From Polynucleobacter asymbioticus (lineage in GTDB: Bacteria; Pseudomonadota; Gammaproteobacteria; Burkholderiales; Burkholderiaceae), in assembly GCF_018687575.1 (NCBI RefSeq), contig NZ_CP061297.1:1246821-1310820 (forward strand): a stretch of 64,000 nt of DNA. The letters run 5' to 3'. The notes below the pieces were generated by a model. The model worked only from the letters and a program-made list of their open reading frames with translations, was not told the DNA's origin and did not search any database. A program made the position numbers and the translations under genes. Shown piece by piece: positions 1-64,000 of the stretch. Numbering within the stretch: the stretch's first letter is position 1; each line of letters starts with the position of its first letter.

Positions 1-24
1 AAATACTGAAATAGAAAGAATTGA

Positions 25-540
25 ATGAAACCTGAATATCTAGAACCGTGGAAACAAATCTACCCGACTAAAACTGAACTAACTAAAGCTTGGTCTGATT
101 GGTTTCAATCTAAAACTGATGAATGGGAACTATTTACTATGACTGTAGTTTTTAAGTCCGGCGGGAAAGTAGCTAGACCAGATAAATGGTGTTCTGAATA
201 TAAAACCAGAGTTCTACAAAAAATTAGACGAGCAATTGAACCAAACCAAAAAAACCAAGAACTAGCTATACCTTTTGAGGAGTTCTTTTATTACGAGAAA
301 GATGATTCTCCATTCTATAGAGTTTCACGGTCACATAAACCACATCACATACACTCGTTAATACCAATCAGAAAATCTCAAGTCTATCGTTTTTGGTCTA
401 TTGATAAAAATGACTTAAAAAGGAAAATTAAGAAAGATTTAAATTCCATTAAAACTATTCAATCAGTTGATGTTGAAAGAATAAAGCCTGATCAAACTAT
501 AGACTGGATTAGTTATATCCTAAAAGGTAAATCAATTTAG
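25..540 (+). CDS. HUH-type Rep-like endonuclease (small, stand-alone)
   Basis: This 171-residue protein has the three ordered motifs of HUH replication initiators. Motif 1 is a hydrophobic strand, LFTMTVVF, at residues 36-43. Motif 2 is HIH at 108-110, inside PHHIHSLIPI. Motif 3 is YILK with Tyr164 and Lys167, the usual nucleophile and general-base spacing of single-Tyr Rep proteins. In this family the HUH pair binds a divalent metal and the Tyr nicks and joins single-stranded DNA. No helicase domain follows, so it would need host helicase. In-frame stops just upstream fix the start. Its last 9 bp overlap the 3' end of the convergent next gene. I infer a replication or mobilisation role for the integrated element; it could instead belong to a phage satellite. 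Confidence 0.6.
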   Translation: MKPEYLEPWKQIYPTKTELTKAWSDWFQSKTDEWELFTMTVVFKSGGKVARPDKWCSEYKTRVLQKIRRAIEPNQKNQELAIPFEEFFYYEKDDSPFYRVSRSHKPHHIHSLIPIRKSQVYRFWSIDKNDLKRKIKKDLNSIKTIQSVDVERIKPDQTIDWISYILKGKSI

Positions 541-1071
541 TCTATGAAGTTTTCCGCGAGTACTGATGATGTAGTCTGAACTAAAGCTAGACCAGTTCCA
601 GATGTAGTTGAAATACTGGTTCATGTAGAGAGGATTAATGATCGTAAAGATTGTTCCATTAAATAACCCGAATCTTTTGTACTGAAACTTAAGTTCACTA
701 GGTTCAAAGTCTCCATCAAACTCTAGCTCTGAATTTCCGTTCTTAAACCCACTTTCTGAAACATAAAAGAATTCTTCTGTACCCGTCTTTTTCCTAGATG
801 AACCAAGAATCGGAAGATAAGTTCTTTCATAGTCCGTTAATAGAGCCTCTTTAAGACCGATAGGAGCTTGGTTCACTTTTATTTCAAACGAGGGCTTTCC
901 TTCGACTTGATAAAAGCCGTAGAGATCGTTTTCGTTGTTTCTCGTTGTTTTAAGACTCTCGTACAGTTCACCTGTTCGACCAGTTTTGATTAACTGTTTC
1001 AATTCCACCTTAGATATTGGTGTCGTAGATAACCGAAACATCTTTCCTTGAGCTAATAGCTTATTTTTCAT
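532..1071 (-). CDS. Hypothetical protein of the mobile element
   Basis: A 179-residue soluble protein I do not recognise. It has no signal peptide or membrane segment. The N-terminal half is Lys-rich with short helices; the C-terminal half is aromatic-rich, with many Phe, Tyr and Trp around residues 125-170 (for example YFNYIWNWSSF). It is convergent to, and overlaps by 9 bp, the Rep-like gene, and is divergent from the ribbon-helix-helix gene. An AGGAGG-like Shine-Dalgarno lies just upstream of its ATG on the minus strand. Base composition is AT-rich like the rest of the element. That it is translated is likely from length, RBS and position; function is unknown. Confidence 0.6.
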   Translation of the reverse strand: MKNKLLAQGKMFRLSTTPISKVELKQLIKTGRTGELYESLKTTRNNENDLYGFYQVEGKPSFEIKVNQAPIGLKEALLTDYERTYLPILGSSRKKTGTEEFFYVSESGFKNGNSELEFDGDFEPSELKFQYKRFGLFNGTIFTIINPLYMNQYFNYIWNWSSFSSDYIISTRGKLHRLN

Positions 1072-1160
1072 ACTTCCTCCTGTGATCTATTTATTTCACC
1101 GAATTACTTACGTTAAAAATTAACTAAATAGAAATACCATCAAAAACACAAGGAGGGGCT

Positions 1161-1355
1161 TTGACAAAGGTCTTAAATAGAAATCAAATTTTAGGAATCA
1201 GAACTACAGAAGATTTTGTTAAGAGATTCGATTCTTTATGTAATCGACTGGGTTACAACAGAAGTGAAATCATTAGATACGCTTTAAAACGCTTTTATAA
1301 CGAGCATTTCAACAATCCAGAGGGCTTTTCGAGAGTCAGAAAGGAACTTTACTGA
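1161..1355 (+). CDS. Ribbon-helix-helix (CopG/Arc-type) DNA-binding protein
   Basis: This 64-residue protein starts with TTG, preceded by a very strong Shine-Dalgarno, AAGGAGGGG at 1150-1158. The body fits a ribbon-helix-helix fold: a short basic strand (LGIRTTEDFV), a helix (VKRFDSLCNRLGYN) and a second helix beginning with the typical RSEIIRYALKRF. Such proteins bind DNA as dimers and act as auto-repressors, antitoxin-like regulators or relaxosome and copy-number factors on mobile elements. Its stop overlaps the ATG of the next small gene, suggesting coupling. I infer control of the element's maintenance or transfer. No toxin-like partner is evident next to it, so an antitoxin role is less likely. 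Confidence 0.65.
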   Translation: MTKVLNRNQILGIRTTEDFVKRFDSLCNRLGYNRSEIIRYALKRFYNEHFNNPEGFSRVRKELY

Positions 1356-1537
1356 TGATGGGATTTTTAGAGTGGGTCGAATTTAATAAGAAGAAAAAGC
1401 AAAAGGAAGAAAAGAATGTCGGATCAATTAGCCAAGCAGGTTCAAAAAACGGGAATGTCGATATCAAAAGAGAAGCTGATCGATTTGATCAAGAAATCCC
1501 AGAACCAATCGTTTACCGTTTCTCAGACCCAAGGTAG
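1355..1537 (+). CDS. Small hypothetical protein, translationally coupled to the RHH gene
   Basis: A 60-residue ORF whose ATG overlaps the stop of the preceding gene by one base. The N-terminal part, MMGFLEWVEF, is followed by a Lys/Glu-rich stretch and a polar tail. I recognise no family. A second ORF in the +1-shifted frame (1416-1562) covers its 3' half and has its own RBS, so either one or both may be expressed. The last half of this reading may therefore be a shadow. Confidence 0.35.
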   Translation: MMGFLEWVEFNKKKKQKEEKNVGSISQAGSKNGNVDIKREADRFDQEIPEPIVYRFSDPR

Positions 1538-1562
1538 TAAAGCGCTTGTGGTCGTCATTTAA
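1416..1562 (+). CDS. Small hypothetical protein (48 aa) overlapping the previous ORF
   Basis: Starting at ATG 1416 with an upstream purine-rich RBS (AAGGAAG at 1403-1409), this frame encodes 48 residues and stops one base before the 3' end of the next, convergent gene. The sequence has protein-like patterning: an amphipathic helix (SISKEKLIDLIKKSQN) and a hydrophobic end (SKALVVVI). It is as plausible as the 60-aa frame it overlaps. No family is recognised. Conservation of one frame's amino acids over the other in related elements would decide. Confidence 0.4.
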   Translation: MSDQLAKQVQKTGMSISKEKLIDLIKKSQNQSFTVSQTQGSKALVVVI

Positions 1563-2009
1563 CTAGGGATTCTTAAAGTACTTTTCAACAATCGAGTCAA
1601 ATCCACTCATAGAATGGCTAACCACACGACTTTTAGGCTTTTGAATTAAGTCGTTAACCAAAAAGACTCGACCATTCGTCTTAAGCAGCTCGGTGATCTC
1701 CTCGTAACTATCCAACACATAAAAGTAAGCACTTTCATGTTGAATACATTTATTTTTGACTACTAAAGTATTCCCAGCTGAGGTAAGTAGGAGGGTTAAA
1801 TCTTCACTGTCCTTTTTACAATTCACGCTTGGATTCACATAATAGAAACAAATATCTTTACACGTAATACCTAGCTCAGAATCCTCGTTATTAATCGTAT
1901 GAGCGTTTTTATAACTTCCACCGATTGTTAGCTTCCATTCGTCAATTGGATTTGATCTTGAAGAAAAAGATACAAAAGCGAGTGATAGGAATAGCAGTCT
2001 TAAAAACAT
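1563..2009 (-). CDS. Secreted hypothetical protein with signal peptide
   Basis: This 148-residue protein begins with a hydrophobic stretch, MFLRLLFLSLAFVSFSS, that looks like a Sec signal peptide, with cleavage probably near residues 18-20. The mature part has four Cys (in CKDICF, VNCKK and NKCIQ), which could form disulfides in the periplasm. No family is recognised. It lies 5 bp downstream of the winged-helix gene on the same strand, so the two probably form an operon. Function unknown. Confidence 0.5.
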   Translation of the reverse strand: MFLRLLFLSLAFVSFSSRSNPIDEWKLTIGGSYKNAHTINNEDSELGITCKDICFYYVNPSVNCKKDSEDLTLLLTSAGNTLVVKNKCIQHESAYFYVLDSYEEITELLKTNGRVFLVNDLIQKPKSRVVSHSMSGFDSIVEKYFKNP

Positions 2010-2014
2010 CTGAG

Positions 2015-2368
2015 CTAGATTGAGCTATTTAAGGACTCATTAAGCTGTTCATAACTACGATGAAGCTTATTGGTAGGTGAAATCACCCTCTTTCGACCGT
2101 CTTCCTTTGATTCTGAGATTGTTATCCAATCACTGTCCTTTAATTTCATAACGTGATTTCTAACACCGATATCACTATGGTTAACGCTTGTATAAATGTG
2201 TTTAAAGGTTAGCTCTTTACCCTCTAACTCATACAACATGATGAGATTTAAAAGGTCTAATCTAATAAATGAATTGTTTATTGGTAATAAATGTGAGCTC
2301 TGCTTCCTAATTTGACTTAGAGCTAATACAAATTCAATTTGATTAGGTGAATTATTGATAATTTTCAT
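2015..2368 (-). CDS. Winged-helix (MarR-like) transcriptional regulator
   Basis: A 117-residue protein with a winged-helix DNA-binding pattern. A helical N-terminal part is followed by a recognition-helix region (IGVRNHVMKLKDSDWITISES) and a wing with KEDGRKRVISPT, the D-x-R-x-K/R motif typical of MarR-like wings. It is shorter than most MarR proteins (about 140 aa). It likely regulates itself and the secreted protein encoded 5 bp downstream. Upstream is a 218-bp AT-rich gap shared with the divergent MarR gene. Confidence 0.55.
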   Translation of the reverse strand: MKIINNSPNQIEFVLALSQIRKQSSHLLPINNSFIRLDLLNLIMLYELEGKELTFKHIYTSVNHSDIGVRNHVMKLKDSDWITISESKEDGRKRVISPTNKLHRSYEQLNESLNSSI

Positions 2369-2586
2369 AAGAGATTCGTAAATATCTCTTAAGGGGAGAA
2401 AAAGATCAAAGTAAATTAGTTAAAAACTTTTAATGTATTTTTGATCTATCAGAGTTCATGACTCTTTTTGTACCCAAAAAACCTCTATTTGGCTTAACCA
2501 CAACACTTATACAGAGATTTATCTCCTTTTAATGGGCTTTTATTCAAAATAGTTGTATAGCTAACTAAATCTGTTATAGTGAGAAC
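2369..2586. promoter_or_regulatory. Divergent intergenic region between two regulators
   Basis: 218 bp of AT-rich DNA without a convincing ORF, separating the minus-strand winged-helix gene from the plus-strand MarR gene. It must hold both promoters. The right end carries the MarR operator and promoter listed separately. Confidence 0.5.
2550..2580 (+). promoter_or_regulatory. MarR gene promoter with operator copy 1
   Basis: The interrupted palindrome TAGTTGTATAGCTAACTA (TAGTT-N8-AACTA) lies at 2550-2567. It covers a possible -35 (TTGTAT, 2553-2558), and a good -10 (TATAGT) lies at 2575-2580 after 16 bp. Transcription would start close to the ATG at 2587, so the regulator mRNA may be leaderless. 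An identical 21-bp copy of the operator region occurs at 3019-3039. I infer autorepression by the MarR protein. Confidence 0.6.
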
Positions 2587-3003
2587 ATGTTTGAACACTG
2601 TCTCTACTTCAATACGACCTCACTAGCCCGTCAATTAGAACGGGAGTGGACAGTAGCCTTTAAGCCATTTGGCTTAACACCCTCTCAGGCTTTTATGATT
2701 CGTGTCATCCTTGATAAGGAACAGATTACTGGTTCCGATTTAGCGCTGGAGCTCAATATCTCTAAAGCTACTTGTTCCCGAACTCTTGATGGTCTTTTTG
2801 AGCTTGGCTTCGTTAAAAAGGTTCACACAGGTAAAGACGCTCGAAGCTATGAGCTCCACCCTACCCCAAAAGCCAAGTCTCTTAAAGCTCAAATCAATCA
2901 AGCCAGTGGTGATGTAACCAAAAGAATTAAGAAGGTAATTGGTACAGACAGTTTCGAGACCACCGTTTTGAGCCTGAGAAACATCGGCTCATCTATTAAG
3001 TAG
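2587..3003 (+). CDS. MarR family transcriptional regulator
   Basis: 138 residues with the MarR winged-helix layout: N-terminal dimerisation helices (residues 1-30), HTH around 50-75 (ALELNISKATCSRTLDGLFELGFV) and a wing with KDARSYELHPTPKA at 82-95. MarR proteins bind palindromes as dimers and are usually released by small aromatic or oxidised ligands. The same 18-bp interrupted palindrome precedes this gene and the tautomerase gene just downstream, so the protein probably controls both. No clear RBS is seen ahead of the ATG, consistent with leaderless translation. The true effector is unknown. Confidence 0.8.
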   Translation: MFEHCLYFNTTSLARQLEREWTVAFKPFGLTPSQAFMIRVILDKEQITGSDLALELNISKATCSRTLDGLFELGFVKKVHTGKDARSYELHPTPKAKSLKAQINQASGDVTKRIKKVIGTDSFETTVLSLRNIGSSIK

Positions 3004-3009
3004 TTTTTT

Positions 3010-3039
3010 TTGACAAAGTAGTTGTATAGCTAACTAAAT
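3010..3039 (+). promoter_or_regulatory. Tautomerase promoter with operator copy 2
   Basis: A consensus -35, TTGACA, at 3010-3015 is followed by the second copy of TAGTTGTATAGCTAACTA at 3019-3036. The 21 bp at 3019-3039 equal 2550-2570. A poor -10 (TAACTA) falls within the operator's right arm, so bound MarR would block RNA polymerase. The RBS GGAGAAG follows directly at 3040-3046. Confidence 0.6.
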
Positions 3040-3051
3040 GGAGAAGTGAAA

Positions 3052-3441
3052 ATGCCGATTTTGACCGTGAAAGTAAGTGGTAAAAAGTCTCAAGAGCTAA
3101 CTAAGCAAATTGGGGAGTTATTGATGGACTTAACGAGCCGTATTCTCAAAAAGAAGAGAGAGGTGACAGCTATAGCTATTGATTATGTAGATCACGACTC
3201 TTGGTTTGTTGGAGGTGAGCTACTAAGCGTGGTCGGAAAAAATAGCTTTTATTTCGACATCAAGGTCACAGACGAAACAAATACTAAAGACGAAAAGGCT
3301 CAATACATTAAGGAGGCTTTTGAAGGATTTAATCGAATTCTCGGAAATCTTCATGAAGAAAGCTACATCTATGTTCAAGATGTAAGAGCCACTTCATACG
3401 GGTTTGGAGGTAAAACCCAAGAATACCGTTACCACCATTAA
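3052..3441 (+). CDS. Tautomerase superfamily enzyme (4-oxalocrotonate tautomerase-like)
   Basis: I place the start at ATG 3052, not the in-frame GTG at 3046. The RBS GGAGAAG (3040-3046) suits 3052, and this start gives MPILTVKV, so Pro1 would be the N-terminal catalytic base once Met is removed, as in all 4-OT-family enzymes. The protein is 129 aa, longer than the 60-80 aa classic 4-OT, and ends with SYGFGGKTQEYRYHH, a tail I associate with a family of about 130-aa tautomerases. Such enzymes isomerise enol/keto forms of 2-oxoacids or act on aromatic breakdown products; the substrate here cannot be read. The MarR operator in its promoter suggests induction by a small, perhaps aromatic, compound. 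Confidence 0.75.
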   Translation: MPILTVKVSGKKSQELTKQIGELLMDLTSRILKKKREVTAIAIDYVDHDSWFVGGELLSVVGKNSFYFDIKVTDETNTKDEKAQYIKEAFEGFNRILGNLHEESYIYVQDVRATSYGFGGKTQEYRYHH

Positions 3442-3447
3442 TAGCTT

Positions 3448-3477
3448 AAAGAGCCACTCTAAAGTGGCTCTTTTTTT
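3448..3477. terminator. Bidirectional rho-independent terminator
   Basis: An 11-bp perfect hairpin, AAAGAGCCACT (3448-3458) with AGTGGCTCTTT (3463-3473), followed by T's on the plus strand and preceded by A's that become T's on the minus strand. It ends the tautomerase transcript and also lies over the integrase stop codon (3459-3461), which sits in the loop. It probably serves both convergent genes. Confidence 0.85.
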
Positions 3478-4778
3478 ATGTCCCGAGCCTTCTGAGGTTT
3501 CTTATCAATAAATGAATGTAGTTGTTTTCGAGCCTGAGCCGTTGTTAAATGAGCCCCATAGAACTGTTCAATAACAGCTTGTGAAGTTCGAGCATTTTTA
3601 GCTAGAACTAATGTGTCTACCTGAGAATAGATCAATCTAAACATGATTGAGGTGTGACGAAGACTGTAGAGCTGAATATTCTTACCAGTCTTTTCCTGTA
3701 GCTTTGATTGAGCCACCACCTCACGGAATAGACGACCCCAAGTACTCATCATGGTGGTTCTGTTTAAGTAGCTCGGGAAGAAAACATAATCATCAGGCTT
3801 AATGTACGGTGATCCTTCAAGCTCCTCTAGAGCCTTCTGACGCTTCTTATCATCCTGAATTACTTTTGCTTCTTTGGTTTTTCTAGCGTGTTCAGCTTTT
3901 CTAAACTTCACCAGCTCTTCATAAATCTCAACACACTCCGGCATTGTTTGAACTTCACGAGCTGTGGTCTTGGTAGCTGGGTGAGTGAGAACCAACCACT
4001 CGACTGGCTCTCCATCAATATCTTTATCGATCTTACGGGTCACATGTTTGTGTTTTAGAACTTTGATGTCCGATGGTCTTAAGAATGAATTGACCATGAA
4101 CTTATTCAAAAGCCTCATCTCTTCAGTAATCGGGACACCTCGAACCACCACCCCTTCTTTAGCTAAATCACGAGCTGTATTGTTTAGCTTGGTGTATTCA
4201 CCCATCGTAAGGAAATCACGCTTTTCTTTAGTCTTTAATCGTTCAGAGATTTTTGGAAATAATGGAATCGCTTTAATCACACCCTCTTGAACAGCGTGTT
4301 TGAAGATTTTGTGGGTCAGAGAAAGATAGTGTTTCTTGGTGGCTGGAGAAAGCTCCTTTTCGTTAAGCTTTTCCATCATCCCTACTAGATCCTTGTGGTC
4401 AATCTCGGAAATGAGCTTTTCACCAAAATGAGGGATCAGGAAATTGTTGATTTTTCCCTTATCGTTCAAATACAGGCTTTTCTTAGCTGTGGTCTTTTCA
4501 ATATCCAGTAGAGAAACGGCTAAACCAGAGAAAGAGCGAGTTTTTACCTTTGACCCAGACTTACCCCCTTTATTTTGTAAAAGTTCATAGAAGAACTCTT
4601 TAGCTACCTCTATAGCTTCCTTTTTGACCTCGGTTTTGGTCGATCTCATCCTCATCTGACCATTCACATAAACCCGAGCCCACCAAAAACGGGAACATTC
4701 GACCTTAAAAATGACCAGTTTTTCAGGAAATTTAGGGATACTTTGTTTGGTTCCCTCTACGATTTTGGCTCGTCCCAC
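3459..4778 (-). CDS. Tyrosine recombinase/integrase of the genomic island
   Basis: A 439-residue phage-type integrase. The N-terminal 70 residues look like an arm-binding/AP2-like region, residues about 80-175 form the SAM-like core-binding domain, and the rest is the catalytic domain with Arg234 (in FLRPSD), Lys270, Arg374-His375 (in YSLRHTSIMF) and the nucleophile Tyr407 (FYGAHLTT). The usual first His of the HxxR box is Tyr here, a known variant. It cuts and rejoins DNA at the att site. The gene points away from the 3' tRNA-fMet fragment about 110 bp upstream, the typical place for an integrase beside its attachment site. All catalytic residues are present, so the enzyme looks active. Confidence 0.92.
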   Translation of the reverse strand: MGRAKIVEGTKQSIPKFPEKLVIFKVECSRFWWARVYVNGQMRMRSTKTEVKKEAIEVAKEFFYELLQNKGGKSGSKVKTRSFSGLAVSLLDIEKTTAKKSLYLNDKGKINNFLIPHFGEKLISEIDHKDLVGMMEKLNEKELSPATKKHYLSLTHKIFKHAVQEGVIKAIPLFPKISERLKTKEKRDFLTMGEYTKLNNTARDLAKEGVVVRGVPITEEMRLLNKFMVNSFLRPSDIKVLKHKHVTRKIDKDIDGEPVEWLVLTHPATKTTAREVQTMPECVEIYEELVKFRKAEHARKTKEAKVIQDDKKRQKALEELEGSPYIKPDDYVFFPSYLNRTTMMSTWGRLFREVVAQSKLQEKTGKNIQLYSLRHTSIMFRLIYSQVDTLVLAKNARTSQAVIEQFYGAHLTTAQARKQLHSFIDKKPQKARDIKKEPL

Positions 4779-4800
4779 GGTGTTTTAACCTCTTAATGAC

Positions 4801-4876
4801 TTTGGTGCTCAGTTTAGTGCTTTTTAGGGAATAAGCCTAGAGCCTATATGAAATATAGGTTAAAAAGTCTGGTGCT
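4801..4876 (+). repeat. Three 9-bp direct repeats beside the att core (possible integrase arm sites)
   Basis: TTTGGTGCT (4801-4809), TTTAGTGCT (4813-4821) and TCTGGTGCT (4868-4876) share the pattern TYTRGTGCT in the same orientation, between the integrase start and the tRNA fragment. Integrases of this kind bind short arm-type direct repeats flanking the core. Function is inferred from position only. Confidence 0.35.
4843..4859. promoter_or_regulatory. Perfect small palindrome in the integrase upstream region
   Basis: CCTATAT-GAA-ATATAGG has 7-bp perfect arms and a 3-bp centre. It lies between the integrase gene and the att core and could be an operator for the integrase promoter or an excisionase site. 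No regulator can be assigned. Confidence 0.35.
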
Positions 4877-4890
4877 TCGGGACACTGGCT

Positions 4891-4935
<45 letters not shown>

Positions 4936-4948
4936 GTAATTCAGTACT

Positions 4949-4980
4949 AAGCCCTTAATTCTTAAGGGCTTTTTGCTTTT
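4949..4980 (+). terminator. Terminator, originally of tRNA-fMet
   Basis: A 10-bp perfect hairpin, AAGCCCTTAA (4949-4958), loop TTC, TTAAGGGCTT (4962-4971), followed by a T-rich tail. It lies 13 bp after the CCA of the tRNA fragment, as expected for the original chromosomal terminator of the interrupted tRNA gene. Confidence 0.85.
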
Positions 4981-5101
4981 CTGGGCCTCCATAAAAACTC
5001 AAAAGCTTCAAAAGTCATTAGTTTGGCACCCTTAAACACCTGCTTTCATTGAATATGACTCAATGCTCTAATAAGCAGAAATCAAGTTACGGAACTTAGT
5101 T

Positions 5102-5314
5102 ATGACAGATCAATCCAATCTAGAGCACTTAGAAGAAGCCGGGACTGCTAAGGCCGCTTCTTTGACTGAGGGCGCTACTAATGCGATTGCCGGTAGTGAT
5201 GAACATCAGGCTGATGCGGAAAAGCATGGAATCAATCGCTCAACAAAGGCTGCCAAGAGTAAGCGTGAAATTATGGAAGACTTAAGTCGTGAGCGATTTC
5301 CTTGGGAAGAGTAA
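5102..5314 (+). CDS. Small acidic conserved-type hypothetical protein
   Basis: 70 residues, polar and acidic, without signal peptide or membrane segment. The N-terminal half is Ala/Glu/Thr-rich and probably disordered. The C-terminal KSKREIMEDLSRERFPWEE is helical and ends with a charged WEE tail. It is the first chromosomal gene right of the island and has its own terminator at 5334-5357. Function is unknown; monocistronic expression and clean boundaries support a real gene. Confidence 0.6.
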   Translation: MTDQSNLEHLEEAGTAKAASLTEGATNAIAGSDEHQADAEKHGINRSTKAAKSKREIMEDLSRERFPWEE

Positions 5315-5333
5315 GTTCTGAGTCATCCAATGA

Positions 5334-5357
5334 AAAACCGCCCGAGGGCGGTTTTTT
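5334..5357 (+). terminator. Rho-independent terminator
   Basis: AAAACCGCC and GGCGGTTTT form a strong GC-rich hairpin with loop CGA and a T6 tail, 20 bp after the stop of the 70-aa gene. Confidence 0.9.
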
Positions 5358-5375
5358 GCATTTCCTTAATTGAGT

Positions 5376-6017
5376 CTAATGTGTGTGACCTTGTGAGCTC
5401 ATGGGCTTTTTATTGGAATTAGCATTTGGCATGCTTCCACCATTCATCATTTTCTGATGTGCCCCCTTCATCTCTTCATGCATTTCTGGATGACAGAACT
5501 CATGGTCATCATTACTGCTGGCACCGCCCATTTGATGCGAGCTTGCCCCCTTGTAACCCAGGAGAGAAGGATCAAGCATCCCAGCAATCATAGCGATATG
5601 TCCAAACACTAGAAATAAAGCGACGCAGATCGCATGAATTTTCAGCTTACCCATTTGATCTAAGGTTTTATTCACAAAACCAAACTCCTGCAGGGCTATC
5701 CAAATGAGAGGCAAGCCCCCGATGAGATAACTAGCAACTGCAATTACATCTATAGCGGTGCGCCATTCATTACTCCTGGTAATCGGTAGCACGGCAGTAG
5801 TCATTAAATAGGCAATGATGCCAATGAAATACAGGCCAACTGTCGTACCTGCAAATCGATTGAGATGATAAACAAAGCCATCAAATTTTCTAGTGAATAA
5901 GATATACAGCTCAGTAATTGCCAAAGTTTCAGCAAGCACGATCGGGATAGCCATAAAGATTAAGAGATTCCAAGGCTGATTGACAGCCAATAACTCCATG
6001 TAGTGAGTCATGTTCAT
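5376..6017 (-). CDS. Inner-membrane protein with Met/His-rich C-terminal tail (possible metal-related permease)
   Basis: 213 residues with about four hydrophobic segments (residues 15-40, 57-77, 85-108, 125-146), then a soluble tail from about 150 rich in His, Met, Asp and Glu (DDHEFCHPEMHEEMKGAHQ, MMNGGSM, final HTH). Such tails commonly bind Cu, Zn or Ni. I believe it belongs to an uncharacterised family annotated as permease-like (DUF6803). The gene upstream on the same strand (57 bp away) encodes a small exported protein with His/Cys clusters, so the pair may handle metal in the envelope. The function is an inference; no transport motif is visible. Confidence 0.55.
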   Translation of the reverse strand: MNMTHYMELLAVNQPWNLLIFMAIPIVLAETLAITELYILFTRKFDGFVYHLNRFAGTTVGLYFIGIIAYLMTTAVLPITRSNEWRTAIDVIAVASYLIGGLPLIWIALQEFGFVNKTLDQMGKLKIHAICVALFLVFGHIAMIAGMLDPSLLGYKGASSHQMGGASSNDDHEFCHPEMHEEMKGAHQKMMNGGSMPNANSNKKPMSSQGHTH

Positions 6018-6074
6018 TACTATTCTCCAAAACGGAAATTATCAAAGGCATTTAAATGCCGCAATCAAAAGTGA

Positions 6075-6410
6075 TTACAGGTAATTTCTGGGAGGCTTGT
6101 AAATGGACTCGGCAATATTAGATGCAGGTGTTGAAATATCGCCATGTAGGTATACGTCGACCTGCTTGGTTGAAACTAACTCAGGCGAAATAGTCAGAAT
6201 CGCAACGACAGCACAGCAATAATGCGTAGCACTAGTATTGCTACTCGACTTGCCTTCCTCAACATGACTAACTGATGCCACTCCTTGGCAATGGTCATGC
6301 AATGAGGTCATTACTTCGGCACTTGATGTATTTAAGTCGACAGGCATCATCGCAGCATTGATTTGGCTGGCAAAGAAGCTAATAAGTAAAAAAGTGATGA
6401 ATTTCTTCAT
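6075..6410 (-). CDS. Small exported His/Cys-containing protein
   Basis: 111 residues with an N-terminal signal peptide (MKKFITFLLISFFASQINA, cleavage near residue 19). The mature part holds HDHCQG and HYCC clusters that could bind metal or form disulfides, and a hydrophobic stretch (CAVVAILTISPELV). It resembles the DUF2946-type small secreted proteins found beside metal-transport genes, but I am not sure. It precedes the Met/His-tailed membrane protein on the same strand, probably as one transcript. Confidence 0.5.
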   Translation of the reverse strand: MKKFITFLLISFFASQINAAMMPVDLNTSSAEVMTSLHDHCQGVASVSHVEEGKSSSNTSATHYCCAVVAILTISPELVSTKQVDVYLHGDISTPASNIAESIYKPPRNYL

Positions 6411-6426
6411 ATATTGAGTTTACGCT

Positions 6427-8916
6427 CTATTGGGGTTGCCTGTGCCACAAGCGCTTACTATGCTGCCGCCAAAATACTACCTCGTCCTGCTTCAGTCTTG
6501 ATTTTGATAAAAATTCCCAAACTTGTGCACCCGTGCTCGGCGTCTGATAAAAAGGAATGTCCATGCCTTGATATCGAGCCGTAACAGTTGGGTGTGGATG
6601 CCCATAACGATTGCGATACCCATTTTGCGCAAATGCTTGATCAGGACCCAGTGCTGATAAGAGCTCTTGAGATGAGGATGTTTTACTGCCGTGGTGTGGC
6701 GCCATGAATATCAAAGTCCTATCCTTTAAATCATTGAGGGCTGCTTGAGTTAAGCGCTCAGTAATTTTTGCCTCACCCTGCTTTTCTACATCACCCGTCA
6801 ACCAAAATGAAGTTCTTGAGTTGCGCACTTCCAAGACGCAACTCACTTCATTGGGCTTTCGGGGGTGCTGGTCCTCAAAAACCGTATGCTCATGCGGATG
6901 CCATATGTGAAACTCCACTCCATCCCATGACCATCGTTGACCAAAGCGACAGGGTATGGCGGGAATTTTTCTATCCTCCAAATTGGCGAGCAAGGGATTG
7001 GTGCTCGGTAACGAACCCATCATCGAATCAAAGTGAATATCTTTTAATAGGGTTGCAGCTCCTCCAATGTGATCGCTATCACTATGGCTAATGACCATCC
7101 GATCAATATGATCAATCCCCCTCCCTCTTAAATACGGCAGGATAATTCTTTGACCAGCATTGTCTTTTCCCTGAATGGGGCCGGTGTCGTATAGCAAGCG
7201 TTTAGTTTTAGTTTCGATGAGGACTGCAGTACCTTGGCCGATATCCAGTACAGATGCCCGAAACTCGCCTTTTGCTAAATTGAAATTTATCATGGGCTGA
7301 ACAAATAGAGTTGTACACAACGCCAGGCCACCAGCTCTAGATACCCAATTCTCTCTTATGCACCCGGGACGAATCGTAATAACGATGCCAATGGTTGATA
7401 AGGCTATTGCCCACCAAGCTGGCTGACTGGACCAAGCAATTGCCCATCGCCAACTCGCCATCCAAGTAAGCATGATCGCCAAGCAATCCATCGTCGTATG
7501 TGCTGGTATCAGTAGCCATTTACCAATGAAGTCAGGCAATAAAGCGCCGGCAATGGCCAGAGGCGTCACGATGTAACTCACCACAGGAATGGCAACAGCA
7601 TTTGCCAGCGGGGAAACGATTGAGACTTGATAAAACCAATATAAGGTCAATGGTAGGAGCGCGATCGTGACAACTGCCTGCACTCGACAAGCCTCTCTTA
7701 GAGCTTGAGTAAGTCTGTAACGCCAAGCAAGCTCCAGCTCTCTGCCAGTAGGCAAACCTAATAAGCCATCCGAACTCTGCATCGCATACAAAATAGCCGC
7801 CACTGCCCCATACGAGAGCCAGAATCCTGGCGTGTAAGGTGCCATTGGATCAATCAGCAGAACAACAAATAGAGCCCACCACCAGATATCAAATGATCGC
7901 GGGTTTCTGCCAGACCATAGCGCAAATGCCACTACTCCCACCATATACATAGTTCGCTGTGCCGGAATCTGAAATCCCGCCAACCAGGCATATACAAATG
8001 CCGTCAAAAACCCAACTGCCGCTGCAAACTTGTTAACGGGAATCCAAAGCGGCAGAGTATTGCGACGCCATAAAAACCTGGCAAGCATGGCCCCAAATCC
8101 AGCCAACATCGTCACATGGAGGCCTGATATGGAAATGAGATGCCCAATACCGGTAGCATTAAATACGCGCCAATCTTCTTGATCGATCGCATTTTGATCC
8201 CCCATCACCAACGCTGCAATGACACCGCCATAGCGCGCGTCCTTCGAAAGCAAGCGCTGAATCTTTTGTCTTAATTTCCAACGCTGGTACTCCATGGCTA
8301 GAGCAAACTCAGTCAAGCCGATATCTTTCTCGAGCAATAGCTTTCCCGATCTCACTGATCCGCTGGCGCCAAAATCTTGATGAAAGGACCAACGCTCAAA
8401 ATCGAAAGTATGGGGATTGAGGGATCCATAAGGCCTTTTGACTTTGACCTTGAATTCCCATCGCTGTCCTGGAATCACTTGGGGAATATCTTGTGGGTTG
8501 CGCCATGCTGGTTGCCAACTCAAATACACCTGCGGCGGGAAGGACTCAATGAACTCCTTACCCAAAAATGCCCGATCTACCTGAAAAGAAAATTTGGCAC
8601 CCCCAGGAGAGCTCTGCGGCAAAGCATTGACCCTGCCCTCGAGAACCAAATCTTTGCCCTCATACTCGATTGAAAGGATATTCGCTAGTCGACTTTGTGC
8701 GTAATGCGCATTCCAAGCAAAACCCAAAATAAAACAGCATGCACTTAGTAATACGCTACTTAGATAACTGCATTGAATTAATGAGCCATTGATGTAAACG
8801 CTAGATAGAAGAATGAAGATAGTTGTAATGCATATCCAAGGCCAATACTCAGGCACGGCTGGCAAAAATAGAAGGAGCGATCCCCCGGCGATGAACGCCG
8901 CAATATTGATTCGCAA
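6427..8916 (-). CDS. comEC: DNA internalisation competence protein ComEC/Rec2
   Basis: An 829-residue polytopic protein with the full three-part ComEC layout: N-terminal membrane segments and a DUF4131 region (1-190), the competence domain with many transmembrane helices (about 225-500, including HLISISGLHVTMLAG), and a C-terminal metallo-beta-lactamase-like domain with SHSDSDHIGG and APHHGSKTSSS. ComEC forms the inner-membrane channel that imports one strand of transforming DNA; the C-terminal domain is thought to degrade the other strand. It is the last gene of lolC-lolD-tatD-comEC, with only 4 bp between the tatD stop and its ATG. Length and motifs are complete, so the organism is potentially competent. 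Confidence 0.93.
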   Translation of the reverse strand: MRINIAAFIAGGSLLLFLPAVPEYWPWICITTIFILLSSVYINGSLIQCSYLSSVLLSACCFILGFAWNAHYAQSRLANILSIEYEGKDLVLEGRVNALPQSSPGGAKFSFQVDRAFLGKEFIESFPPQVYLSWQPAWRNPQDIPQVIPGQRWEFKVKVKRPYGSLNPHTFDFERWSFHQDFGASGSVRSGKLLLEKDIGLTEFALAMEYQRWKLRQKIQRLLSKDARYGGVIAALVMGDQNAIDQEDWRVFNATGIGHLISISGLHVTMLAGFGAMLARFLWRRNTLPLWIPVNKFAAAVGFLTAFVYAWLAGFQIPAQRTMYMVGVVAFALWSGRNPRSFDIWWWALFVVLLIDPMAPYTPGFWLSYGAVAAILYAMQSSDGLLGLPTGRELELAWRYRLTQALREACRVQAVVTIALLPLTLYWFYQVSIVSPLANAVAIPVVSYIVTPLAIAGALLPDFIGKWLLIPAHTTMDCLAIMLTWMASWRWAIAWSSQPAWWAIALSTIGIVITIRPGCIRENWVSRAGGLALCTTLFVQPMINFNLAKGEFRASVLDIGQGTAVLIETKTKRLLYDTGPIQGKDNAGQRIILPYLRGRGIDHIDRMVISHSDSDHIGGAATLLKDIHFDSMMGSLPSTNPLLANLEDRKIPAIPCRFGQRWSWDGVEFHIWHPHEHTVFEDQHPRKPNEVSCVLEVRNSRTSFWLTGDVEKQGEAKITERLTQAALNDLKDRTLIFMAPHHGSKTSSSQELLSALGPDQAFAQNGYRNRYGHPHPTVTARYQGMDIPFYQTPSTGAQVWEFLSKSRLKQDEVVFWRQHSKRLWHRQPQ

Positions 8917-8920
8917 GCTC

Positions 8921-9781
8921 TTAAGAAGCGGATTTTGGGTTTAGGTTGTTAGCCATTAGAGATGACCAACGGGGTAATACTTGCATGGCATTTTGCCAAA
9001 CTGCTTTTGAAAAGACTTCCTCACTGACGCCACGAATGTCTGCTAAATGCTGAGCAATTCTGGGAAGTAAAGCGGGTTCATTAAATTGCCCACCTTCCTC
9101 CCTTAGCCAGGCGGGTGGAATATCGGGCGCATCAGTTTCAGTAACGATGCTCTCTAGCGGCAGCTCTTTTAAGAGGCGGCGAATCTGTAATGCTCGTGTA
9201 TAAGTTGCAGCACCGCCAAATCCTAACTTAAAACCCAGCTCGATGAATTGCTCAGCTTGCTGATGGCTGCCATTAAAAGCATGCGCAATACCACCAGGAA
9301 CTTTTCTTTTGCGCAGCGCTTTAAGAATGGCATCTTGCGAACGACGCACATGCAAAATGACTGGTAACTGAAACTGTTGAGCTAAATCGAGCTGCGCATG
9401 AAAGAAATGCTCTTGGCGCTGAGGATCGAGGCCTTCCACAAAATAATCTAGACCGATCTCGCCAACACCCACGAAGCGAGGATCATATAATGATTGTTCA
9501 ATTTGCTTTTGAAGAATATCGATATCACCCTCTTGGGCTTGATTGATATACAGAGGATGAATACCTAGGGTGTAAACCAATCCTGGTATTTGATTACCGT
9601 ACTGGTTTGCTAAATTTTTAGCCAGCCCCCAATCAGAGGCTTGAACTGTCGGCAGCAAAATAGCTTTAAGACCTGTATTCGCTGCACCTGAAATAATTTC
9701 CGGAAGAATATCTTTAAACTCCGGAGCATCTATATGGCAATGGGTATCAACCCATGCGAGTTCTTGAGCAACTTCACTCAT
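8921..9781 (-). CDS. tatD: TatD family metal-dependent deoxyribonuclease
   Basis: 286 residues of the TatD amidohydrolase fold. Metal-binding motifs are visible: VDTHCHID near the N-terminus (residues 11-18), [18 protein letters not shown] and [10 protein letters not shown] near residues 215-225. TatD enzymes are 3'-5' exonucleases acting on DNA damaged by oxidation. The start overlaps the lolD stop by 4 bp (ATGA), so the two are translationally coupled. Whether this is TatD proper or the YcfH/YjjV paralogue cannot be told by eye. Adjacency to comEC is suggestive of DNA processing, but the order is common in the family and may reflect operon economy. Confidence 0.85.
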
Positions 9782-10473
9782 TTAGAGAAGGTCTTTAATA
9801 CTCCGCGCTCTAAATGCAAAATTCGGTCGCAACGTTTAGCGCGAATCGGATCATGAGTGACGATCACAAAAGCAGTGCCCTGCTCACGTGCAATATCTAA
9901 CATTAAGTCAAATACGCCATCTGCAGTTTCAGTATCAAGATTGCCTGTTGGCTCATCTGCTAAGACGCAAGCAGGATTACCTACTAAGGCGCGGGCAACT
10001 GCAACACGTTGACGCTCCCCGCCAGATAGCTCACCCGGGGTGTGCTGCACTCGCTTTGATAGTCCAACTGCGTGCAACATTGTGTTGGCACGCTCCATGG
10101 ACTCTTGATTGCTCAGCCCACGAATACGCAGAGGTAGCGCTACATTCTCAACAGCACTGAATTCATCCAAGAGATGATGGAATTGGTAAATGAATCCCAA
10201 ACTGTGATTGCGCAGTTGATCTAGCTTTTTGATAGACAACTGATGAAGATTCTCGCCAGCCAGCATGACTGTCCCTGAGCTTGGTGTATCCAAACCACCC
10301 AAGAGATGCAGTAAGGTACTTTTACCTGAACCAGAGGATCCAACGATAGCCACCTTCTCAGAAGCGCTCACTTGTAAATCAATTTCCTTCAGGACATCAA
10401 CTGCTGTTGGTCCTTTGCCGTAGGTCTTTGCCAGACCAGAGGCGCTGAGAATGATTGGGTTGGGATTATTCAT
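9778..10473 (-). CDS. lolD: Lipoprotein-releasing ABC transporter ATP-binding protein LolD
   Basis: 231 residues, a standard ABC ATPase. Walker A is [10 protein letters not shown] (residues about 44-53), the signature is [15 protein letters not shown], Walker B is [12 protein letters not shown], and the H-loop is VTHD. The long [18 protein letters not shown] segment is typical for the LolD/MacB group. With LolC/E it extracts outer-membrane lipoproteins from the inner membrane and passes them to LolA. It overlaps lolC by 8 bp upstream and tatD by 4 bp downstream. Confidence 0.93.
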
Positions 10474-11728
10474 AACGTAATGCCTCAGCAGGCTGAACTT
10501 GAGCCGCTCGTCTACTTGGGTAAAGGGTAGCTAATACAGAAAGGCCAAAAGCCATTAAGCCCACTGTAACGACATCAGACAAACGCACGTCTGAAGGTAG
10601 CTCACTAATAAAGTAGACATCACGTGGCAAGAAGCGAACCCGGAAGATCGCCTCAATCGCAGGAACAATCACATCAATATTTAAAGCAATCAGAAGCCCC
10701 AAGCCAACGCCCGCGAGAGAACCTAATAAACCTATTGCTAAGCCTTGAACCAAGAAGATCCGCTGAATAAGTCCTGGACTCGCACCCATCGTTCTTAAGA
10801 TAGCAATATCTGCCTGCTTCTCGTTCACAGTCATGACTAAAGTCGATACCAGATTGAAGGCAGCCACAGCAATAATCAATGTGAGGATGATGAACATCAT
10901 CTTTCTTTCGGTTTGCACAGCAGCGAACCAATTTCGGTTAGATCGTGACCAATCGCTGACCCATAAAGCTTGGGGAACAACTTGGGCTAATTCAGCAGCA
11001 ATTTCTGGGGCACGCTGCATATCGTCTACCTTAACCCGCAAACCAGATGGGTCTTGCAAGCGCAATAAAGCGGCAGCATCTTTCCAATGCATGATGGCTA
11101 AAGAACTATCGTATTCATAATGACCGCTATCGACAATTCCAAGAACTTGTAGTGTTCGCATTCTGGGCATAGCACCTGCAGGAGTCAGGTCACTCTCTGG
11201 CACGATTAAATTCACGCGATCACCGACGCGGGCACCAACAATATTCGCGAGTTGTGCTCCTAGGGCAACACCAAAAGTACCTGGCTTGAGATCCTCAATA
11301 CTGCCGGCAACAAACTGCTTTGGCAGATCAGAAACCTTACCTTCTTCACTAGGTAGCACTCCACGAATCGCGACACCACGCATCACACTATCGCGACTCA
11401 ATAAGCCTTGCGAGCTGACCATAGGGGCAACGCCCACGACGTGAGGCTGCGCAGCCACCTTCAGCGCAATCGGCTCCCAATTAGCCAAGCCATCTGGGGC
11501 AGTAATTTCAACATGGGAGAGAACCGACAGCATGCGGTCACGAACTTCCTTCTGGAAGCCATTCATGACAGAAAGCACCACAATCAGGGCGGCAACACCC
11601 AAGGCGATGCCAGCGGTTGAGATTCCGGAAATAAAGGAAAGGAAGCCATCACGCTTACCCACGGTCTTGCGACGCTTAGATCGGGTGTAGCGCAGGCCAA
11701 TTTCTAGCTCAATAGGAAGTCTCAACAT
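10466..11728 (-). CDS. lolC: Lipoprotein-releasing ABC transporter permease LolC/LolE
   Basis: 420 residues with the MacB/FtsX-type permease layout: one N-terminal transmembrane helix (about 28-55), a large periplasmic domain (to about 270), then three C-terminal helices (about 275-300, 325-350, 385-405). [21 protein letters not shown] and the final [18 protein letters not shown] are characteristic. Betaproteobacteria often have a single LolC/E-type permease that probably works as a homodimer (LolF-like), and no second copy is seen here. It is the first gene of the four-gene minus-strand operon. Confidence 0.92.
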
Positions 11729-11774
11729 AGATACAGTTTAGTGAATTCAACGAGCAAACTGATGGATTCTGTAA

Positions 11775-12755
11775 ATGCCACCTAAAATCAGGGGAATGAC
11801 TGCTAATTTAAGACCCCAATCCAGCGCTTTGCGCCGTTTCACCCTTATGGTGTCAGGGGAAGATGCCATTGACGCCGGATTAGAGCAAAATGTGCCGCCT
11901 AGCGGTTTGCCACAAGAACGCTTCTTATTAGGAGACCGGCTACCTATTGCCCCAGTCTTGCTATTAGGACAAAGTGATTTAGCAGTCAATCCAAATGAAA
12001 CGATTGTCTGCCTTCAGCCAGTTCACCTGCACGCTACCCGGGATCATTTGATCTTAATGGCTCAAAGTGAGATTGATCTGACTAAAGATGAATCTGCCCG
12101 ATTACTCAATGTTGTCCTACCCTTTATCGAAGAAGATTTTGGAAGCAAAATCTTATTTCAAGGGCAGCGTGATTGGTTTATTCCAGCAGGGCCATTTGCT
12201 AGTCTCGCAACACACTCCATTGATCAGGCGCATGGTCGCAATATTGATTGGTGGATGCCGCGCGATACCAGCGAACTTGGTGTTGCTAAGCTCTGGCGCA
12301 AACTCCAAAATGAAATACAGATGCTCTGGCACATTGATCCAGTCAATGCGGAGCGGGAACAACGCGGATACCCCAGCATGAATTCTCTTTGGATTAGCGG
12401 TATTGGCAAGTTGACTGATATTCAGACACCGCAATTACTGAAGAACGTAACCCAGTTATACGGAGATCATCCCCTCTTAGCTGGATTAGCCAAATACCTT
12501 GGAATCCCACAGCAGAATGAAATTGATTTTTCAAATCTGCAAAATACCTTTGCATGGATTGATCGCCCTGAGAACACTTGGGACAAGCTGAGAGAGAGCC
12601 TCTTAAATAATAAGTTGGATGAAATTGAAATCATTGATTTCCCCAAGGGCCAAGTTCGCCACCAGATACTCACAGCTAAAGACTTAAACAAAAAGTCATG
12701 GGCATTCTGGAAAAAACCAGAACCCTTGACTTGGCAAGAAATCATTTCAGCATGA
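11775..12755 (+). CDS. RpfE-like conserved protein upstream of recJ
   Basis: A soluble protein of up to 326 residues with no signal peptide. Gene position directly before recJ, prfB and lysS matches the rpfE gene of xanthomonads and beta-proteobacteria, and the sequence (WWMPRDT, GNxxW-like WISGIGKL) resembles proteins annotated as RpfE or phosphoglycerate-mutase-like; no catalytic motif is evident. The start is uncertain: ATG 11775 has no clear RBS, and in-frame ATG 11796 has GGGG too close. Its stop overlaps the recJ ATG by 4 bp. Molecular function is unknown. Confidence 0.6.
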   Translation: MPPKIRGMTANLRPQSSALRRFTLMVSGEDAIDAGLEQNVPPSGLPQERFLLGDRLPIAPVLLLGQSDLAVNPNETIVCLQPVHLHATRDHLILMAQSEIDLTKDESARLLNVVLPFIEEDFGSKILFQGQRDWFIPAGPFASLATHSIDQAHGRNIDWWMPRDTSELGVAKLWRKLQNEIQMLWHIDPVNAEREQRGYPSMNSLWISGIGKLTDIQTPQLLKNVTQLYGDHPLLAGLAKYLGIPQQNEIDFSNLQNTFAWIDRPENTWDKLRESLLNNKLDEIEIIDFPKGQVRHQILTAKDLNKKSWAFWKKPEPLTWQEIISA

Positions 12756-14497
12756 GCGTATTTTCTAGGCGCCCCTTCTCTGACAGAACGGCTAGCTGGC
12801 TACAGCAAAGCGGTCTACACCCATTACTGGCCAGACTGTATGCGGCACGCGGCATTGATAAACCAGATGAGCTCTCATTAGATCTGAAGCAGTTACTCTC
12901 GCCAGTGGAGCTAAAGAACTGTATTACCACCGCTTCTCTATTAGCAGATATTCTGGGGCGCAAAGAATCGATGCTGGTAGTGGCCGACTATGACTGCGAT
13001 GGCGCTACTGCCTGTGCTGTTGCACTCCGTGGTTTAAAGATGCTGGGTGGAGCAGATACCCCTATTCAGTTTTTAGTACCTAACCGTTTTACGATGGGCT
13101 ATGGACTCACTCCAGAGGTAGTAGATCTATCGGCCCTACAAACTCCCAAACCCAAATATCTCATCACTGTAGATAACGGCATTGCCAGCGAGGCTGGGGT
13201 TGATCGAGCTCGCGAGTTAGGCATGGAAGTCATCGTGACTGACCATCATTTGCCAGGCGATCGACTACCTAAAGCCACTGCAATCGTAAATCCCAATCAG
13301 CCTGGCTGCAGTTTTCCAAGCAAAGCGCTTGCAGGCGTGGGTGTGATGTTCTATTTATTGGTGGCTCTACGCGCCGAGCTTCGAAAGCGCGGAAAATTTA
13401 CTGCTGAGACTCAACCTAAGATTGAGAACCTATTAGATCTCGTGGCATTAGGCACCGTGGCTGATGTTGCTCAACTGGATCGCAATAATCGCATCTTAGT
13501 TTCCAATGGCTTGAAGCGTATTCGCGCAGGAGTATCCCAAGCGGGTATGCAGGCACTATTTCAGGCTGCAGTTCGAGACCCTCGTAAGGCCAATACATTT
13601 GATTTGGGATTTGCTATCGGCCCTCGCCTCAACGCGGCGGGACGCTTAGCAGATATGACCTTAGGCATTCGCTTATTACTAAGCGATAAACCCGACGAGG
13701 CTATAGAGCTCGCTTATGAACTTGACCGTATTAATCGCGAGAGACGCGTGATTGAGGGCGGAATGCAAGAAGCCGCCCTCGCCCATCTCGCAGAAGATCA
13801 ATTAGCAGGCACTATGGCAGAGCGCTCGAGCATTTGCCTCTGGAATGCAGAATGGCATCAAGGCGTGGTTGGTATCGTAGCCTCACGCCTCAAAGAACGC
13901 TTTAATCGTCCTGCGATTGTTTTTGCGCCCGCCGATGGTGCTAGCGGAGAAGAGTTGCGTGGCTCCGGCAGATCATTGACAGGCTTTCATCTACGCGATG
14001 CCTTGGACATTGTTTCCAAACGCGAGCCAGGTCTGATTCTCAAGTTTGGTGGTCATGCCATGGCAGCAGGCCTGAGCATTAGAAAAGCTGATTTTGAAAA
14101 GTTTGATACTCTGTTTCAGCAGGTGGCTAATGAATTGCTGAACGATGAGCTATTGGAGCGTCGCCATATTCATGATGGCTCGCTCGATCTTTCTGAATTC
14201 ACACCCGAAACGGGCGATCTCCTTGCCGAAGAAATCTGGGGCCAGGGCTTTCCTCAACCCATTTTTTATGGGGAATTTGAGGTTGGGCAGCAAAGCCTCA
14301 TGAAAGAAAAACATCTGCGCTTGCAGCTTCGTCCTATTGGCGATGGTCAACTGGCTAGCAAACCCTTTACAGGGGTTTGGTTCAATCGAACCCAGCCTTT
14401 GCCAGCCAAGGCCAAGCTGGCATATCGCCTAGTAACAGACCGCTTCCAGGGGCAGGCACGCGTGCAACTCATGATTGAGGCCCACGACGAGGCATAA
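12752..14497 (+). CDS. recJ: Single-stranded-DNA-specific exonuclease RecJ
   Basis: I start recJ at ATG 12752, overlapping the previous stop (ATGA), not at the in-frame ATG 12698; this gives 581 residues, normal for RecJ. Motifs: [17 protein letters not shown] (motif I), VTDHHLPGD (the DHH motif), [22 protein letters not shown] and the DHHA1 signature [11 protein letters not shown]. RecJ is a Mg/Mn-dependent 5'-3' exonuclease in recombination and mismatch repair. The C-terminal OB-fold region follows from about residue 440. It is coupled with the upstream rpfE-like gene and sits 28 bp before prfB. Confidence 0.95.
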
Positions 14498-14525
14498 GCT
14501 GCAATAACCCCCTTATAATTAGGGG

Positions 14526-15630
14526 ATGGAAGCCGAACAACTTAATATTATTTCAAATACCCTTTCCGATCTGCTCACTCGTGAGCAAGCACTTCGGGGG
14601 TATCTTTGACTTCGAAGTAAAGTCACGACGCCTTACTGAAGTTAACTCTATTCTTGAAGATCCCACCATTTGGGACGATCAAAAGAAAGCACAAGCCCTC
14701 GGCAAAGAAAAGAAATTGCTCGATGGTGTTGTTGCCACCCTTACCGATTTAAATAGCAATATCACTGGCGCCCTCGAATTATTCGACATGGCTAAAGAAG
14801 AAAGTGATTTTGAAACGATCGCCGCGATCGAGCAAGATGTTGAGAGCTATAGCAAGATCATTCATGATCTTGAGTTCCGCCGTATGTTCCATAACGAGAT
14901 GGATTCCTGCAATTGCTTTATCGATATTCAAGCGGGTGCCGGTGGGACAGAAGCTTGCGACTGGGCTAGCATGCTCTTCCGTCAATACCTCAAGTATTGC
15001 GAGCGCAAAGGCTACAAAACAGAAATTCTTGAAGAATCGGATGGTGATGTTGCAGGTATCAAAAGTGCAACAATCAAAGTCGATGGTGAATATGCTTATG
15101 GCCATCTTCGCTCAGAGACTGGCGTACACCGCTTAGTACGTAAGTCACCCTTTGATTCATCGAATGGTCGTCACACCTCTTTTGCCAGTATTTATGTGTA
15201 TCCAGAGATTGATGACTCGATTGAGATTGATGTCAACCCCGCGGACATTCGTACTGACACCTATCGCGCTTCGGGTGCAGGCGGTCAGCACATCAACAAA
15301 ACTGACTCAGCCGTTCGTTTAACTCACCTCCCCACCGGAATTGTGGTGCAGTGTCAGAACGACCGAAGCCAGCACCGCAATAGAGCTGAAGCGATGACGA
15401 TGTTGAAGTCACGCCTTTATGAGCACGAGATGCAAAAGCGTCGCGCTGAACAGGATAAGCTTGAAGCCAGCAAAACAGATGTGGGCTGGGGTCATCAGAT
15501 CCGCTCATACGTGCTCGATCAAAGCCGCATTAAAGACTTGCGTACGAACGTTGAGATTTCCAATACACAAAAGGTGTTGGATGGTGATCTCGATGCCTTT
15601 ATTGAAGCCAGCCTGAAGCAAGGCGTCTGA
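14526..15630 (+). CDS. prfB: Peptide chain release factor 2 (programmed +1 frameshift)
   Basis: The gene starts at ATG 14526 (MEAEQLN...) and meets an in-frame TGA at 14607 after 27 codons. Shifting +1 at CTT-TGA-C continues as DFEVKSRR to the stop at 15630, giving a 367-residue protein, normal for RF2. The codon-recognition motif SPF (in RKSPFDSS) and the catalytic GGQ ([18 protein letters not shown]) are present. RF2 reads UGA and UAA, and its own level controls the frameshift. Annotating only from 14581 would lose the true N-terminus. It is followed by lysS, an order common in proteobacteria. Confidence 0.96.
14595..14610 (+). promoter_or_regulatory. prfB: RF2 autoregulatory +1 frameshift site
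   Basis: CGG-GGG-TAT-CTT-TGA-C. The GGGGG run (14596-14600) acts as the internal Shine-Dalgarno, spaced as in E. coli from the CTT-TGA-C slippery stop. The ribosome slips from CTT to TTT when RF2 is scarce. Confidence 0.95.
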
Positions 15631-15664
15631 TTTACCACCCCCATTCCAGCTATAAATATTCCAT

Positions 15665-17221
15665 ATGAACGATCAAGCGAACTCCAATACGAACCCAGCT
15701 GCAGCTACTGAAGCTGTTGATGAAAATCACATCATTGCTGAACGCCGCGAAAAATTGGCCAAGCTACGCCAAGGCGGAGTAGCGTTTCCAAACGACTTTG
15801 TGCCAACCCACTTAGCTGCAGATCTACACACTCATTACGACAGCCTCACTAAAGAAGAGTTAGCCGCCAAAAAGGTGCATGTGAAAGTTGCTGGCCGTAT
15901 GGTGCTCAAGCGTGTCATGGGTAAAGCGAGCTTTGCCACCATTCAGGATCGTAGTGGTCAGATTCAGTTCTACATCAATGATGAAATCAGTGGTGCAGAT
16001 ACTCATGGTGCTTTTAAACACTGGGATATGGGCGACTTTATTTCTGCTGAAGGTAATTTATTTAAGACCAATAAGGGTGAGCTTTCAGTCGAATGCAGTA
16101 ATCTGCGTCTCCTCAGCAAATCCCTACGCCCTCTTCCAGATAAATTCCATGGCCTCTCAGATTTAGAGACTAAGTACCGTCAGCGCTATGTTGATTTAAT
16201 TGTAAATCCAGAAAGTCGCAATACTTTCAGAGCGCGAAGCAATACGATTGCCTCCTTGCGCCGTCATATGCTCGATGCTGACTTCATGGAAGTTGAAACA
16301 CCGATGCTCCACCCAATTCCGGGTGGCGCTACAGCTAAACCATTTATCACTCACCACAATGCTCTAGACATGCAAATGTTTTTGCGTATTGCGCCAGAGC
16401 TGTACTTGAAGCGCCTAGTAGTCGGCGGCTTTGAGCGCGTCTTTGAAATCAATCGCAACTTCCGTAACGAGGGCGTCAGCCCACGTCACAATCCAGAATT
16501 TACGATGATGGAGTTCTATGCAGCCTATACGGATTACCGCTGGTTGATGGACTTCACTGAAGGCTTGATTCGTGCAGCGGCGATTGATGCGCAGGGTACT
16601 GCAGTATTGACCCATCAAGGCCGTGAGCTTAATCTCAGTAAGCCATTCCAGCGCTTAACGATTACTGAAGCTATCTTGAAATATTGCGGTCAGTCCAATA
16701 AGAGCTATGAGCCTGCTCAATTAGAAGATGCTGCATTCATTCGTGCTGAGTTGAAAAAAGGTGGCGAGAATCCAGATAGCCCTACTCTGAAGAACGCGGG
16801 TATTGGCGCACTGCAATTGGCATTATTTGAATTGGTTGCTGAGTCACACCTCTGGGAGCCAACCTACATCATCGATTACCCAATCGAAGTAAGCCCTCTC
16901 GCCCGTGAATCTGATACACGCCCTGGTATTACTGAGCGTTTTGAATTGTTTATTACCGGTCGTGAGATTGCCAACGGCTTCTCAGAGTTAAACGATGCCG
17001 AAGATCAAGCCAACCGCTTCCGCAAGCAAGTGGAGCAAAAAGAAGCTGGCGATGAAGAAGCAATGTACTTCGACCATGACTTCATTCGCGCGCTGGAGTA
17101 TGGCATGCCTCCAACCGGCGGTTGTGGTATCGGCATTGATCGCTTAGTCATGTTGTTGACGGATGCGCCCAATATTCGTGATGTGATTTTGTTCCCACAT
17201 CTGCGTCGCGAAGAAGAGTAA
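15665..17221 (+). CDS. lysS: Lysyl-tRNA synthetase, class II
   Basis: 518 residues. The OB-fold anticodon-binding domain (about 60-170) includes [24 protein letters not shown]. The class II core carries motif 1 ([13 protein letters not shown]), motif 2 ([20 protein letters not shown]) and motif 3 ([13 protein letters not shown]). It charges tRNA-Lys. The N-terminal 20 residues are polar and Ala/Asn-rich, slightly longer than in E. coli. It follows prfB by 34 bp and ends in a strong terminator. Confidence 0.97.
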
Positions 17222-17249
17222 TTAGTTCAATCGTCGACCTCAGGAAATC

Positions 17250-17284
17250 AAAAAGCCGCAGAATTCAACTTCTGCGGCTTTTTT
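17250..17284 (+). terminator. Rho-independent terminator of lysS
   Basis: AAAAGCCGCAGAA and TTCTGCGGCTTTT form a 13-bp stem with a short loop and T tail, 30 bp after the lysS stop. The A-rich left side could also serve the convergent OsmC gene. Confidence 0.9.
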
Positions 17285-17299
17285 ACGGAATGGAAGCAC

Positions 17300-17752
17300 T
17301 CAACTTGCTGGATAAAGCTTCGTGTTTTCGCTATCGATTACCGTGACATTGACTGGAATGCCCAAGCTAACACTAGAAGATACGGTACAGAAATCCTGAA
17401 ACTGAGCCAATACACGCTCTAGGTTTTCGAGTGTATTTCCTGGTACACCAATACGAATCTCTACCGCAATTGACAGAATACGCAGACGGTTTTCTGAATT
17501 TCTACCGATCTCGCAACTGGCTTTAGTCTCGATTGGCTCTGGATTTTGCTTAAACTTTCTCAGCGCAAAAAGAAGTGAGTCAGACAAACAATTAGCCACA
17601 CCTGCTAGTAAGAACTGGGATGGAGTTGCACCTTGAGATCTACCTAAGGGCGGAGGCTCATCCCCATAAATGGGATCACGTTCTTCATTGTAATAAATAG
17701 CAAATTGATAGTCCGATTGCTGAACTAGTCTTACAGAAGGTTGGCCACTCAT
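17300..17752 (-). CDS. OsmC/Ohr family protein
   Basis: 150 residues of the OsmC fold. The N-terminal strand region is followed by ATPSQFLLAGVANCLSDSLLFALRK, where Cys of ANC is the peroxidatic position, and FCTVSSSVSLGIPVNVTV holds the second, resolving Cys. OsmC-like proteins reduce organic hydroperoxides. The pairing of Cys in these positions is conserved here. It stands alone, convergent to lysS. Closer assignment (OsmC versus YhfA-like) is not possible by eye. Confidence 0.8.
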   Translation of the reverse strand: MSGQPSVRLVQQSDYQFAIYYNEERDPIYGDEPPPLGRSQGATPSQFLLAGVANCLSDSLLFALRKFKQNPEPIETKASCEIGRNSENRLRILSIAVEIRIGVPGNTLENLERVLAQFQDFCTVSSSVSLGIPVNVTVIDSENTKLYPAS

Positions 17753-17780
17753 AAAAGCTCCAATAACTTAAAACACCATC

Positions 17781-18266
17781 TTAATAGATAGCGGGAATTA
17801 ATTTCTTGACCCTGTACTGATATTCCCGATAACTCGGAAAACGCTCTGCAAGCCAAACCTCTTCCCGCCTAGCTTTGATGTCAAACAGGAAAAATAGGCC
17901 AATGGAGTATGCAAGCACATAAACACCAGGAAATAGACACAGCCAAGCAAGTGCCGCTAGCAGAACCCCAAAATAGATCGGGTGCCGCACAAAACGATAT
18001 AACCCAGTCTGAATCAGTACAGCATCATCTTTGGGGCAAGGCAAGGGAGTGAAGTTTTTTCCCAGATTGATCACCGCTATCGCCATAATCAGGCAGGCTA
18101 GAAAACTAATGGCGATTCCGCAGGATTGAAGAATGGTGGTGAATGGTTCAGAACTCACCAATGGAGCCCCTTGAGGCCCAAACAGAATGAGGCAAATCAA
18201 CGCCCCCTGAATCACTACATACCATGCACCTCTTGCAAAGATAGTTTGAGGGGCTGATGAATTCAT
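17781..18266 (-). CDS. Isoprenylcysteine methyltransferase-like integral membrane methyltransferase
   Basis: 161 residues with four to five transmembrane segments and the C-terminal signature of the ICMT/PEMT family: YRFVRHPIYFGVLLA followed by KARREEVWLAERFPSYREYQYRVKKLIP. The family binds S-adenosylmethionine in this region and methylates lipids or lipid-linked thiols; bacterial members have mostly unknown substrates. It is on the same strand as, and 28 bp upstream of, the OsmC gene, so they may be co-transcribed. Confidence 0.8.
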   Translation of the reverse strand: MNSSAPQTIFARGAWYVVIQGALICLILFGPQGAPLVSSEPFTTILQSCGIAISFLACLIMAIAVINLGKNFTPLPCPKDDAVLIQTGLYRFVRHPIYFGVLLAALAWLCLFPGVYVLAYSIGLFFLFDIKARREEVWLAERFPSYREYQYRVKKLIPAIY

Positions 18267-18306
18267 GATGTGACCTTAAGGAGATAAGATCACAGTCTAT
18301 CTTGAT

Positions 18307-18579
18307 TTAGTAAGTTACAGCCTTACTAAAGTGCTCATCAATACTGGTCTCGTCTTGACTCAAAACATGTTGTGCAATCAGGAAAACGCCGGAAATAAAG
18401 CTGAGGGCAACAAGTACGCCAAAGGCATGATATTGATTTAAGCCACTCTGATTCAGCGCCTCTAGATAAAGGGCGCTTTCAAATGCTAGGTGGGTAGATA
18501 AGCTCAATAGAGCCAAACCCAAAAATATCTGGGTGATGGTCAAAAATAAGGGTTTTTGGACTTTAGGCTTTGTGGACAT
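18307..18579 (-). CDS. Small membrane protein of unknown function
   Basis: 90 residues with two hydrophobic segments (about 12-32 and 47-67) separated by a short loop, and a polar C-terminus. I recognise no family. It lies 40 bp upstream of the methyltransferase gene on the same strand. Upstream DNA (18580-18728) separates it from the divergent reductase gene and must contain both promoters; no clear operator was found. Confidence 0.5.
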   Translation of the reverse strand: MSTKPKVQKPLFLTITQIFLGLALLSLSTHLAFESALYLEALNQSGLNQYHAFGVLVALSFISGVFLIAQHVLSQDETSIDEHFSKAVTY

Positions 18580-18728
18580 ACGATTCTTTCAATTGGGTAT
18601 GAGTGGATCATATGGGGCTAGCAGGCATAAGTAAAAGAATCCCTTTTTATAAGCTAAATACTTTTTTATCTATAGATCCATCCCCAGAATGAGGATAATT
18701 AAGGTTTTGCATCCACTATTAAGCACTT

Positions 18729-19505
18729 ATGGCAGCCTACAACACCGAAACCGTTCTTACCGTTCACCACTGGAACGACACCCTCTTTAGCTTTACCACC
18801 ACCAGAAATAAAGGTCTGCGCTTTCGTAGCGGCCATTTTTTGATGATTGGCCTAGAGGTTGAAGGTAAGCCTTTAGTCAGAGCTTATAGCGTTGCTAGCC
18901 CCAATTATGAAGAGCACTTGGAGTTTTTAAGTATCAAAGTTCAGGATGGCCCCCTTACCTCCCGCCTTCAGAAGATTCAGGTGGGCGACCCGATTTTGGT
19001 GAGCGAAAAGTCCGTTGGCACACTGGTCATTGATGACTTGAATCCAGGCAAGCATCTATACCTTTTTAGTACTGGTACAGGATTGGCGCCATTTATGAGC
19101 ATCATTCGTGATCCCGATACCTATGAAAAGTTTGAAAAGGTAGTGCTCATACACGGTGTACGTTTGGTGAGCGAATTGGCTTATGGCGAATACATTAAAA
19201 ATGAATTAACTCAGGATGAATATATTGGCGAAATCATCCGTGAGAAGTTAATTTATTACCCAACGGTGACACGTGAGGCTTTTAAGCACACCGGTCGCCT
19301 GACTACTGCAATTGAATCGGGGCAACTCTTTAAAGATATTGGTCTGCCTCCATTAGACCCAGCAGTAGATCGCGCCATGATCTGCGGCAGCCCATCTATG
19401 CTCAAAGAGACTGCTGAGATGCTAGATGCTAAAGGCTTCAAGGTGTCTCCAAGCCTCGGTCAATTAGGTGATTATGTGTTCGAGCGTGCTTTTGTAGAAA
19501 AGTAA
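18729..19505 (+). CDS. fpr: Ferredoxin--NADP+ reductase
   Basis: 258 residues with the two-domain FNR fold. The FAD domain carries RAYSVASPNYEEHLEFLSIK (FAD-binding RxYS) and GPLTSRLQ. The NADP domain carries FSTGTGLAPFMSII and CGSPSMLKE. The end, FERAFVEK, matches the bacterial subclass that transfers electrons between NADPH and ferredoxin or flavodoxin. Such enzymes supply reduced ferredoxin for iron-sulfur assembly or defend against oxidative stress; an ISC operon with ferredoxin lies 14 kb away. Confidence 0.92.
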   Translation: MAAYNTETVLTVHHWNDTLFSFTTTRNKGLRFRSGHFLMIGLEVEGKPLVRAYSVASPNYEEHLEFLSIKVQDGPLTSRLQKIQVGDPILVSEKSVGTLVIDDLNPGKHLYLFSTGTGLAPFMSIIRDPDTYEKFEKVVLIHGVRLVSELAYGEYIKNELTQDEYIGEIIREKLIYYPTVTREAFKHTGRLTTAIESGQLFKDIGLPPLDPAVDRAMICGSPSMLKETAEMLDAKGFKVSPSLGQLGDYVFERAFVEK

Positions 19506-19540
19506 TCCGAGTCATATACCTAAAAGTAATTTAGGCATAG

Positions 19541-19565
19541 CTATATGTTCCTTGTGAATATATAG
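19541..19565. promoter_or_regulatory. Imperfect palindrome upstream of the 54-aa gene
   Basis: CTATATGTTC (19541-19550) and GAATATATAG (19556-19565) are inverted with one G-T mismatch and a 5-bp centre. It lies upstream of the RBS hairpin of the following small gene and could be an operator. No regulator can be named. Confidence 0.3.
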
Positions 19566-19568
19566 ACC

Positions 19569-19606
19569 CCTTGGTAAATTATTCCTAACAAGATTTTTTA
19601 CCAAGG
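19569..19606 (+). promoter_or_regulatory. 5' hairpin sequestering the RBS of the 54-aa gene
   Basis: CCTTGGTAAA (19569-19578) and TTTACCAAGG (19597-19606) are perfectly complementary over 10 bp with an 18-nt loop. The right arm contains the start of the Shine-Dalgarno AAGGAA (19603-19608) for the ATG at 19614. In mRNA this would hide the RBS, so translation might respond to temperature, a protein or a small RNA. Confidence 0.45.
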
Positions 19607-19613
19607 AACGCAG

Positions 19614-19778
19614 ATGTCCCCAGTACGCGAACACTACAACCCGATCATTACCCAGCTTTTGCGTGAGCATGATCAACTGCCACACGAGAATGTGATTGAG
19701 CGAAAAAACTTCCAGCGTAGAATTTTATTCTTGATGACCACCATCAAGATGGAAGAGTTTGAGGATTCTTACGCTTAA
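19614..19778 (+). CDS. Small conserved-type hypothetical protein (54 aa)
   Basis: 54 residues starting MSPVREHYNP and ending EFEDSYA, preceded by RBS AAGGAA at 6-bp spacing. Composition is charged and helical (ITQLLREHDQLPHENVIERKNFQRRI), with no signal or membrane segment. Its stop is 5 bp before the 3' end of the convergent exporter gene. A promoter-like AT-rich region and the RBS-sequestering hairpin lie upstream. No family is recognised; coding is judged from RBS, codon pattern and position. Confidence 0.55.
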   Translation: MSPVREHYNPIITQLLREHDQLPHENVIERKNFQRRILFLMTTIKMEEFEDSYA

Positions 19779-19803
19779 AAAAATTACCAAGAACTGGTAA
19801 TGA
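19779..19803 (-). terminator. Terminator of the exporter/suy-like operon
   Basis: On the minus strand ATTACCA-GTTCT-TGGTAAT forms a hairpin followed by seven T's. The stop codon of the YeiH-type exporter gene lies in the right arm. It would end the minus-strand operon running from the dehydrogenase to the exporter. Confidence 0.7.
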
Positions 19804-20776
19804 AAATTAAGCCGATTGCCGCAATAAATAAAGTTTCAACAACTAACATCACCACTGGCTGCCAACCCAATTTGGCCAACTCTTGAAAATTGGTTTTTAG
19901 TCCGGCTGCACCAATAGCAATTACCAGCATCCAACGAGAAATATCGCCAATAGAATGTGTTGCTGAACTTGGCAAAATCTGCATGGATGCAACAACTGAT
20001 AAGGCAACAAAACCCAATAAGAATGTTGGTATCAGGCGCAAGCTGCCCCACCCTAAGCGTTGAGATGATTTTTCAGCTCCAAAGAAAATGGAGATAAACA
20101 AAACAACAGGTAGCAGCAGAGCTACACGGAAAAGCTTCACAACGGTTGCAACGTCACCCGCCTCAGGCCCAAACAACATACCTGCAGCAACCACCTGCGC
20201 TACATCATGAATCGTTGCCCCTAAGAAGATGCCCGCTGGCAAAGCAGTGATATTCAATAACTGCAAGGCAAAGGGATAAACAACCATGGCAATAGTAGAA
20301 AGGACTGTTACCCCCACCACTACCAGCAATGTAAATCGCTCATTCTCTTTTGTTTTGGGAAGAACAGAGGCAACAGCTAACGCAGCAGAGGCTCCACATA
20401 TACCAACAGATCCACCTGCAATCAAACCGAAGTCGGGAGAGAGCTTTAATAGTCTCGCAAGGAAAAATCCAAGCGTTACCGTAGCTGCAACCGCAAACAT
20501 CACCATTAATCCGGTATTCAAACCAATTGCACCAATATCTGCAAACGTAATACGAATGCCCAGAAACGCAACGCCTAATCGCAATACTGTTTTTGCGCAG
20601 AAATCGATTCCTGGCTTAACAGTCTCATTGAGGTATAAAAAATGAAGTGATAAGCCTATTAACAAGGCATAGAGAAGCTGGGGTCCACCATAATTCTCGG
20701 AGAGAAAGCTGGTGGACATGGCGATGACAAGACAAACCAACAGCCCTGGGATATTTTTGCGAGCAGTAATGAACAT
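19784..20776 (-). CDS. suyZ: YeiH/SuyZ-type putative sulfate exporter
   Basis: 330 residues, a hydrophobic protein with about 9-10 transmembrane helices of the UPF0324/YeiH family. Characteristic stretches include LRLGVAFLGIRITFADIG, LIAGGSVGICGASAALAV and GATIHDVAQVVAAG. SuyZ, described beside suyAB in Paracoccus as the putative exporter of sulfate made during cysteate/sulfolactate breakdown, is of this type. Here too it is last in an operon with SuyAB-like genes and a GntR regulator, 5 bp after the regulator. The symbol is by context. E. coli YeiH itself has no proven substrate, so sulfate or sulfite export is inferred. Confidence 0.7.
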   Translation of the reverse strand: MFITARKNIPGLLVCLVIAMSTSFLSENYGGPQLLYALLIGLSLHFLYLNETVKPGIDFCAKTVLRLGVAFLGIRITFADIGAIGLNTGLMVMFAVAATVTLGFFLARLLKLSPDFGLIAGGSVGICGASAALAVASVLPKTKENERFTLLVVVGVTVLSTIAMVVYPFALQLLNITALPAGIFLGATIHDVAQVVAAGMLFGPEAGDVATVVKLFRVALLLPVVLFISIFFGAEKSSQRLGWGSLRLIPTFLLGFVALSVVASMQILPSSATHSIGDISRWMLVIAIGAAGLKTNFQELAKLGWQPVVMLVVETLFIAAIGLIFITSSW

Positions 20777-20781
20777 CTAGG

Positions 20782-21501
20782 CTAGGCCACTAACTCACTA
20801 AAGTACTCATGTTGGCTCGTATTCAGAGTGGAGACACGCCACTCCAAGGGTTCATCCTGAATACCCAGCGCCACCCTTCTGATCACCAATACAGGCGAAT
20901 CCGGATTTAATCCAAGCCATTCTGCATGTTGCTTACCAGCAAGACCAGCGCGCAAACGTTCACTGCTTCGCACAACAGTCTGGCCGTATTCCATTTGATA
21001 CATCTGATAAATACTTCCCTTGCGCTCAATAAAATCGGCGCGGGTTAAATTTTTGAACCGCTTTTTATCTAGCGTGATCTGATCGATCATCACGCACTGG
21101 CCCTCCAATGAGAGCCGATTGGTAATTCGCCAAACTGGAGAGCCTTCTTTAATCTGCAGCTTGCCAGCCTCTTCTTTATTGGCAGCTGCTGTATTTAATG
21201 AGACTAGCTCAACCTTGGGATAAACCTTCTTTTCAACGTCATGCTTTACGACATGAAAAAAGTAATACAACAGTCTTTTGAGATCATGCTCAACAACATA
21301 GGTGCCCCTGCCTTGGCGCCGGACCACGATACCTTCCGCGACTAACTCATCCACTGCCTTGCGCAGGGTTCCTATTGATACATCTAACTCTTTCGATAAA
21401 TCCTTTTCGGCAGGCAAAGCCTGCCCCATAGGATATCGACCCCTGACCAGATCCTCGGTGATCTTCTGCTTGACTTCTTGATAAGCGGTCAGGTTTCTCA
21501 T
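20782..21501 (-). CDS. GntR family regulator with UTRA ligand domain (SuyR-like)
   Basis: 239 residues. An N-terminal winged helix (residues 1-70: YPMGQALPAEKDLSKELDVS, then IGTLRKAVDELVAEGIVVRRQGRGTYV) is followed by a UTRA/HutC-type ligand domain (about 90-235) ending in VLVIRRVALGIQDEPLEWRVSTLNT. UTRA domains bind small carboxylates or sugars that release the repressor. It is encoded between the lyase (10 bp) and the exporter, so it very likely controls this operon and may bind the 30-bp palindrome at 24151-24180. Confidence 0.85.
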   Translation of the reverse strand: MRNLTAYQEVKQKITEDLVRGRYPMGQALPAEKDLSKELDVSIGTLRKAVDELVAEGIVVRRQGRGTYVVEHDLKRLLYYFFHVVKHDVEKKVYPKVELVSLNTAAANKEEAGKLQIKEGSPVWRITNRLSLEGQCVMIDQITLDKKRFKNLTRADFIERKGSIYQMYQMEYGQTVVRSSERLRAGLAGKQHAEWLGLNPDSPVLVIRRVALGIQDEPLEWRVSTLNTSQHEYFSELVA

Positions 21502-21510
21502 GCTAGAGAC

Positions 21511-22683
21511 TTAAGCTGATTCGTATAAACGAGTTAATACGAACTCACGATGGCCAAGAATCTCTGAGGCAGTCAATTCACCATCGGCTGTGCGCTTTAA
21601 GCACTCCAACAGTTTGTTGCCTGCATCGTCCATATTCTCTTCGCGACGCAATAAGCCAGAGACGTCAACGTCAATGTGCTCACCCATTGTGCGAACAGTC
21701 TTTGGATTTGCGCAAATCTTAATTACTGGAAGAATTGCATTACCAATGACGTTACCCTGCCCTGTTGGGAAGAAGTGAGCCGTGAAACCAGCTGCTGCGC
21801 ACAAAGTCACCATTTCAGCGGCTGCTGATGATGAGTCCATAAAGTGAAGCCCAGGAATGGTTGGCTCTTCACCCTTATCCAGCACGCTATCCACAATACA
21901 TTTCTTACCAATTTTTTGGATATTGCCTAAGGCCTTCTCTTCGATGGTTGTCAAACCGCCCGCAATATTGCCTTTTGTTGGCTGAGAATCAGATAAGTCA
22001 CTTGTCTTATGACGCTCAATCACATCCTGGTAGCGATCAAACATCTCGCGGAATTTTTTCTTGACCTCAGGAGTACGGCAACGCGCTTCAACTAAATGCT
22101 CGCCACCAGTTAACTCGGTAGTTTCACCGAATACCAAGGTAGAACCAATTCCATACAACTTATCAAAGGCATCACCTACGGTTGGGTTTGCACCGCAACC
22201 AGAAGTGGTATCAGACTCACCGCACTTGGTGGAAACCCACAACTCTGAGAGAGGAGCGGAAACACGTTTTTGCTTAGACGCATGCTTCATCATGCTGTAA
22301 GCAGCTTTACTGGCGGAGGCAATCGTCGCTGTATCGCCATTGCCCTCAATCCAGAAGCCCTCAACTGGCTTGCCTGATGCCTTGATGCCATCAACAATGA
22401 TTTTTGTCCACTGTGGCTCAATACCAATGACCACTACAGCGGCTACGTTTGGATTGCAACCTGTTCCAATCAAAGTACGGAAATGCAAATCCAAGTCGGC
22501 TCCAAACTGTAAACGACCATAGGAGTGAGGAATTGCCATGGTTCCTTTGATATTGTTTGCTACTGCCTCACAGGCTGCATTAGACAGGTCGTCTAAAGGC
22601 AAAATCAATACATGATTACGAATACCCATGCGGCCGTTTTCACGGCGATAACCTAAAAAGGTCGCGTCTTTCAAATTAGTCAT
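21511..22683 (-). CDS. suyB: UxaA-family lyase large subunit, probable (R)-sulfolactate sulfo-lyase beta
   Basis: 390 residues of the altronate/galactarate dehydratase C-terminal family, without the N-terminal SAF domain, which is a separate gene here. The metal/Fe-S site region is [20 protein letters not shown] (residues 151-170); other Cys are at TGCNPN (residue 76) and KKCIVD. SuyAB cleaves (R)-3-sulfolactate to pyruvate and sulfite. Size (about 390 aa), the split gene and the YeiH/SuyZ-type neighbour support SuyB. Altronate or another sugar-acid dehydratase remains the alternative, since family motifs are shared. The N-terminal [19 protein letters not shown] is typical of both. Confidence 0.7.
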
Positions 22684-22725
22684 TTTTTATATCTCTTTCA
22701 ATGAATAGGTAAATAAGGTGCCGGA

Positions 22726-23007
22726 TTACCAGCGCTTAGTTTTTACGTTTTGGACGTGAAGGTGCTCGCCTTTTTTGATTGGAGCTACTACCTTGCCAAT
22801 ATCAACGCCGTATTTCATGACAGTGTCGCCTGGCTTGAAATCGTTCAATGAAATTTTGTGACCAATAGGAATATCACTTTCAGACTTGATATTTAAGGTG
22901 AGATCACCATCCATAACCCAACCAATCAAATCAGTACCAGCTTTTACACCCTCAACCACAACTACACCTACGCCATCTGCTGGCTCATGCACGACAAAGT
23001 GGATCAT
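22726..23007 (-). CDS. suyA: UxaA-family small subunit (SAF domain), probable sulfolactate sulfo-lyase alpha
   Basis: 93 residues forming a single SAF domain: HEPADGVGVVVVEGVKAGTDL, GHKISLNDFKPGDTVMKYGVDIGKV and GEHLHVQNVKTKRW, the last being the typical G-x-x-V-H-x-H/Q-N motif. In UxaA/GarD this domain is fused to the front of the lyase; in SuyAB it is a separate small subunit. It precedes suyB by 42 bp, so it is the alpha subunit of the same enzyme. Confidence 0.72.
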   Translation of the reverse strand: MIHFVVHEPADGVGVVVVEGVKAGTDLIGWVMDGDLTLNIKSESDIPIGHKISLNDFKPGDTVMKYGVDIGKVVAPIKKGEHLHVQNVKTKRW

Positions 23008-23040
23008 TACTATCTCCTCAATAATCTCATTTATAAAAAA

Positions 23041-24051
23041 CTACTTAGTCCATGACTGGCGAATACCAGCCTGAATTTCTTCTACAACAACATCAGAAAC
23101 TGTTACCCCGCCTTTAAAACCGGCAGCGCGCTGTTGAAAACGGCGCTGACCAGGTAGGCGGGTTCCCGCATCTGCACTTAATTCCCTCAAGAAGTCTTGA
23201 ATGCGATTGGCAAAAATAGTGGGGCCTGCCAAACCAGGATCAATAGTTAAGATCAGTTGACCAATGCGTGGGCGATTTCCTTTGGGGTCAAAAAAGGAAT
23301 CTGCCTCATAGGAAAATCTGCTGCCTGAGAGACCAACTACTAGTAATTCAACGATCAAGGCAAGCAAAGCACCCTTATCACCACCCAAGGGAACCATTAA
23401 GCCCTGAAGACCTTCCTGCGGATCGGTGGTTGGCTTACCGTCAGCGGTCAACGCCCACCCCTCCGGGATTTTTTGGCCATTTTTTGCCGCCACCAATAAT
23501 TTTCCACGGGCAACTGCTGAAAGCGACATATCAATCACTAGCGGATCGGCAGCATCAATTGGAAAAGCTGCGGCCAAGGGATTGGTCCCAAACATCGCTC
23601 TTGCACCGCCAACCATGGGCATTGCGGCTGGAGTATTTCCAAACAACAAAGAGATATATCCCGCCCTTGCTGCAGCCTCAACGTAATGTCCCGCAACACC
23701 AAAATGATGGCTATTAGTTACTGCCACCAAACCAAGGCCATTTTTTGAGGCTAAATTTACTGATAGGTCTGTAGCAAAGCGAAGTGCTGGAAAGGCCAAT
23801 CCATCGCGCGCATCAACCAAAGCGGCTGAAGTTTTAAATGGTCTTACCTTAAGCTTAGGCGCCAATTCAATACGGCCATTTTTAGCATGTCCGGCGTATT
23901 GCGCCACTCTAGCCAATCCATGCGATGCGAGACCATCTAGCTCGGCTAAAGCCAAAAATTGAGCTGTTTCATGGGCCGCCTTAGGGTCTAAGCCAGCAGC
24001 CTTCAGACCCGAATCTGCCAAAGTCAGTATTTCAGAGTAGGTGAGATTCAT
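23041..24051 (-). CDS. Ldh/ComC family NAD(P)H-dependent 2-hydroxyacid dehydrogenase
   Basis: Start taken at ATG 24051, with RBS AGGA 8 bp upstream, giving 336 residues (an in-frame TTG at 24066 has no RBS). The protein belongs to the malate/L-lactate/L-sulfolactate dehydrogenase family (MdhA, ComC, YbiC), which has its own NAD-binding fold. Visible family stretches are VTNSHHFGVAGHYVEAAARAG, MFGTNPLAAAFP and VPLGGDKGALLALIVELL. ComC is (R)-sulfolactate dehydrogenase. As first gene of the operon with suyAB it probably interconverts sulfolactate and sulfopyruvate (perhaps to racemise it with a partner); malate or lactate are alternatives. Confidence 0.75.
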   Translation of the reverse strand: MNLTYSEILTLADSGLKAAGLDPKAAHETAQFLALAELDGLASHGLARVAQYAGHAKNGRIELAPKLKVRPFKTSAALVDARDGLAFPALRFATDLSVNLASKNGLGLVAVTNSHHFGVAGHYVEAAARAGYISLLFGNTPAAMPMVGGARAMFGTNPLAAAFPIDAADPLVIDMSLSAVARGKLLVAAKNGQKIPEGWALTADGKPTTDPQEGLQGLMVPLGGDKGALLALIVELLVVGLSGSRFSYEADSFFDPKGNRPRIGQLILTIDPGLAGPTIFANRIQDFLRELSADAGTRLPGQRRFQQRAAGFKGGVTVSDVVVEEIQAGIRQSWTK

Positions 24052-24066
24052 GCGTAGATCCTGCAA

Positions 24067-24353
24067 TCATGAGCAATCAAAGTCCGCCCTTCAAAACACA
24101 GGGTTTTAGGGGCTTGACTTAGTCGATTGTTAGGGATCAAAATAGAGCACATATCTGAATCATATAGATGATTTAGATATCTTGCAAGAACCAATTCATT
24201 GTGCGGCGCAACGAATACAAAGCGGTGCTTCAGGATGGGCGGGGGAGACAGTAGTGACATATAAGCATATAACTATTAAATCGCAGTTGAGTATGTTTTT
24301 TTGATAACTAAGTAACTAAGATACAAAGATCAAATTTCCACTGGAGGTCACCG
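24067..24353. promoter_or_regulatory. Divergent promoter region of the suy-like operon and Bug gene
   Basis: 287 bp with no convincing gene. It holds the 30-bp palindrome and, near the right end, the repeat AACTAAGTAACTAAGATA (24307-24324) just ahead of the Bug gene's GGAGG RBS (24342-24346). A 70-codon minus-strand frame crossing it (24048-24260) looks like a chance ORF. Confidence 0.5.
24151..24180. promoter_or_regulatory. 30-bp near-perfect palindrome (operator candidate)
   Basis: ATATCT-G-AATCAT at 24151-24163 is inverted as ATGATT-T-AGATAT at 24168-24180, with centre ATAG; only position 7 and the centre are off. It lies in the 287-bp divergent region between the dehydrogenase gene (minus) and the Bug protein gene (plus), about 100 bp from the first and 175 bp from the second. 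Its length suits a dimeric regulator such as the GntR/UTRA protein of this operon. Confidence 0.55.
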
Positions 24354-25340
24354 ATGTTTAAGATTCAAAAATATAAGTTGAGTAGACGTTTAGTTTTAAT
24401 AGCTGGGGCACTTACCCTGGCACTACCCCAATTAGCGACAGCACAATCTTGGCCAACAAAGCCAATTAAATTAATCATTCCATTTGCAGCCGGCGGTACC
24501 ACTGACATTCTTGGTCGACTCTTAGCTCAACAACTAACAAAGGATCTAGGGCAAAACGTTATTGTTGAAAACAAAGGTGGTGCCGGTGGAAATATCGCGG
24601 CAGAATTTGTGGCTCAAGCCCCTGCTGACGGCTATACCATCATGCTTGCATCAGGCAGCATGCTTACTGTGAATCCTAATTTGTATAAAAAATTACCTGT
24701 TAATTATGCAAAAGACTTTGTTTACATCACCAACGTAGCAAGTGGTCCAATGTTGTTATCAGTAAGTACAAAATTACCTGTTAAGAATTTCGGTGAGTTT
24801 ATTGCCTACGCAAAAACCAAGGACCTGAACTTTGGCTCAGCTGGAATCGGTAGCCAGGTTCATATGGCGGGTGAGAATTTGACTTATGCCGCCAACATTC
24901 CAGCAACGCATGTTCCATATAAAGGTGAGTCTGCCGCAATTAATGATTTAGTCTCTGGTCAAATTGACTTCATGGTGGGCAACCTGACCGCGGCAACTGG
25001 CTTTGCTAAGAATGGTCAAATTAAACCATTGGCTGTAACTAGTGCTAAACGCGTCAAACAGTTACCAGACATTCCAACTGTTGCTGAATCTGGCATCCCT
25101 GGATTTGAGAGCACCGGTTGGTTTGGCTTAGTGGCACCAGCAAATACACCAAAAGCAATTACCGAGAAAATCTATGATGCCACTGTAAAAGCGGTGAGTT
25201 CCGAAGCTATGAAAAAGAGTTTGGACCTTAACGGTTTAACAGCCGTTGTCAATAATCAAAGAGACTTTGAAGCTCAAGTGAAGGCCGAGTCAGCCTCATG
25301 GGAGAAGGTTATTAAGGGTCGCAATATTAGCGCTCAGTAA
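24354..25340 (+). CDS. Bug family periplasmic substrate-binding protein (TctC-type)
   Basis: 328 residues with a Sec signal peptide (cleavage near residue 30, at TAQSWPTK) and the Bug/TctC fold: WPTKPIKLIIPFAAGGTTDILGR, NKGGAGGNIAAEFVAQAPADGYT, VPYKGESAAINDLVSGQIDFM and GWFGLVAPANTP. Bug proteins bind carboxylates for tripartite tricarboxylate transporters or act as sensors. No TctA/TctB membrane genes are nearby, which is common in Bug-rich Burkholderiales, so the permease must be elsewhere. A strong GGAGG RBS and divergent placement suggest co-regulation with the suy-like operon; the ligand might be sulfolactate or a dicarboxylate. Confidence 0.88.
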   Translation: MFKIQKYKLSRRLVLIAGALTLALPQLATAQSWPTKPIKLIIPFAAGGTTDILGRLLAQQLTKDLGQNVIVENKGGAGGNIAAEFVAQAPADGYTIMLASGSMLTVNPNLYKKLPVNYAKDFVYITNVASGPMLLSVSTKLPVKNFGEFIAYAKTKDLNFGSAGIGSQVHMAGENLTYAANIPATHVPYKGESAAINDLVSGQIDFMVGNLTAATGFAKNGQIKPLAVTSAKRVKQLPDIPTVAESGIPGFESTGWFGLVAPANTPKAITEKIYDATVKAVSSEAMKKSLDLNGLTAVVNNQRDFEAQVKAESASWEKVIKGRNISAQ

Positions 25341-25357
25341 GAACTGCTAGCGGCAAG

Positions 25358-25389
25358 TAAAAAGCGAGGATACGTCCTCGCTTTTTTTA
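25358..25389 (+). terminator. Rho-independent terminator of the Bug gene
   Basis: AAAAGCGAGGA (25360-25370), loop TACG, TCCTCGCTTTT (25375-25385) then further T's. It also has an A-rich left flank and might terminate the convergent TSUP transcript. Confidence 0.9.
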
Positions 25390-25407
25390 TTTTCTCGGAA
25401 AATATTT

Positions 25408-26160
25408 TTATGTAATTTGCCTCAGCAATAACATGGAACCAGAAAATACCAATATGGATCCATAGGCGATACGCATAGAAGCATTGCTCAGCTTAGTGTG
25501 GACATGGGAGCCCACCCAAATTCCCAAGAACGTCACTGGCATTAAGCAAACCGCAAGGCCAAGCACCTCCCAACTTAAGATAAGCCCCGTAACCAACATT
25601 AATGCGAGCCGCAAAAATGTCAGCATAAAAAGAATGAAGGCCATAGTTGCGCGCAGCACCTTTGGATTGGCAATTCGTAAACCAAGGTAGGAAACGTACA
25701 GCGGGCCACCAGTAGCAAATAGAGCAGTAAATACACCCCCAAAGAAGCCGGCAGGTATTGCCCACCATCTACTAATGGGATCGAAAGTTTCTACATTTCT
25801 CTTCACCAATACGCGCAGGCCATTGATGGCTGCAAAAATACCGAGAACGAGTAGTAAAGGCTCACCTGGTGCCTTCACCAATAAAAAGATACCTAAGACC
25901 ATCCCGACCAAGCTACAAGGGAATAGCCACTTTAATTCTTGGGTATTCGCATCGCCAGATGACTTTCTGCCGATATACAGCGCTGCACACATATCGATGA
26001 TGACCATCATCGGAACCACAGCTTTGAGAGGGTATATCTGTACCAGCAAGGGGACGGCTACTATTGATGAGCCGAACCCGGAAACTCCAAAGATAAAAAA
26101 TGCGCAAAGAACAATAACTGCTGCTAACGCAAATGAAGCTGGTTCAATTAATTCAAAAAT
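25408..26160 (-). CDS. TSUP (TauE/SafE-like) permease, probable non-canonical ATT start
   Basis: The first canonical start in frame (TTG 26049) would cut away the first transmembrane helix and the family's N-terminal motif. Reading upstream, the frame stays open and encodes ELIEPASFALAAV, then FGVSGFGSSIVAVPLL, clearly homologous to TSUP proteins. The only sensible start is one of two ATT codons (26163 or 26160), 4-8 bp after AGAGG at the end of the upstream flavoprotein gene. This gives about 250 residues and 7-8 helices, the usual size. TSUP members export sulfite, sulfoacetate or other anions. Whether ATT is used or the gene is damaged is uncertain. Confidence 0.65.
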   Translation of the reverse strand: MFELIEPASFALAAVIVLCAFFIFGVSGFGSSIVAVPLLVQIYPLKAVVPMMVIIDMCAALYIGRKSSGDANTQELKWLFPCSLVGMVLGIFLLVKAPGEPLLLVLGIFAAINGLRVLVKRNVETFDPISRWWAIPAGFFGGVFTALFATGGPLYVSYLGLRIANPKVLRATMAFILFMLTFLRLALMLVTGLILSWEVLGLAVCLMPVTFLGIWVGSHVHTKLSNASMRIAYGSILVFSGSMLLLRQIT

Positions 26161-26162
26161 AA

Positions 26163-27881
26163 TTAAGCCTCTACCAAAATAGTTTCACCAGGTTTAATCA
26201 TCGTAAATTGAACTGGTTTATTTTTAATCATAAGCCCATCTTTACCCAACTGAACTGCAGTGAAGTAAGACTCCTCCAAAGAGCCGGGTTGAGGAAAATC
26301 ATCGCGATAATGAGCGCCCCTCGAGTTTTCTCTAGAGAGGGCAGCCTCTGTTACCGACTTACTTACCAAGATGAGATTACTTAAATTCATCCAATCTTGC
26401 CAGGTAATGCTGTATTCCCTCTGAATGTCGCCGACCCCCATTTGATGCAATTGCTGATCCAGTTGATCGAGCTTCACCCGGGCACGCAATAAACTTTCTC
26501 TCGTTCTAGAAATGCCCACATCATCCCACATACATTCTGCTAAGGCATCGCGGATCGCTTCAATATCTCCTGCCGGCTTCTCCAGTGGAGCCTCATGCGC
26601 CTGAATGCTGGCATGAACCTCATCCATATTGCATTCATGCAAACTCCGGGACGTTACCCAATTCGCCATTTCTTCACCGGCAATACCACCGAATACCGTT
26701 GAGTTAGCTACGCCATTACCACCCAGACGATTTGCACCGTGTACACCACCAGTATCCTCGCCTGCTGCAAATAGACCTGGCAACTCAGTACTGCAATCTG
26801 CCTTAAAAATCAAACCACCCATCATGTAGTGTGCAGTTGGAACAACCTCCACAAGATCTCCGGCTAAATCAAAGCCGCTATCGGCGCATCGCTCAACCAT
26901 GCCCTTGAATTGCTTACGAACATTATCTGGGCCAAGGTGACTCATCTGAATATAGACACCACCATTCGGTGTTGCTCTACCCGCCCTGATTTCAGAATTA
27001 ATGGAGCGCGAAACAATGTCTCGTGTAGCACGCTCATTGCGAGGATCATAGTTACCCATAAATCGCTCGTGATTGCCATTGAGTAAATATCCGCCTGCAC
27101 CGCGCAAACCTTCCTCAAGAACGGTTCCGGTCATCCTGGTGCCAGGCCCTGCCAACATGCCTGTTGGATGAAACTGCACCATCTCCATGTCACGCAGAGT
27201 GAGTCCAGCGCGCAGTGCCATAGCCAGGCCATCACAACTCTTGTCACCTGAGGGGGTGTGGTACTTGTACATTGTGGGCCCGCCACCAGTAGCCAAAAGC
27301 ACTGCTTTAGCTCTTACTAGCGTGAACTCACCAGTCTGCATATTCAGCATGAGCACTCCAGCTAAGGACTTACCGTCAGCACTATGAATTAGCTCAACCG
27401 CCCTATGCTCCTCAAGGCGATGGATTCCTCTGGCCCATACTTGCTCAGCAAGGCGACTAATAATTTCAATACCAGTCAAGTCACCTTTATGGACTGTGCG
27501 ATCGAAGGTTTGGCCAGCGAATGCCTTTTGATGCACTGTTCCGTCTGGATTGCGATCAAAGAAACAACCAAGCTCATTTTCAAGCTCATGAATACGTTCA
27601 ACTGCTTTGTTTACCAGTGTCCAGGCTAGCTCTTGGTCTGATAACCATTTGCCACCTTCAATCGTATCCATAAAATGGCGCTCAACTGAATCGCCCTCTG
27701 CCAAAGCGACGTTGTAGCCGCCTTGAACCATTCTGGTACAACCACACTTACCAAGCAGACCTTTTACAGCGATGGTGATGTGAAGATCTGGATTGGTTTG
27801 GTGGGCGTGCAGTGCTGCAAAAAGCCCTGCTCCACCAGAGCCTAAGATCAGGATGTCGGTTTCAAGAGTGGTAATGCTCAT
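26163..27881 (-). CDS. FAD-dependent succinate dehydrogenase/fumarate reductase-type flavoprotein
   Basis: 572 residues of the SdhA/FrdA family. It has the FAD fingerprint ILGSGGAGLFAALHA (residues about 11-25), the flavinylation-site region in VHKGDLTG, catalytic VQFHPTG with Arg of RxTG-type, DIVSR and PTAHYMMGG, and FAAGEDTGGVHGANRLGGNG. The ATG overlaps the stop of the fumarase beta gene by 4 bp. With the iron-sulfur and two cytochrome b-like subunits of the same operon it should form a membrane quinone-linked complex. Because the operon also carries a class I fumarase, it probably acts as succinate dehydrogenase or on a related dicarboxylate. Confidence 0.85.
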   Translation of the reverse strand: MSITTLETDILILGSGGAGLFAALHAHQTNPDLHITIAVKGLLGKCGCTRMVQGGYNVALAEGDSVERHFMDTIEGGKWLSDQELAWTLVNKAVERIHELENELGCFFDRNPDGTVHQKAFAGQTFDRTVHKGDLTGIEIISRLAEQVWARGIHRLEEHRAVELIHSADGKSLAGVLMLNMQTGEFTLVRAKAVLLATGGGPTMYKYHTPSGDKSCDGLAMALRAGLTLRDMEMVQFHPTGMLAGPGTRMTGTVLEEGLRGAGGYLLNGNHERFMGNYDPRNERATRDIVSRSINSEIRAGRATPNGGVYIQMSHLGPDNVRKQFKGMVERCADSGFDLAGDLVEVVPTAHYMMGGLIFKADCSTELPGLFAAGEDTGGVHGANRLGGNGVANSTVFGGIAGEEMANWVTSRSLHECNMDEVHASIQAHEAPLEKPAGDIEAIRDALAECMWDDVGISRTRESLLRARVKLDQLDQQLHQMGVGDIQREYSITWQDWMNLSNLILVSKSVTEAALSRENSRGAHYRDDFPQPGSLEESYFTAVQLGKDGLMIKNKPVQFTMIKPGETILVEA

Positions 27882-28489
27882 GACGGAATTCCTAGACTCT
27901 TTAATACAGCCTCTTTATTTCGAGCAACATCGCTTTTTACCTCTTGATAAATACTGCCGCCATGACTATCCATAGCGACTAATAGAGGGCCAAAGTCTTT
28001 AATCTTAAAACGCCAAAGTGACTCTGGATTGAGATCGTCCATATCAACATCTTCAATCTGCTCGATCCAGGTTGTTTCTAGTGCTGCCGTACCGCCAATG
28101 ATTGCAAGATACACACCACCAATTTCCTGGAAGGCTGCAGCAGATCCTTCGCGCATGCCACCCTTACCCACAATCATTCGTACGCCATTTTGAGTCATCA
28201 AGGGATGTGTAAAACGCTCCATACGATCTGATGTAGTAGTACCAATACAAATCGGCTGATATCCTGCCGGGAACCCCTCACTGACAGGGACCTTGCGCAC
28301 ATTCGGAGCCGTATGAATGACCGCGTGCCCATTAAGATCAAATCGGGTTTTTCTGCCCTTATCAAATAAGTGGATCTGCGTAGCATCCCGAATACCAAAC
28401 AAGGTGTTTTGCAAAGTCACCGTGTCATTAATGCGAAGCTTACGAATGTCAGCTTCGCTAACAGGAGTTGGAAGGTTGTAGTGGGCCAT
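27878..28489 (-). CDS. Class I fumarate hydratase / L-tartrate dehydratase beta subunit
   Basis: 203 residues of the FumA C-terminal/TtdB family. It has PVSEADIRKLRINDTVTLQNTLF near the start, and further on PICIGTTTSDRMERF, VGKGGMREGS and WRFKIKDFGPLLVAMDSHGGS. It supplies part of the active site of the two-subunit enzyme with the alpha subunit encoded 8 bp upstream. Sequence alone does not distinguish fumarase from L-tartrate dehydratase (TtdAB) or mesaconase activity. Operon context with an SDH-like complex favours fumarate or a methyl-substituted analogue. Confidence 0.8.
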   Translation of the reverse strand: MAHYNLPTPVSEADIRKLRINDTVTLQNTLFGIRDATQIHLFDKGRKTRFDLNGHAVIHTAPNVRKVPVSEGFPAGYQPICIGTTTSDRMERFTHPLMTQNGVRMIVGKGGMREGSAAAFQEIGGVYLAIIGGTAALETTWIEQIEDVDMDDLNPESLWRFKIKDFGPLLVAMDSHGGSIYQEVKSDVARNKEAVLKSLGIPS

Positions 28490-28497
28490 CTTTATTC

Positions 28498-29373
28498 CTA
28501 GAATCCGTAAGTCACACCGTCAGGCGTGAAAGTTGCTCGCGCCCTGCGAGCAGAATGGCACTGCATATTCACTGCGACAGGATTTAAGGTGATATGCGTG
28601 TGAGCAAGTTCTACATGAACAGCAAATGCCGTACCATCACCACCTAAACCTTGGGGACCAATGCCCAGCTTGTTCACAGCGGCAGTCAACTCCTGCTCCA
28701 ATTTAGCACCCTCTTCATCGCTGCATACACTACCCAATGCTCTTGTGGCAGCTCGCTTAGCCATCGCAACACATTGTTCAGATGTGCCGCCAATACCAAC
28801 CCCCACAATGGTTGGGGGGCAGGTCTTGCCTCCAGCAGATACAACGCTCTCTATAACAAAGGCTTTAACACCATTAATTCCATCAGCAGGAATGGCCATC
28901 TTTAAAAAGGAATTATTTTCCGAGCCACTTCCTTTGGGAACCATCTCAATCTCAAGCATTTGGTCATCGTCACAAAAATCAATACTGATTGCAGGCATAT
29001 CAATGCCGCAGGAAGTGTGATTATTTTTACGTGTAATAGGATGGACAACTGAGGAGCGTAGTGGATATTCAGTAGTTGCACGCTCACAGCCTTTGCGAAT
29101 AGCTGCCTTAAGCTCCATGCCATCAAGCTGAACATTGCGGCCAATCTTGACTTTGTAAATAGGTAAGCCAGTATCTTGGCAGAGAAGGTTATCCTCGCGC
29201 TCAGCTACTGAAATATTGGTGATCATCGTTTTTAAGACAACCTGGGCACGCGCATCGGACTCACCTTGATTTAAACGCTCAATACCAGCCTTCACATCAT
29301 CTGGCAGAACTTTTAAAGCACGGATATAGAGCTCCTTACAAGCCTCTTCAACTGCTTTCATTTGTAACTGCAT
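28498..29373 (-). CDS. Class I fumarate hydratase / L-tartrate dehydratase alpha subunit
   Basis: Start taken at ATG 29373 (291 residues); an in-frame TTG at 29385 is less likely. The protein carries the [4Fe-4S]-binding cysteines of class I fumarases in LLCQDTGLPIYKVKIG, HTSCGIDMPAI and GKTCPPTIVGVGIGG, and the PKGSGSEN motif. These oxygen-sensitive enzymes hydrate fumarate to malate or dehydrate L-tartrate. It follows the cytochrome b subunit gene by about 12 bp. Dependence on Fe-S assembly fits the ISC operon in the window. Confidence 0.83.
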   Translation of the reverse strand: MQLQMKAVEEACKELYIRALKVLPDDVKAGIERLNQGESDARAQVVLKTMITNISVAEREDNLLCQDTGLPIYKVKIGRNVQLDGMELKAAIRKGCERATTEYPLRSSVVHPITRKNNHTSCGIDMPAISIDFCDDDQMLEIEMVPKGSGSENNSFLKMAIPADGINGVKAFVIESVVSAGGKTCPPTIVGVGIGGTSEQCVAMAKRAATRALGSVCSDEEGAKLEQELTAAVNKLGIGPQGLGGDGTAFAVHVELAHTHITLNPVAVNMQCHSARRARATFTPDGVTYGF

Positions 29374-29385
29374 CGCATTACCCAA

Positions 29386-29745
29386 TCAGTTTGCTAAATA
29401 CAAAAATAGAAGGCCACAAGCTATGCCGAATAAGATGGCTGCTTGCGTCCAAGCCTTACGAAGGCCGCGCCACGGACCAAACTCAATCATGAGCAGTCGA
29501 ATGCCACCGACCAAATGAATGGCTAGCAAAATAACGAGAGCCCATTCACCAAATTTGAATATCCAAAAATCAGTTAGACCTAAATAGCGCTCAAAGCCAC
29601 TAGCTCCACGTAATGACTGAGAAAGCATTAAGAAATGCAAAGGAATAAAACAAGCTAATAACAAGCCAGAGAAACGATGGCATGCGAAGGCAAAATAAGA
29701 GAGATGACTTTTTGCGCGTAAATCGAGTGTTGGCCTAGATCTCAT
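29386..29745 (-). CDS. Succinate dehydrogenase/fumarate reductase cytochrome b-type subunit (second)
   Basis: Start taken at ATG 29745, which overlaps the previous stop (ATGA); earlier in-frame starts lie inside the upstream gene. The 119-residue protein has three transmembrane helices (about 15-40, 56-80, 95-117). It contains CHRFSGLLLACFIPLHFLML and LLAIHLVGGIRLL, with His residues suitable for heme b or quinone binding, typical of SdhC-like subunits. It anchors the complex with the neighbouring 116-aa subunit. Confidence 0.75.
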   Translation of the reverse strand: MRSRPTLDLRAKSHLSYFAFACHRFSGLLLACFIPLHFLMLSQSLRGASGFERYLGLTDFWIFKFGEWALVILLAIHLVGGIRLLMIEFGPWRGLRKAWTQAAILFGIACGLLFLYLAN

Positions 29746-30092
29746 GGAGTACCTCCGGTATAGAGGCCAATCACCGCTGTAGTTCCGAGAATAATAATGA
29801 GAGCCCCTAGGATCCAAGATAGCGCCTTGGAAACAAATCCCTTGCAACATGTTTCTTCGAGAATATTAGCCAATCCAATAGGTGCATGCACAAAACAGGC
29901 CAAGACAAAAATCTCATAAAAAATAGCAAAGGCGATATTGCCTTGGGTGCGCCCCAAGATCTCTTCAGCGGTTAAGCCGCCTCGAATTGCGTAGAAAATA
30001 ATCATGAGATGAATTGCCACGCACAGGCCCAAAACCATTGCACTAATTCTTTGGGCATACCAAAGTTTCGCCTGCAATACTCCTTGGCTCAT
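29742..30092 (-). CDS. Succinate dehydrogenase/fumarate reductase cytochrome b-type subunit (first)
   Basis: 116 residues with three predicted transmembrane helices and the pattern YAQRISAMVLGLCVAIHLMIIFYAIRGG, where Arg-Ile-Ser and His are typical quinone/heme-site residues in Sdh/Frd anchors. The ATG overlaps the stop of the iron-sulfur gene by 4 bp. Together with the next gene it likely forms the membrane anchor. Confidence 0.75.
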   Translation of the reverse strand: MSQGVLQAKLWYAQRISAMVLGLCVAIHLMIIFYAIRGGLTAEEILGRTQGNIAFAIFYEIFVLACFVHAPIGLANILEETCCKGFVSKALSWILGALIIILGTTAVIGLYTGGTP

Positions 30093-30820
30093 AACTTACC
30101 CCACTTGCTGCCACGCACTGCAGCCCTGGCTACTAGTTTCTTAAGACCAGCAATGCTGGCTGTAGGTTCCAGCTTCTTGGGACAGCGCTCAGTACAAGAT
30201 CCCTGCGTATGACATGCATGACAACCTTCATCACCAGCAACAGCACGCAGGCGATCCAATTGCTGCACATCACGCACATCGTTTGTTAGTGTCCAAGCAC
30301 GATTCAGGGCTGCAGGGCCAAGATAGTTGGGGCGCTTTTCAACAACCTCACAAGAGGAATAGCAAACTCCACAACCAATACATTCGATGCCAGCATTAGC
30401 CAACTGGCGCTCAATCGATTCTGGCTCTACTTTCGCAAAATTATCATGACGTGTTTTATCGCCCTTGAAGAAACCGACAGCACCTTTCCACTTGTTAAAG
30501 AACTCTCGCATATCTGTTGCAAGATCTTTAATGACAGGAAGATTATTTAAGGGTGCGATCTCAAGTGAGTCACCCTCCACAATCTGAGAAACGTGCGTGC
30601 GACATGTCCAGCGAGCAACGCCATTCACTGTCATAGCGCAAGAACCACACATACCAACTCGACAAGCGAAGCGATAACTTAGGGTTGGATCGAGCTTGCG
30701 CTGAATATAGGTAACAACATCCAGCACCGTTTGATTTGGATTTCGAGGCACCAAATACTCAACAAACTCACCTTCTTGAGCACCGCGCCAGACTTTGACT
30801 TTGAGATCTACATTGGACAT
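30089..30820 (-). CDS. Succinate dehydrogenase/fumarate reductase iron-sulfur subunit
   Basis: I use ATG 30820 (MSNVDLKVKVWRG), 243 residues; the open frame runs 44 codons further, but that part has no protein-like pattern and overlaps the LysR gene. Clusters are visible in order: [2Fe-2S] CRVGMCGSCAMTVNG with a downstream CRTHV, then [4Fe-4S] CIGCGVCYSSCE and CHTQGSCTERCP. It transfers electrons from the flavoprotein to the quinone site. It is first in the seven-gene minus-strand operon and is separated from the LysR gene by 82 bp. Confidence 0.87.
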   Translation of the reverse strand: MSNVDLKVKVWRGAQEGEFVEYLVPRNPNQTVLDVVTYIQRKLDPTLSYRFACRVGMCGSCAMTVNGVARWTCRTHVSQIVEGDSLEIAPLNNLPVIKDLATDMREFFNKWKGAVGFFKGDKTRHDNFAKVEPESIERQLANAGIECIGCGVCYSSCEVVEKRPNYLGPAALNRAWTLTNDVRDVQQLDRLRAVAGDEGCHACHTQGSCTERCPKKLEPTASIAGLKKLVARAAVRGSKWGKL

Positions 30821-30902
30821 GGCCTGATTATATCGATAGATAGTAAAAAATAAATCGAATATAATTTTCTTTGAGATAAATAAATACTTTATATTTAATA
30901 CC
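30821..30902. promoter_or_regulatory. Divergent promoter region of the sdh/fum-like operon and lysR
   Basis: 82 bp, very AT-rich. On the minus strand a perfect -10, TATAAT, lies at 30832-30827, only 6 bp before the ATG at 30820, so this transcript may be leaderless. The short divergent space is the usual place for LysR binding sites, and several ATA/TAT half-sites are present, but no single T-N11-A box stands out. Confidence 0.5.
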
Positions 30903-31802
30903 ATGCCTAGCATCCGAGTACTCAAAAACTTCCTGGCCATTTCAAGACACAAGAGCGTGGCGGCGGCTGCACGTGAGATAGGTCTTACGGCTGCCGCTGC
31001 GGGTCAGCAATTGCAGCAATTAGAGGCAGATATTGGTGTTGAGCTTTTTGACAGAACCAAGCGCTCTATGACCTTAAATCATCATGGCAGAGCCTTAGTT
31101 GAGCCAATCCAAGAAATCATCGCACGCTATGAAGCCTTGGGCTCTGACTTTAAATCTGAACTTAGCGGAACTATTGTTCTAGGTGCCCTCGTTTCAACCT
31201 TAATGGGAGCATTTGGAAACACATTGAATGAGCTCAAGCAGAACTACCCAGAACTCGAAATCAAACTCATTGCAGGTCTTTCGAATAACTTTCTTGATCA
31301 GGTAATTGAAGGCAGTCTAGATGCGGCGATTGTGACCGAATCCCCCTACGCATTACCGCAGAACATTCAATGGACGGAGTTATATACGGAGCCAATGGTT
31401 CTCATTTCTCCGGCCCGCACCAGCAAAAAAGGCGCTACACCCAAAGAGATTGCCAATGAACTGCCATTTATGCGCTTCGAAAGAAATACTTGGACAGGTC
31501 ACCTAGTAGATCAAACTATTCGAGCAAACAAACTCAGCATTAAAGAAGGCATGGAACTCAATTCAGTTGAGGCGATTATTGAACTTGTCAGACAGGGACT
31601 TGGGTACTCAATTGTTCCCAAACTTGCCAATGTATCCTGGGATAACGATCGCCAACTCAAAATCTCCGCACTCCCCGGCAAAACGATTTTCCGAAAAGTG
31701 GGTTTGCTGGAAAAACGCAAACACTCACGTGAAAATATCACCCAAGAAATTAAAAAGTACTTCCTAGATGAGGTATCTGCAAAAAGAAAAGCCACCCCTT
31801 AG
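30903..31802 (+). CDS. LysR family transcriptional regulator
   Basis: 299 residues. The N-terminal winged helix (residues 1-60: VLKNFLAISRHKSVAAAAREIGLTAAAAGQQLQQLEADIGVELFDRTKR) is followed by a LysR substrate-binding domain from about 90 to 290. It is divergent from the sdh/fum-like operon with an 82-bp gap, so it most likely controls that operon in response to a pathway intermediate. The ligand is unknown. Its stop lies within a short hairpin (31789-31810). Confidence 0.87.
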   Translation: MPSIRVLKNFLAISRHKSVAAAAREIGLTAAAAGQQLQQLEADIGVELFDRTKRSMTLNHHGRALVEPIQEIIARYEALGSDFKSELSGTIVLGALVSTLMGAFGNTLNELKQNYPELEIKLIAGLSNNFLDQVIEGSLDAAIVTESPYALPQNIQWTELYTEPMVLISPARTSKKGATPKEIANELPFMRFERNTWTGHLVDQTIRANKLSIKEGMELNSVEAIIELVRQGLGYSIVPKLANVSWDNDRQLKISALPGKTIFRKVGLLEKRKHSRENITQEIKKYFLDEVSAKRKATP

Positions 31803-31810
31803 GGTGGCTT
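31789..31810 (+). terminator. Weak hairpin at the end of the LysR gene
   Basis: AAGCCACCC (31789-31797), loop CTTA, GGGTGGCTT (31802-31810). It is a perfect 9-bp stem, but no T-run follows, so termination would be inefficient or rho-assisted. The same stem type with a T-run occurs at 33631-33661. Confidence 0.4.
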
Positions 31811-31992
31811 GAAAGAAAATCTATGGAGGTAAAACTAAAGAATGAACAACAAGTTCATCGTATTCCCCTGCCCCCTCCCTGAATTATTGTTTTGCCTGCT
31901 TTAAGTGCGTTATGCTTTAATTTGGTGCATATTTTCAGATATGTGCCATTCGGTAAAATCAATACATATTCAACCTATATAAAGGGGTGCCA

Positions 31993-33198
31993 ATGTTGGC
32001 AACAAAGAAGATGGGCATTCCATCTCGTTTCATAGCAAGTCTACTCTCGGCTGCACTCATTATTCCTGCGACAGCTCCTGTGGCATATGCCCAGAACACG
32101 AGCCAACAGCAGACAGCAAAGCTTACGCAAGCACAACTAGAAGCCTTGGTAGCGCCGATCGCTCTCTACCCAGATGCACTAGTCTCACAAGTGCTGATGG
32201 CATCGACCTACCCTTTGGAGATTGCTGAGGCATCCAATTGGGTTAAATCCAATGCCAACTTAAAAGGTGATGCTCTGAATAAAGCATTGCAGCAGCAAAA
32301 CTGGGATGCCAGCGTCAAATCTTTAGTGTCATTTCCACCGGTACTGGAGATGATGGGCTCTCAATTAAGCTGGACTCAACAATTGGGTAATGCAGTTTTG
32401 GCTCAGCAATCTGATGCCATGAATGCTATCCAAGCATTGCGTGCCAAGGCGAAAAAAGCCGGCACATTGGAGTCAAACTCTCAGCAGACAGTTAGCACTC
32501 AAGGTAGTGGCAGCAGTCAGACCATCATCATTGAGCCTGCGAACCCTCAAGTTGTCTATGTCCCCACTTATAACCCAACCGTTGTTTATGGTGCATGGGC
32601 CTACCCAGCATATCCTCCATACGCCTACTATCCACCTGGATACGTAGCGGGCACTGCCCTCCTCTCCTTTGGGGTTGGCATGGCAGTTGGAGCAGCACTT
32701 TGGGGTGGTTGCCATTGGGGTGGCGGTTATGGCGGTGGATCGCTGACCGTAAACAACAATAACTTCAACAATTTCAATAAGAACACCAACAATAACTGGA
32801 ACGGCAATCGCAATGGTGGGTCCAGCGACTGGAAACCAGATCAGCAACGCCGCAATGCCAATCTTGGTGGAGGCGCCGGAGCGAACGCGAGTCGCGACGC
32901 TGAGCGTGATCAATTACGCCAGAACCTCCAACGTGGAGATTTGAGCGGCAATCGTGCTGGCGATCGAGCTGCAAATCGCTCGGGTGCCGATCGAACAGGT
33001 GACAGAAGTAGCGCTGACCGCGGCGGTAATTTTGGTGGCGGAGATCGTGCTGCTAGCCGAACTTCCGGTGGTGGTGATCGATTTGGTGGCGGTGGCGGAT
33101 TTGGCGATACACGCGGTGCTCGCTTTGATGGCGGCGGTGATCACTTTGGTGGTGGCCATGGTGGTGGCTTTGGCGGTGGTGGTCGTGGTCGCCGCTAA
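31993..33198 (+). CDS. Secreted DUF3300 protein with Gly/Asn/Arg-rich tail
   Basis: Start set at ATG 31993 after RBS AAAGGGG; 401 residues. A signal peptide (residues 1-34, ending ATAPVAYAQ) precedes the DUF3300 domain (about 45-210), with LVAPIALYPDALVSQVLMASTYPLEIAEASNWVK split across the characteristic ALYPDALVSQ motif, and PQVVYVPTYNPTVVYGAW. A Pro/Tyr-rich stretch and then a long low-complexity region rich in Gly, Asn, Arg and Asp fill residues 235-401. The function of DUF3300 is unknown; the location is presumably periplasm or envelope. Confidence 0.8.
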   Translation: MLATKKMGIPSRFIASLLSAALIIPATAPVAYAQNTSQQQTAKLTQAQLEALVAPIALYPDALVSQVLMASTYPLEIAEASNWVKSNANLKGDALNKALQQQNWDASVKSLVSFPPVLEMMGSQLSWTQQLGNAVLAQQSDAMNAIQALRAKAKKAGTLESNSQQTVSTQGSGSSQTIIIEPANPQVVYVPTYNPTVVYGAWAYPAYPPYAYYPPGYVAGTALLSFGVGMAVGAALWGGCHWGGGYGGGSLTVNNNNFNNFNKNTNNNWNGNRNGGSSDWKPDQQRRNANLGGGAGANASRDAERDQLRQNLQRGDLSGNRAGDRAANRSGADRTGDRSSADRGGNFGGGDRAASRTSGGGDRFGGGGGFGDTRGARFDGGGDHFGGGHGGGFGGGGRGRR

Positions 33199-33250
33199 TT
33201 ACTCACGCTTATCTACATTGACATATATAAAATTGATTAAAGGAATGAAC

Positions 33251-33595
33251 ATGAAGAAATTTTTAATTGCAGCTACCCTAGCCTTCGGAATGGCAACTAG
33301 CATGCAAGCAGCCAACGCAACTACTACTGATGAACTGCTTCAATACTGCAAAGGCGATGGAAGCACAAACGTTACTTGCCAAATTTATGGCCAAGCTGTT
33401 TATGACACCTACCTTGCAACACGTAACCCAAAAACTGCTCCTAGTAAGATTTGCGTCAAGCAACCTGCACCATCACGTATTCAGGTGGTAGATGAATACA
33501 TTGCCTGGGCCAATGCAAACCCATCTAACGGACCAAAACCAGCAGCAGAAACGATGTTGAAGTTTTTAGAGGGTGTGTTCCCTTGCGGAAAGTAA
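33251..33595 (+). CDS. Small periplasmic Rap1a/Tai-like protein
   Basis: ATG 33251 fits RBS AAAGGA (33239-33243) better than ATG 33245, giving 114 residues. A signal peptide (residues 1-20, MKKFLIAATLAFGMATSMQA) is followed by a domain with four Cys, typical of Rap1a/Tai: LLQYCKGDGSTNVTCQIYG, then KICVKQP and LEGVFPC. Rap1a family proteins in type VI systems are immunity proteins, but many relatives occur without T6SS and have unknown roles. No toxin gene is adjacent here, so immunity is not supported. Confidence 0.65.
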   Translation: MKKFLIAATLAFGMATSMQAANATTTDELLQYCKGDGSTNVTCQIYGQAVYDTYLATRNPKTAPSKICVKQPAPSRIQVVDEYIAWANANPSNGPKPAAETMLKFLEGVFPCGK

Positions 33596-33630
33596 TGCAT
33601 TCAATTGCTTGATCTTCTAATCTAGCATTA

Positions 33631-33661
33631 AAAAAGCCACCCCTAGGGTGGCTTTTTGTTT
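33631..33661. terminator. Rho-independent terminator (bidirectional)
   Basis: AAAAGCCACCC with GGGTGGCTTTTT and loop CTA, flanked by A's and T's, lying between the Rap1a-like gene and the convergent fdx gene. It can terminate both directions. Confidence 0.9.
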
Positions 33662-33680
33662 CTTGAAAACTTTAAATCAA

Positions 33681-34019
33681 TTAATGATTTTCTTTGGCGT
33701 GATTGATAGAGTACTTCGGAATCTCAATCACCAGATCCTGACGTGCAACAATTGCTTGGCAAGACAATCGTGACTGGGGATTCAGACCCCATGCGCGATC
33801 AAGCAAGTCCTCTTCATTCTCATCAGGCTCATTAAGGCTCTGATAACCCTCTTTCACAATCACGTGACAGGTAGTGCAAGCACAAACCATATCGCAAGCA
33901 TGTTCAATTGGAATATTGTTTTCTAGCAAGGCTTCACAAACAGAGGTACCTGGAGTTACTTCCAGCACAGCGCCTTCGGGGCAATACTCGCTATGGGGTA
34001 GAACAACGATCTGAGTCAT
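33681..34019 (-). CDS. fdx: ISC-type [2Fe-2S] ferredoxin
   Basis: 112 residues of the adrenodoxin-like ISC ferredoxin class. Cluster ligands are in HACDMVCACTTCHVIV (three Cys spaced as in Fdx) and LSCQAI. It donates electrons for cluster assembly on IscU or for persulfide reduction. It is last in the ISC operon, 18 bp after hscA. Confidence 0.94.
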   Translation of the reverse strand: MTQIVVLPHSEYCPEGAVLEVTPGTSVCEALLENNIPIEHACDMVCACTTCHVIVKEGYQSLNEPDENEEDLLDRAWGLNPQSRLSCQAIVARQDLVIEIPKYSINHAKENH

Positions 34020-34037
34020 CTTAATAATTTTCTTTTC

Positions 34038-35903
34038 TTAAATTTCAGCAACATTCTTACCAGCTAAAGCCTTCTGGATACTTGCGTTCATGCGCTTTTG
34101 AGCAAAGTCATCAGTAGCCTTGGCGGCATGATCTACCGCTTTCCTCAAAATATCGCTATCCGCCTCTTCTGTCAGAACCTTTCGCAAGGTGGACATCTCT
34201 TGATCAACACTCGCTTGCTCTTGCTCATTCAACAATCCACGATCAGAATCTAAGGCAGTTTGCACAGCATCCAATAAACGCTGTGCATTCACCTGCTCTT
34301 CACGCAAGGATCTCGCTAAGAGATCTACTTTGGCTGAAGCAAAACCATCTTGCAACATCCGGGTAATCTCAGCATCGGTTAAACCATAAGAAGGCTTAAT
34401 ATCAATCGAAGCTTGTACGCCAGAGCCCTGCTCCATAGCGCTAACAGAGAGCAAGCCATCCGCATCTACCTGAAATGTCACCCGAATACGGGCAGCACCA
34501 GCAGCCATAGGTGGAATGCCACGCAATTCAAACTTACCGAGAGATCGACAATCTTGCGCTAACTCGCGCTCACCTTGAACTACCTGAATTGCTAGCGCAG
34601 TTTGGCCGTCTTTAAAGGTCGTAAAGTCTTGTGCACGCGCTACTGGAATAGGCGTATTGCGCGGAATAATTTTTTCTACCAAACCGCCCATGGTTTCAAG
34701 ACCAAGGGAAAGAGGAATCACATCTAGCAATAACCACTCATCATCTTTACTTTGATTGCCAGCAAGTAAATCTGCTTGCATGGCTGCACCCAAAGCAACC
34801 ACTTGATCTGGATTGAGATTATTTAAGGGTTTAGTGCCAAACAATTCGCCAACTGCACGTTGCACATGAGGCATGCGAGTCGCACCACCCACCATCACCA
34901 CACCCTTCACTTCTTCAGCCTTGAGGCCGGCGTCGCGCAAAGCCTTTTTTACTGCTGTTAATGTTTTGCTAATGAGGTTCTGAGTAATCTCAAAGAACTG
35001 GGCCTGACTGATGCCGACATTCACTACTGTGCCATCGGCAAGAGTTTCGTGAACGCGAGCTAAGGGGTTGTGACTCAATTGTTCTTTTGCATGCTTGCAA
35101 GAGAGTAATAATTTACGATGATCATGAATCGAGAGCGGAGGAAGTTTTGCTTGCTCGATGACCCAGCAATATAAGCGATGATCAAAGTCATCACCACCTA
35201 GAGCAGAGTCACCGCCAGTTGAGAGCACTTCAAATACTCCCCTGCTCATACGCAAGATCGAGATATCGAAAGTTCCGCCACCCAAGTCGTATACAGCGTA
35301 GGTACCTTCAGATGCATTATCTAATCCATAGGCAATTGCAGCTGCAGTAGGCTCGTTGAGCAATCGCAATACTTCAATGCCAGCCAATCTAGCAGCATCT
35401 TTAGTGGCCTGGCGCTGTGCATCATCAAAATATGCAGGTACAGTAATCACTGCGCCAACAATATCGTCATTTACAGAATCTTCAGCCAGTTGACGCAAGC
35501 GCGCCAAAATTTCTGCAGAGACTTCAATGGGACTCTTATCGCCAGCCACTGTTCGTAACTTCAACATTCCTGGCTCATCTACAAAGTCGTAAGGTGCGTT
35601 CTCAATGTTTTCTACATCGGCAATGCCGCGACCCATGAAGCGCTTGACAGAAACAATCGTATTTTTGGGATCAGCAACAATACTTTCAATCGCCTCAAAG
35701 CCAGCTTGTGTTCTACCGTTAGGCAAGTAACGCACTACTGAAGGCAATAGTTCGCGCCCTTCTGCATCCGGAAGAACTTTAGGCAAAGCATCTCGCACGA
35801 TCGCTACCAAGGAGTTGGTAGTGCCCAAGTCAATGCCGATCGCAATCCGCCGCTGATGCGGAGCAAGTGATTTACCAGGTTCGGAGATTTGTAATAAGGC
35901 CAT
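34038..35903 (-). CDS. hscA: Fe-S assembly Hsp70 chaperone HscA
   Basis: 621 residues, an Hsp70. The ATPase domain has [45 protein letters not shown] and [11 protein letters not shown]; the substrate domain follows from about 385. HscA with HscB releases clusters from IscU bound through its LPPVK motif, which is present in this window's IscU. It sits 18 bp after hscB. Confidence 0.95.
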
Positions 35904-35921
35904 GGGGACTAGAGTGTAAAG

Positions 35922-36461
35922 CTATACCAAAGCAGAGATGGCATCATTTAGCTCGAGCGCAAACTTATCAATAAAAAGAAGACCTCTGAGCAACTCAGCA
36001 GCACGCTCATAATTCTTGGCGCCATCGATAGCTTGCGTAATCTCTACCAAGGTATCGCGCTTGGACTGATCAACCTCTTCGGCTAAAGCCTCTAGCGCAC
36101 CGAGATCCTCATCTTGATCTTCAAGACTCTCACGCCACTCCATTTGCTTCATCAGAAAAGCGGCTGGCATGGCAGTATTCGTTTCCAGACGAGCGTCTAC
36201 TCCATGGAGTTGGCATATATAGAGCCCGCGCTGGATAGGATTCTTGAGTGTCTGAAAAGCGGTATTAGCTAATGTAGCCATTTGCATGGCCAATCGCTGC
36301 TCAGCATCACTTCCACGAGCATGGCGATCCGGATGAACCTCTTTTTGGATTGCCAGATAAGTCTGATCTAATGCAGACAAATCCAGCTTGAATTGTTGCT
36401 CTAAACCAAAGAAACGAAAGTAATCGTCAGACGCGGAAGGATTCACCACAACCACACTCAT
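35922..36461 (-). CDS. hscB: Co-chaperone HscB (J-domain)
   Basis: 179 residues. N-terminal J-domain (about 10-80) with HPDRH (the HPD motif; in [10 protein letters not shown]), then a C-terminal three-helix bundle binding IscU. The ATG overlaps the iscA 3' end by 35 bp. Later in-frame starts (GTG in VVVVN) would shrink this overlap, so the exact start is uncertain. Confidence 0.92.
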
Positions 36462-36750
36462 CTTTTACATTCGGATTCTGAAACTTAAAGCCTTCGTTGA
36501 GGCCCTCACGAACAAAATCCAATTCAGTGCCATCTAAATAGGCCAAGCTCTTGGGATCAATAAAAATAGTGATGCCATTGGATTCGAACTTTGTATCCTC
36601 TGGAGCGGCCTCATCTACGTACTCTAGTTGATAGGCTAAGCCAGAACAACCAGTAGTGCGAACACCTAAGCGTAAGCCACAGCCTTTGCCGCGCTTATCT
36701 AAATTGCGCTGAACATGTTTTGCTGCTTTGTCGGTTAAGGTAATTGCCAT
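36427..36750 (-). CDS. iscA: A-type iron-sulfur carrier IscA
   Basis: Start at ATG 36750 ([13 protein letters not shown]), 107 residues; the open frame extends upstream into iscU but lacks similarity there. The three conserved Cys are in TTGCSGLAY and ECGCGES near the C-terminus. IscA carries Fe-S clusters to apo-targets. It lies between iscU and hscB, its usual place. Confidence 0.95.
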
Positions 36751-36769
36751 GGTGAAAGCCTCTTTATCT

Positions 36770-37156
36770 TTACTGAGCTGGATGCTTTTCTTTATAGTCA
36801 GCAACTGCGGCCTTAATGGCATCCTCAGCCAAAATTGAGCAGTGAATTTTTACAGGGGGCAAAGCCAACTCTTCTGCAATTAAGGAGTTTTTAATCTCTA
36901 AGGCTTGGTCCAAAGTTTTACCTTTAACCCACTCGGTTACCAAAGAAGAAGATGCAATCGCAGAGCCGCAACCGTAAGTTTTGAACTTAGCGTCTTCAAT
37001 CACGCCTTGGTCATTGACACGGATTTGTAATTTCATAACATCGCCGCATGCAGGTGCACCAACCATGCCAGTACCTACCTGGTCATCACCTTTTTCAAAA
37101 GAACCCACGTTACGGGGATTTTCATAATGATCAATTACTTTGTCGCTATATGCCAT
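36770..37156 (-). CDS. iscU: Iron-sulfur cluster scaffold IscU
   Basis: 128 residues with the three ligand Cys in [25 protein letters not shown] and [11 protein letters not shown], and the HscA-binding LPPVK. Asp (ACGD) is in place. Scaffold for [2Fe-2S]/[4Fe-4S] assembly by IscS. Encoded 57 bp after iscS. Confidence 0.96.
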
Positions 37157-37213
37157 GGTATTTCCTCGTTATTTCTCTTATCTATTGTTTAGCTTAACTA
37201 TCTTGAATACTGT

Positions 37214-38473
37214 TTAGTGTGCTGCCCACTGGATGGTGCTGAGATCAATACCATCTTTAAACATTTCCCAAAGTGGTGAAAGTTCGCGCAACTTCGCAAT
37301 CTTCTCTTTCACCAGCTTGATTGTGAAATCCACTTCCTGTTCGGTAGTAAAGCGCCCCAGAGTAAAGCGAATTGAGCTATGGGCTAATTCATCGTTACGA
37401 CCAAGTGCCCGCAATACATAAGAAGGCTCTAGGGATGCTGAAGTACATGCAGAACCAGATGAGATGGCCAAATCTTTCAATGCCATCAACATCGATTCAC
37501 CTTCAACATAGTTAAAGCTGATATTCAGGTTATGTGGAACACGGTGATCCATATCACCATTCACATAAACCTCTTCAATATCTTTCAAACCATTGAGCAA
37601 GCGATCACGCAAAGCGCGGATGCGAGCATTGCCTGAAACCATCTCAAGACGGGCAATGCGGAAAGCCTCTCCCATGCCAACAATTTGGTGAACCGCCAAA
37701 GTACCAGAACGCATGCCACGCTCATGACCGCCACCGTGAATCTGTGCCTCAATACGAATACGAGGCTTACGACGGACAAACAGTGCGCCAATACCTTTTG
37801 GACCATAAGTCTTGTGAGCAGAGAAACTCATTAAATCGACTTTAACTTTCTCTAAATCAATCTCTACCTTGCCAGTCGCTTGCGCTGCATCCACATGCAA
37901 TATCACACCACGGGAACGGCACAATTCACCAATTTTCGGGATATCTTGCACTACACCAATCTCGTTGTTCACGTACATAACTGATGCCAAGATAGTGCCT
38001 GGCTTCATTGCTGCCTCTAGCTGAGCAAAATCAATCAATCCATTAGGCAACACATCTAAATAAGTTACTTCAAAGCCTTCGCGCTCCAACTCACGGCAAG
38101 TATCTAAGGTTGCTTTGTGCTCAGTCTTCACGGTGATGATGTGATTACCACGCTCTTTATAAAAGTGAGCGGCACCTTTGAGAGCCAGGTTAATACTTTC
38201 AGTTGCGCCACTGGTGAACACAATCTCTCTAGGGTCAGCATGAACTAGCTGGGCTACTTCTGAACGCGCCCACTCAACCGCCTCCTCCGCAGCCCAACCA
38301 TAGGCGTGACTACGGGATGCCGCATTACCGAATTGCTCACGCAAGTAAGGCAACATCTTATCGACCACGCGTGGATCAATCGGCGTAGTAGCTGAATAGT
38401 CCATATATACCGGGAAGTGCTTAGGACTAAACATGGGAACTGCCTGCTGGGGAATGTCTTGTGGTGCGTTCAT
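37214..38473 (-). CDS. iscS: Cysteine desulfurase IscS
   Basis: 419 residues, class V PLP enzyme. PLP-lysine is in [15 protein letters not shown] and the persulfide Cys is in [21 protein letters not shown]. An N-terminal extension of about 15 residues ([16 protein letters not shown]) precedes the usual start, so a later ATG (the Met of PMFSPK) is possible. It converts cysteine to alanine and delivers sulfur to IscU, and also to tRNA thiolation and molybdopterin (see moaD/moaE in this window). Confidence 0.95.
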
Positions 38474-38515
38474 TTTTATTTATCTATCAATGGGCTAAGA
38501 AATTAATCGCGCGAC

Positions 38516-39085
38516 TCAACTTTGCTGAGCCAAGTTAAAAACAGAATTCACAAGAGGCCGCTTGGGGGCGACTTCTTTTGTTGCTGCGACTGCTGTTGCC
38601 GGCTTTTCTGCCTTTACGCTATCAGTCTTGGCTTTTTTGGGACGTAAATCGTGCAATACGATTCCACGCCCTGATTGCTGCTGCACCAAGTCACGCAAAG
38701 TTACCGAGCTGAGGTACTCCACCATCTTGGCATTCAGGTTTGACCATAAATCATGGGTCATACATCGACCATGGTTTTCTTCATCACTATGGCAATTGCC
38801 TTTGCCACCACATTGGGTAGCGTCTAAGGGCTCATCGACTGCCACAATGATGTCGGCCACACTAATCTCTTCCGACTTGCGGGCAAGGGTGTAACCACCA
38901 CCTGGGCCACGAGTGCTATCAACAATATTGAAACGGCGTAATTTGCCGAACAATTGCTCGAGGTAAGACAGGGAAATCTTCTGTCTCTGGCTAATTCCGG
39001 CCAAAGTTACAGGCCCGTGCGTTTCACGCAGGGCTAAATCAATCATTGCGGTTACTGCAAAACGGCCTTTGGTTGTAAGTCTCAT
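38516..39085 (-). CDS. iscR: Fe-S sensing regulator IscR
   Basis: 189 residues, Rrf2 family. The winged helix is at 1-65 (SQRQKISLSYLEQLFGKLRRF, STRGPGGGYTLAR). Cluster ligands Cys92, Cys98 and Cys108 with His111 lie in DATQCGGKGNC and RCMTHDLW; compared with the E. coli spacing (C92, C98, C104, H107) there is a 4-residue insertion (between C98 and C108). The C-terminal 50 residues are Ala/Lys-rich. It heads the operon and represses it when holo; two matching operators lie upstream. Confidence 0.95.
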   Translation of the reverse strand: MRLTTKGRFAVTAMIDLALRETHGPVTLAGISQRQKISLSYLEQLFGKLRRFNIVDSTRGPGGGYTLARKSEEISVADIIVAVDEPLDATQCGGKGNCHSDEENHGRCMTHDLWSNLNAKMVEYLSSVTLRDLVQQQSGRGIVLHDLRPKKAKTDSVKAEKPATAVAATKEVAPKRPLVNSVFNLAQQS

Positions 39086-39135
39086 ATGTCACCTTGGTAA
39101 TGGATTGTTATGGACAGCTAACAGCCGGGCGGGTA

Positions 39136-39190
39136 ATACCCGACCATTCCACTCAACTTTAACATATACCCAACTATTTTGCTCAGGATT
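39136..39190 (-). promoter_or_regulatory. Two tandem type-1 IscR binding sites upstream of iscR
   Basis: On the minus strand, 39160-39136 reads AAAGTTGAGTGG then AATGGTCGGGTAT, agreeing at about 20 of 25 positions with the type-1 IscR consensus (ATAGTTGACTAAAATAGTCGGGTAT by memory, in two parts ATAGTTGACTAAA and ATAGTCGGGTAT). A second, weaker match (about 18 of 25) is at 39190-39166, ending in AAAATAGTTGGGTAT. Two sites in this spacing resemble the E. coli isc promoter and predict feedback repression by holo-IscR. Confidence 0.7.
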
Positions 39191-39199
39191 GAAAGACCC

Positions 39200-41353
<2,154 letters not shown>

Positions 41354-41536
41354 TTCACTTGTGACAATTAGTTCACAGCGAATTTTGTACAAACATTGAT
41401 TTTGCCGTTTTTATTTGGAAATAGTTGAATCTAGACTCAAAAACAGCCATTTAAAGTAAATTTAACTGAATTTAACGTCAATTAACACTGAAATACCCTT
41501 TTTAACCTACATTACCACCCCCTTTTCGACCCCCAA

Positions 41537-42736
41537 ATGAACCTTTTTACCTCAGTCCAGTTAGCCCCTAAAGACCCCATTTTTGGCCTCACAGAAGCCT
41601 ATGTCGCAGATCAACGTGCAGACAAGGTGAACTTGGGTGTTGGCGTCTATTACACCGATGAAGGCAAGGTACCTCTCTTAAAGGCAGTCATTAAAGCTGA
41701 GGAAGCAATTGTCGCGAAGCAGTCTCCGCGCAGCTATATTCCAATCGAAGGCCCTAACCCCTACAACAGTGCAGTACAGAACCTCTTGTTTGGCGCAGAC
41801 TCTTCGCTTATTAAAGACGGTCGCGTTGTCACCGCGGAATGCCTTGGTGGCACTGGTGCGTTGCGCGTTGGCGCAGATTTTATTAAGCGTCTTAATTTAA
41901 ATGCACCTTGCGCGATCAGCAACCCAACCTGGGAAAACCATCGCGGCATTTTTGAATCCGCAGGATTTGAAGTGGTTGAGTACACCTATTTCGATGGCAA
42001 GACTCGTGGCGTTGATTTTGATGGCATGGTGAAATCTTTAGAGTCTTTCCCAAAGTTCACCACAGTCTTATTGCATGCTTGCTGCCACAACCCAACTGGC
42101 GCCGACATTACTGAAGCGCAATGGCGTCAGGTAATTGAGATTTGCAAAGCAAAGCAACTGATTCCATTTTTAGATATGGCTTACCAAGGGTTTGCTGCTG
42201 GTATCGAGCAAGACGGTATTGCTGTTCGTTTATTTGCTGACTCTGGCATGTCTTTCTTTGTATCAAGCTCTTTCTCTAAATCCTTCTCACTCTATGGTGA
42301 GCGAGTTGGTGCACTGTCTATCGTGACTCAAAGCAAAGATGAATCCACTCGCGTACTTTCTCAATTGAAGCGCGTGATTCGCACAAACTACTCCAACCCC
42401 CCAACTCATGGTGCTGCAATTGCAGCCGCCGTTCTGAATTCGCCAGAACTCAGACAGCTATGGGAAGATGAGTTGGCACAAATGCGTGATCGCATCAAGG
42501 CAATGCGTCATGGACTTGTAGAAAAATTGGCCGCCGCTGGCGCAAAGCAAGACTTTGCTTTTATTGAAGCTCAGCGCGGTATGTTTTCTTACTCCGGATT
42601 AACTGCGGAACAAGTAGAACGTTTACAAAAAGAGGATGGCATTTATGCCCTCTCCACTGGCCGCATTTGTGTGGCCGCCCTCAATACCAAAAATATTGAT
42701 AAGGTAGCTCAAGCAATCGCCCGCGTATTAGCGTAA
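41537..42736 (+). CDS. Aspartate/aromatic amino acid aminotransferase
   Basis: 399 residues, fold-type I, subgroup I-alpha of PLP aminotransferases (AspC/TyrB). The PLP lysine is Lys248 in SSSFSKSFSLYGERVGAL; HNPTGAD (184-190) and DMAYQGFA are typical. It interconverts aspartate/2-oxoglutarate and oxaloacetate/glutamate, and may also act on aromatic acids; AspC versus TyrB cannot be decided here. It is divergent from uvrB across 144 AT-rich bp and precedes phaZ by 42 bp. Confidence 0.92.
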   Translation: MNLFTSVQLAPKDPIFGLTEAYVADQRADKVNLGVGVYYTDEGKVPLLKAVIKAEEAIVAKQSPRSYIPIEGPNPYNSAVQNLLFGADSSLIKDGRVVTAECLGGTGALRVGADFIKRLNLNAPCAISNPTWENHRGIFESAGFEVVEYTYFDGKTRGVDFDGMVKSLESFPKFTTVLLHACCHNPTGADITEAQWRQVIEICKAKQLIPFLDMAYQGFAAGIEQDGIAVRLFADSGMSFFVSSSFSKSFSLYGERVGALSIVTQSKDESTRVLSQLKRVIRTNYSNPPTHGAAIAAAVLNSPELRQLWEDELAQMRDRIKAMRHGLVEKLAAAGAKQDFAFIEAQRGMFSYSGLTAEQVERLQKEDGIYALSTGRICVAALNTKNIDKVAQAIARVLA

Positions 42737-42778
42737 CAACCGGTAATAAGCGGTTACACGGATTTACTAGGAGTCAAC

Positions 42779-44077
42779 ATGCTATATCAGCTACACGAAT
42801 TTCAAAAAGCCTTACTTCAACCAATGAGCTCATGGGCTCGTGCTGCTTCTGAAGCTTTTATCAATGCTTCAAACCCTGCATCAAAGGTTCCTGGCTCAGA
42901 ACGTTTAGCCGCAAGTTACGAACTCCTATACCGCCTAGGGAAAGACTATAAGAAACCCGAATTTGGTATTCGCTCCGTGCAAGCACATGGTCGCGAAGTG
43001 GCGATTCATGAGAGAACTATCGTAGCCAAACCATTTTGCAATCTGATTCGCTTCAAGCGTTTCTCTGATGATCTTGATGTCATTAAAAAGCTCAAAGATG
43101 ATCCAGCGGTTTTGGTTGTTGCACCTTTATCCGGCCACCACTCAACACTATTGCGTGACACTGTGCGCACCCTCCTGCAAGACCACAAGGTGTATATCAC
43201 CGATTGGATTGACGCACGCATTGTTCCAGCTGATGCTGGTGATTTTGGTTTAGATGACTATGTGCATTATGTTCAGGATTTCATCCGTGCAATCGGCGCT
43301 GAGAACTTGCATGTGATCTCCGTATGTCAACCAACAGTTCCTACATTAGGCGCAATCTCTTTAATGGCTTCCGCTGGTGAAAAGACACCAGCCTCTATGA
43401 TCATGATGGGTGGCCCAATTGATGCACGCAAGTCACCGACTGCTGTGAATAACTTGGCCGATCAAAAATCGTATGACTGGTTTGAAAGTCATGTAATTTA
43501 TAAGGTACCACCTAGCTACCCAGGTGCTGGTCGCAAAGTGTATCCAGGCTTCTTACAACACACTGGCTTTATCGCCATGAATCCTCAGAACCACCTGCAG
43601 TCACATTGGGATTACTTCCAGAACTTAGTGCGCGGCGATGAACAAGATGCCGAAGCGCATATTCGTTTCTATGATGAGTACAACGCAGTACTCGATATGG
43701 ATGCGAAGTTCTACTTAGACACGATCAAGACGGTATTCCAGGACTACTCATTACCAAACGGTACCTGGGAAGTATCTGGCGATCTAGTGAAACCACAGGA
43801 TATTAAGAAAACCGCCCTTCTCACCGTTGAAGGTGAATTAGACGACATCTCTGGCAGTGGACAAACCCGCTCAGCCCACGCCTTATGTGCTGGCATTCCA
43901 AAAGCTGATAAGGACCACTACGAAGTTGCGGGCGCTGGTCACTACGGCATCTTCTCTGGCCGTCGTTGGCGTGAGAAGGTATATCCAAAAATTAAGTCGT
44001 TTATTCGTGAGCATCAAGGTGTTCAGAAGAAAACAAAAGCTCGACCCCCAAAACTGGGATCTAAAAAGGCTGCATAA
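42779..44077 (+). CDS. phaZ: Intracellular polyhydroxybutyrate depolymerase
   Basis: 432 residues of the PhaZ1-type intracellular depolymerase family. The catalytic Cys183 is in HVISVCQPTVPTLGA, the same position as in Cupriavidus PhaZ1. Other conserved stretches are VLVVAPLSGHHSTLLRDTV, VYITDWIDARIVP and GHYGIFSGRRWREKVYPKI, the last with the likely catalytic His. It mobilises PHB granules to 3-hydroxybutyrate. PHB storage is common in this bacterial group. Polar Lys-rich C-terminus. Confidence 0.93.
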   Translation: MLYQLHEFQKALLQPMSSWARAASEAFINASNPASKVPGSERLAASYELLYRLGKDYKKPEFGIRSVQAHGREVAIHERTIVAKPFCNLIRFKRFSDDLDVIKKLKDDPAVLVVAPLSGHHSTLLRDTVRTLLQDHKVYITDWIDARIVPADAGDFGLDDYVHYVQDFIRAIGAENLHVISVCQPTVPTLGAISLMASAGEKTPASMIMMGGPIDARKSPTAVNNLADQKSYDWFESHVIYKVPPSYPGAGRKVYPGFLQHTGFIAMNPQNHLQSHWDYFQNLVRGDEQDAEAHIRFYDEYNAVLDMDAKFYLDTIKTVFQDYSLPNGTWEVSGDLVKPQDIKKTALLTVEGELDDISGSGQTRSAHALCAGIPKADKDHYEVAGAGHYGIFSGRRWREKVYPKIKSFIREHQGVQKKTKARPPKLGSKKAA

Positions 44078-44131
44078 ACCAGCGGCGCGACTCTCGGGTC
44101 GCGCTTCTAGTTTTAGGGCGCCTCAATTGCA

Positions 44132-44824
44132 ATGAACATCCAGCAGACGAAAGAACTAGCTAATCGTCTCGAGGATATTCTTCCTCAAACCCAATGTACT
44201 AAATGTAGCTATCCTGACTGCAGAGCTTATGCAGAGGCCATGGCGACTGGTGAGGCTCTACCAAATCGTTGTCCACCGGGAGGTGTGGAGGGCATTCAAA
44301 GGCTCAGCGCTATCCTCACCCCCATCTTCCCTCAGGATGCTTTTGAACTACATCCTGAAATCAACCCCGAATGTGGCATCGAGCGCCCCAGACCAGTTGC
44401 CCTTATTGACTCCAAGACTTGCATCGGCTGCACCTTGTGCATTCAGGCATGTCCTGTAGATGCCATTGTCGGCGCCTCTAAGCAAATGCACGTAGTCTTG
44501 AGCGATTGGTGCACTGGTTGTGATCTCTGTATACCGCCCTGCCCTGTAGATTGCATCACGATGGTTGATGTCACTCAGGAGAAAACTGGTTGGGATGCCT
44601 GGACCCCGGAATTAGCCGCACTGGCACGTAGACGATACGAATCGCGTGACCTGCGCTTAGATCGCGAGCAGCGCGACAATGATGAGCGACTGGCAAAGAA
44701 GGCTGCTGCAAAATTAGTCGCCGTCAACGCAGAGAACCCAGACTCAGAAGAAGCCATAAAAGAACAAGAGAGAAAGCGCGCAATCATTGCTGCCGCCATT
44801 GCAAGGGCCCAGCAAAAGAAATGA
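44132..44824 (+). CDS. rnfB: RnfB-like ferredoxin domain protein
   Basis: 230 residues. N-terminal Fe-S domain (about residues 10-70: CTKCSYPDCRAYAEAMATGE, then NRCPPGG), then two [4Fe-4S] ferredoxin motifs CIGCTLCIQACPVD (about 95) and CTGCDLCIPPCPVD. The C-terminus is a charged helix. It lacks the N-terminal membrane anchor of true RnfB, and no rnfACDGE is nearby, so this solitary version typical of Burkholderiales may serve as an electron carrier to the Fe-S protein Nth or another target. Its stop overlaps the nth start (ATGA). Confidence 0.85.
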   Translation: MNIQQTKELANRLEDILPQTQCTKCSYPDCRAYAEAMATGEALPNRCPPGGVEGIQRLSAILTPIFPQDAFELHPEINPECGIERPRPVALIDSKTCIGCTLCIQACPVDAIVGASKQMHVVLSDWCTGCDLCIPPCPVDCITMVDVTQEKTGWDAWTPELAALARRRYESRDLRLDREQRDNDERLAKKAAAKLVAVNAENPDSEEAIKEQERKRAIIAAAIARAQQKK

Positions 44825-45480
44825 TGAATCTTGAAAAACGTCAGGCTTTCTTCGAATTGCTCAGGGAAAATAATCCACATCCAGAAACGGAACTGGAGTA
44901 CAGCTCCCCATTTGAGTTACTGATAGCAGTTTTACTCTCTGCACAAGCAACCGACATTTCAGTAAATAAAGGCACTCGCAAGCTATTTCAGATTGCCAAT
45001 ACACCTCAAGCACTTTTGGAACTGGGTGAGGAAGGCGTTAAACCCTATATTCAGCACATTGGTTTATTCAATTCCAAAGGAAGGCATATTCAAGAGACCT
45101 GCCGACTCCTAATCGAAAAGCATGGTGGCGAAGTGCCTCAAAATCGGGAAGATTTAGAGACACTTCCAGGTGTCGGCAGAAAGACCGCGAACGTTATTCT
45201 CAATACTGCTTTTGGTCAGCCCACCATGGCAGTTGATACCCACATCTTTAGAGTCTCAAACCGAACTGGCTTAGCGCCCGGCAAAGATGTTGTAAAAGTG
45301 GAAGAGCAATTACTCAAGCGTGTACCAAAAGAATTTTTGATGGATGCGCATCATTGGCTTATTCTGCATGGTAGATATACCTGCAAAGCACGCAATCCCG
45401 ATTGCGAGCAATGCATTGTTGAACCGCTGTGTGAGTTCAAACAAAAAACTGGTAAAGGAAAAGTTCGTGGCAATATTTAA
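44821..45480 (+). CDS. nth: Endonuclease III (DNA glycosylase/AP lyase)
   Basis: 219 residues. Helix-hairpin-helix with LPGVGRKTANVILNTAF (catalytic Lys in RKTAN), catalytic Asp in AVDTHIFRVSNR, and a [4Fe-4S] loop CKARNPDCEQCIVEPLC (C-6-C-2-C-5-C). It removes oxidised pyrimidines. It overlaps rnfB by 4 bp upstream and the DUF1841 gene by 14 bp downstream. Confidence 0.96.
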   Translation: MMNLEKRQAFFELLRENNPHPETELEYSSPFELLIAVLLSAQATDISVNKGTRKLFQIANTPQALLELGEEGVKPYIQHIGLFNSKGRHIQETCRLLIEKHGGEVPQNREDLETLPGVGRKTANVILNTAFGQPTMAVDTHIFRVSNRTGLAPGKDVVKVEEQLLKRVPKEFLMDAHHWLILHGRYTCKARNPDCEQCIVEPLCEFKQKTGKGKVRGNI

Positions 45481-45898
45481 TCCAACCCGTGAAGAAGTGC
45501 GTCGCTTTTTTTGCGATACCTGGAAAAAGAAAACCGAAGATCACATTCTGACGCCAATGGAAATACTTGCAAGCGACTGGATGACTGAACACCCGGAGTA
45601 TCATGCCCTGCTCGCCGATCCAGAAGGCGCTGTTGCGCAAGACTACACGCCAGAGCGCGGGGAAACCAATCCTTTTTTGCATCTCTCGATGCACTTATCA
45701 ATTAGCGAACAAATCTCCATCGATCAACCATCAGGTATCAAGGCGATTGCGGAGAGGCTTGCTAAGAAACTGGGCTCGGAGCATGAAGCTCAACATGCCA
45801 TGATGGAATGCCTAGGACAAGTGATGTGGGAAGCACAACGAGAGGGTCAGCCACTGAGCCCCGAAAAATATCTAGAGGCCTTGCAGCGTCTCAATTAG
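45467..45898 (+). CDS. DUF1841 family protein
   Basis: The start is GTG 45467 (VAIFNPTREEVRRFF), with RBS AAAGGAAAAG just upstream, inside the nth 3' end. The product is 143 residues. DUF1841 hallmarks are NPTREEVRRFFCDTW, EDHILTPMEILASDWM, ENPFLHLSMHLSISEQI-like (NPFLHLSMHLSISEQISID) and the C-terminal CLGQVMWEAQREGQP. Function is unknown. It overlaps the convergent EamA gene by 4 bp. Confidence 0.85.
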   Translation: MAIFNPTREEVRRFFCDTWKKKTEDHILTPMEILASDWMTEHPEYHALLADPEGAVAQDYTPERGETNPFLHLSMHLSISEQISIDQPSGIKAIAERLAKKLGSEHEAQHAMMECLGQVMWEAQREGQPLSPEKYLEALQRLN

Positions 45899-46782
45899 TG
45901 ACTGCGCTTTACCAGCATCTGCTTGCTCAGGATGACAGTAGAAACCACCAGAAAAGCAAATACCATATTCATTGCCGTGAGGTGATCGCCTAAGAAGAAG
46001 CTTGAAGCTAGCAGCGTGCAAAAAGGCTGAATCAACTGAACTTGACTGACCCTTGCAATCCCACCAACTGCAAGCCCCTCATACCAAAAGAAGAAGCCCA
46101 AATACATTGGAAACAAGCTCAGGTATACAAAACTGGTCCAAGCAATGGCATCTGCATTCAAATAGATAGAAGAGTATGTGAAATACGTCATGATGAAGTT
46201 GATGGGCAATGAAATCACTAGCGCCCAAGAAATCACGATGCGAGGATTCATCTTTCGGGAGAGCTCACCCCCCTCTACGTATCCAATACAGGCACAAACC
46301 CCACCAAGCACCAAGAGGCCATCGATATAAGTAAAACTGCCAGAACTTTTGAGTAGCGCATAAATGATTACCAAGCCAGCACCCAACATCGACACTAACC
46401 AGAAGCCAACGGAGGGACGCTCCTTGAATCGAATCACTCCGATCACCGTAGTCGCTAAGGGCATCATTCCCAAAATCACGGCGCCATGTGAGGAGGAACC
46501 CTCTTTCATAGCGACAGTAGTAAAGATTGGAAATCCAAATACAACACCCAAAGCAATTACTGCAAGCTTAGCTAAATCAGTTTTACTGGGAAGCGGTACC
46601 TGTTTATAAGAAAGATAGGCCAAGGCAACTAAGCCCGCTAAAGCGGCTCTACCAAATGCAATGAAATAGGGGCTGAAGCTGACAACTGCAATCTTGCTTA
46701 TCGGCAAAGTTAGACTAAATACGAGAATGCCGACAAAGCCAATCAGCATTCCCTTTGTTTCTTTATTCACATGTACACTCAA
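45895..46782 (-). CDS. EamA/DMT family transporter
   Basis: 295 residues with ten hydrophobic segments in two EamA repeats. The second begins around residue 145 after EERPSVGFWLVSMLGAGLVIIY-like sequence. The substrate is unknown; members export amino acids or metabolites. It is convergent with the DUF1841 gene (4-bp overlap). A 21-bp perfect inverted repeat lies just upstream (46792-46812). Confidence 0.82.
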   Translation of the reverse strand: MSVHVNKETKGMLIGFVGILVFSLTLPISKIAVVSFSPYFIAFGRAALAGLVALAYLSYKQVPLPSKTDLAKLAVIALGVVFGFPIFTTVAMKEGSSSHGAVILGMMPLATTVIGVIRFKERPSVGFWLVSMLGAGLVIIYALLKSSGSFTYIDGLLVLGGVCACIGYVEGGELSRKMNPRIVISWALVISLPINFIMTYFTYSSIYLNADAIAWTSFVYLSLFPMYLGFFFWYEGLAVGGIARVSQVQLIQPFCTLLASSFFLGDHLTAMNMVFAFLVVSTVILSKQMLVKRSH

Positions 46783-46791
46783 AAAGGTAAA

Positions 46792-46812
46792 TGATCCTAG
46801 AAACTAGGATCA
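46792..46812. promoter_or_regulatory. 21-bp perfect inverted repeat upstream of the EamA gene
   Basis: TGATCCTAG, AAA, CTAGGATCA, centred 20 bp before the EamA ATG. It may be an operator or, read on the minus strand, part of the end of the preceding 151-aa gene; only short T-runs follow, so terminator function is doubtful. Confidence 0.4.
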
Positions 46813-46895
46813 AATAATTTACGGTTCGAGGTCAAAAACAAACCCCCTCAGCTGAATAGAATATCCAAATTTGGGGGTCAGCTAAAAGTGGTTTT

Positions 46896-47351
46896 TTACC
46901 CGGGAACTACGCGGTAATAAAAAGCATTTCCACCATAAAGAGGCCTCATTCGGAAGCCTTGACACTGATAGAAGTTAATGCCATTTCTTGGAGCCAGAAA
47001 ACATCCAGGCAACAGATTTGGAAAAGTTGAGCCGATTGGTGGGATTGAATAGCCAACAGGAGCTGCTGGTCCGGGGGCAACTACTACTGGTGCAGGCTGC
47101 TGCACATAAACAGGCGCTGGAGCTTGCTCAACTACCACCGGAGGTGAGGTAGAGCCTTCAACTACCTCAGCACCCGCCACAACTGCTGCAGGCCCCACCC
47201 AACCAGGTCCGCAACGCCAGCAACCGCCGCCACCCCAGCCTGGGCCGCGCCACCCCCCACGATAACCATGCCAATAAGCTTCAGCATCCGTTACAGCAGT
47301 TAATGTAGTTAAACCAACTAAACCCAATAAAACGTACGAAAAAATTTTCAT
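46896..47351 (-). CDS. Small secreted Gly/Trp/Pro-rich protein
   Basis: 151 residues with a signal peptide (MKIFSYVLLGLVGLTTLTAVTDA). A Gly/Trp/His-rich segment (YRGGWRGPGWGGGGCWRCGPGW) is followed by a Val/Pro/Ala-rich linker and a C-terminal domain with two Cys (GCFLAPRNGINFYQCQGF, likely disulfide). I recognise no characterised family. It is 18 bp downstream of the DUF2092 gene and on the same strand, suggesting one envelope operon. Confidence 0.6.
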   Translation of the reverse strand: MKIFSYVLLGLVGLTTLTAVTDAEAYWHGYRGGWRGPGWGGGGCWRCGPGWVGPAAVVAGAEVVEGSTSPPVVVEQAPAPVYVQQPAPVVVAPGPAAPVGYSIPPIGSTFPNLLPGCFLAPRNGINFYQCQGFRMRPLYGGNAFYYRVVPG

Positions 47352-47369
47352 ATGATGTCCCTAATGCTT

Positions 47370-48173
47370 TTAATTAAGTGGCGCATCAGGCTGCGCAAAT
47401 TCAATAGTGAGGGCCTTTGAGAATCTACTAGCATCAAAGCGCACCCCTGGAATACTGGAATTGAGTTTCCAGTTTTTATATTGCAGCGTTGTTCTTGGCA
47501 AAGATTTGTCACCCAAGTAAATCCATGAGGCCATATAAGGAAGATTATCTTTTGCGCCAATCCAGATTTGACCCTGAAGCTCTCTACCAGCCATCACAAT
47601 GACATTAGTCTCAACCCCGCCTACTAACTTTGTCTTACCAACGATAAAAGCATCGGTGAGGCCTTGAGTTAAGTGAGCATATGGGTTGGATAGGATGAGA
47701 TCATCACCAGGAAAAAATAACCCCGCTTTGTCGTACGCAAATTTGGCAGCCTCATCGATATTGCTAGGCGCACTAGTGACGGCCACGAGATTTTTTTCTG
47801 GACTATAGGCAAATAATTGCTTGCCATTAAATAGAACCTCACTTGATGGCCCATCACCCCAAACAACTACATCAAATTTATTAGGTCGCTGAAGCGCTAC
47901 TTTTGCGGCAGTTGAATAGATCACCGGAAGACCGTCAATAGACGGAAACTCTGATAAGACTAGGGCCTCAAACTGCATAGACTTGGCAGCGGCTAACTTA
48001 TCCGTCATTGCCTTAAGCAACTCCAAGGCTGCAGGCTCAATTGCCGTCATGCCTTTTGGTAACTGGGGTCTTTTCCCCGCCTCAGGCCGATTGATATTCG
48101 CAGACTGAGCGCTGGCAACACCCAAAATGCAGCATGAAACCAGAGCAGCAACGATCTTGCTAAAGGAATACAT
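47370..48173 (-). CDS. Periplasmic DUF2092 protein
   Basis: The start ATG 48173 has an upstream AAGG RBS; 267 residues with signal peptide (cleavage after GVASAQ). The domain is beta-rich and LolA-like in layout, with FDVVVWGDGPSSEVLFNGKQLFAYSPEKN, GGVETNVIVMAGRELQGQIWIG and PYMASWIYL typical of DUF2092. The LolA-like fold suggests binding of a hydrophobic ligand, but function is unknown. It is transcribed with the downstream Gly-rich secreted protein. Confidence 0.75.
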   Translation of the reverse strand: MYSFSKIVAALVSCCILGVASAQSANINRPEAGKRPQLPKGMTAIEPAALELLKAMTDKLAAAKSMQFEALVLSEFPSIDGLPVIYSTAAKVALQRPNKFDVVVWGDGPSSEVLFNGKQLFAYSPEKNLVAVTSAPSNIDEAAKFAYDKAGLFFPGDDLILSNPYAHLTQGLTDAFIVGKTKLVGGVETNVIVMAGRELQGQIWIGAKDNLPYMASWIYLGDKSLPRTTLQYKNWKLNSSIPGVRFDASRFSKALTIEFAQPDAPLN

Positions 48174-48276
48174 AAACGACCTTAAGATTGAGTTGGTGTA
48201 ATACAAATTCTATTGCAATAGTGATGACTATAAACAAAGAATTAAGCGGGCAAACCCCTATACAGAGATTTGATAC

Positions 48277-48924
48277 TTATTGACTAACGCCTTTAATGTG
48301 TAAATTCTCTATATCAGCAACTAATTTGCTCAGGCGCTCTTTATCAGCAGCACTTAATGCCTGATCATTCTTTTGGGCTTGCAGCGAAACCTCAGCATCT
48401 TCTAAGTCGAGAACCACTTCAATTGCGCGTTTACTTTTTTCCTTATCAGTACCATCAATTAACTGATAGAGATTGAAATACAAAGCAGATAGACTTTGAT
48501 TTTCCAAAGTGGGACTTAAAGGGAACTTACTTTTAAATACACTGGCCAAAGCAGACTTAGCGTCACCGACTGTTTTTGCATGGCGCAAAAAGTACTTCAT
48601 ATTTTGGATGCGATTACCAATCTCAAATTGATACTCGATTAATTGAGCCTTATTTTTTTGCTCAGTCTCATAATGATGTTGAATTTGCTGAAGTCCAGCG
48701 GCACCACCAGTAATCACTACCGAGGACAAAAACCACATACCCACGGAAGAGTTGAGAAACTCCATTAACTTGGCTGAGAATTTTTTCTCTACCAATTTCA
48801 CGTCTTCTTCCAGTAAATTAAGGCCTGATTTAAGGCTTGCAGTCTCGGCCTCTAACTTTATCTTTAGCTCGTGACGAAATTTCTCTTCAGCCTCGATAAT
48901 GGATTTTCTATCGTTACTCAACAT
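48277..48924 (-). CDS. Membrane-anchored coiled-coil protein, unknown
   Basis: 215 residues. A charged coiled-coil helix (1-55) precedes a short hydrophobic segment (GMWFLSSVVITGGAAGL, residues 62-78), then a long charged helical region (to 215). Lys/Glu/Gln-rich. I recognise no family. A flanking lipoprotein gene lies 52 bp upstream on the same strand. Confidence 0.5.
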   Translation of the reverse strand: MLSNDRKSIIEAEEKFRHELKIKLEAETASLKSGLNLLEEDVKLVEKKFSAKLMEFLNSSVGMWFLSSVVITGGAAGLQQIQHHYETEQKNKAQLIEYQFEIGNRIQNMKYFLRHAKTVGDAKSALASVFKSKFPLSPTLENQSLSALYFNLYQLIDGTDKEKSKRAIEVVLDLEDAEVSLQAQKNDQALSAADKERLSKLVADIENLHIKGVSQ

Positions 48925-48976
48925 GTGGCGTTACCTATTTAATGGACCCAAGAGAGACTTCAATACTGCGCTGTAT

Positions 48977-49297
48977 TTAATAAGATGTGCACTCATTCCC
49001 TTGAAAATGAGCTTGCACTACAACATTATTTTGAATCGAGAAGACGGTAGAGCAATACAAGGGAGTAACAGTCCTCCCCCAGTAACCACCCTGAACATAA
49101 ACACCATCATTACGGGCATAAGTTAGATACCTTGTATTTCCGCTAATCACAATCGATGAAGGCAGCCCCCAACCAGCCTCTAGCGCTTGCTCAGATTGGC
49201 CAACCCAGGCCTGCAAATTTGCCTGGTAATTGGCTGCCGTTGAACAGCCAACCAATATCAGCGCAATACTTAAATAAAGCGACTTTAAAAATTTCAT
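48977..49297 (-). CDS. Small lipoprotein of unknown function
   Basis: 106 residues with lipoprotein signal MKFLKSLYLSIALILVGCSTAA; Cys18 is the likely lipidated residue. The mature part is compact, with QAWVGQSEQALEAGWGLPSSI resembling short envelope proteins that carry an SmpA/OmlA-like WG-x-P pattern, and two Cys near the end. It follows the HIT gene... on the same strand direction the HIT gene lies downstream (19 bp). Function unknown. Confidence 0.6.
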   Translation of the reverse strand: MKFLKSLYLSIALILVGCSTAANYQANLQAWVGQSEQALEAGWGLPSSIVISGNTRYLTYARNDGVYVQGGYWGRTVTPLYCSTVFSIQNNVVVQAHFQGNECTSY

Positions 49298-49316
49298 GGG
49301 TATTTTTGCAAAATCA

Positions 49317-49757
49317 TTAGGAAAGTGCTGCTATTGCCGACTTAATCGCCTTTGGCAACTCTTGAGCCAGTTTTTTTCTATGCTCTAAATTGCTTGCTAG
49401 AGTTTGCTGAGTCTTTGCAGACCAAGCCGATCCCGGAAAGAAGGCATCGTCCTTGTATCTCGGAATGATGTGCCAATGAATATGCGGCACCATATTACCC
49501 AAGGCAGCAATATTCACCTTGTCTGGCTGCATCATATGACGCACCGCTTCCTCCACAGCAAATACCAAGGCCATGAGGTGCTCACGCTCACCATGAGTGA
49601 GATCAGTCATTTCGGCGACATGACGATTCCAGATTACCCGGCAAAAACCAGGTAGGTCAGGATCGTTTACCAGGATGACTCGGCAGTCATCTCCACGCCA
49701 GATCAATTGACCCTCTTCAGGCTTGAGTTCTTCTTTACAGAGCACGCAATTAGTCAT
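49317..49757 (-). CDS. HIT family hydrolase
   Basis: 146 residues of the histidine-triad fold, with the active-site motif HIHWHIIPRY (H-x-H-x-H) and an N-terminal zinc-like CVLCKEE pair of Cys. HIT proteins hydrolyse or transfer nucleoside phosphates (for example AMP-lysine or dinucleotides). Close to the Hint/Fhit subgroup; the precise substrate is unknown. It lies 19 bp after the lipoprotein gene. Confidence 0.87.
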   Translation of the reverse strand: MTNCVLCKEELKPEEGQLIWRGDDCRVILVNDPDLPGFCRVIWNRHVAEMTDLTHGEREHLMALVFAVEEAVRHMMQPDKVNIAALGNMVPHIHWHIIPRYKDDAFFPGSAWSAKTQQTLASNLEHRKKLAQELPKAIKSAIAALS

Positions 49758-49775
49758 GTGAAGAATGTATACGAA

Positions 49776-49818
49776 AACGGCATCTAAGTCACCCTTGTGG
49801 GGTAATTTAGATGCCGAG
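49776..49818 (-). terminator. Terminator of the isocitrate lyase gene
   Basis: GGCATCTAA and TTAGATGCC (49779-49787 and 49807-49815) form a 9-bp stem with inner CACCC/GGGGT pairing; on the minus strand it is followed by GTTTTCG. It lies about 55 bp after the aceA stop. Confidence 0.75.
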
Positions 49819-49872
49819 ACAGTAAGGATAGATTGATTACTGCACCACTGCTATGAACTGCTTAGGGATTTC

Positions 49873-51171
49873 TTAGTGGAACTGCTCTTCTTCTGTAGAA
49901 CCAGTCAATGCTGTTACTGAAGACTTACCACCTTGGATCACTGTGGTTACATCGTCAAAGTAACCAGTACCAACCTCTTGCTGATGCGATACGAATGTGT
50001 AACCACGATCACGAGCAGCAAATTCTGGCTCCTGTACTTTCTCGATATAAGCAGTCATACCGCGCTGCATATAGTCTTGGGCCAAGTCGAACATGTTGTA
50101 CCACATGGAATGAATACCAGCCAAAGTGATGAACTGATACTTGTAGCCCATTGCACCTAATTCACGTTGGAACTTCGCAATCGTTGCGTCATCCAAGTTC
50201 TTCTTCCAGTTGAAAGATGGTGAGCAGTTGTAAGCCAACATTTTGCCTGGGAACTTCGCACGAATTGCTTCTGCGAACTTACGGGCAAATTCCAAATCAG
50301 GCGTACCTGTCTCACACCAAACCATATCAGCATATGCAGCGTATGCCAAACCACGAGAGATAGCTTGATCCAAGCCCTTACGTGTTTTGTAGAAGCCCTC
50401 AGCAGTACGCTCACCTGTCAAGAATGGCTTGTCGTTTGCATCGTAGTCGGATGTCAATAAGTCAGCAGCTTCAGCATCAGTACGAGCCAAGATGATGGTT
50501 GGAACACCCATGACGTCAGCAGCCAAACGTGCAGAGATCAATTTCTGAACTGATTCAGTAGTAGGCAACAATACCTTTCCACCCAAGTGACCGCATTTCT
50601 TTACAGAAGAGAGTTGGTCTTCGAAGTGAACGCCAGCAGCACCCTGCTTGATCAATGCTTTGCTTAATTCAAATGCATTTAGTACACCACCGAAACCCGC
50701 TTCAGCATCAGCAACGATTGGAGCAAAGTACTCAATGTAACCAGCATCGCCTTTGTTAATGCCTTTAGCGGTTTGGATTTCGTCGGCACGTTGGAATGAG
50801 TTGTTAATACGCTCAACCATCTTTGGAACTGAGTCAACTGGATACAAAGATTGATCTGGATACATTGCTGCGTAAGAGTTACCGTCAGCAGCAACTTGCC
50901 AACCTGACAAGTAGATTGCCTGAACGCCAGCTTTAACTTGTTGCATTGCCTGTCCACCAGTCAATGCACCTAAACAGTTAACGTAAGCTTCGTTATTCAC
51001 CAACTCCCAGAGACGCTCTGCACCATGTTTGGCTAATGTGTGCTCAATCTTCAATGAACCACGAAGACGCACAACATCCTCAGCTGTGTAGCCACGGGTA
51101 ATACCTTTCCAGCGTGGATTGGTATCCCAGTCCTTTTGTAGTGCTGCGATTTCTGCTTTGCGATCTGCCAT
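49873..51171 (-). CDS. aceA: Isocitrate lyase
   Basis: 432 residues. The catalytic loop [14 protein letters not shown] (Cys near residue 190) and the [18 protein letters not shown] segment [14 protein letters not shown] define the enzyme; [14 protein letters not shown] and [12 protein letters not shown] are family-typical. It splits isocitrate to glyoxylate and succinate, first step of the glyoxylate shunt for growth on acetate or fatty acids; malate synthase is not in the window. The upstream 270 bp hold a palindrome at 51411-51429. Confidence 0.96.
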
Positions 51172-51441
51172 GTTTTTCTCCCTAAGTTAAACAAGTACTT
51201 CAAATATTTGGACATTCAAGTCTTATGTCTTATATAAGAGTTTAAGGATCTAGAAACAGCATGCAAGAACTATTTAAATAAATTATGAAAATAATTAACT
51301 CAATTAATTCAGCTACTTAAAAAGATTTTTTTATATTGTGAAACGCTTCTCCAAAGGGTGAGAGTACGCCCAAGGGGAAATATTGCACTGCATTTTGCGT
51401 ACGGGAATGTCTTTTCACATTATGAAAAGAGAGAAGGTCTT
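51172..51441. promoter_or_regulatory. Upstream region of aceA with palindrome
   Basis: 270 bp without a gene between aceA and the end of the MFS gene. The left part, nearest aceA, is very AT-rich and should hold its promoter. At 51411-51429 the inverted repeat CTTTTCA-CATTA-TGAAAAG lies about 240 bp from the aceA start; it could be a regulatory site or part of the MFS transcript end. Confidence 0.4.
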
Positions 51442-52680
51442 TTAGGCGGCTTGAGGCTTGCCAATAGAGGCGACCTTAAATCCAGTCAAAATAATCATGA
51501 GCTGTAGGATCGCCACTCCGACAAATAGCAGCTTAGGTAAACCGATATCTAGGAAGATTCCAAAGATCAATGGGCTCATAGCTGCACCGAGATCAATCCC
51601 GGAATACACAATGCCATACACCCTACCGGATGAGCCGGAAGGTGTTGCAGAGCGAATCATCAAATCACGTGATGGTGCGGCAATGCCCAGACCAAGACCA
51701 ATCACAATGAAGGCAATCACAATCAACTCGATTGGAATCAAACCTGTCGCCAACAATAGCCCCATCACAATATTTACAGTGAAGCAAATCGTAATAATGC
51801 GTTCTGGCACTTTTAATTTAGTTGCTAAATAACCGCCCAATAACATACCGCCTGCACCACCCATAGACATCAGAGTGAGATAGTAATTTCCAGAACTGAC
51901 AGCGATGTCATAGATTTTAAAAAGTGCCGTTGGCGCAAATGATTGCAAGCCGGTCGTTGCAGCCATGCTGAAGAAAAAGAAAATCCAACAAAGCCAAACA
52001 ACGGGCAGCTTCAGAAAACCAAAGGTACTCATGGGCGCACCACCAGGATTGCTTTGAGCATGACTAGCCTGAGATTCCTCGCGTCTTGCATGGACATCAT
52101 CAATTAAGCGCGCCCTACCAATCCACAGGGTGAGTAGGATCAGGGCCTCAAGTACTGCAGCAGAGAGAAATGCAATCCGCCAATCAGCAATACTTGCTAC
52201 CGCCACCATAAAGGCTGGAGCTGCGGCCCAACCAATATAACCCGTTACTCCATGAATGGAATAAGCATAGGGCAAATTCGGAGGTGAGATTTTATGGTTG
52301 ATTAATGTGTAATCGACCGGATGAAAGACGCCATTGCCGCAACCTGCAATCACCGCGCCCAACACCAACATAGCATAGCCATTACTTTGAGAGTAAGTGA
52401 GTGCAGCCAATGCCAGTAAACCGACGCCAGCGAACAATACTGGGCGAGCACCAATCCGATCAACTAAAAATCCAGATGCCGCCTGAACAATGCAGGAGAC
52501 TACGAAGAAGATGGTCATGAGCAGACCCAACTCAGCGTAGTTAAAGCCAAATTCTGCCTTCAACCATGGGAACATGGGCGGCAGAATTAAATGGAAGAAA
52601 TGGGAGCTGCCGTGAGCCAGGCTAATCAGACCAACCACCCGGACATCACTGGCGCGCCTCATTACTAGGGCATCAGTCAT
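51442..52680 (-). CDS. MFS transporter
   Basis: 412 residues with twelve transmembrane segments and a central charged loop (about 195-220, with RREESQASHAQSN). N-terminal MFS features include GLLMTIFFVVSCIVQAASGFLVDRIGARPVLF. It resembles the putative sugar/fosmidomycin-resistance-like MFS group (Fsr-type) but the substrate is not clear. It is followed by a 270-bp gap before aceA. Confidence 0.8.
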   Translation of the reverse strand: MTDALVMRRASDVRVVGLISLAHGSSHFFHLILPPMFPWLKAEFGFNYAELGLLMTIFFVVSCIVQAASGFLVDRIGARPVLFAGVGLLALAALTYSQSNGYAMLVLGAVIAGCGNGVFHPVDYTLINHKISPPNLPYAYSIHGVTGYIGWAAAPAFMVAVASIADWRIAFLSAAVLEALILLTLWIGRARLIDDVHARREESQASHAQSNPGGAPMSTFGFLKLPVVWLCWIFFFFSMAATTGLQSFAPTALFKIYDIAVSSGNYYLTLMSMGGAGGMLLGGYLATKLKVPERIITICFTVNIVMGLLLATGLIPIELIVIAFIVIGLGLGIAAPSRDLMIRSATPSGSSGRVYGIVYSGIDLGAAMSPLIFGIFLDIGLPKLLFVGVAILQLMIILTGFKVASIGKPQAA

Positions 52681-52728
52681 GTACCGAGTTTACTGGCACA
52701 GGAAAGTTCCTGCTGAAATACAGCGGTA

Positions 52729-55323
52729 TTACTTGCTGAAGCTGAAATCGCCGTTCTGATCGACGCCCACGGGAACGGTGTCCTTAGGGCCAAACTTACC
52801 TTCCAAGATCATCTTAGACACTGGGTTCTCGATATATTGCTGAATCGCACGCTTGAGTGGTCTTGCCCCAAATACGGGATCAAAACCAACTTCCGCAATC
52901 TTACTCAGAGCAGCATCGCTAACTTCCATCTGCATATCGACCTTCGCCAATCGATCAGATAAGTTCTTCAGCAAGATCTTCGCAATATTAGCGATATTGC
53001 CTTTATCCAAGCCATGGAATACCACGATCTCATCAATACGATTGAGGAACTCAGGACGGAAGTGATTCTTCAACTCTTCAAATACGGCATCCTTGATCTC
53101 GGATTGTTTCTTATCGGTCATAGACTGAATGAGATGGGAACCAATATTGCTAGTCATCACAATCACCGTATTTTTAAAGTCGACAGTGCGACCTTGACCA
53201 TCGGTTAAGCGGCCATCGTCTAACACTTGTAGAAGTACATTAAAGACATCTGGATGTGCCTTCTCAATCTCATCAAATAAGATCACGCTATAAGGATGGC
53301 GACGCACTTGCTCAGTTAAGTAACCACCCTCTTCGTAACCCACATAACCTGGAGGCGCGCCGATCAAACGAGCAACGCTATGCTTCTCCATGAACTCACT
53401 CATGTCGATACGGATGAGATGATCTTCGCTATCAAACAAGAAACCAGCCAAAGCTTTGCAGAGCTCAGTCTTACCAACACCCGTTGGCCCAAGGAATAAG
53501 AATGAGCCATAAGGACGATTCTCTTCAGCGAGACCGGCACGGGAGCGACGAATCGCATCCGATACCGCACGTATAGCCTCCTCTTGACCAACTACTCGCT
53601 TATGCAATAACTCTTCCATCTTCAGCAGCTTGTCGCGCTCACCCTGCATCATCTTCGATACCGGAATACCTGTGGCACGTGAGACTACTTCCGCAATCTC
53701 TTCGGCGCCCACTTGGGTACGTAAGAGTTTGTTTTTGACTACGCCATCTTTATCACCTTTTGCTTCGGCAGCGGCGGCAGATTTAAGCTTCGCTTCGAGC
53801 TCAGGCAACTTTCCATATTGCAACTCTGCAACTTGCTCTAACTTACCATCGCGTTGCAACTTAGCAATATCGGCACGAACTTTTTCAATCTCCTCTTTGA
53901 GATGAGCGGCACCCAGCACAGCACCTTTTTCCGCCTTCCAGATTTCTTCCAGATCTGCATACTCAGCGCCTAAGCGTTTGATCTCATCTTCAATGAGACC
54001 AAGGCGCTTTTGAGACGCTTCATCCTTTTCTTTCTTGACGGCTTCACGCTCAATCTTGAGCTGAATGAGGCGACGCTCCAGCTTATCCATCACCTCTGGC
54101 TTGGAATCAATTTCCATCCGAATGCGTGATCCAGCCTCATCAATGAGGTCGATCGCCTTATCTGGCAAGAAACGATCCGTAATGTAGCGGTGTGATAGCT
54201 CGGCTGCTGCCACAATAGCAGGATCGGTAATCTCAATGCCATGGTGAAGCTCATAACGTTCTTGCAAACCACGCAAGATGGCAATAGTTGCCTCAACACT
54301 AGGCTCTTCCACCATCACTTTTTGGAAACGGCGCTCAAGTGCTGGATCTTTCTCAATGTACTTTCGGTATTCATCCAGAGTGGTAGCACCGATGCAATGC
54401 AATTCACCACGCGCTAAGGCGGGCTTCAGCATATTGCCGGCATCCATTGCGCCATCACCCTTACCAGCACCAACCATCGTATGGATCTCATCAATAAAGA
54501 TGATGGTTTGACCTTCGTCTTTAGCTACATCGCTCAAAACAGCCTTAAGGCGCTCTTCGAATTCACCACGATACTTAGCGCCAGCCAATAGCAATGCCAT
54601 ATCCAGCACTAGGACGCGCTTGTTCTTGAGGGTCTCAGGGACTTCACCATTAATAATGCGTTGGGCTAAACCCTCGACGATGGCAGTCTTACCTACACCT
54701 GGCTCACCAATCAGCACTGGATTATTTTTACCGCGACGTTGCAAAATCTGAATGGTGCGACGAATTTCATCATCGCGACCAATCACAGGATCGAGCTTAC
54801 CCATGCGGGCACGCTCAGTTAAATCGACGGTGTATTTCTTTAAGGCTTCACGTTGACCTTCAGCATCTGCACTATTCACTGATTCTCCTCCGCGTACTAA
54901 ATCAATAGCCGCCTCTAACGATTTACGATTTAGACCATTCTCACGAGCAATCTTGCCAAGCTCGCCTTTGTCATCTGCCACCACCAGCAAAAAGAGCTCG
55001 CCAGCAATAAATTGATCATTGCGCTTATTGGCTTCTTTCTCACATAAGTTGAGCCAATTGCTTAAATCACGGCCGACCTGAACTTCACCGCTAGTACCCT
55101 GCACTTCAGGCAAGTTGCTAATCAGTTTTTCGGTAGCCTTCTCAAGACCCGGAACATTCACGCCCGCACGGGTTAATAAACTCTTGGCGCCGCCATCGGA
55201 GTCACGCAACATGGCCAACAGCAAATGAGCCGGCTCGATGTATTGATTGTCTTTTGCCAAAGCAAGACTTTGCGCCTCGCTGAGCGCCTCTTGAAACTTC
55301 GTAGTTAATTTATCTATTCTCAT
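52729..55323 (-). CDS. clpB: ClpB disaggregase (Hsp100)
   Basis: 864 residues. N-domain (1-145), AAA-1 with Walker [17 protein letters not shown] (about 205), the coiled-coil M-domain (about 410-530), and AAA-2 with [17 protein letters not shown] (about 605) and [31 protein letters not shown]. Works with DnaK to dissolve protein aggregates. A sigma-32 type promoter lies upstream (55374-55401). Ends with short charged tail. Confidence 0.96.
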
Positions 55324-55373
55324 TTTCTAAATCCTATCTACTTGATCTATTTTTATATATTTATATCTATAGA

Positions 55374-55401
55374 ATATAGGGGCATTCTTGGTAATTTCAA
55401 G
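55374..55401 (-). promoter_or_regulatory. Heat-shock (sigma-32) promoter of clpB
   Basis: On the minus strand CTTGAAA (55401-55395), 12 bp, CCCCTATAT (55382-55374), close to the sigma-32 consensus CTTGAAA-N12-14-CCCCATnT. The clpB ATG is 50 bp downstream. It also overlaps the open frame 5' of the divergent GIY-YIG gene. Confidence 0.8.
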
Positions 55402-55438
55402 TCCGTTAGACCTCTTTTTAAGCGAATTTCTCCCTATT

Positions 55439-55681
55439 TTGACCTGGCTTGTTTACCTCTTAGAGTGCTCTGATGGCAGCTATTACGCTGGGATTACGAA
55501 CCGCCTAGAACATCGCTTGGCAGCCCATAATTCCGGGGAAGGTGCGCGTTATACGAGAGCGCGCAGACCAGTTACCCTTTTGGCCACGCAAGAGCACCCA
55601 GATCGATCTGAGGCCTCCAAGGCGGAGGCTAGATTGAAGAAATTACCTAGATCTGAAAAGTTGGGGTTTTTTAAACCCTAG
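55439..55681 (+). CDS. GIY-YIG nuclease domain protein (UPF0213/YhbQ-like)
   Basis: 80 residues from a TTG at 55439 (LTWLVYLLECSDGSYYAGITNRLEHR): GIY-YIG elements are VYLLEC, YAGITN and the Arg of LEHRLAAHNSG, then GARYTRARRP and PRSEKLGFF. No ATG exists in this frame, and the longer open frame to 55388 overlaps the clpB promoter, so TTG 55439 is my choice. YhbQ-like proteins are small single-domain nucleases of unclear role. It is convergent with the exonuclease gene. Confidence 0.75.
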   Translation: MTWLVYLLECSDGSYYAGITNRLEHRLAAHNSGEGARYTRARRPVTLLATQEHPDRSEASKAEARLKKLPRSEKLGFFKP

Positions 55682-55695
55682 GCTAGCGATTGGAT

Positions 55696-57105
55696 TTACG
55701 CAGGATCTTTGAGCATTAAAGGGATTACTTGATTCTTAAAGCTTCCGGCCAGTGCCTTTTTTAAGATCTTATAAATATCTAGGTCAAATTCAGCCTCTCC
55801 TGAGTCAGCCAATTCATAAAGCTCTTCCTCGTTGATCGCCGTACCTAGATAACGCCAGCGATCAACTACGAGCATATGGCCTGCCTCTTTGATTGCAACG
55901 GGCCCTGAATAAGGCCAAACCTGAACCTGAAATAATTCCAATGCAGTCTTCAACTGAAGATTATGTAACTCGATAGGAGATTGACTGATACAAGCACCCC
56001 CGCATTGCTTCACTTGATAACCAAAGCAAGCCTTACCCTCAATACGCTTCTCTAAACCCAGAAGCGCTTCACAGAGACGATATTTTTTGGCTATTGCCTT
56101 GAGATAGGAATTGGCCTCTCTTTTGCTATAGAACAAGCCAAACAAATTTTCTTGAACCCCGGGATCCAGCTCACGGTGGCCAACCAACTCTGGACTGAGC
56201 ACGCCATGCTCATCTAACCCCAACTTCCAAGCACAAAGATCTTTAGAGCGGCGTAATTTAATGTTCATGCTAGGCATGCGCTCTTTAATGAGCTGTGACT
56301 CTAAAATCAGTGCGCCCAACTCTCCGCTAGTTTCAATCCAATCGATATCCCTTACCTGCAAGGAGAGCTTCATCTCCTTACGCAAACTTAGCGCACCTTG
56401 AAAATGCCCCATCACTCTACTGCGCAAGGAGATACTCTTACCAATGTAGAGTGGGAGCCGATTCTCGCCATAAAAAATATAGCAGCCCGGCTTCTCTGGA
56501 ATGGAATCCACCAGAGCTTTATCAATATTGGGTGGCAAGCTCGCATTGCCAATGAGCTGATTCACTGCTTTCAGCAGGGCCTCGCGCCCCAGCTTTGCTT
56601 CGCATACTCGCCAAAACTGAAGCAGCAAATCCGCATCACCCAAGGCGCGATGCCGTGAGCTAATTTTGAGACCATGTGCGCTGATGATGGTGTCCAGATT
56701 ATGTCTAGCCTGCTCAGGAAATAGCAATCTAGAGAGTTTCACGGTGCAAAGTACCTTAGGCTTGAAGTCGATACCCACACGCTTAAAGGAGGCCTTCAAA
56801 AATCCATAATCAAATCGGGCGTTATGGGCCACAAAAATCTTACCCTCTAGCTCTCGAGCAATGTCTGTCGCCAAACCCTCAAAGGGAGGTTGCTTGCTCA
56901 CCATGTCTGGGCGGATGCCAGTCAAGACCTGTATGTTTTGCGGAATAAATGTTTGGGGATTAATGAGGCTTTCCCAAGACTCCACCTGATCATGAATCAG
57001 GGATTTGATACCTACCTCAGTAATGCGATCGCGCTCAAAATGAGAGCCCGTTGTCTCAATATCAACAAATGCCAACGGGGGATACTCGAGGTGATTCGCC
57101 GACAT
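55696..57105 (-). CDS. DEDDh exonuclease fused to GIY-YIG (UvrC-like) nuclease domain
   Basis: 469 residues. Residues about 10-165 form a DnaQ-type 3'-5' exonuclease (FVDIETTGSHFERDRITEVG, HNARFDYGFL, HRALGDADLLLQ). From about 200 a UvrC-like GIY-YIG domain follows (PEKPGCYIFYGENRLPLYIGKSISLRSRV), then a C-terminal region with Cys (KACFGYQVKQCGGACI), like the Cho/UvrC Cys cluster. Such fusions occur in several bacteria and may act in repair incision. The catalytic residues of the exonuclease (D-E, D, H-D) are intact. Confidence 0.87.
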   Translation of the reverse strand: MSANHLEYPPLAFVDIETTGSHFERDRITEVGIKSLIHDQVESWESLINPQTFIPQNIQVLTGIRPDMVSKQPPFEGLATDIARELEGKIFVAHNARFDYGFLKASFKRVGIDFKPKVLCTVKLSRLLFPEQARHNLDTIISAHGLKISSRHRALGDADLLLQFWRVCEAKLGREALLKAVNQLIGNASLPPNIDKALVDSIPEKPGCYIFYGENRLPLYIGKSISLRSRVMGHFQGALSLRKEMKLSLQVRDIDWIETSGELGALILESQLIKERMPSMNIKLRRSKDLCAWKLGLDEHGVLSPELVGHRELDPGVQENLFGLFYSKREANSYLKAIAKKYRLCEALLGLEKRIEGKACFGYQVKQCGGACISQSPIELHNLQLKTALELFQVQVWPYSGPVAIKEAGHMLVVDRWRYLGTAINEEELYELADSGEAEFDLDIYKILKKALAGSFKNQVIPLMLKDPA

Positions 57106-57118
57106 CAGGGCTCAAGAA

Positions 57119-57580
57119 TTACTTTTTAGCTTGATACTTCGCAATACTCGCTTTGAGATCGCTGTATTCTTCGCACCCAAATAGGCAGGCCTTATCCAAC
57201 CTAGCCAACATTGCTTCAGCCCCAGGTAAGTCCTTCTTCATCAACAGTAGTTCACCGTAATACTCCAAAGCCGATCTATGACTTGGATCAATCTTGAGTG
57301 CTGCCTGGTAGTACTTTTCGGATAACACCAAATCAGGTGGCTGCTTTTTACGAAGGCTATATCCCATGAGGTTATTCCAGTCCGCTGAATTGACCTCATT
57401 GGCTGACTGCAGTTGCTTTAATGCCTGCTCATAGTTATTGGATTTAATGCTGGCACGAGCATCCGTTAGCCAAGCAGGATCTGATCTAGTTGGAGCACTG
57501 TCAGCAGCAACAGAAACTACCCATGGCGCTATTGATATCACTAAAAATATAAATATCTTGCTAAGTAAATTCCGTTTCAT
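57119..57580 (-). CDS. Periplasmic TPR repeat protein
   Basis: 153 residues with a signal peptide (MKRNLLSKIFIFLVISIAPWVVSVAADS). Two to three TPR-like helical repeats follow (NNYEQALKQLQSANEVNSADWNNLMGYSLRK, YYQAALKIDPSHRSALEYYGELLLMK). No catalytic motif. TPRs mediate protein-protein binding; partner unknown. The stop lies 13 bp from the exonuclease gene start on the same strand. Confidence 0.72.
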   Translation of the reverse strand: MKRNLLSKIFIFLVISIAPWVVSVAADSAPTRSDPAWLTDARASIKSNNYEQALKQLQSANEVNSADWNNLMGYSLRKKQPPDLVLSEKYYQAALKIDPSHRSALEYYGELLLMKKDLPGAEAMLARLDKACLFGCEEYSDLKASIAKYQAKK

Positions 57581-57600
57581 TGCTTTCTTCTCCTGGAGCC

Positions 57601-58173
57601 TTATATTGAATCTGCTTTATGCAGGTAGTCACCAAAACTGAAAATAGAATTTGGCCCTAGCGGAACATCCTCCACCTTCTTAAAAGGCGTCTTAATTACC
57701 CTCTGAACCTCACCCTTAGATGGCTTATGCACTTTTAATTCTGGGTAAGAAAAAGTCTGACGCTCTGGCGCGGTTTTGGCATCACTAAATCGCGGCACAT
57801 AATCTTTAATGGCATCAGAAAGATTCATATTGGCCATACAGCTGAGCATATATGTCTCTAGGGATTGGTATAGCTCACTTGCAATATCGCAAGCCTCAAC
57901 CTTACGCTTTTTGATGTAATTCATGGCCAGCACAACATCCTTAATGGTGACCATCCGGGGATCTTGCAAGAGTGTGTAGCCGCCGTTTCGACCCTTTGTG
58001 CCCTTGACAATGCCGGCAGCACGCAATGCGCTGAGCAATAACTCAATTCGACTAATCGATAATTTTTGACGTTGCGCTAACTCTAGACCAGTAACTGGCT
58101 GAAGACTGCTCGAATGGGAGGCTATGTCCACCAGGGTATTGAGCGCGGCTTTTACTGCTGTATTGACATTCAT
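57601..58173 (-). CDS. Rrf2 family transcriptional regulator (non-IscR)
   Basis: 190 residues. Winged helix with LAQRQKLSISRIELLLSALRAAGIV and KGRNGGYTLL. Unlike IscR it has only Cys95 and Cys112, in place of the C92/C98/C104-type set, so it cannot bind a cluster in the IscR way; NsrR or CymR-like behaviour or Cys-independent regulation is possible. The C-terminal 60 residues are Lys/Pro-rich and unusual. Neighbours do not reveal a target. Confidence 0.78.
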   Translation of the reverse strand: MNVNTAVKAALNTLVDIASHSSSLQPVTGLELAQRQKLSISRIELLLSALRAAGIVKGTKGRNGGYTLLQDPRMVTIKDVVLAMNYIKKRKVEACDIASELYQSLETYMLSCMANMNLSDAIKDYVPRFSDAKTAPERQTFSYPELKVHKPSKGEVQRVIKTPFKKVEDVPLGPNSIFSFGDYLHKADSI

Positions 58174-58272
58174 GATGAATTTAGAAGAAATGTTAGATTT
58201 AAATCAGTATCAGCTTAAATTGTTATTTCTGCAGGAGAGCAAGATTTAACCCTTGCGTACCCATGGTTGCAA

Positions 58273-58701
58273 TCAACTTAAGTAAGGTCGTAGCTCAGCA
58301 ATGAGGCTCTTCAATTGCTCGCGCCTAAGAAACTGACCGAGCTCAACCCTCTGCCCTGTCTGCTCAATAAAAAAGACCTTTGCATGCTCTTCCGGATGGG
58401 AGAGCTTGGCCCAGTGAGTATTAAATTCAGTCACAGTCTCTTTATAGGCAATAAACTTTCTCACCAATAAGCGCGTACCGCTAATTTCAATTGATTCAAA
58501 ATCTAAGGCATGACGGCAGTAGATCAAAAATCCAACAGTGACTGCGGTTAACTCTATCGCAGTGAAAATGAGGATAATTTTTACCCCAGCCAACAAAAAC
58601 CCAGTGGCCACAGTTAATGAGAGGCAAACCAGGGCGATATAAAACTTCAGCAACTGACCTGGGGTCAGCGCACAATTGCGCCTCATCTTCCAGATTTTCA
58701 T
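58273..58701 (-). CDS. DUF2244 family membrane protein
   Basis: 142 residues with two adjacent transmembrane helices (about 20-60) and an alpha/beta C-terminal part; the start MRRNCALTPGQL at residue 6 is typical of DUF2244 proteins, so ATG 58686 may be the true start. Function unknown; in relatives it is often near cytochrome oxidase genes, which are not seen here. Confidence 0.7.
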   Translation of the reverse strand: MKIWKMRRNCALTPGQLLKFYIALVCLSLTVATGFLLAGVKIILIFTAIELTAVTVGFLIYCRHALDFESIEISGTRLLVRKFIAYKETVTEFNTHWAKLSHPEEHAKVFFIEQTGQRVELGQFLRREQLKSLIAELRPYLS

Positions 58702-58733
58702 GATGGAATAAGGATCTCTATAAAGCAGGCAGC

Positions 58734-58886
58734 CTAGTTATTGGCAGACTGAGCTTGCTTAGCCTTTTCTAGCTGATCAGCACTACGCTGCTGAAAATCA
58801 ACCATAGAGTGGTAGCCCATTTGGTAGCAAGGGCAATGTTTTCCCAGAATCCAGCGTGCGAGCTTAACCCGTAGTTTTTGCATCAT
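58734..58886 (-). CDS. Small Cys-Pro-Cys protein (50 aa)
   Basis: A 50-codon frame begins ATG ATG at 58886 with RBS AGGAG 8 bp upstream. It encodes a basic helix (QKLRVKLARWILGK), then HCPCYQMGYHSM and a charged Gln/Ala-rich tail ending QAQSANN. The CPC motif could bind metal or be redox active. No family recognised; the RBS and codon pattern support translation. It is 32 bp upstream of the DUF2244 gene on the same strand. Confidence 0.55.
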   Translation of the reverse strand: MMQKLRVKLARWILGKHCPCYQMGYHSMVDFQQRSADQLEKAKQAQSANN

Positions 58887-58997
58887 TTTTAATCTCCTGT
58901 GAACAGCATCATTTTGGCTGAAATCCGGAATTACTGCTGAAGAGGCTATGAATTCAAGGGCTCAGCAAACTCAACGCAAATCCTTTAAATTAAATGT

Positions 58998-59645
58998 ATG
59001 ACAAATAATCCCACCACAGCCAGCTGGATACCTCTTTTCCCCCTAGGAACCACCCTATTCCCAGGTGGCGTCATTGCCCTCAAAATTTTTGAAGCACGTT
59101 ATCTAGATATGATGAAACGTTGCTTACGTGAAGACTCGCCTTTCGGGGTTGTCAGCATTCTCGACAACCAGCCGATTGATTCAGATGCAAGTGCGCTCGC
59201 CAACTTTTCAAATATTGGCACCCTAGCGAAATTGGAAGAGTTTGATCCAATCCAGCCCGCTCTTTATATGACCAAGTCCTATGGGACTCAGCGCTTTCAT
59301 GTTTTAGACATGAAGCAAGAAGCCGATGGTCTATGGATGGGTCAAGTTGAATTGATTGATGCTGATCCTGAGATACCGCTACCAAAAGAACATGAAAAGG
59401 TAGCCGCAATTCTTCATGAAATTATTGCTGTCATCAAAAGCGAGGATTTACTTGGGGATGATGCCTTCAAAATCCCAGAAAATCTGGATGATTGCGGATG
59501 GGTCTCCAATCGATTGGCTGAACTTCTACCGCTTCCCCCAGCTCAGAAAAACCACTTACTTGCTCAAAGTAACCCCCGAATCCGACTCGATTTAATTTCA
59601 GAGATCATTGAAGATAACGATCTTCGCAACACCCTAATTCATTAA
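58998..59645 (+). CDS. LON substrate-binding domain protein
   Basis: 215 residues matching the N-terminal LON domain: WIPLFPLGTTLFPGGVIALKIFEARYLDMMKRCLREDSPFGVV at the start, with no ATPase or protease part. Stand-alone LON-domain proteins are common and of unknown role, perhaps protein binding. It precedes the MpaB-like gene by 5 bp, likely one transcript. Confidence 0.85.
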   Translation: MTNNPTTASWIPLFPLGTTLFPGGVIALKIFEARYLDMMKRCLREDSPFGVVSILDNQPIDSDASALANFSNIGTLAKLEEFDPIQPALYMTKSYGTQRFHVLDMKQEADGLWMGQVELIDADPEIPLPKEHEKVAAILHEIIAVIKSEDLLGDDAFKIPENLDDCGWVSNRLAELLPLPPAQKNHLLAQSNPRIRLDLISEIIEDNDLRNTLIH

Positions 59646-59650
59646 AAAAT

Positions 59651-60520
59651 ATGATTGATGAGCTAATTCGTCGATCAATTCGAGAAATGGTAGGCGGTGG
59701 TGGTCCACCAGTCGCATTTTTGGAGCCCGCTGGTGACAGAGGCTTGTTCGGGCCAGAATCTGTAGCCTGGAAAGTACATGCAGATTTTATTTCAATGATG
59801 ATCGGCGGCATCAGCTCATTGGTCATGCAAGCCTTGCATCCTAAGGCGCTTGCTGGCGTATGGGATCACTCCAGCTTCAGAGAGGATCTCAAAGGTCGAT
59901 TAGGAAGAACTGCATTTTTCATTGCCGCAACTACTTATGGCTCAAATGAAATGGCTAATCATGCTATTGATCGCGTCAATCAGATCCACCAGAAGGTCAC
60001 TGGCTTTGATGAATTTAACGAGCCTTATAGGGCCGATGACCCCCAGCTACTGGCATGGGTTCATTTAACAGAAACCCGAAGCTTTATGCGCTCTTATGAG
60101 TCATATCGAAGCGAGCCTCTCCATGCGCAAGCAAAAGATCAGTATTTCTTAGAAATGAAAATGCTAGGTGAAAGGTTGGGAGCAATTGATCTTCCAGATA
60201 GCTATTCCGGTACTGAGCATACGATCAGGCAGTACATCCCCCAACTTCACTATGGTGACAGGGCCAAAAGCATTATTGGGATGCTCGACAATTTTCCAAG
60301 CAATCTCAGCGCCAAGCCTTTTGTCAAAATGATCAGTCGCGCAGGGTTTCTGAACCTACCAGATTGGGTATATCCCATCATTCATCGACCCCAACCAAGC
60401 AGACTAGAGAGATTGGCCATGAGTTCTGCCATTCGACTCATGGCGATACCAGTTAGAGAGGCGCTAAAAGATGGCGTAGCTGCTCACTCCCTGCGTAGGG
60501 TAAATGGACTTACCAAATAA
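59651..60520 (+). CDS. MpaB-like oxygenase family protein (DUF2236)
   Basis: 289 residues. Family features: VMQALHPKALAGVWDHSSFREDLKGRLGRTAFFIAATTYGS, and AWVHLTETRSFMRSYESY near residue 140, containing the His used for heme binding in latex-clearing-protein (Lcp)/MpaB relatives. Few members have a known substrate; oxidative cleavage or hydroxylation is inferred for the superfamily. It follows the LON-domain gene by 5 bp. Confidence 0.8.
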   Translation: MIDELIRRSIREMVGGGGPPVAFLEPAGDRGLFGPESVAWKVHADFISMMIGGISSLVMQALHPKALAGVWDHSSFREDLKGRLGRTAFFIAATTYGSNEMANHAIDRVNQIHQKVTGFDEFNEPYRADDPQLLAWVHLTETRSFMRSYESYRSEPLHAQAKDQYFLEMKMLGERLGAIDLPDSYSGTEHTIRQYIPQLHYGDRAKSIIGMLDNFPSNLSAKPFVKMISRAGFLNLPDWVYPIIHRPQPSRLERLAMSSAIRLMAIPVREALKDGVAAHSLRRVNGLTK

Positions 60521-60544
60521 AAAAGGAAGCCAGTAAAACCTGTG

Positions 60545-60760
60545 TTAAAGGGGGTCCTGGGATTCGGGCTTAGCTTGATCAACTTCGGAATCTGGTTTTA
60601 TAGCCTGAGTTTTTGCTGACAATAAAGGGGGTGCGCTCATTTTCTCGCCATCCCACACTTGACCGCACCAACACTCACCCGCTTGATTGATGATGCAGAC
60701 GCCCGAGCCACAGCAACGCTTATCTGGTGCTTTCATAATTAACCCATTCATCCTGAACAA
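60545..60760 (-). CDS. Small Cys-rich protein
   Basis: 71 residues (or 63 from Met9). A Cys-rich N-terminal half (RCCGSGVCIINQAGECWCGQVW) contains five Cys including a CWC, suggesting metal binding; it resembles cysteine-rich CWC proteins loosely. The C-terminal half is polar and Pro/Lys/Ser-rich. Divergent from alkB-like gene. Function unknown. Confidence 0.45.
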   Translation of the reverse strand: MFRMNGLIMKAPDKRCCGSGVCIINQAGECWCGQVWDGEKMSAPPLLSAKTQAIKPDSEVDQAKPESQDPL

Positions 60761-60828
60761 TTCATAATGGAATCTATTCTAGAGTTTTTATTGAAATAGC
60801 GTACTCAACCCAGCCTGATTCACTAGCC

Positions 60829-61452
60829 ATGCAAAACCAGTTATTTGATCGACAAGACGTCACAGAGCCAGTGCTACTGTTGGCAAAAGATGGTCGAGTT
60901 GAATATCTCAACAGTTTTTACGACGCAGAAACTGCTGATGGCCTGTTTAACAATCTACTGGATTCGCTTACCTGGGAATCGGATGAACTTCTCATGTTCG
61001 GGAAATTGGTCCGAACCGCCAGAAAAGTTGCTTGGGTGGGTGACCCAGGGTGCCTGTACGCCTACTCTGGAGTTCAAAAAAAGCCGCAGCCTTGGAGCAA
61101 AGAGTTGACTCAAATGAGAAATAAGCTCGAGCAATTTACTGGGCATAGCTATAACTCTTGCTTACTGAATCTGTATCACACTGGCGATGAAGGCATGGGT
61201 TGGCATAGCGACAACGAGAAAGAATTGGATAGTGCAGTCCCTATCGTATCCATTAGCCTGGGTGCTCGACGCAAATTTGCATTTCGCCACAAGCAAGACA
61301 ATATCACTAACTCAGTATTCCTAGAGCATGGCAGCTTACTTATCATGCACCCTCCAATTCAAGAGCATTGGCAACACAGTCTTCTCAAGACAAAGACTGT
61401 TACAAGTTCACGAATCAATCTCACCTTTCGAAAAATACTTCCCCACATATGA
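60829..61452 (+). CDS. alkB: AlkB-like 2-oxoglutarate/Fe(II) dioxygenase
   Basis: 207 residues. The metal site is H-x-D in WHSDNEKEL with the distal His in EHWQHSLLK; the 2-oxoglutarate Arg is in SSRINLTFRKI (R-x-N-x-T-F-R motif). Substrate-lid residues YNSCLLNLYHTGDEGMGWHSD match AlkB homologues 2/3. It repairs 1-methyladenine and 3-methylcytosine by oxidative demethylation. Its stop overlaps the start of the FAD protein gene by 4 bp. Confidence 0.88.
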   Translation: MQNQLFDRQDVTEPVLLLAKDGRVEYLNSFYDAETADGLFNNLLDSLTWESDELLMFGKLVRTARKVAWVGDPGCLYAYSGVQKKPQPWSKELTQMRNKLEQFTGHSYNSCLLNLYHTGDEGMGWHSDNEKELDSAVPIVSISLGARRKFAFRHKQDNITNSVFLEHGSLLIMHPPIQEHWQHSLLKTKTVTSSRINLTFRKILPHI

Positions 61453-62444
61453 ATAGCAATACAGAAATGAAGAAGGTGGCAATTATTGGCGCGGGAATTG
61501 CAGGCCTCTCCTGTGCGCAGGAGCTTCAGTCACATGGTATGTCGGTGGATATCTTTGAAAAAAGTCGCGGCCCTAGTGGCCGGATGAGCACCCGTCGAAG
61601 CAATGATTGGTCAGCAGATCATGGCGCACAATACTTCACCGCCAGAGATCCCCGCTTTATGCAGGAAGTGCAAACTTGGGTTCAGGCCGGTACTGCAGTG
61701 ATCTGGAAACCCAAGCTTAAGGTATACGAGGCTGGCTTATGGCGCGAAAGCAAGTCTCAAGAAATCCGCTATGTTGGCACCCCCAACATGAACTCACCTG
61801 GCAAGCATCTTGCCAAATCATTATCAATTCAGTATGAGACCACCATCTCACAATTAGAGCGTCGAGATGATCAATGGCATCTTCGGTGCAATGAGAATGC
61901 AGAAATCAATGCGGCATATGATTTTGTTGTTTTAGCTATACCTGCCCCCCAGGCTCACGCTTTACTGAAGGATATTGATGCGAGGGCTTCTGACATTACC
62001 TCCTCAGCCCAGATGAAAGCCTGCTGGACCATGATGGCGAACCTTCCGAACCAAGCCAGAACCGATTTTGATGCCGCTTTTATCAATCAAGAAATCATTA
62101 GCTGGATTTGTCAAAATGAGTCCAAGCCAATGCGCCAAGGCAATATGTGGACTATTCATGGCAGTCCTAACTGGAGCCAAGAGAATGTTGAGCTCAGTAA
62201 AGAGGATGCCCAAGACCAGATGGTGAAATGCCTGACTGATCTCGGATTGAATTGTCAGGATGCTGAAATCAGTATGCACCGCTGGCGCTATGCAAGTGGC
62301 GGCTTAGAAAATCCAATCGGCTTTTTTACGCTGCCAGATATCGGCTTGGGACTTTGTGGGGACTGGCTGAATGGTGGCAGAATCGAAGGTGCTTGGTTAA
62401 GCGGTCTCGAATTGGCTTTGAAACTCAAAGAGTTATCGAGCTAA
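61449..62444 (+). CDS. NAD(P)/FAD-dependent oxidoreductase (renalase-like)
   Basis: The start ATG 61449 overlaps the AlkB stop; 331 residues. N-terminal Rossmann fingerprint KKVAIIGAGIAGLSCAQEL with acidic end VDIFEKS, then RMSTRR and ADHGAQYFTARD typical of amine-oxidase-like flavoproteins of the renalase type; the C-terminal GLCGDWLNGGRIEGAWLSG completes the FAD site. The substrate is unknown. Confidence 0.82.
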   Translation: MNSNTEMKKVAIIGAGIAGLSCAQELQSHGMSVDIFEKSRGPSGRMSTRRSNDWSADHGAQYFTARDPRFMQEVQTWVQAGTAVIWKPKLKVYEAGLWRESKSQEIRYVGTPNMNSPGKHLAKSLSIQYETTISQLERRDDQWHLRCNENAEINAAYDFVVLAIPAPQAHALLKDIDARASDITSSAQMKACWTMMANLPNQARTDFDAAFINQEIISWICQNESKPMRQGNMWTIHGSPNWSQENVELSKEDAQDQMVKCLTDLGLNCQDAEISMHRWRYASGGLENPIGFFTLPDIGLGLCGDWLNGGRIEGAWLSGLELALKLKELSS

Positions 62445-62445
62445 A

Positions 62446-62904
62446 TTATTTCCAACGCGCCATTGCGGCGTCATCAGTCACGCGAGCATCCACCCACTTA
62501 CTGCCTTCTGGGGTTTCTTCTTTCTTCCAAAATGGCGCCGCAGTTTTCAGGTAGTCCATGATGAACTCGCAAGCAGCGAATGCTTCTCCCCGGTGAGCAC
62601 TAGTAACCGCAACTAAGACAATTTGATCTTCCGGCAGAAGCGGGCCCACTCGATGGATCACTAGAGTCTTGTAAAGATCCCAACGGCCTCTAGCTTGTTG
62701 GATGATTTCTTCTAGGGATTTTTCTGTCATGCCGGGATAGTGTTCCAGCGTCATACCCTTAACTTGACTACCATCATTCATATCTCGGACGGTACCCACA
62801 AAAGTTACTATCGCACCAACACGAGGATCATCCTTGCGTAACGCCTTTACTTCAGCAGTGAGATCAAAGTCTTGCTCTTGAATGCGGATGAAATCGTTCT
62901 GCAT
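62446..62904 (-). CDS. moaE: Molybdopterin synthase catalytic subunit MoaE
   Basis: 152 residues. VGAIVTFVGTVRDMNDG, LEHYPGMTEKSLEEI, HRVGPLLPEDQIVLVAVTSAHRGEAFAACEFIMDYLKTAAPFWKKE hold the typical MoaE active-site Lys. With MoaD it adds the dithiolene sulfurs to precursor Z. The convergent FAD gene stop is 1 bp away. Confidence 0.94.
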   Translation of the reverse strand: MQNDFIRIQEQDFDLTAEVKALRKDDPRVGAIVTFVGTVRDMNDGSQVKGMTLEHYPGMTEKSLEEIIQQARGRWDLYKTLVIHRVGPLLPEDQIVLVAVTSAHRGEAFAACEFIMDYLKTAAPFWKKEETPEGSKWVDARVTDDAAMARWK

Positions 62905-62905
62905 C

Positions 62906-63163
62906 TTATCCGCCAGTAACTGGAGGGAAGAAAGCCACTTCAGCGCCTTCTACTAGCGCAGTAGAGTCGCTCACCATCACTTGATTCAAGGCGCAACGAA
63001 TTACCTTACCACTTGCCAATACTTCAGCCCAAGGATTGCCACGCTGAACAAGATGATCTCTTAAGTCAGCAATCGTTTTAACTTCTGCTGGCGCAGTAAT
63101 AGTCTCACCAGAAAGACCAAGGCCCTCTCTCAAGGAAGCAAAGAATCGTAATTCAAGTTTCAT
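62906..63163 (-). CDS. moaD: Molybdopterin synthase sulfur carrier subunit MoaD
   Basis: 85 residues, ubiquitin-like, ending in AFFPPVTGG with the C-terminal Gly-Gly that is thiocarboxylated. MoaB/MoeB and MoaA are not in the window. It lies 1 bp before moaE and 18 bp after moeA, all in one operon. Confidence 0.93.
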   Translation of the reverse strand: MKLELRFFASLREGLGLSGETITAPAEVKTIADLRDHLVQRGNPWAEVLASGKVIRCALNQVMVSDSTALVEGAEVAFFPPVTGG

Positions 63164-63181
63164 ATGCGAATCCTAATACGA

Positions 63182-64000
63182 TTAAGAGAGGAGTGCATTA
63201 AATGGAATGTACTTCACCATATCGCCGGCTTTAATTGCTTGTCCCGGAGGGCAATCGAGTAAGCCGTCGCCCCATGAGGCGCTTGTCAGTACGCCAGAGC
63301 TCTGGTTTGGAAATAGATCTAACCCACCCTGCGCATTGATCTTGACTCTCAGAAACTCGTTACGACGATCACCTTTAAGCCAATCAAAGTCGGCTCGCAT
63401 TGGGTAGGACTGTGGCATACCTGCATCCCGCCCTTGTAGCTTCAGAATAAACGGGCGGACAAATAGGAGAAATGTCACAAAACTAGACACTGGATTGCCA
63501 GGGAGTCCAATAAACCAAGTTTCCCCATCCTTACTCTCAGTTGATTTGCGCACAGCACCAAAAGCCAAAGGCTTGCCGGGCTTAATAGCAATCTGCCAAA
63601 GATCCAATCTACCCTCAGCAGTCACTGCAGGCTTAATGTGATCCTCTTCACCAACAGAGACACCACCAGAAGTAATAATCAGATCATGATCCTTACTAGC
63701 CTTGCGAAGCGTTTCTTTGGTTGACTCAAGACTATCGGGAACGATTCCAAAATCAGTGGCCTCACATCCCAAGGATTTAATACAAGCTAACAAAGTATCG
63801 CGATTGGAGTTGTAGATGCCGCCCGGTTTGAGTGGTTCGCCTGGTAGCGAAAGCTCATCACCAGTGAAAAATGCAGCAACTCTCACTTTACGTTTTACAT
63901 TCAGATGCGTTAAGCCAGCAGATGCCGCAACACCTAATTCTTGTGGCCTCAAATAAGTTCCCGCAGTTAGGGCTGTTTTGCCGGCAGTCAGGTCTTCACC
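63182..64000 (-). CDS. moeA: Molybdopterin molybdenumtransferase MoeA (5' end cut by window)
   Basis: 272 codons are present; the frame continues through the right edge (EDLTAGKTALTAGTYLRPQELG precedes residue Met-like TTG 63952, which is internal, not a start). Visible are VAAFFTGDELSLPGEPLKPGGIYNSN, DLIITSGGVSVGEEDH, and LGLPGNPVSSFVTF-like GLPGNPVSSFVTFLLFV of the MoeA domain III, and the C-terminal domain IV. It inserts molybdenum into molybdopterin. First gene of moeA-moaD-moaE as seen. Confidence 0.93.
   Translation of the reverse strand, partial: GEDLTAGKTALTAGTYLRPQELGVAASAGLTHLNVKRKVRVAAFFTGDELSLPGEPLKPGGIYNSNRDTLLACIKSLGCEATDFGIVPDSLESTKETLRKASKDHDLIITSGGVSVGEEDHIKPAVTAEGRLDLWQIAIKPGKPLAFGAVRKSTESKDGETWFIGLPGNPVSSFVTFLLFVRPFILKLQGRDAGMPQSYPMRADFDWLKGDRRNEFLRVKINAQGGLDLFPNQSSGVLTSASWGDGLLDCPPGQAIKAGDMVKYIPFNALLS

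Follow-up and report, generated by a model that had tools for sequence, protein, structure and literature searches.

Predicted (R)-sulfolactate sulfo-lyase operon in Polynucleobacter and an adjoining frd/ttd block that may feed it from 3-sulfopropanoate

The 64,000-nucleotide stretch of DNA analyzed here (the window) comes from Polynucleobacter, an abundant genus of freshwater plankton. It carries two neighboring operons, and judging by their gene content we lean slightly towards reading them as a single C3-sulfonate pathway. This predicted pathway would mimic the citric acid cycle, leading from 3-sulfopropanoate through 3-sulfoacrylate and (R)-sulfolactate to pyruvate and sulfite. The first operon is a sulfolactate (suy) operon. 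Next to it lies an frd/ttd/tauE block that the initial annotation had missed; its link with suyAB recurs in several genera and points to an additional substrate.

The suy operon consists of the comC-like, suyA, suyB, GntR/UTRA regulator, and YeiH-type exporter genes. All five are open reading frames on the minus strand between positions 19784 and 24051, just as the initial annotation had placed them, and the gaps of 5 to 42 bases between them make a single operon likely. The comC-suyA-suyB-suyR order is kept in 19 of 20 Polynucleobacter loci, picked from 89 SuyB-positive genomes, so the arrangement is not due to chance; the YeiH-type exporter gene adjoins the suy genes in 13 of the 20. Divergent from comC, on the plus strand, is the gene for a TctC-family solute-binding protein (24354 to 25340; Pfam ID PF03401), which lies beside comC in 19 of these loci. 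Its product is possibly involved in sulfonate uptake.

As in the hpsRNOUPsuyAB cluster of Cupriavidus pinatubonensis and in Paracoccus, the small (SuyA) and large (SuyB) subunits, members of the UxaA/GarD superfamily, are encoded by separate genes. SuyB (21511 to 22683, minus strand; 390 amino acids [aa]) contains the PF04295 and PF20629 domains and is assigned by its phylogeny and cysteine columns; later comparisons used 21514 to 22683 as the SuyB reference. It is 74% identical to SuyB from the hps/suy cluster of C. pinatubonensis HN-2 (L003), where hpsN and hpsO are followed consecutively by genes for an MFS carrier and a dehydrogenase and then by suyAB, a gene row that matches the hpsRNOUPsuyAB cluster named in PMC11382572. 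It is also 59 to 76% identical to proteins from 13 plasmid records, and the next among the matches listed is at 42%. In a tree of 15 sequences, SuyB falls into a group of 9 with 100/100 support that includes SuyBs from hps/suy clusters, apart from UxaA, GarD, and the GarD-like protein of the host genome itself; grouping with altronate or galactarate dehydratases, the outcome that the initial annotation had named as contrary to its assignment, is not seen. SuyB has lost the cysteine in 3 of the 4 columns that are Cys in both Escherichia coli UxaA and GarD, in agreement with a statement in PMC6336799 that the iron-binding cysteines of the superfamily, putatively the same residues, are not conserved in sulfolactate sulfo-lyase. 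SuyA (22726 to 23007, minus strand; 93 aa) has zero Pfam matches and matches the N terminus of the NCBIfam galactarate dehydratase model; its assignment comes from its identity to known SuyA proteins (57% to C. pinatubonensis HN-2 and 62% to Caballeronia [L005]). Since Pfam and NCBIfam name only the galactarate/altronate dehydratase family, SuyB might be taken for a UxaA/GarD-superfamily enzyme that dehydrates sugar acids and has no sulfo-lyase activity. However, the tree, the identity gap (at least 59% versus 42% among the matches listed), the lost cysteines, and the neighbors (a sulfite exporter and ComC here, and hpsN, hpsO, and slcC in other genera) make this highly improbable. As far as can be judged from sequence, the initial assignment of an (R)-sulfolactate set in a freshwater-type betaproteobacterium holds, and SuyAB is very probably an (R)-sulfolactate sulfo-lyase.

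The ComC-like protein (23041 to 24051, minus strand) is an Ldh2-family dehydrogenase (PF02615) of predicted (R)-sulfolactate/sulfopyruvate specificity. Its ATG start gives 336 aa, and an alternative TTG is possible 15 bases upstream. The best NCBIfam model is that of L-sulfolactate dehydrogenase (NF040650); the score, 209.1 bits versus a cut-off of 500 bits, is too low, so the protein is named only ComC-like. Its top match in the PDB is piperideine-2-carboxylate reductase, followed by L-sulfolactate dehydrogenase 2x06. It is 38 to 50% identical to suy-linked ComC proteins and 28% identical to another Ldh2 protein of the host genome. The SuyZ-like exporter (19784 to 20776, minus strand; 330 aa) contains the PF03601 domain (229.9 bits, above the cut-off), scores 139.9 bits with the YeiH putative sulfate exporter model TIGR00698 (below the cut-off of 232.6), and is 44% identical to the exporter encoded beside suyAB in Paracoccus versutus (L004); it is predicted to export sulfite or sulfate.

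The SuyR-like regulator (20782 to 21501, minus strand; 239 aa) combines the PF00392 and PF07702 domains and has relatives of 29 to 47% identity near suyAB in other genera. It probably represses comC-suyABRZ from a candidate operator at positions 24151 to 24180, between comC and tctC, where a 13-nucleotide imperfect inverted repeat (92%) surrounds a 4-nucleotide spacer. Across 12 aligned loci the 17-base core of this palindrome does not vary; the exact palindrome is found in only 11 of 20 Polynucleobacter loci (L123 to L142) and in none of the loci scanned outside the genus. When up to 3 mismatches are allowed, the window contains no further copy, and neither do shuffled sequences. The palindrome is also not found upstream of frdB and the frd operon, and a shared operator for the two operons was therefore rejected. 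Scans for promoter-like and terminator-like signals gave values within the range of the shuffles and are given no weight.

In P. versutus, the suy genes likewise include an exporter and a GntR regulator, and the arrangement in Chromohalobacter is slcC-comC-suyAB. The Polynucleobacter locus differs from known suy operons in having its regulator inside the operon and the frd/ttd/tauE block next to it, in a genome with neither an HpsN orthologue nor a clear slcC gene. The best HpsN match of the host genome is only 31% identical and is probably a histidinol dehydrogenase, which argues against the use of DHPS proposed in the initial annotation. The three SlcC matches in that genome are 31 to 37% identical, versus 48 to 62% for SlcC encoded near suyAB in other genera; SlcC-like genes (39 to 50% identity) are found near suy in the Polynucleobacter loci L192 to L194.

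No SorA is found in the host genome, whose only two PF00174 proteins, one SoxC and one MsrP, are both encoded outside the window; the window thus indeed has no SorAB-like sulfite dehydrogenase. Elsewhere, the genome encodes soxA, soxB, soxC, soxX, soxY, and soxZ, all above their NCBIfam cut-offs, and at the place of soxD a cytochrome that has only weak cytochrome matches. This cluster could oxidize sulfite, which in part settles the earlier proposal of export unless sulfite is oxidized by genes elsewhere. Among the 89 SuyB-positive Polynucleobacter genomes, soxC is present in 82.

Beside the suy operon, the genes at positions 25408 to 30952, all on the minus strand, specify a TauE exporter, a second complex resembling succinate dehydrogenase, and a hydratase similar to class I fumarase. 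The TauE/SafE-family exporter (PF01925; 25408 to 26049) is delimited by its N terminus and its relatives, and the frame stays open for about 45 codons further upstream without ATG, GTG, or TTG. The complex has the same four-subunit architecture as succinate dehydrogenase/fumarate reductase. It comprises the FrdA/SdhA-like flavoprotein (26163 to 27881), by sequence comparison the predicted flavoprotein subunit of a 3-sulfopropanoate dehydrogenase; an SdhC-like cytochrome b subunit (29386 to 29850; TIGR02970 above the cut-off, true start probably near 29745); an SdhD-like membrane anchor (29742 to 30092; TIGR02968, below the cut-off); and an FrdB/SdhB-like iron-sulfur subunit (30089 to 30820; TIGR00384 above the cut-off, PF13085), whose frame extends from the ATG at 30820 to 30952. 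The hydratase consists of the TtdB-like beta subunit (27878 to 28489), by sequence comparison a predicted 3-sulfoacrylate hydratase, and the TtdA-like alpha subunit (28498 to 29385), which is of type A. A gene for a LysR-family regulator (30903 to 31802, plus strand) is divergent from this operon.

The FrdA-like protein scores 437.9 bits with TIGR01812 (cut-off, 567.3) and is 34 to 35% identical to E. coli FrdA and SdhA, versus 50 to 81% within its own family. Of 21 aligned members of this family, 14 were displayed, including the window protein; all 14 differ from E. coli SdhA in having Cys in place of the covalent-FAD His45 and Glu in place of Thr254, and keep H242, E255, R286, H354, and R399. 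Position 254 we take to be a carboxylate-binding residue; a negative residue there is not an obvious sulfonate binder, which counts against the 3-sulfopropanoate reading. Like L-tartrate dehydratase TtdAB and the two-subunit class I fumarase, the hydratase has both subunits, 33 to 34% identical to E. coli TtdA and TtdB. The alpha subunit exceeds the cut-off of the fumarate hydratase alpha model PRK06246 (312.8 versus 276 bits) and that of TIGR00722, so plain fumarase activity is possible; the beta subunit falls just below that of TIGR00723 (140.5 versus 145.15 bits). In the tree, a branch with 98/98 support divides type-A TtdA from the type-B hydratase that other FrdA clusters encode.

Substrates, transport directions, and regulation predicted from these comparisons would fit together as follows. 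3-Sulfopropanoate is succinate with a sulfonate replacing one carboxylate, and 3-sulfoacrylate is the corresponding fumarate analogue. The membrane-bound FrdABCD-like complex would convert the former to the latter, passing electrons to quinone, and the TtdAB-like class I hydratase would hydrate the latter to 3-sulfolactate, which corresponds to malate. If the stereochemistry resembles that of fumarase, the product would be the L enantiomer, identical to (R)-sulfolactate, on which SuyAB would act. SuyAB would then eliminate sulfite, leaving pyruvate, and the ComC-like enzyme would interconnect (R)-sulfolactate and sulfopyruvate. Sulfite would leave the cell through SuyZ and TauE and may be oxidized by the Sox system, and the LysR protein would control the frd/ttd operon. 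The gene set shows no importer of 3-sulfopropanoate, a point against this reading. Tentatively, two variants may exist, one in which the Frd-like complex and type-A TtdAB supply (R)-sulfolactate to SuyAB and one, in other bacteria, in which the same Frd-like complex is combined with type-B TtdAB, which would hydrate the sulfonated carbon so that sulfite is lost directly and malonate semialdehyde remains. Among the 8 plasmid clusters with type B that were examined (L201 to L205, L208, L209, and L229), 3 encode a relative of CoA-acylating (methyl)malonate-semialdehyde dehydrogenase.

SuyB is found in 89 of 186 Polynucleobacter genomes (69 of 144 of good quality), with fragments only in 5 of the 89. 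FrdA and SuyB occur together in 75 of the 186, SuyB alone in 14, FrdA alone in 4, and neither in 93. Among 299 family genomes, SuyB is present in 59 and type-A TtdA in 29, from 9 genera, of which 28 also encode SuyB (16 of 17 outside Polynucleobacter); the two lie at most 13 kb apart in 27 of these 28. G379, the one genome with type-A TtdA but without SuyB, has no match to the latter throughout the assembly; its frd, ttd, tauE, comC, and slcC cluster reaches the contig end, with the slcC match beginning 1.2 kb from it. Conversely, 31 of the 59 SuyB-positive genomes have no type-A TtdA, so the frd/ttd block is at most an optional feeder. Outside Polynucleobacter, 16 of the 47 SuyB-positive family genomes, taken without picking, encode type-A TtdA, and frd/ttd genes are present in 9 of the 17 loci picked from these 47. 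The neighborhood tally covered 84 loci, some of them short: L003 to L006 and 80 from a contig scan, in which 576 places were confirmed and the best 80 retained by their similarity to P. versutus SuyB. All 3 plasmid records with TtdA of at least 60% identity also carry SuyB, and a TauE or YeiH exporter is encoded in all 9 annotated FrdA-family plasmid stretches examined; in Rhodococcus jostii RHA1, the stretch that encodes FrdA and TtdAB yielded no relative of either. Judging by record names, TtdA at least 80% identical to that of L086 (near alphaproteobacterial type A) is common in Rhizobiales, with proximity to suyAB covered for L086 and Methylobacterium plasmids. A phylum-wide draw of 398 genomes adds little: the 2 in which type-A TtdA was found do encode SuyB, but both belong to Polynucleobacter.

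These data bear on whether suyAB is an ordinary operon for sulfolactate (possibly derived from cysteate) and frd/ttd an independent dicarboxylate module, for fumarate, tartrate, or the like, on the same genome island. TtdA passing the fumarate hydratase alpha cut-off, the divergent LysR gene of the frd operon, and its lack of the palindrome fit such a module, and shared inheritance alone could explain the co-occurrence in Polynucleobacter, where the blocks are adjacent. However, the linkage to suyAB holds in 9 genera, among which the order and orientation of the suy, frd, and ttd genes vary, and these features carry the argument, Fisher tests on co-occurrence ignoring relatedness. FrdA relatives on plasmids that lack SuyB are encoded near sulfite exporters and in two cases near sulfite dehydrogenases, and one such strain has SuyB on another plasmid. 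An independent module therefore appears rather unlikely. The same enzyme chemistry would also suit a sulfonated C4 diacid, with sulfosuccinate converted via sulfofumarate to sulfomalate, followed by oxidation and decarboxylation towards sulfopyruvate or by direct desulfonation, and sodium:dicarboxylate symporter genes are present in many such clusters. This route is less probable still: it requires an extra decarboxylation, no gene-level pathway is among the literature matches listed, and the published hint, in PMC11489063, concerns 3-sulfopropanoate. We know of no evidence that establishes sulfosuccinate as a natural compound.

For 3-sulfopropanoate, the hint is one sentence in PMC11489063, citing a thesis, by which homotaurine is degraded in Roseovarius nubinhibens via 3-sulfopropanoate, sulfoacrylate, and sulfolactate; this proposed chemistry matches the host gene set. 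According to the same source, 3-sulfopropanoate is made from homotaurine and, by Enterococcus gilvus and (judging by genes) other Firmicutes, from plant sulfoquinovose; genes for its production are known. Bilophila wadsworthia uses it as an electron acceptor, and its bacterial degradation is described there as previously unreported. Among the matches listed in the open-licence PMC literature, in the article portions that these present, no gene assignment for 3-sulfopropanoate breakdown or sulfoacrylate was found. In the same literature, Polynucleobacter and sulfolactate do not occur together, and co-mentions of Polynucleobacter and organosulfonates are titles on Cupriavidus. With this locus, Polynucleobacter joins the likely users of C3 sulfonates. 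The locus also supplies candidate genes for an aerobic 3-sulfopropanoate route, in culturable organisms, which can be tested with two purified enzymes.

The five genes proposed in the initial annotation to form a suy operon are real open reading frames, all on the minus strand and in the order given there: a comC-like gene (23041-24051), suyA (22726-23007), suyB (21511-22683), the gene for a GntR/UTRA regulator (20782-21501), and that for a YeiH-type exporter (19784-20776). Pfam and NCBIfam back the family assignments, although two proteins, the ComC-like one and the exporter, score below the NCBI cut-offs of their named NCBIfam models. The close named relatives of SuyB come from Polynucleobacter. 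SuyB is found in 89 of the 186 Polynucleobacter genomes (5 of these 89 contain fragments only), in 59 of 299 genomes drawn from the family, and in 15 of 398 drawn from the phylum. The four-gene core is whole in 19 of 20 hand-picked genus loci and adjoined by the exporter in 13 of the 20; the one locus without the whole core, from genome G050, has a shortened suyB.

A search of plasmid records with SuyB retrieves 13 relatives at 59 to 76% identity, the next one being at only 42%. These include Cupriavidus pinatubonensis HN-2, where hpsN, hpsO, and suyAB are adjacent, and Paracoccus versutus, where suyAB is accompanied by genes for a GntR regulator, a sulfate exporter family protein, a HisD-type protein, an SDR protein, and a sulfite oxidase. 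In tblastn comparisons with the Cupriavidus genes, the HisD-type gene is HpsN-like (60%) and the SDR gene is HpsO-like (51%). When 15 proteins are placed in a tree, all 9 SuyB sequences form a single group (100/100 support), separate from UxaA and GarD of Escherichia coli and from the fused GarD-like protein of the same Polynucleobacter genome. Among four alignment columns, picked because UxaA and GarD share Cys there, the SuyB sequences retain one Cys. PMC6336799 describes four cysteines, presumed iron ligands, as kept across the superfamily except in sulfolactate sulfo-lyase; the four columns may correspond to them. The tree grouping and the lost cysteines therefore argue against placing SuyB with altronate/galactarate dehydratases, and the sulfo-lyase assignment made earlier stands at the sequence level.

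A split UxaA-type pair from Variovorax (L007), 41 to 42% identical to SuyB and clustered with genes for a hydroxyacid dehydrogenase, TctC, and Ldh, neighbors the SuyB group in the tree with weak support. In the Polynucleobacter genome, a single contig (C1) of 1,838,368 bases, the gene for the fused GarD-like dehydratase lies at C1:503.6-510.0 kb (L122:7641-14021) with genes for a TctC protein and a dehydrogenase of the Ldh2 type. Two further genes nearby were assigned by eye, one to an SMP-30-like protein and one to a GntR regulator; this locus perhaps represents a separate sugar-acid pathway. The TctC binding proteins encoded at 24354-25340 in the window and at L122:13050-14021 are encoded apart from permeases, and the only two TctA permeases in the genome are both encoded away from these tctC genes.

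Between comC and tctC lies an inverted repeat of 13 nucleotides with one mismatch (24151-24180), whose 17-base core is invariant across 12 aligned loci. Its inner half-sites recur in exact form in 22 of the 30 genus loci L088-L117, a set that includes truncated loci, and in 11 of the 20 loci L123-L142; no locus outside the genus has this form. In part of the genus, the repeat likely serves as an operator for the GntR/UTRA protein.

Past the divergent tctC gene, the minus strand encodes TauE, an FrdA-like flavoprotein, TtdB, TtdA, two SdhC/SdhD-like anchors, and an FrdB-like protein, with a LysR gene divergent from this frd/ttd block (25408-30952). Within the genus, 75 genomes have both FrdA and SuyB, 14 have SuyB without FrdA, 4 have FrdA without SuyB, and 93 have neither. 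In individual genomes, suyB, frdA, and ttdA are all interrupted (G050, L142), frdA, ttdA, and tauE are interrupted and suy is not (G034, L131), or a stop codon lies within frdA (G132). Since neighborhood by itself could give the co-occurrence in the genus, linkage was examined outside it.

In a 17-sequence tree, TtdA relatives from FrdA clusters fall into two groups with a 98/98 branch between them: type A, which includes the hydratase of the window, and type B. Type-A TtdA is found in 29 of the 299 family genomes, 28 of which also encode SuyB (16 of 17 when Polynucleobacter is left out). In 27 of these 28, the two lie within 13 kb of each other on one contig; only in G391, whose assembly is split into about 500 contigs, do they fall on separate ones. 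The sole genome with type-A TtdA and no SuyB match, G379, has a frd/ttd/tauE/comC/slcC cluster that reaches the contig end, the slcC match beginning 1.2 kb from it. A similarly ordered cluster from another genus (G233, L223) continues with dctA and suyBA where the G379 contig stops. SuyB of G379 may be lost in an assembly gap or truly absent. Type-A TtdA is missing from 31 of the 59 SuyB-positive family genomes. Gene order varies: frd/ttd lies upstream or downstream of suy and in both orientations, and the presence of slcC and of a dicarboxylate symporter gene differs between loci. In 80 other suy loci, the best 80 of 576 contig matches, mostly alphaproteobacterial by title and some of them short, FrdA lies within the available stretch in 5.

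Type A, as the alpha or beta subunit, is found in 11 SuyAB loci (L086, L179-L181, L184-L189, and L200), and type B in 8 opened plasmid clusters, of which only that of P. versutus has a SuyB of at least 59% identity on the same plasmid. The split is not strict, because four alphaproteobacterial suy loci (L008, L043, L054, and L071) have type B alongside hps genes and suyAB. By record names, TtdA proteins at least 80% identical to that of alphaproteobacterial locus L086 are common in Rhizobiales. Three of the eight type-B clusters (L201, L202, and L229) encode a relative of CoA-acylating methylmalonate-semialdehyde dehydrogenase and possibly represent a direct desulfonation variant.

A search of plasmid records with FrdA finds 18 at 49 to 70% identity, the next being at 35%; 11 of the 18 were opened, plus a stretch of Rhodococcus jostii RHA1. 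TauE or a YeiH-type exporter is encoded near FrdA in all 9 annotated stretches. Of the 3 unannotated ones, two are Cupriavidus records in which tblastn detects a TauE relative (32 to 35%); it detects none in the third, the RHA1 stretch. Methylobacterium oryzae encodes frd, ttd, tauE, suyAB, a dicarboxylate symporter, and slcC- and comC-like genes within one stretch; in M. nodulans, soxC adjoins the FrdA cluster, and the FrdA stretch of Pseudomonas sp. MPC6 includes a sulfite oxidase. Two haloarchaea combine FrdA and FrdB with TauE and a split UxaA-type pair. On these haloarchaeal plasmids (L206 and L207), the pair is 33 to 35% identical to SuyB and an argininosuccinate-lyase-like gene is also present. 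A thiamine-diphosphate enzyme, acetolactate-synthase-like but far below cut-offs, recurs near FrdA (L200:10739-12364, L204:4317-5918, and several other loci).

For possible sulfite oxidation, the genome has soxC, a cytochrome gene at the soxD place, soxY, soxZ, soxA, soxX, soxB, and an ArsR-type regulator gene clustered at C1:971.8-979.0 kb (L120:5782-12932), the six named sox genes each scoring above NCBI cut-offs. Proteins encoded nearby are YeeE-like by eye. Counting partial and interrupted copies, soxC is found in 82 of 89 SuyB-positive versus 72 of 97 SuyB-negative genus genomes, a weak association in counts uncorrected for descent.

Replacing one carboxylate by a sulfonate turns succinate, fumarate, malate, and oxaloacetate into 3-sulfopropanoate, 3-sulfoacrylate, 3-sulfolactate, and 3-sulfopyruvate. 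The succinate-dehydrogenase-like complex and fumarase-like hydratase, encoded next to a sulfolactate lyase and a sulfolactate dehydrogenase, can be read as this series, and we infer that the frd/ttd enzymes act on the 3-sulfopropanoate series. Fumarase-like addition of water would give the L form of sulfolactate, which by our reasoning from the naming rules would be (R)-sulfolactate, the form reported to be cut by SuyAB. Such a route would explain how the genome manages without a clear slcC. Against this reading, all 14 FrdA family members displayed of 21 aligned, that of the window included, have Glu at SdhA position 254 and lack the covalent-FAD histidine. Loss of this histidine, as in E. 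coli mutants, may lower the flavin potential, and would call for an explanation.

PMC11489063 states that 3-sulfopropanoate degradation was previously unreported and cites a thesis in which Roseovarius nubinhibens degrades homotaurine via 3-sulfopropanoate, sulfoacrylate, and sulfolactate; the open-licence PMC literature searched yielded no gene names for the steps from 3-sulfopropanoate to sulfolactate. The suy operon by itself is of a known kind; together with the frd/ttd block, it supplies candidates for the missing upstream steps in the mineralization of 3-sulfopropanoate.
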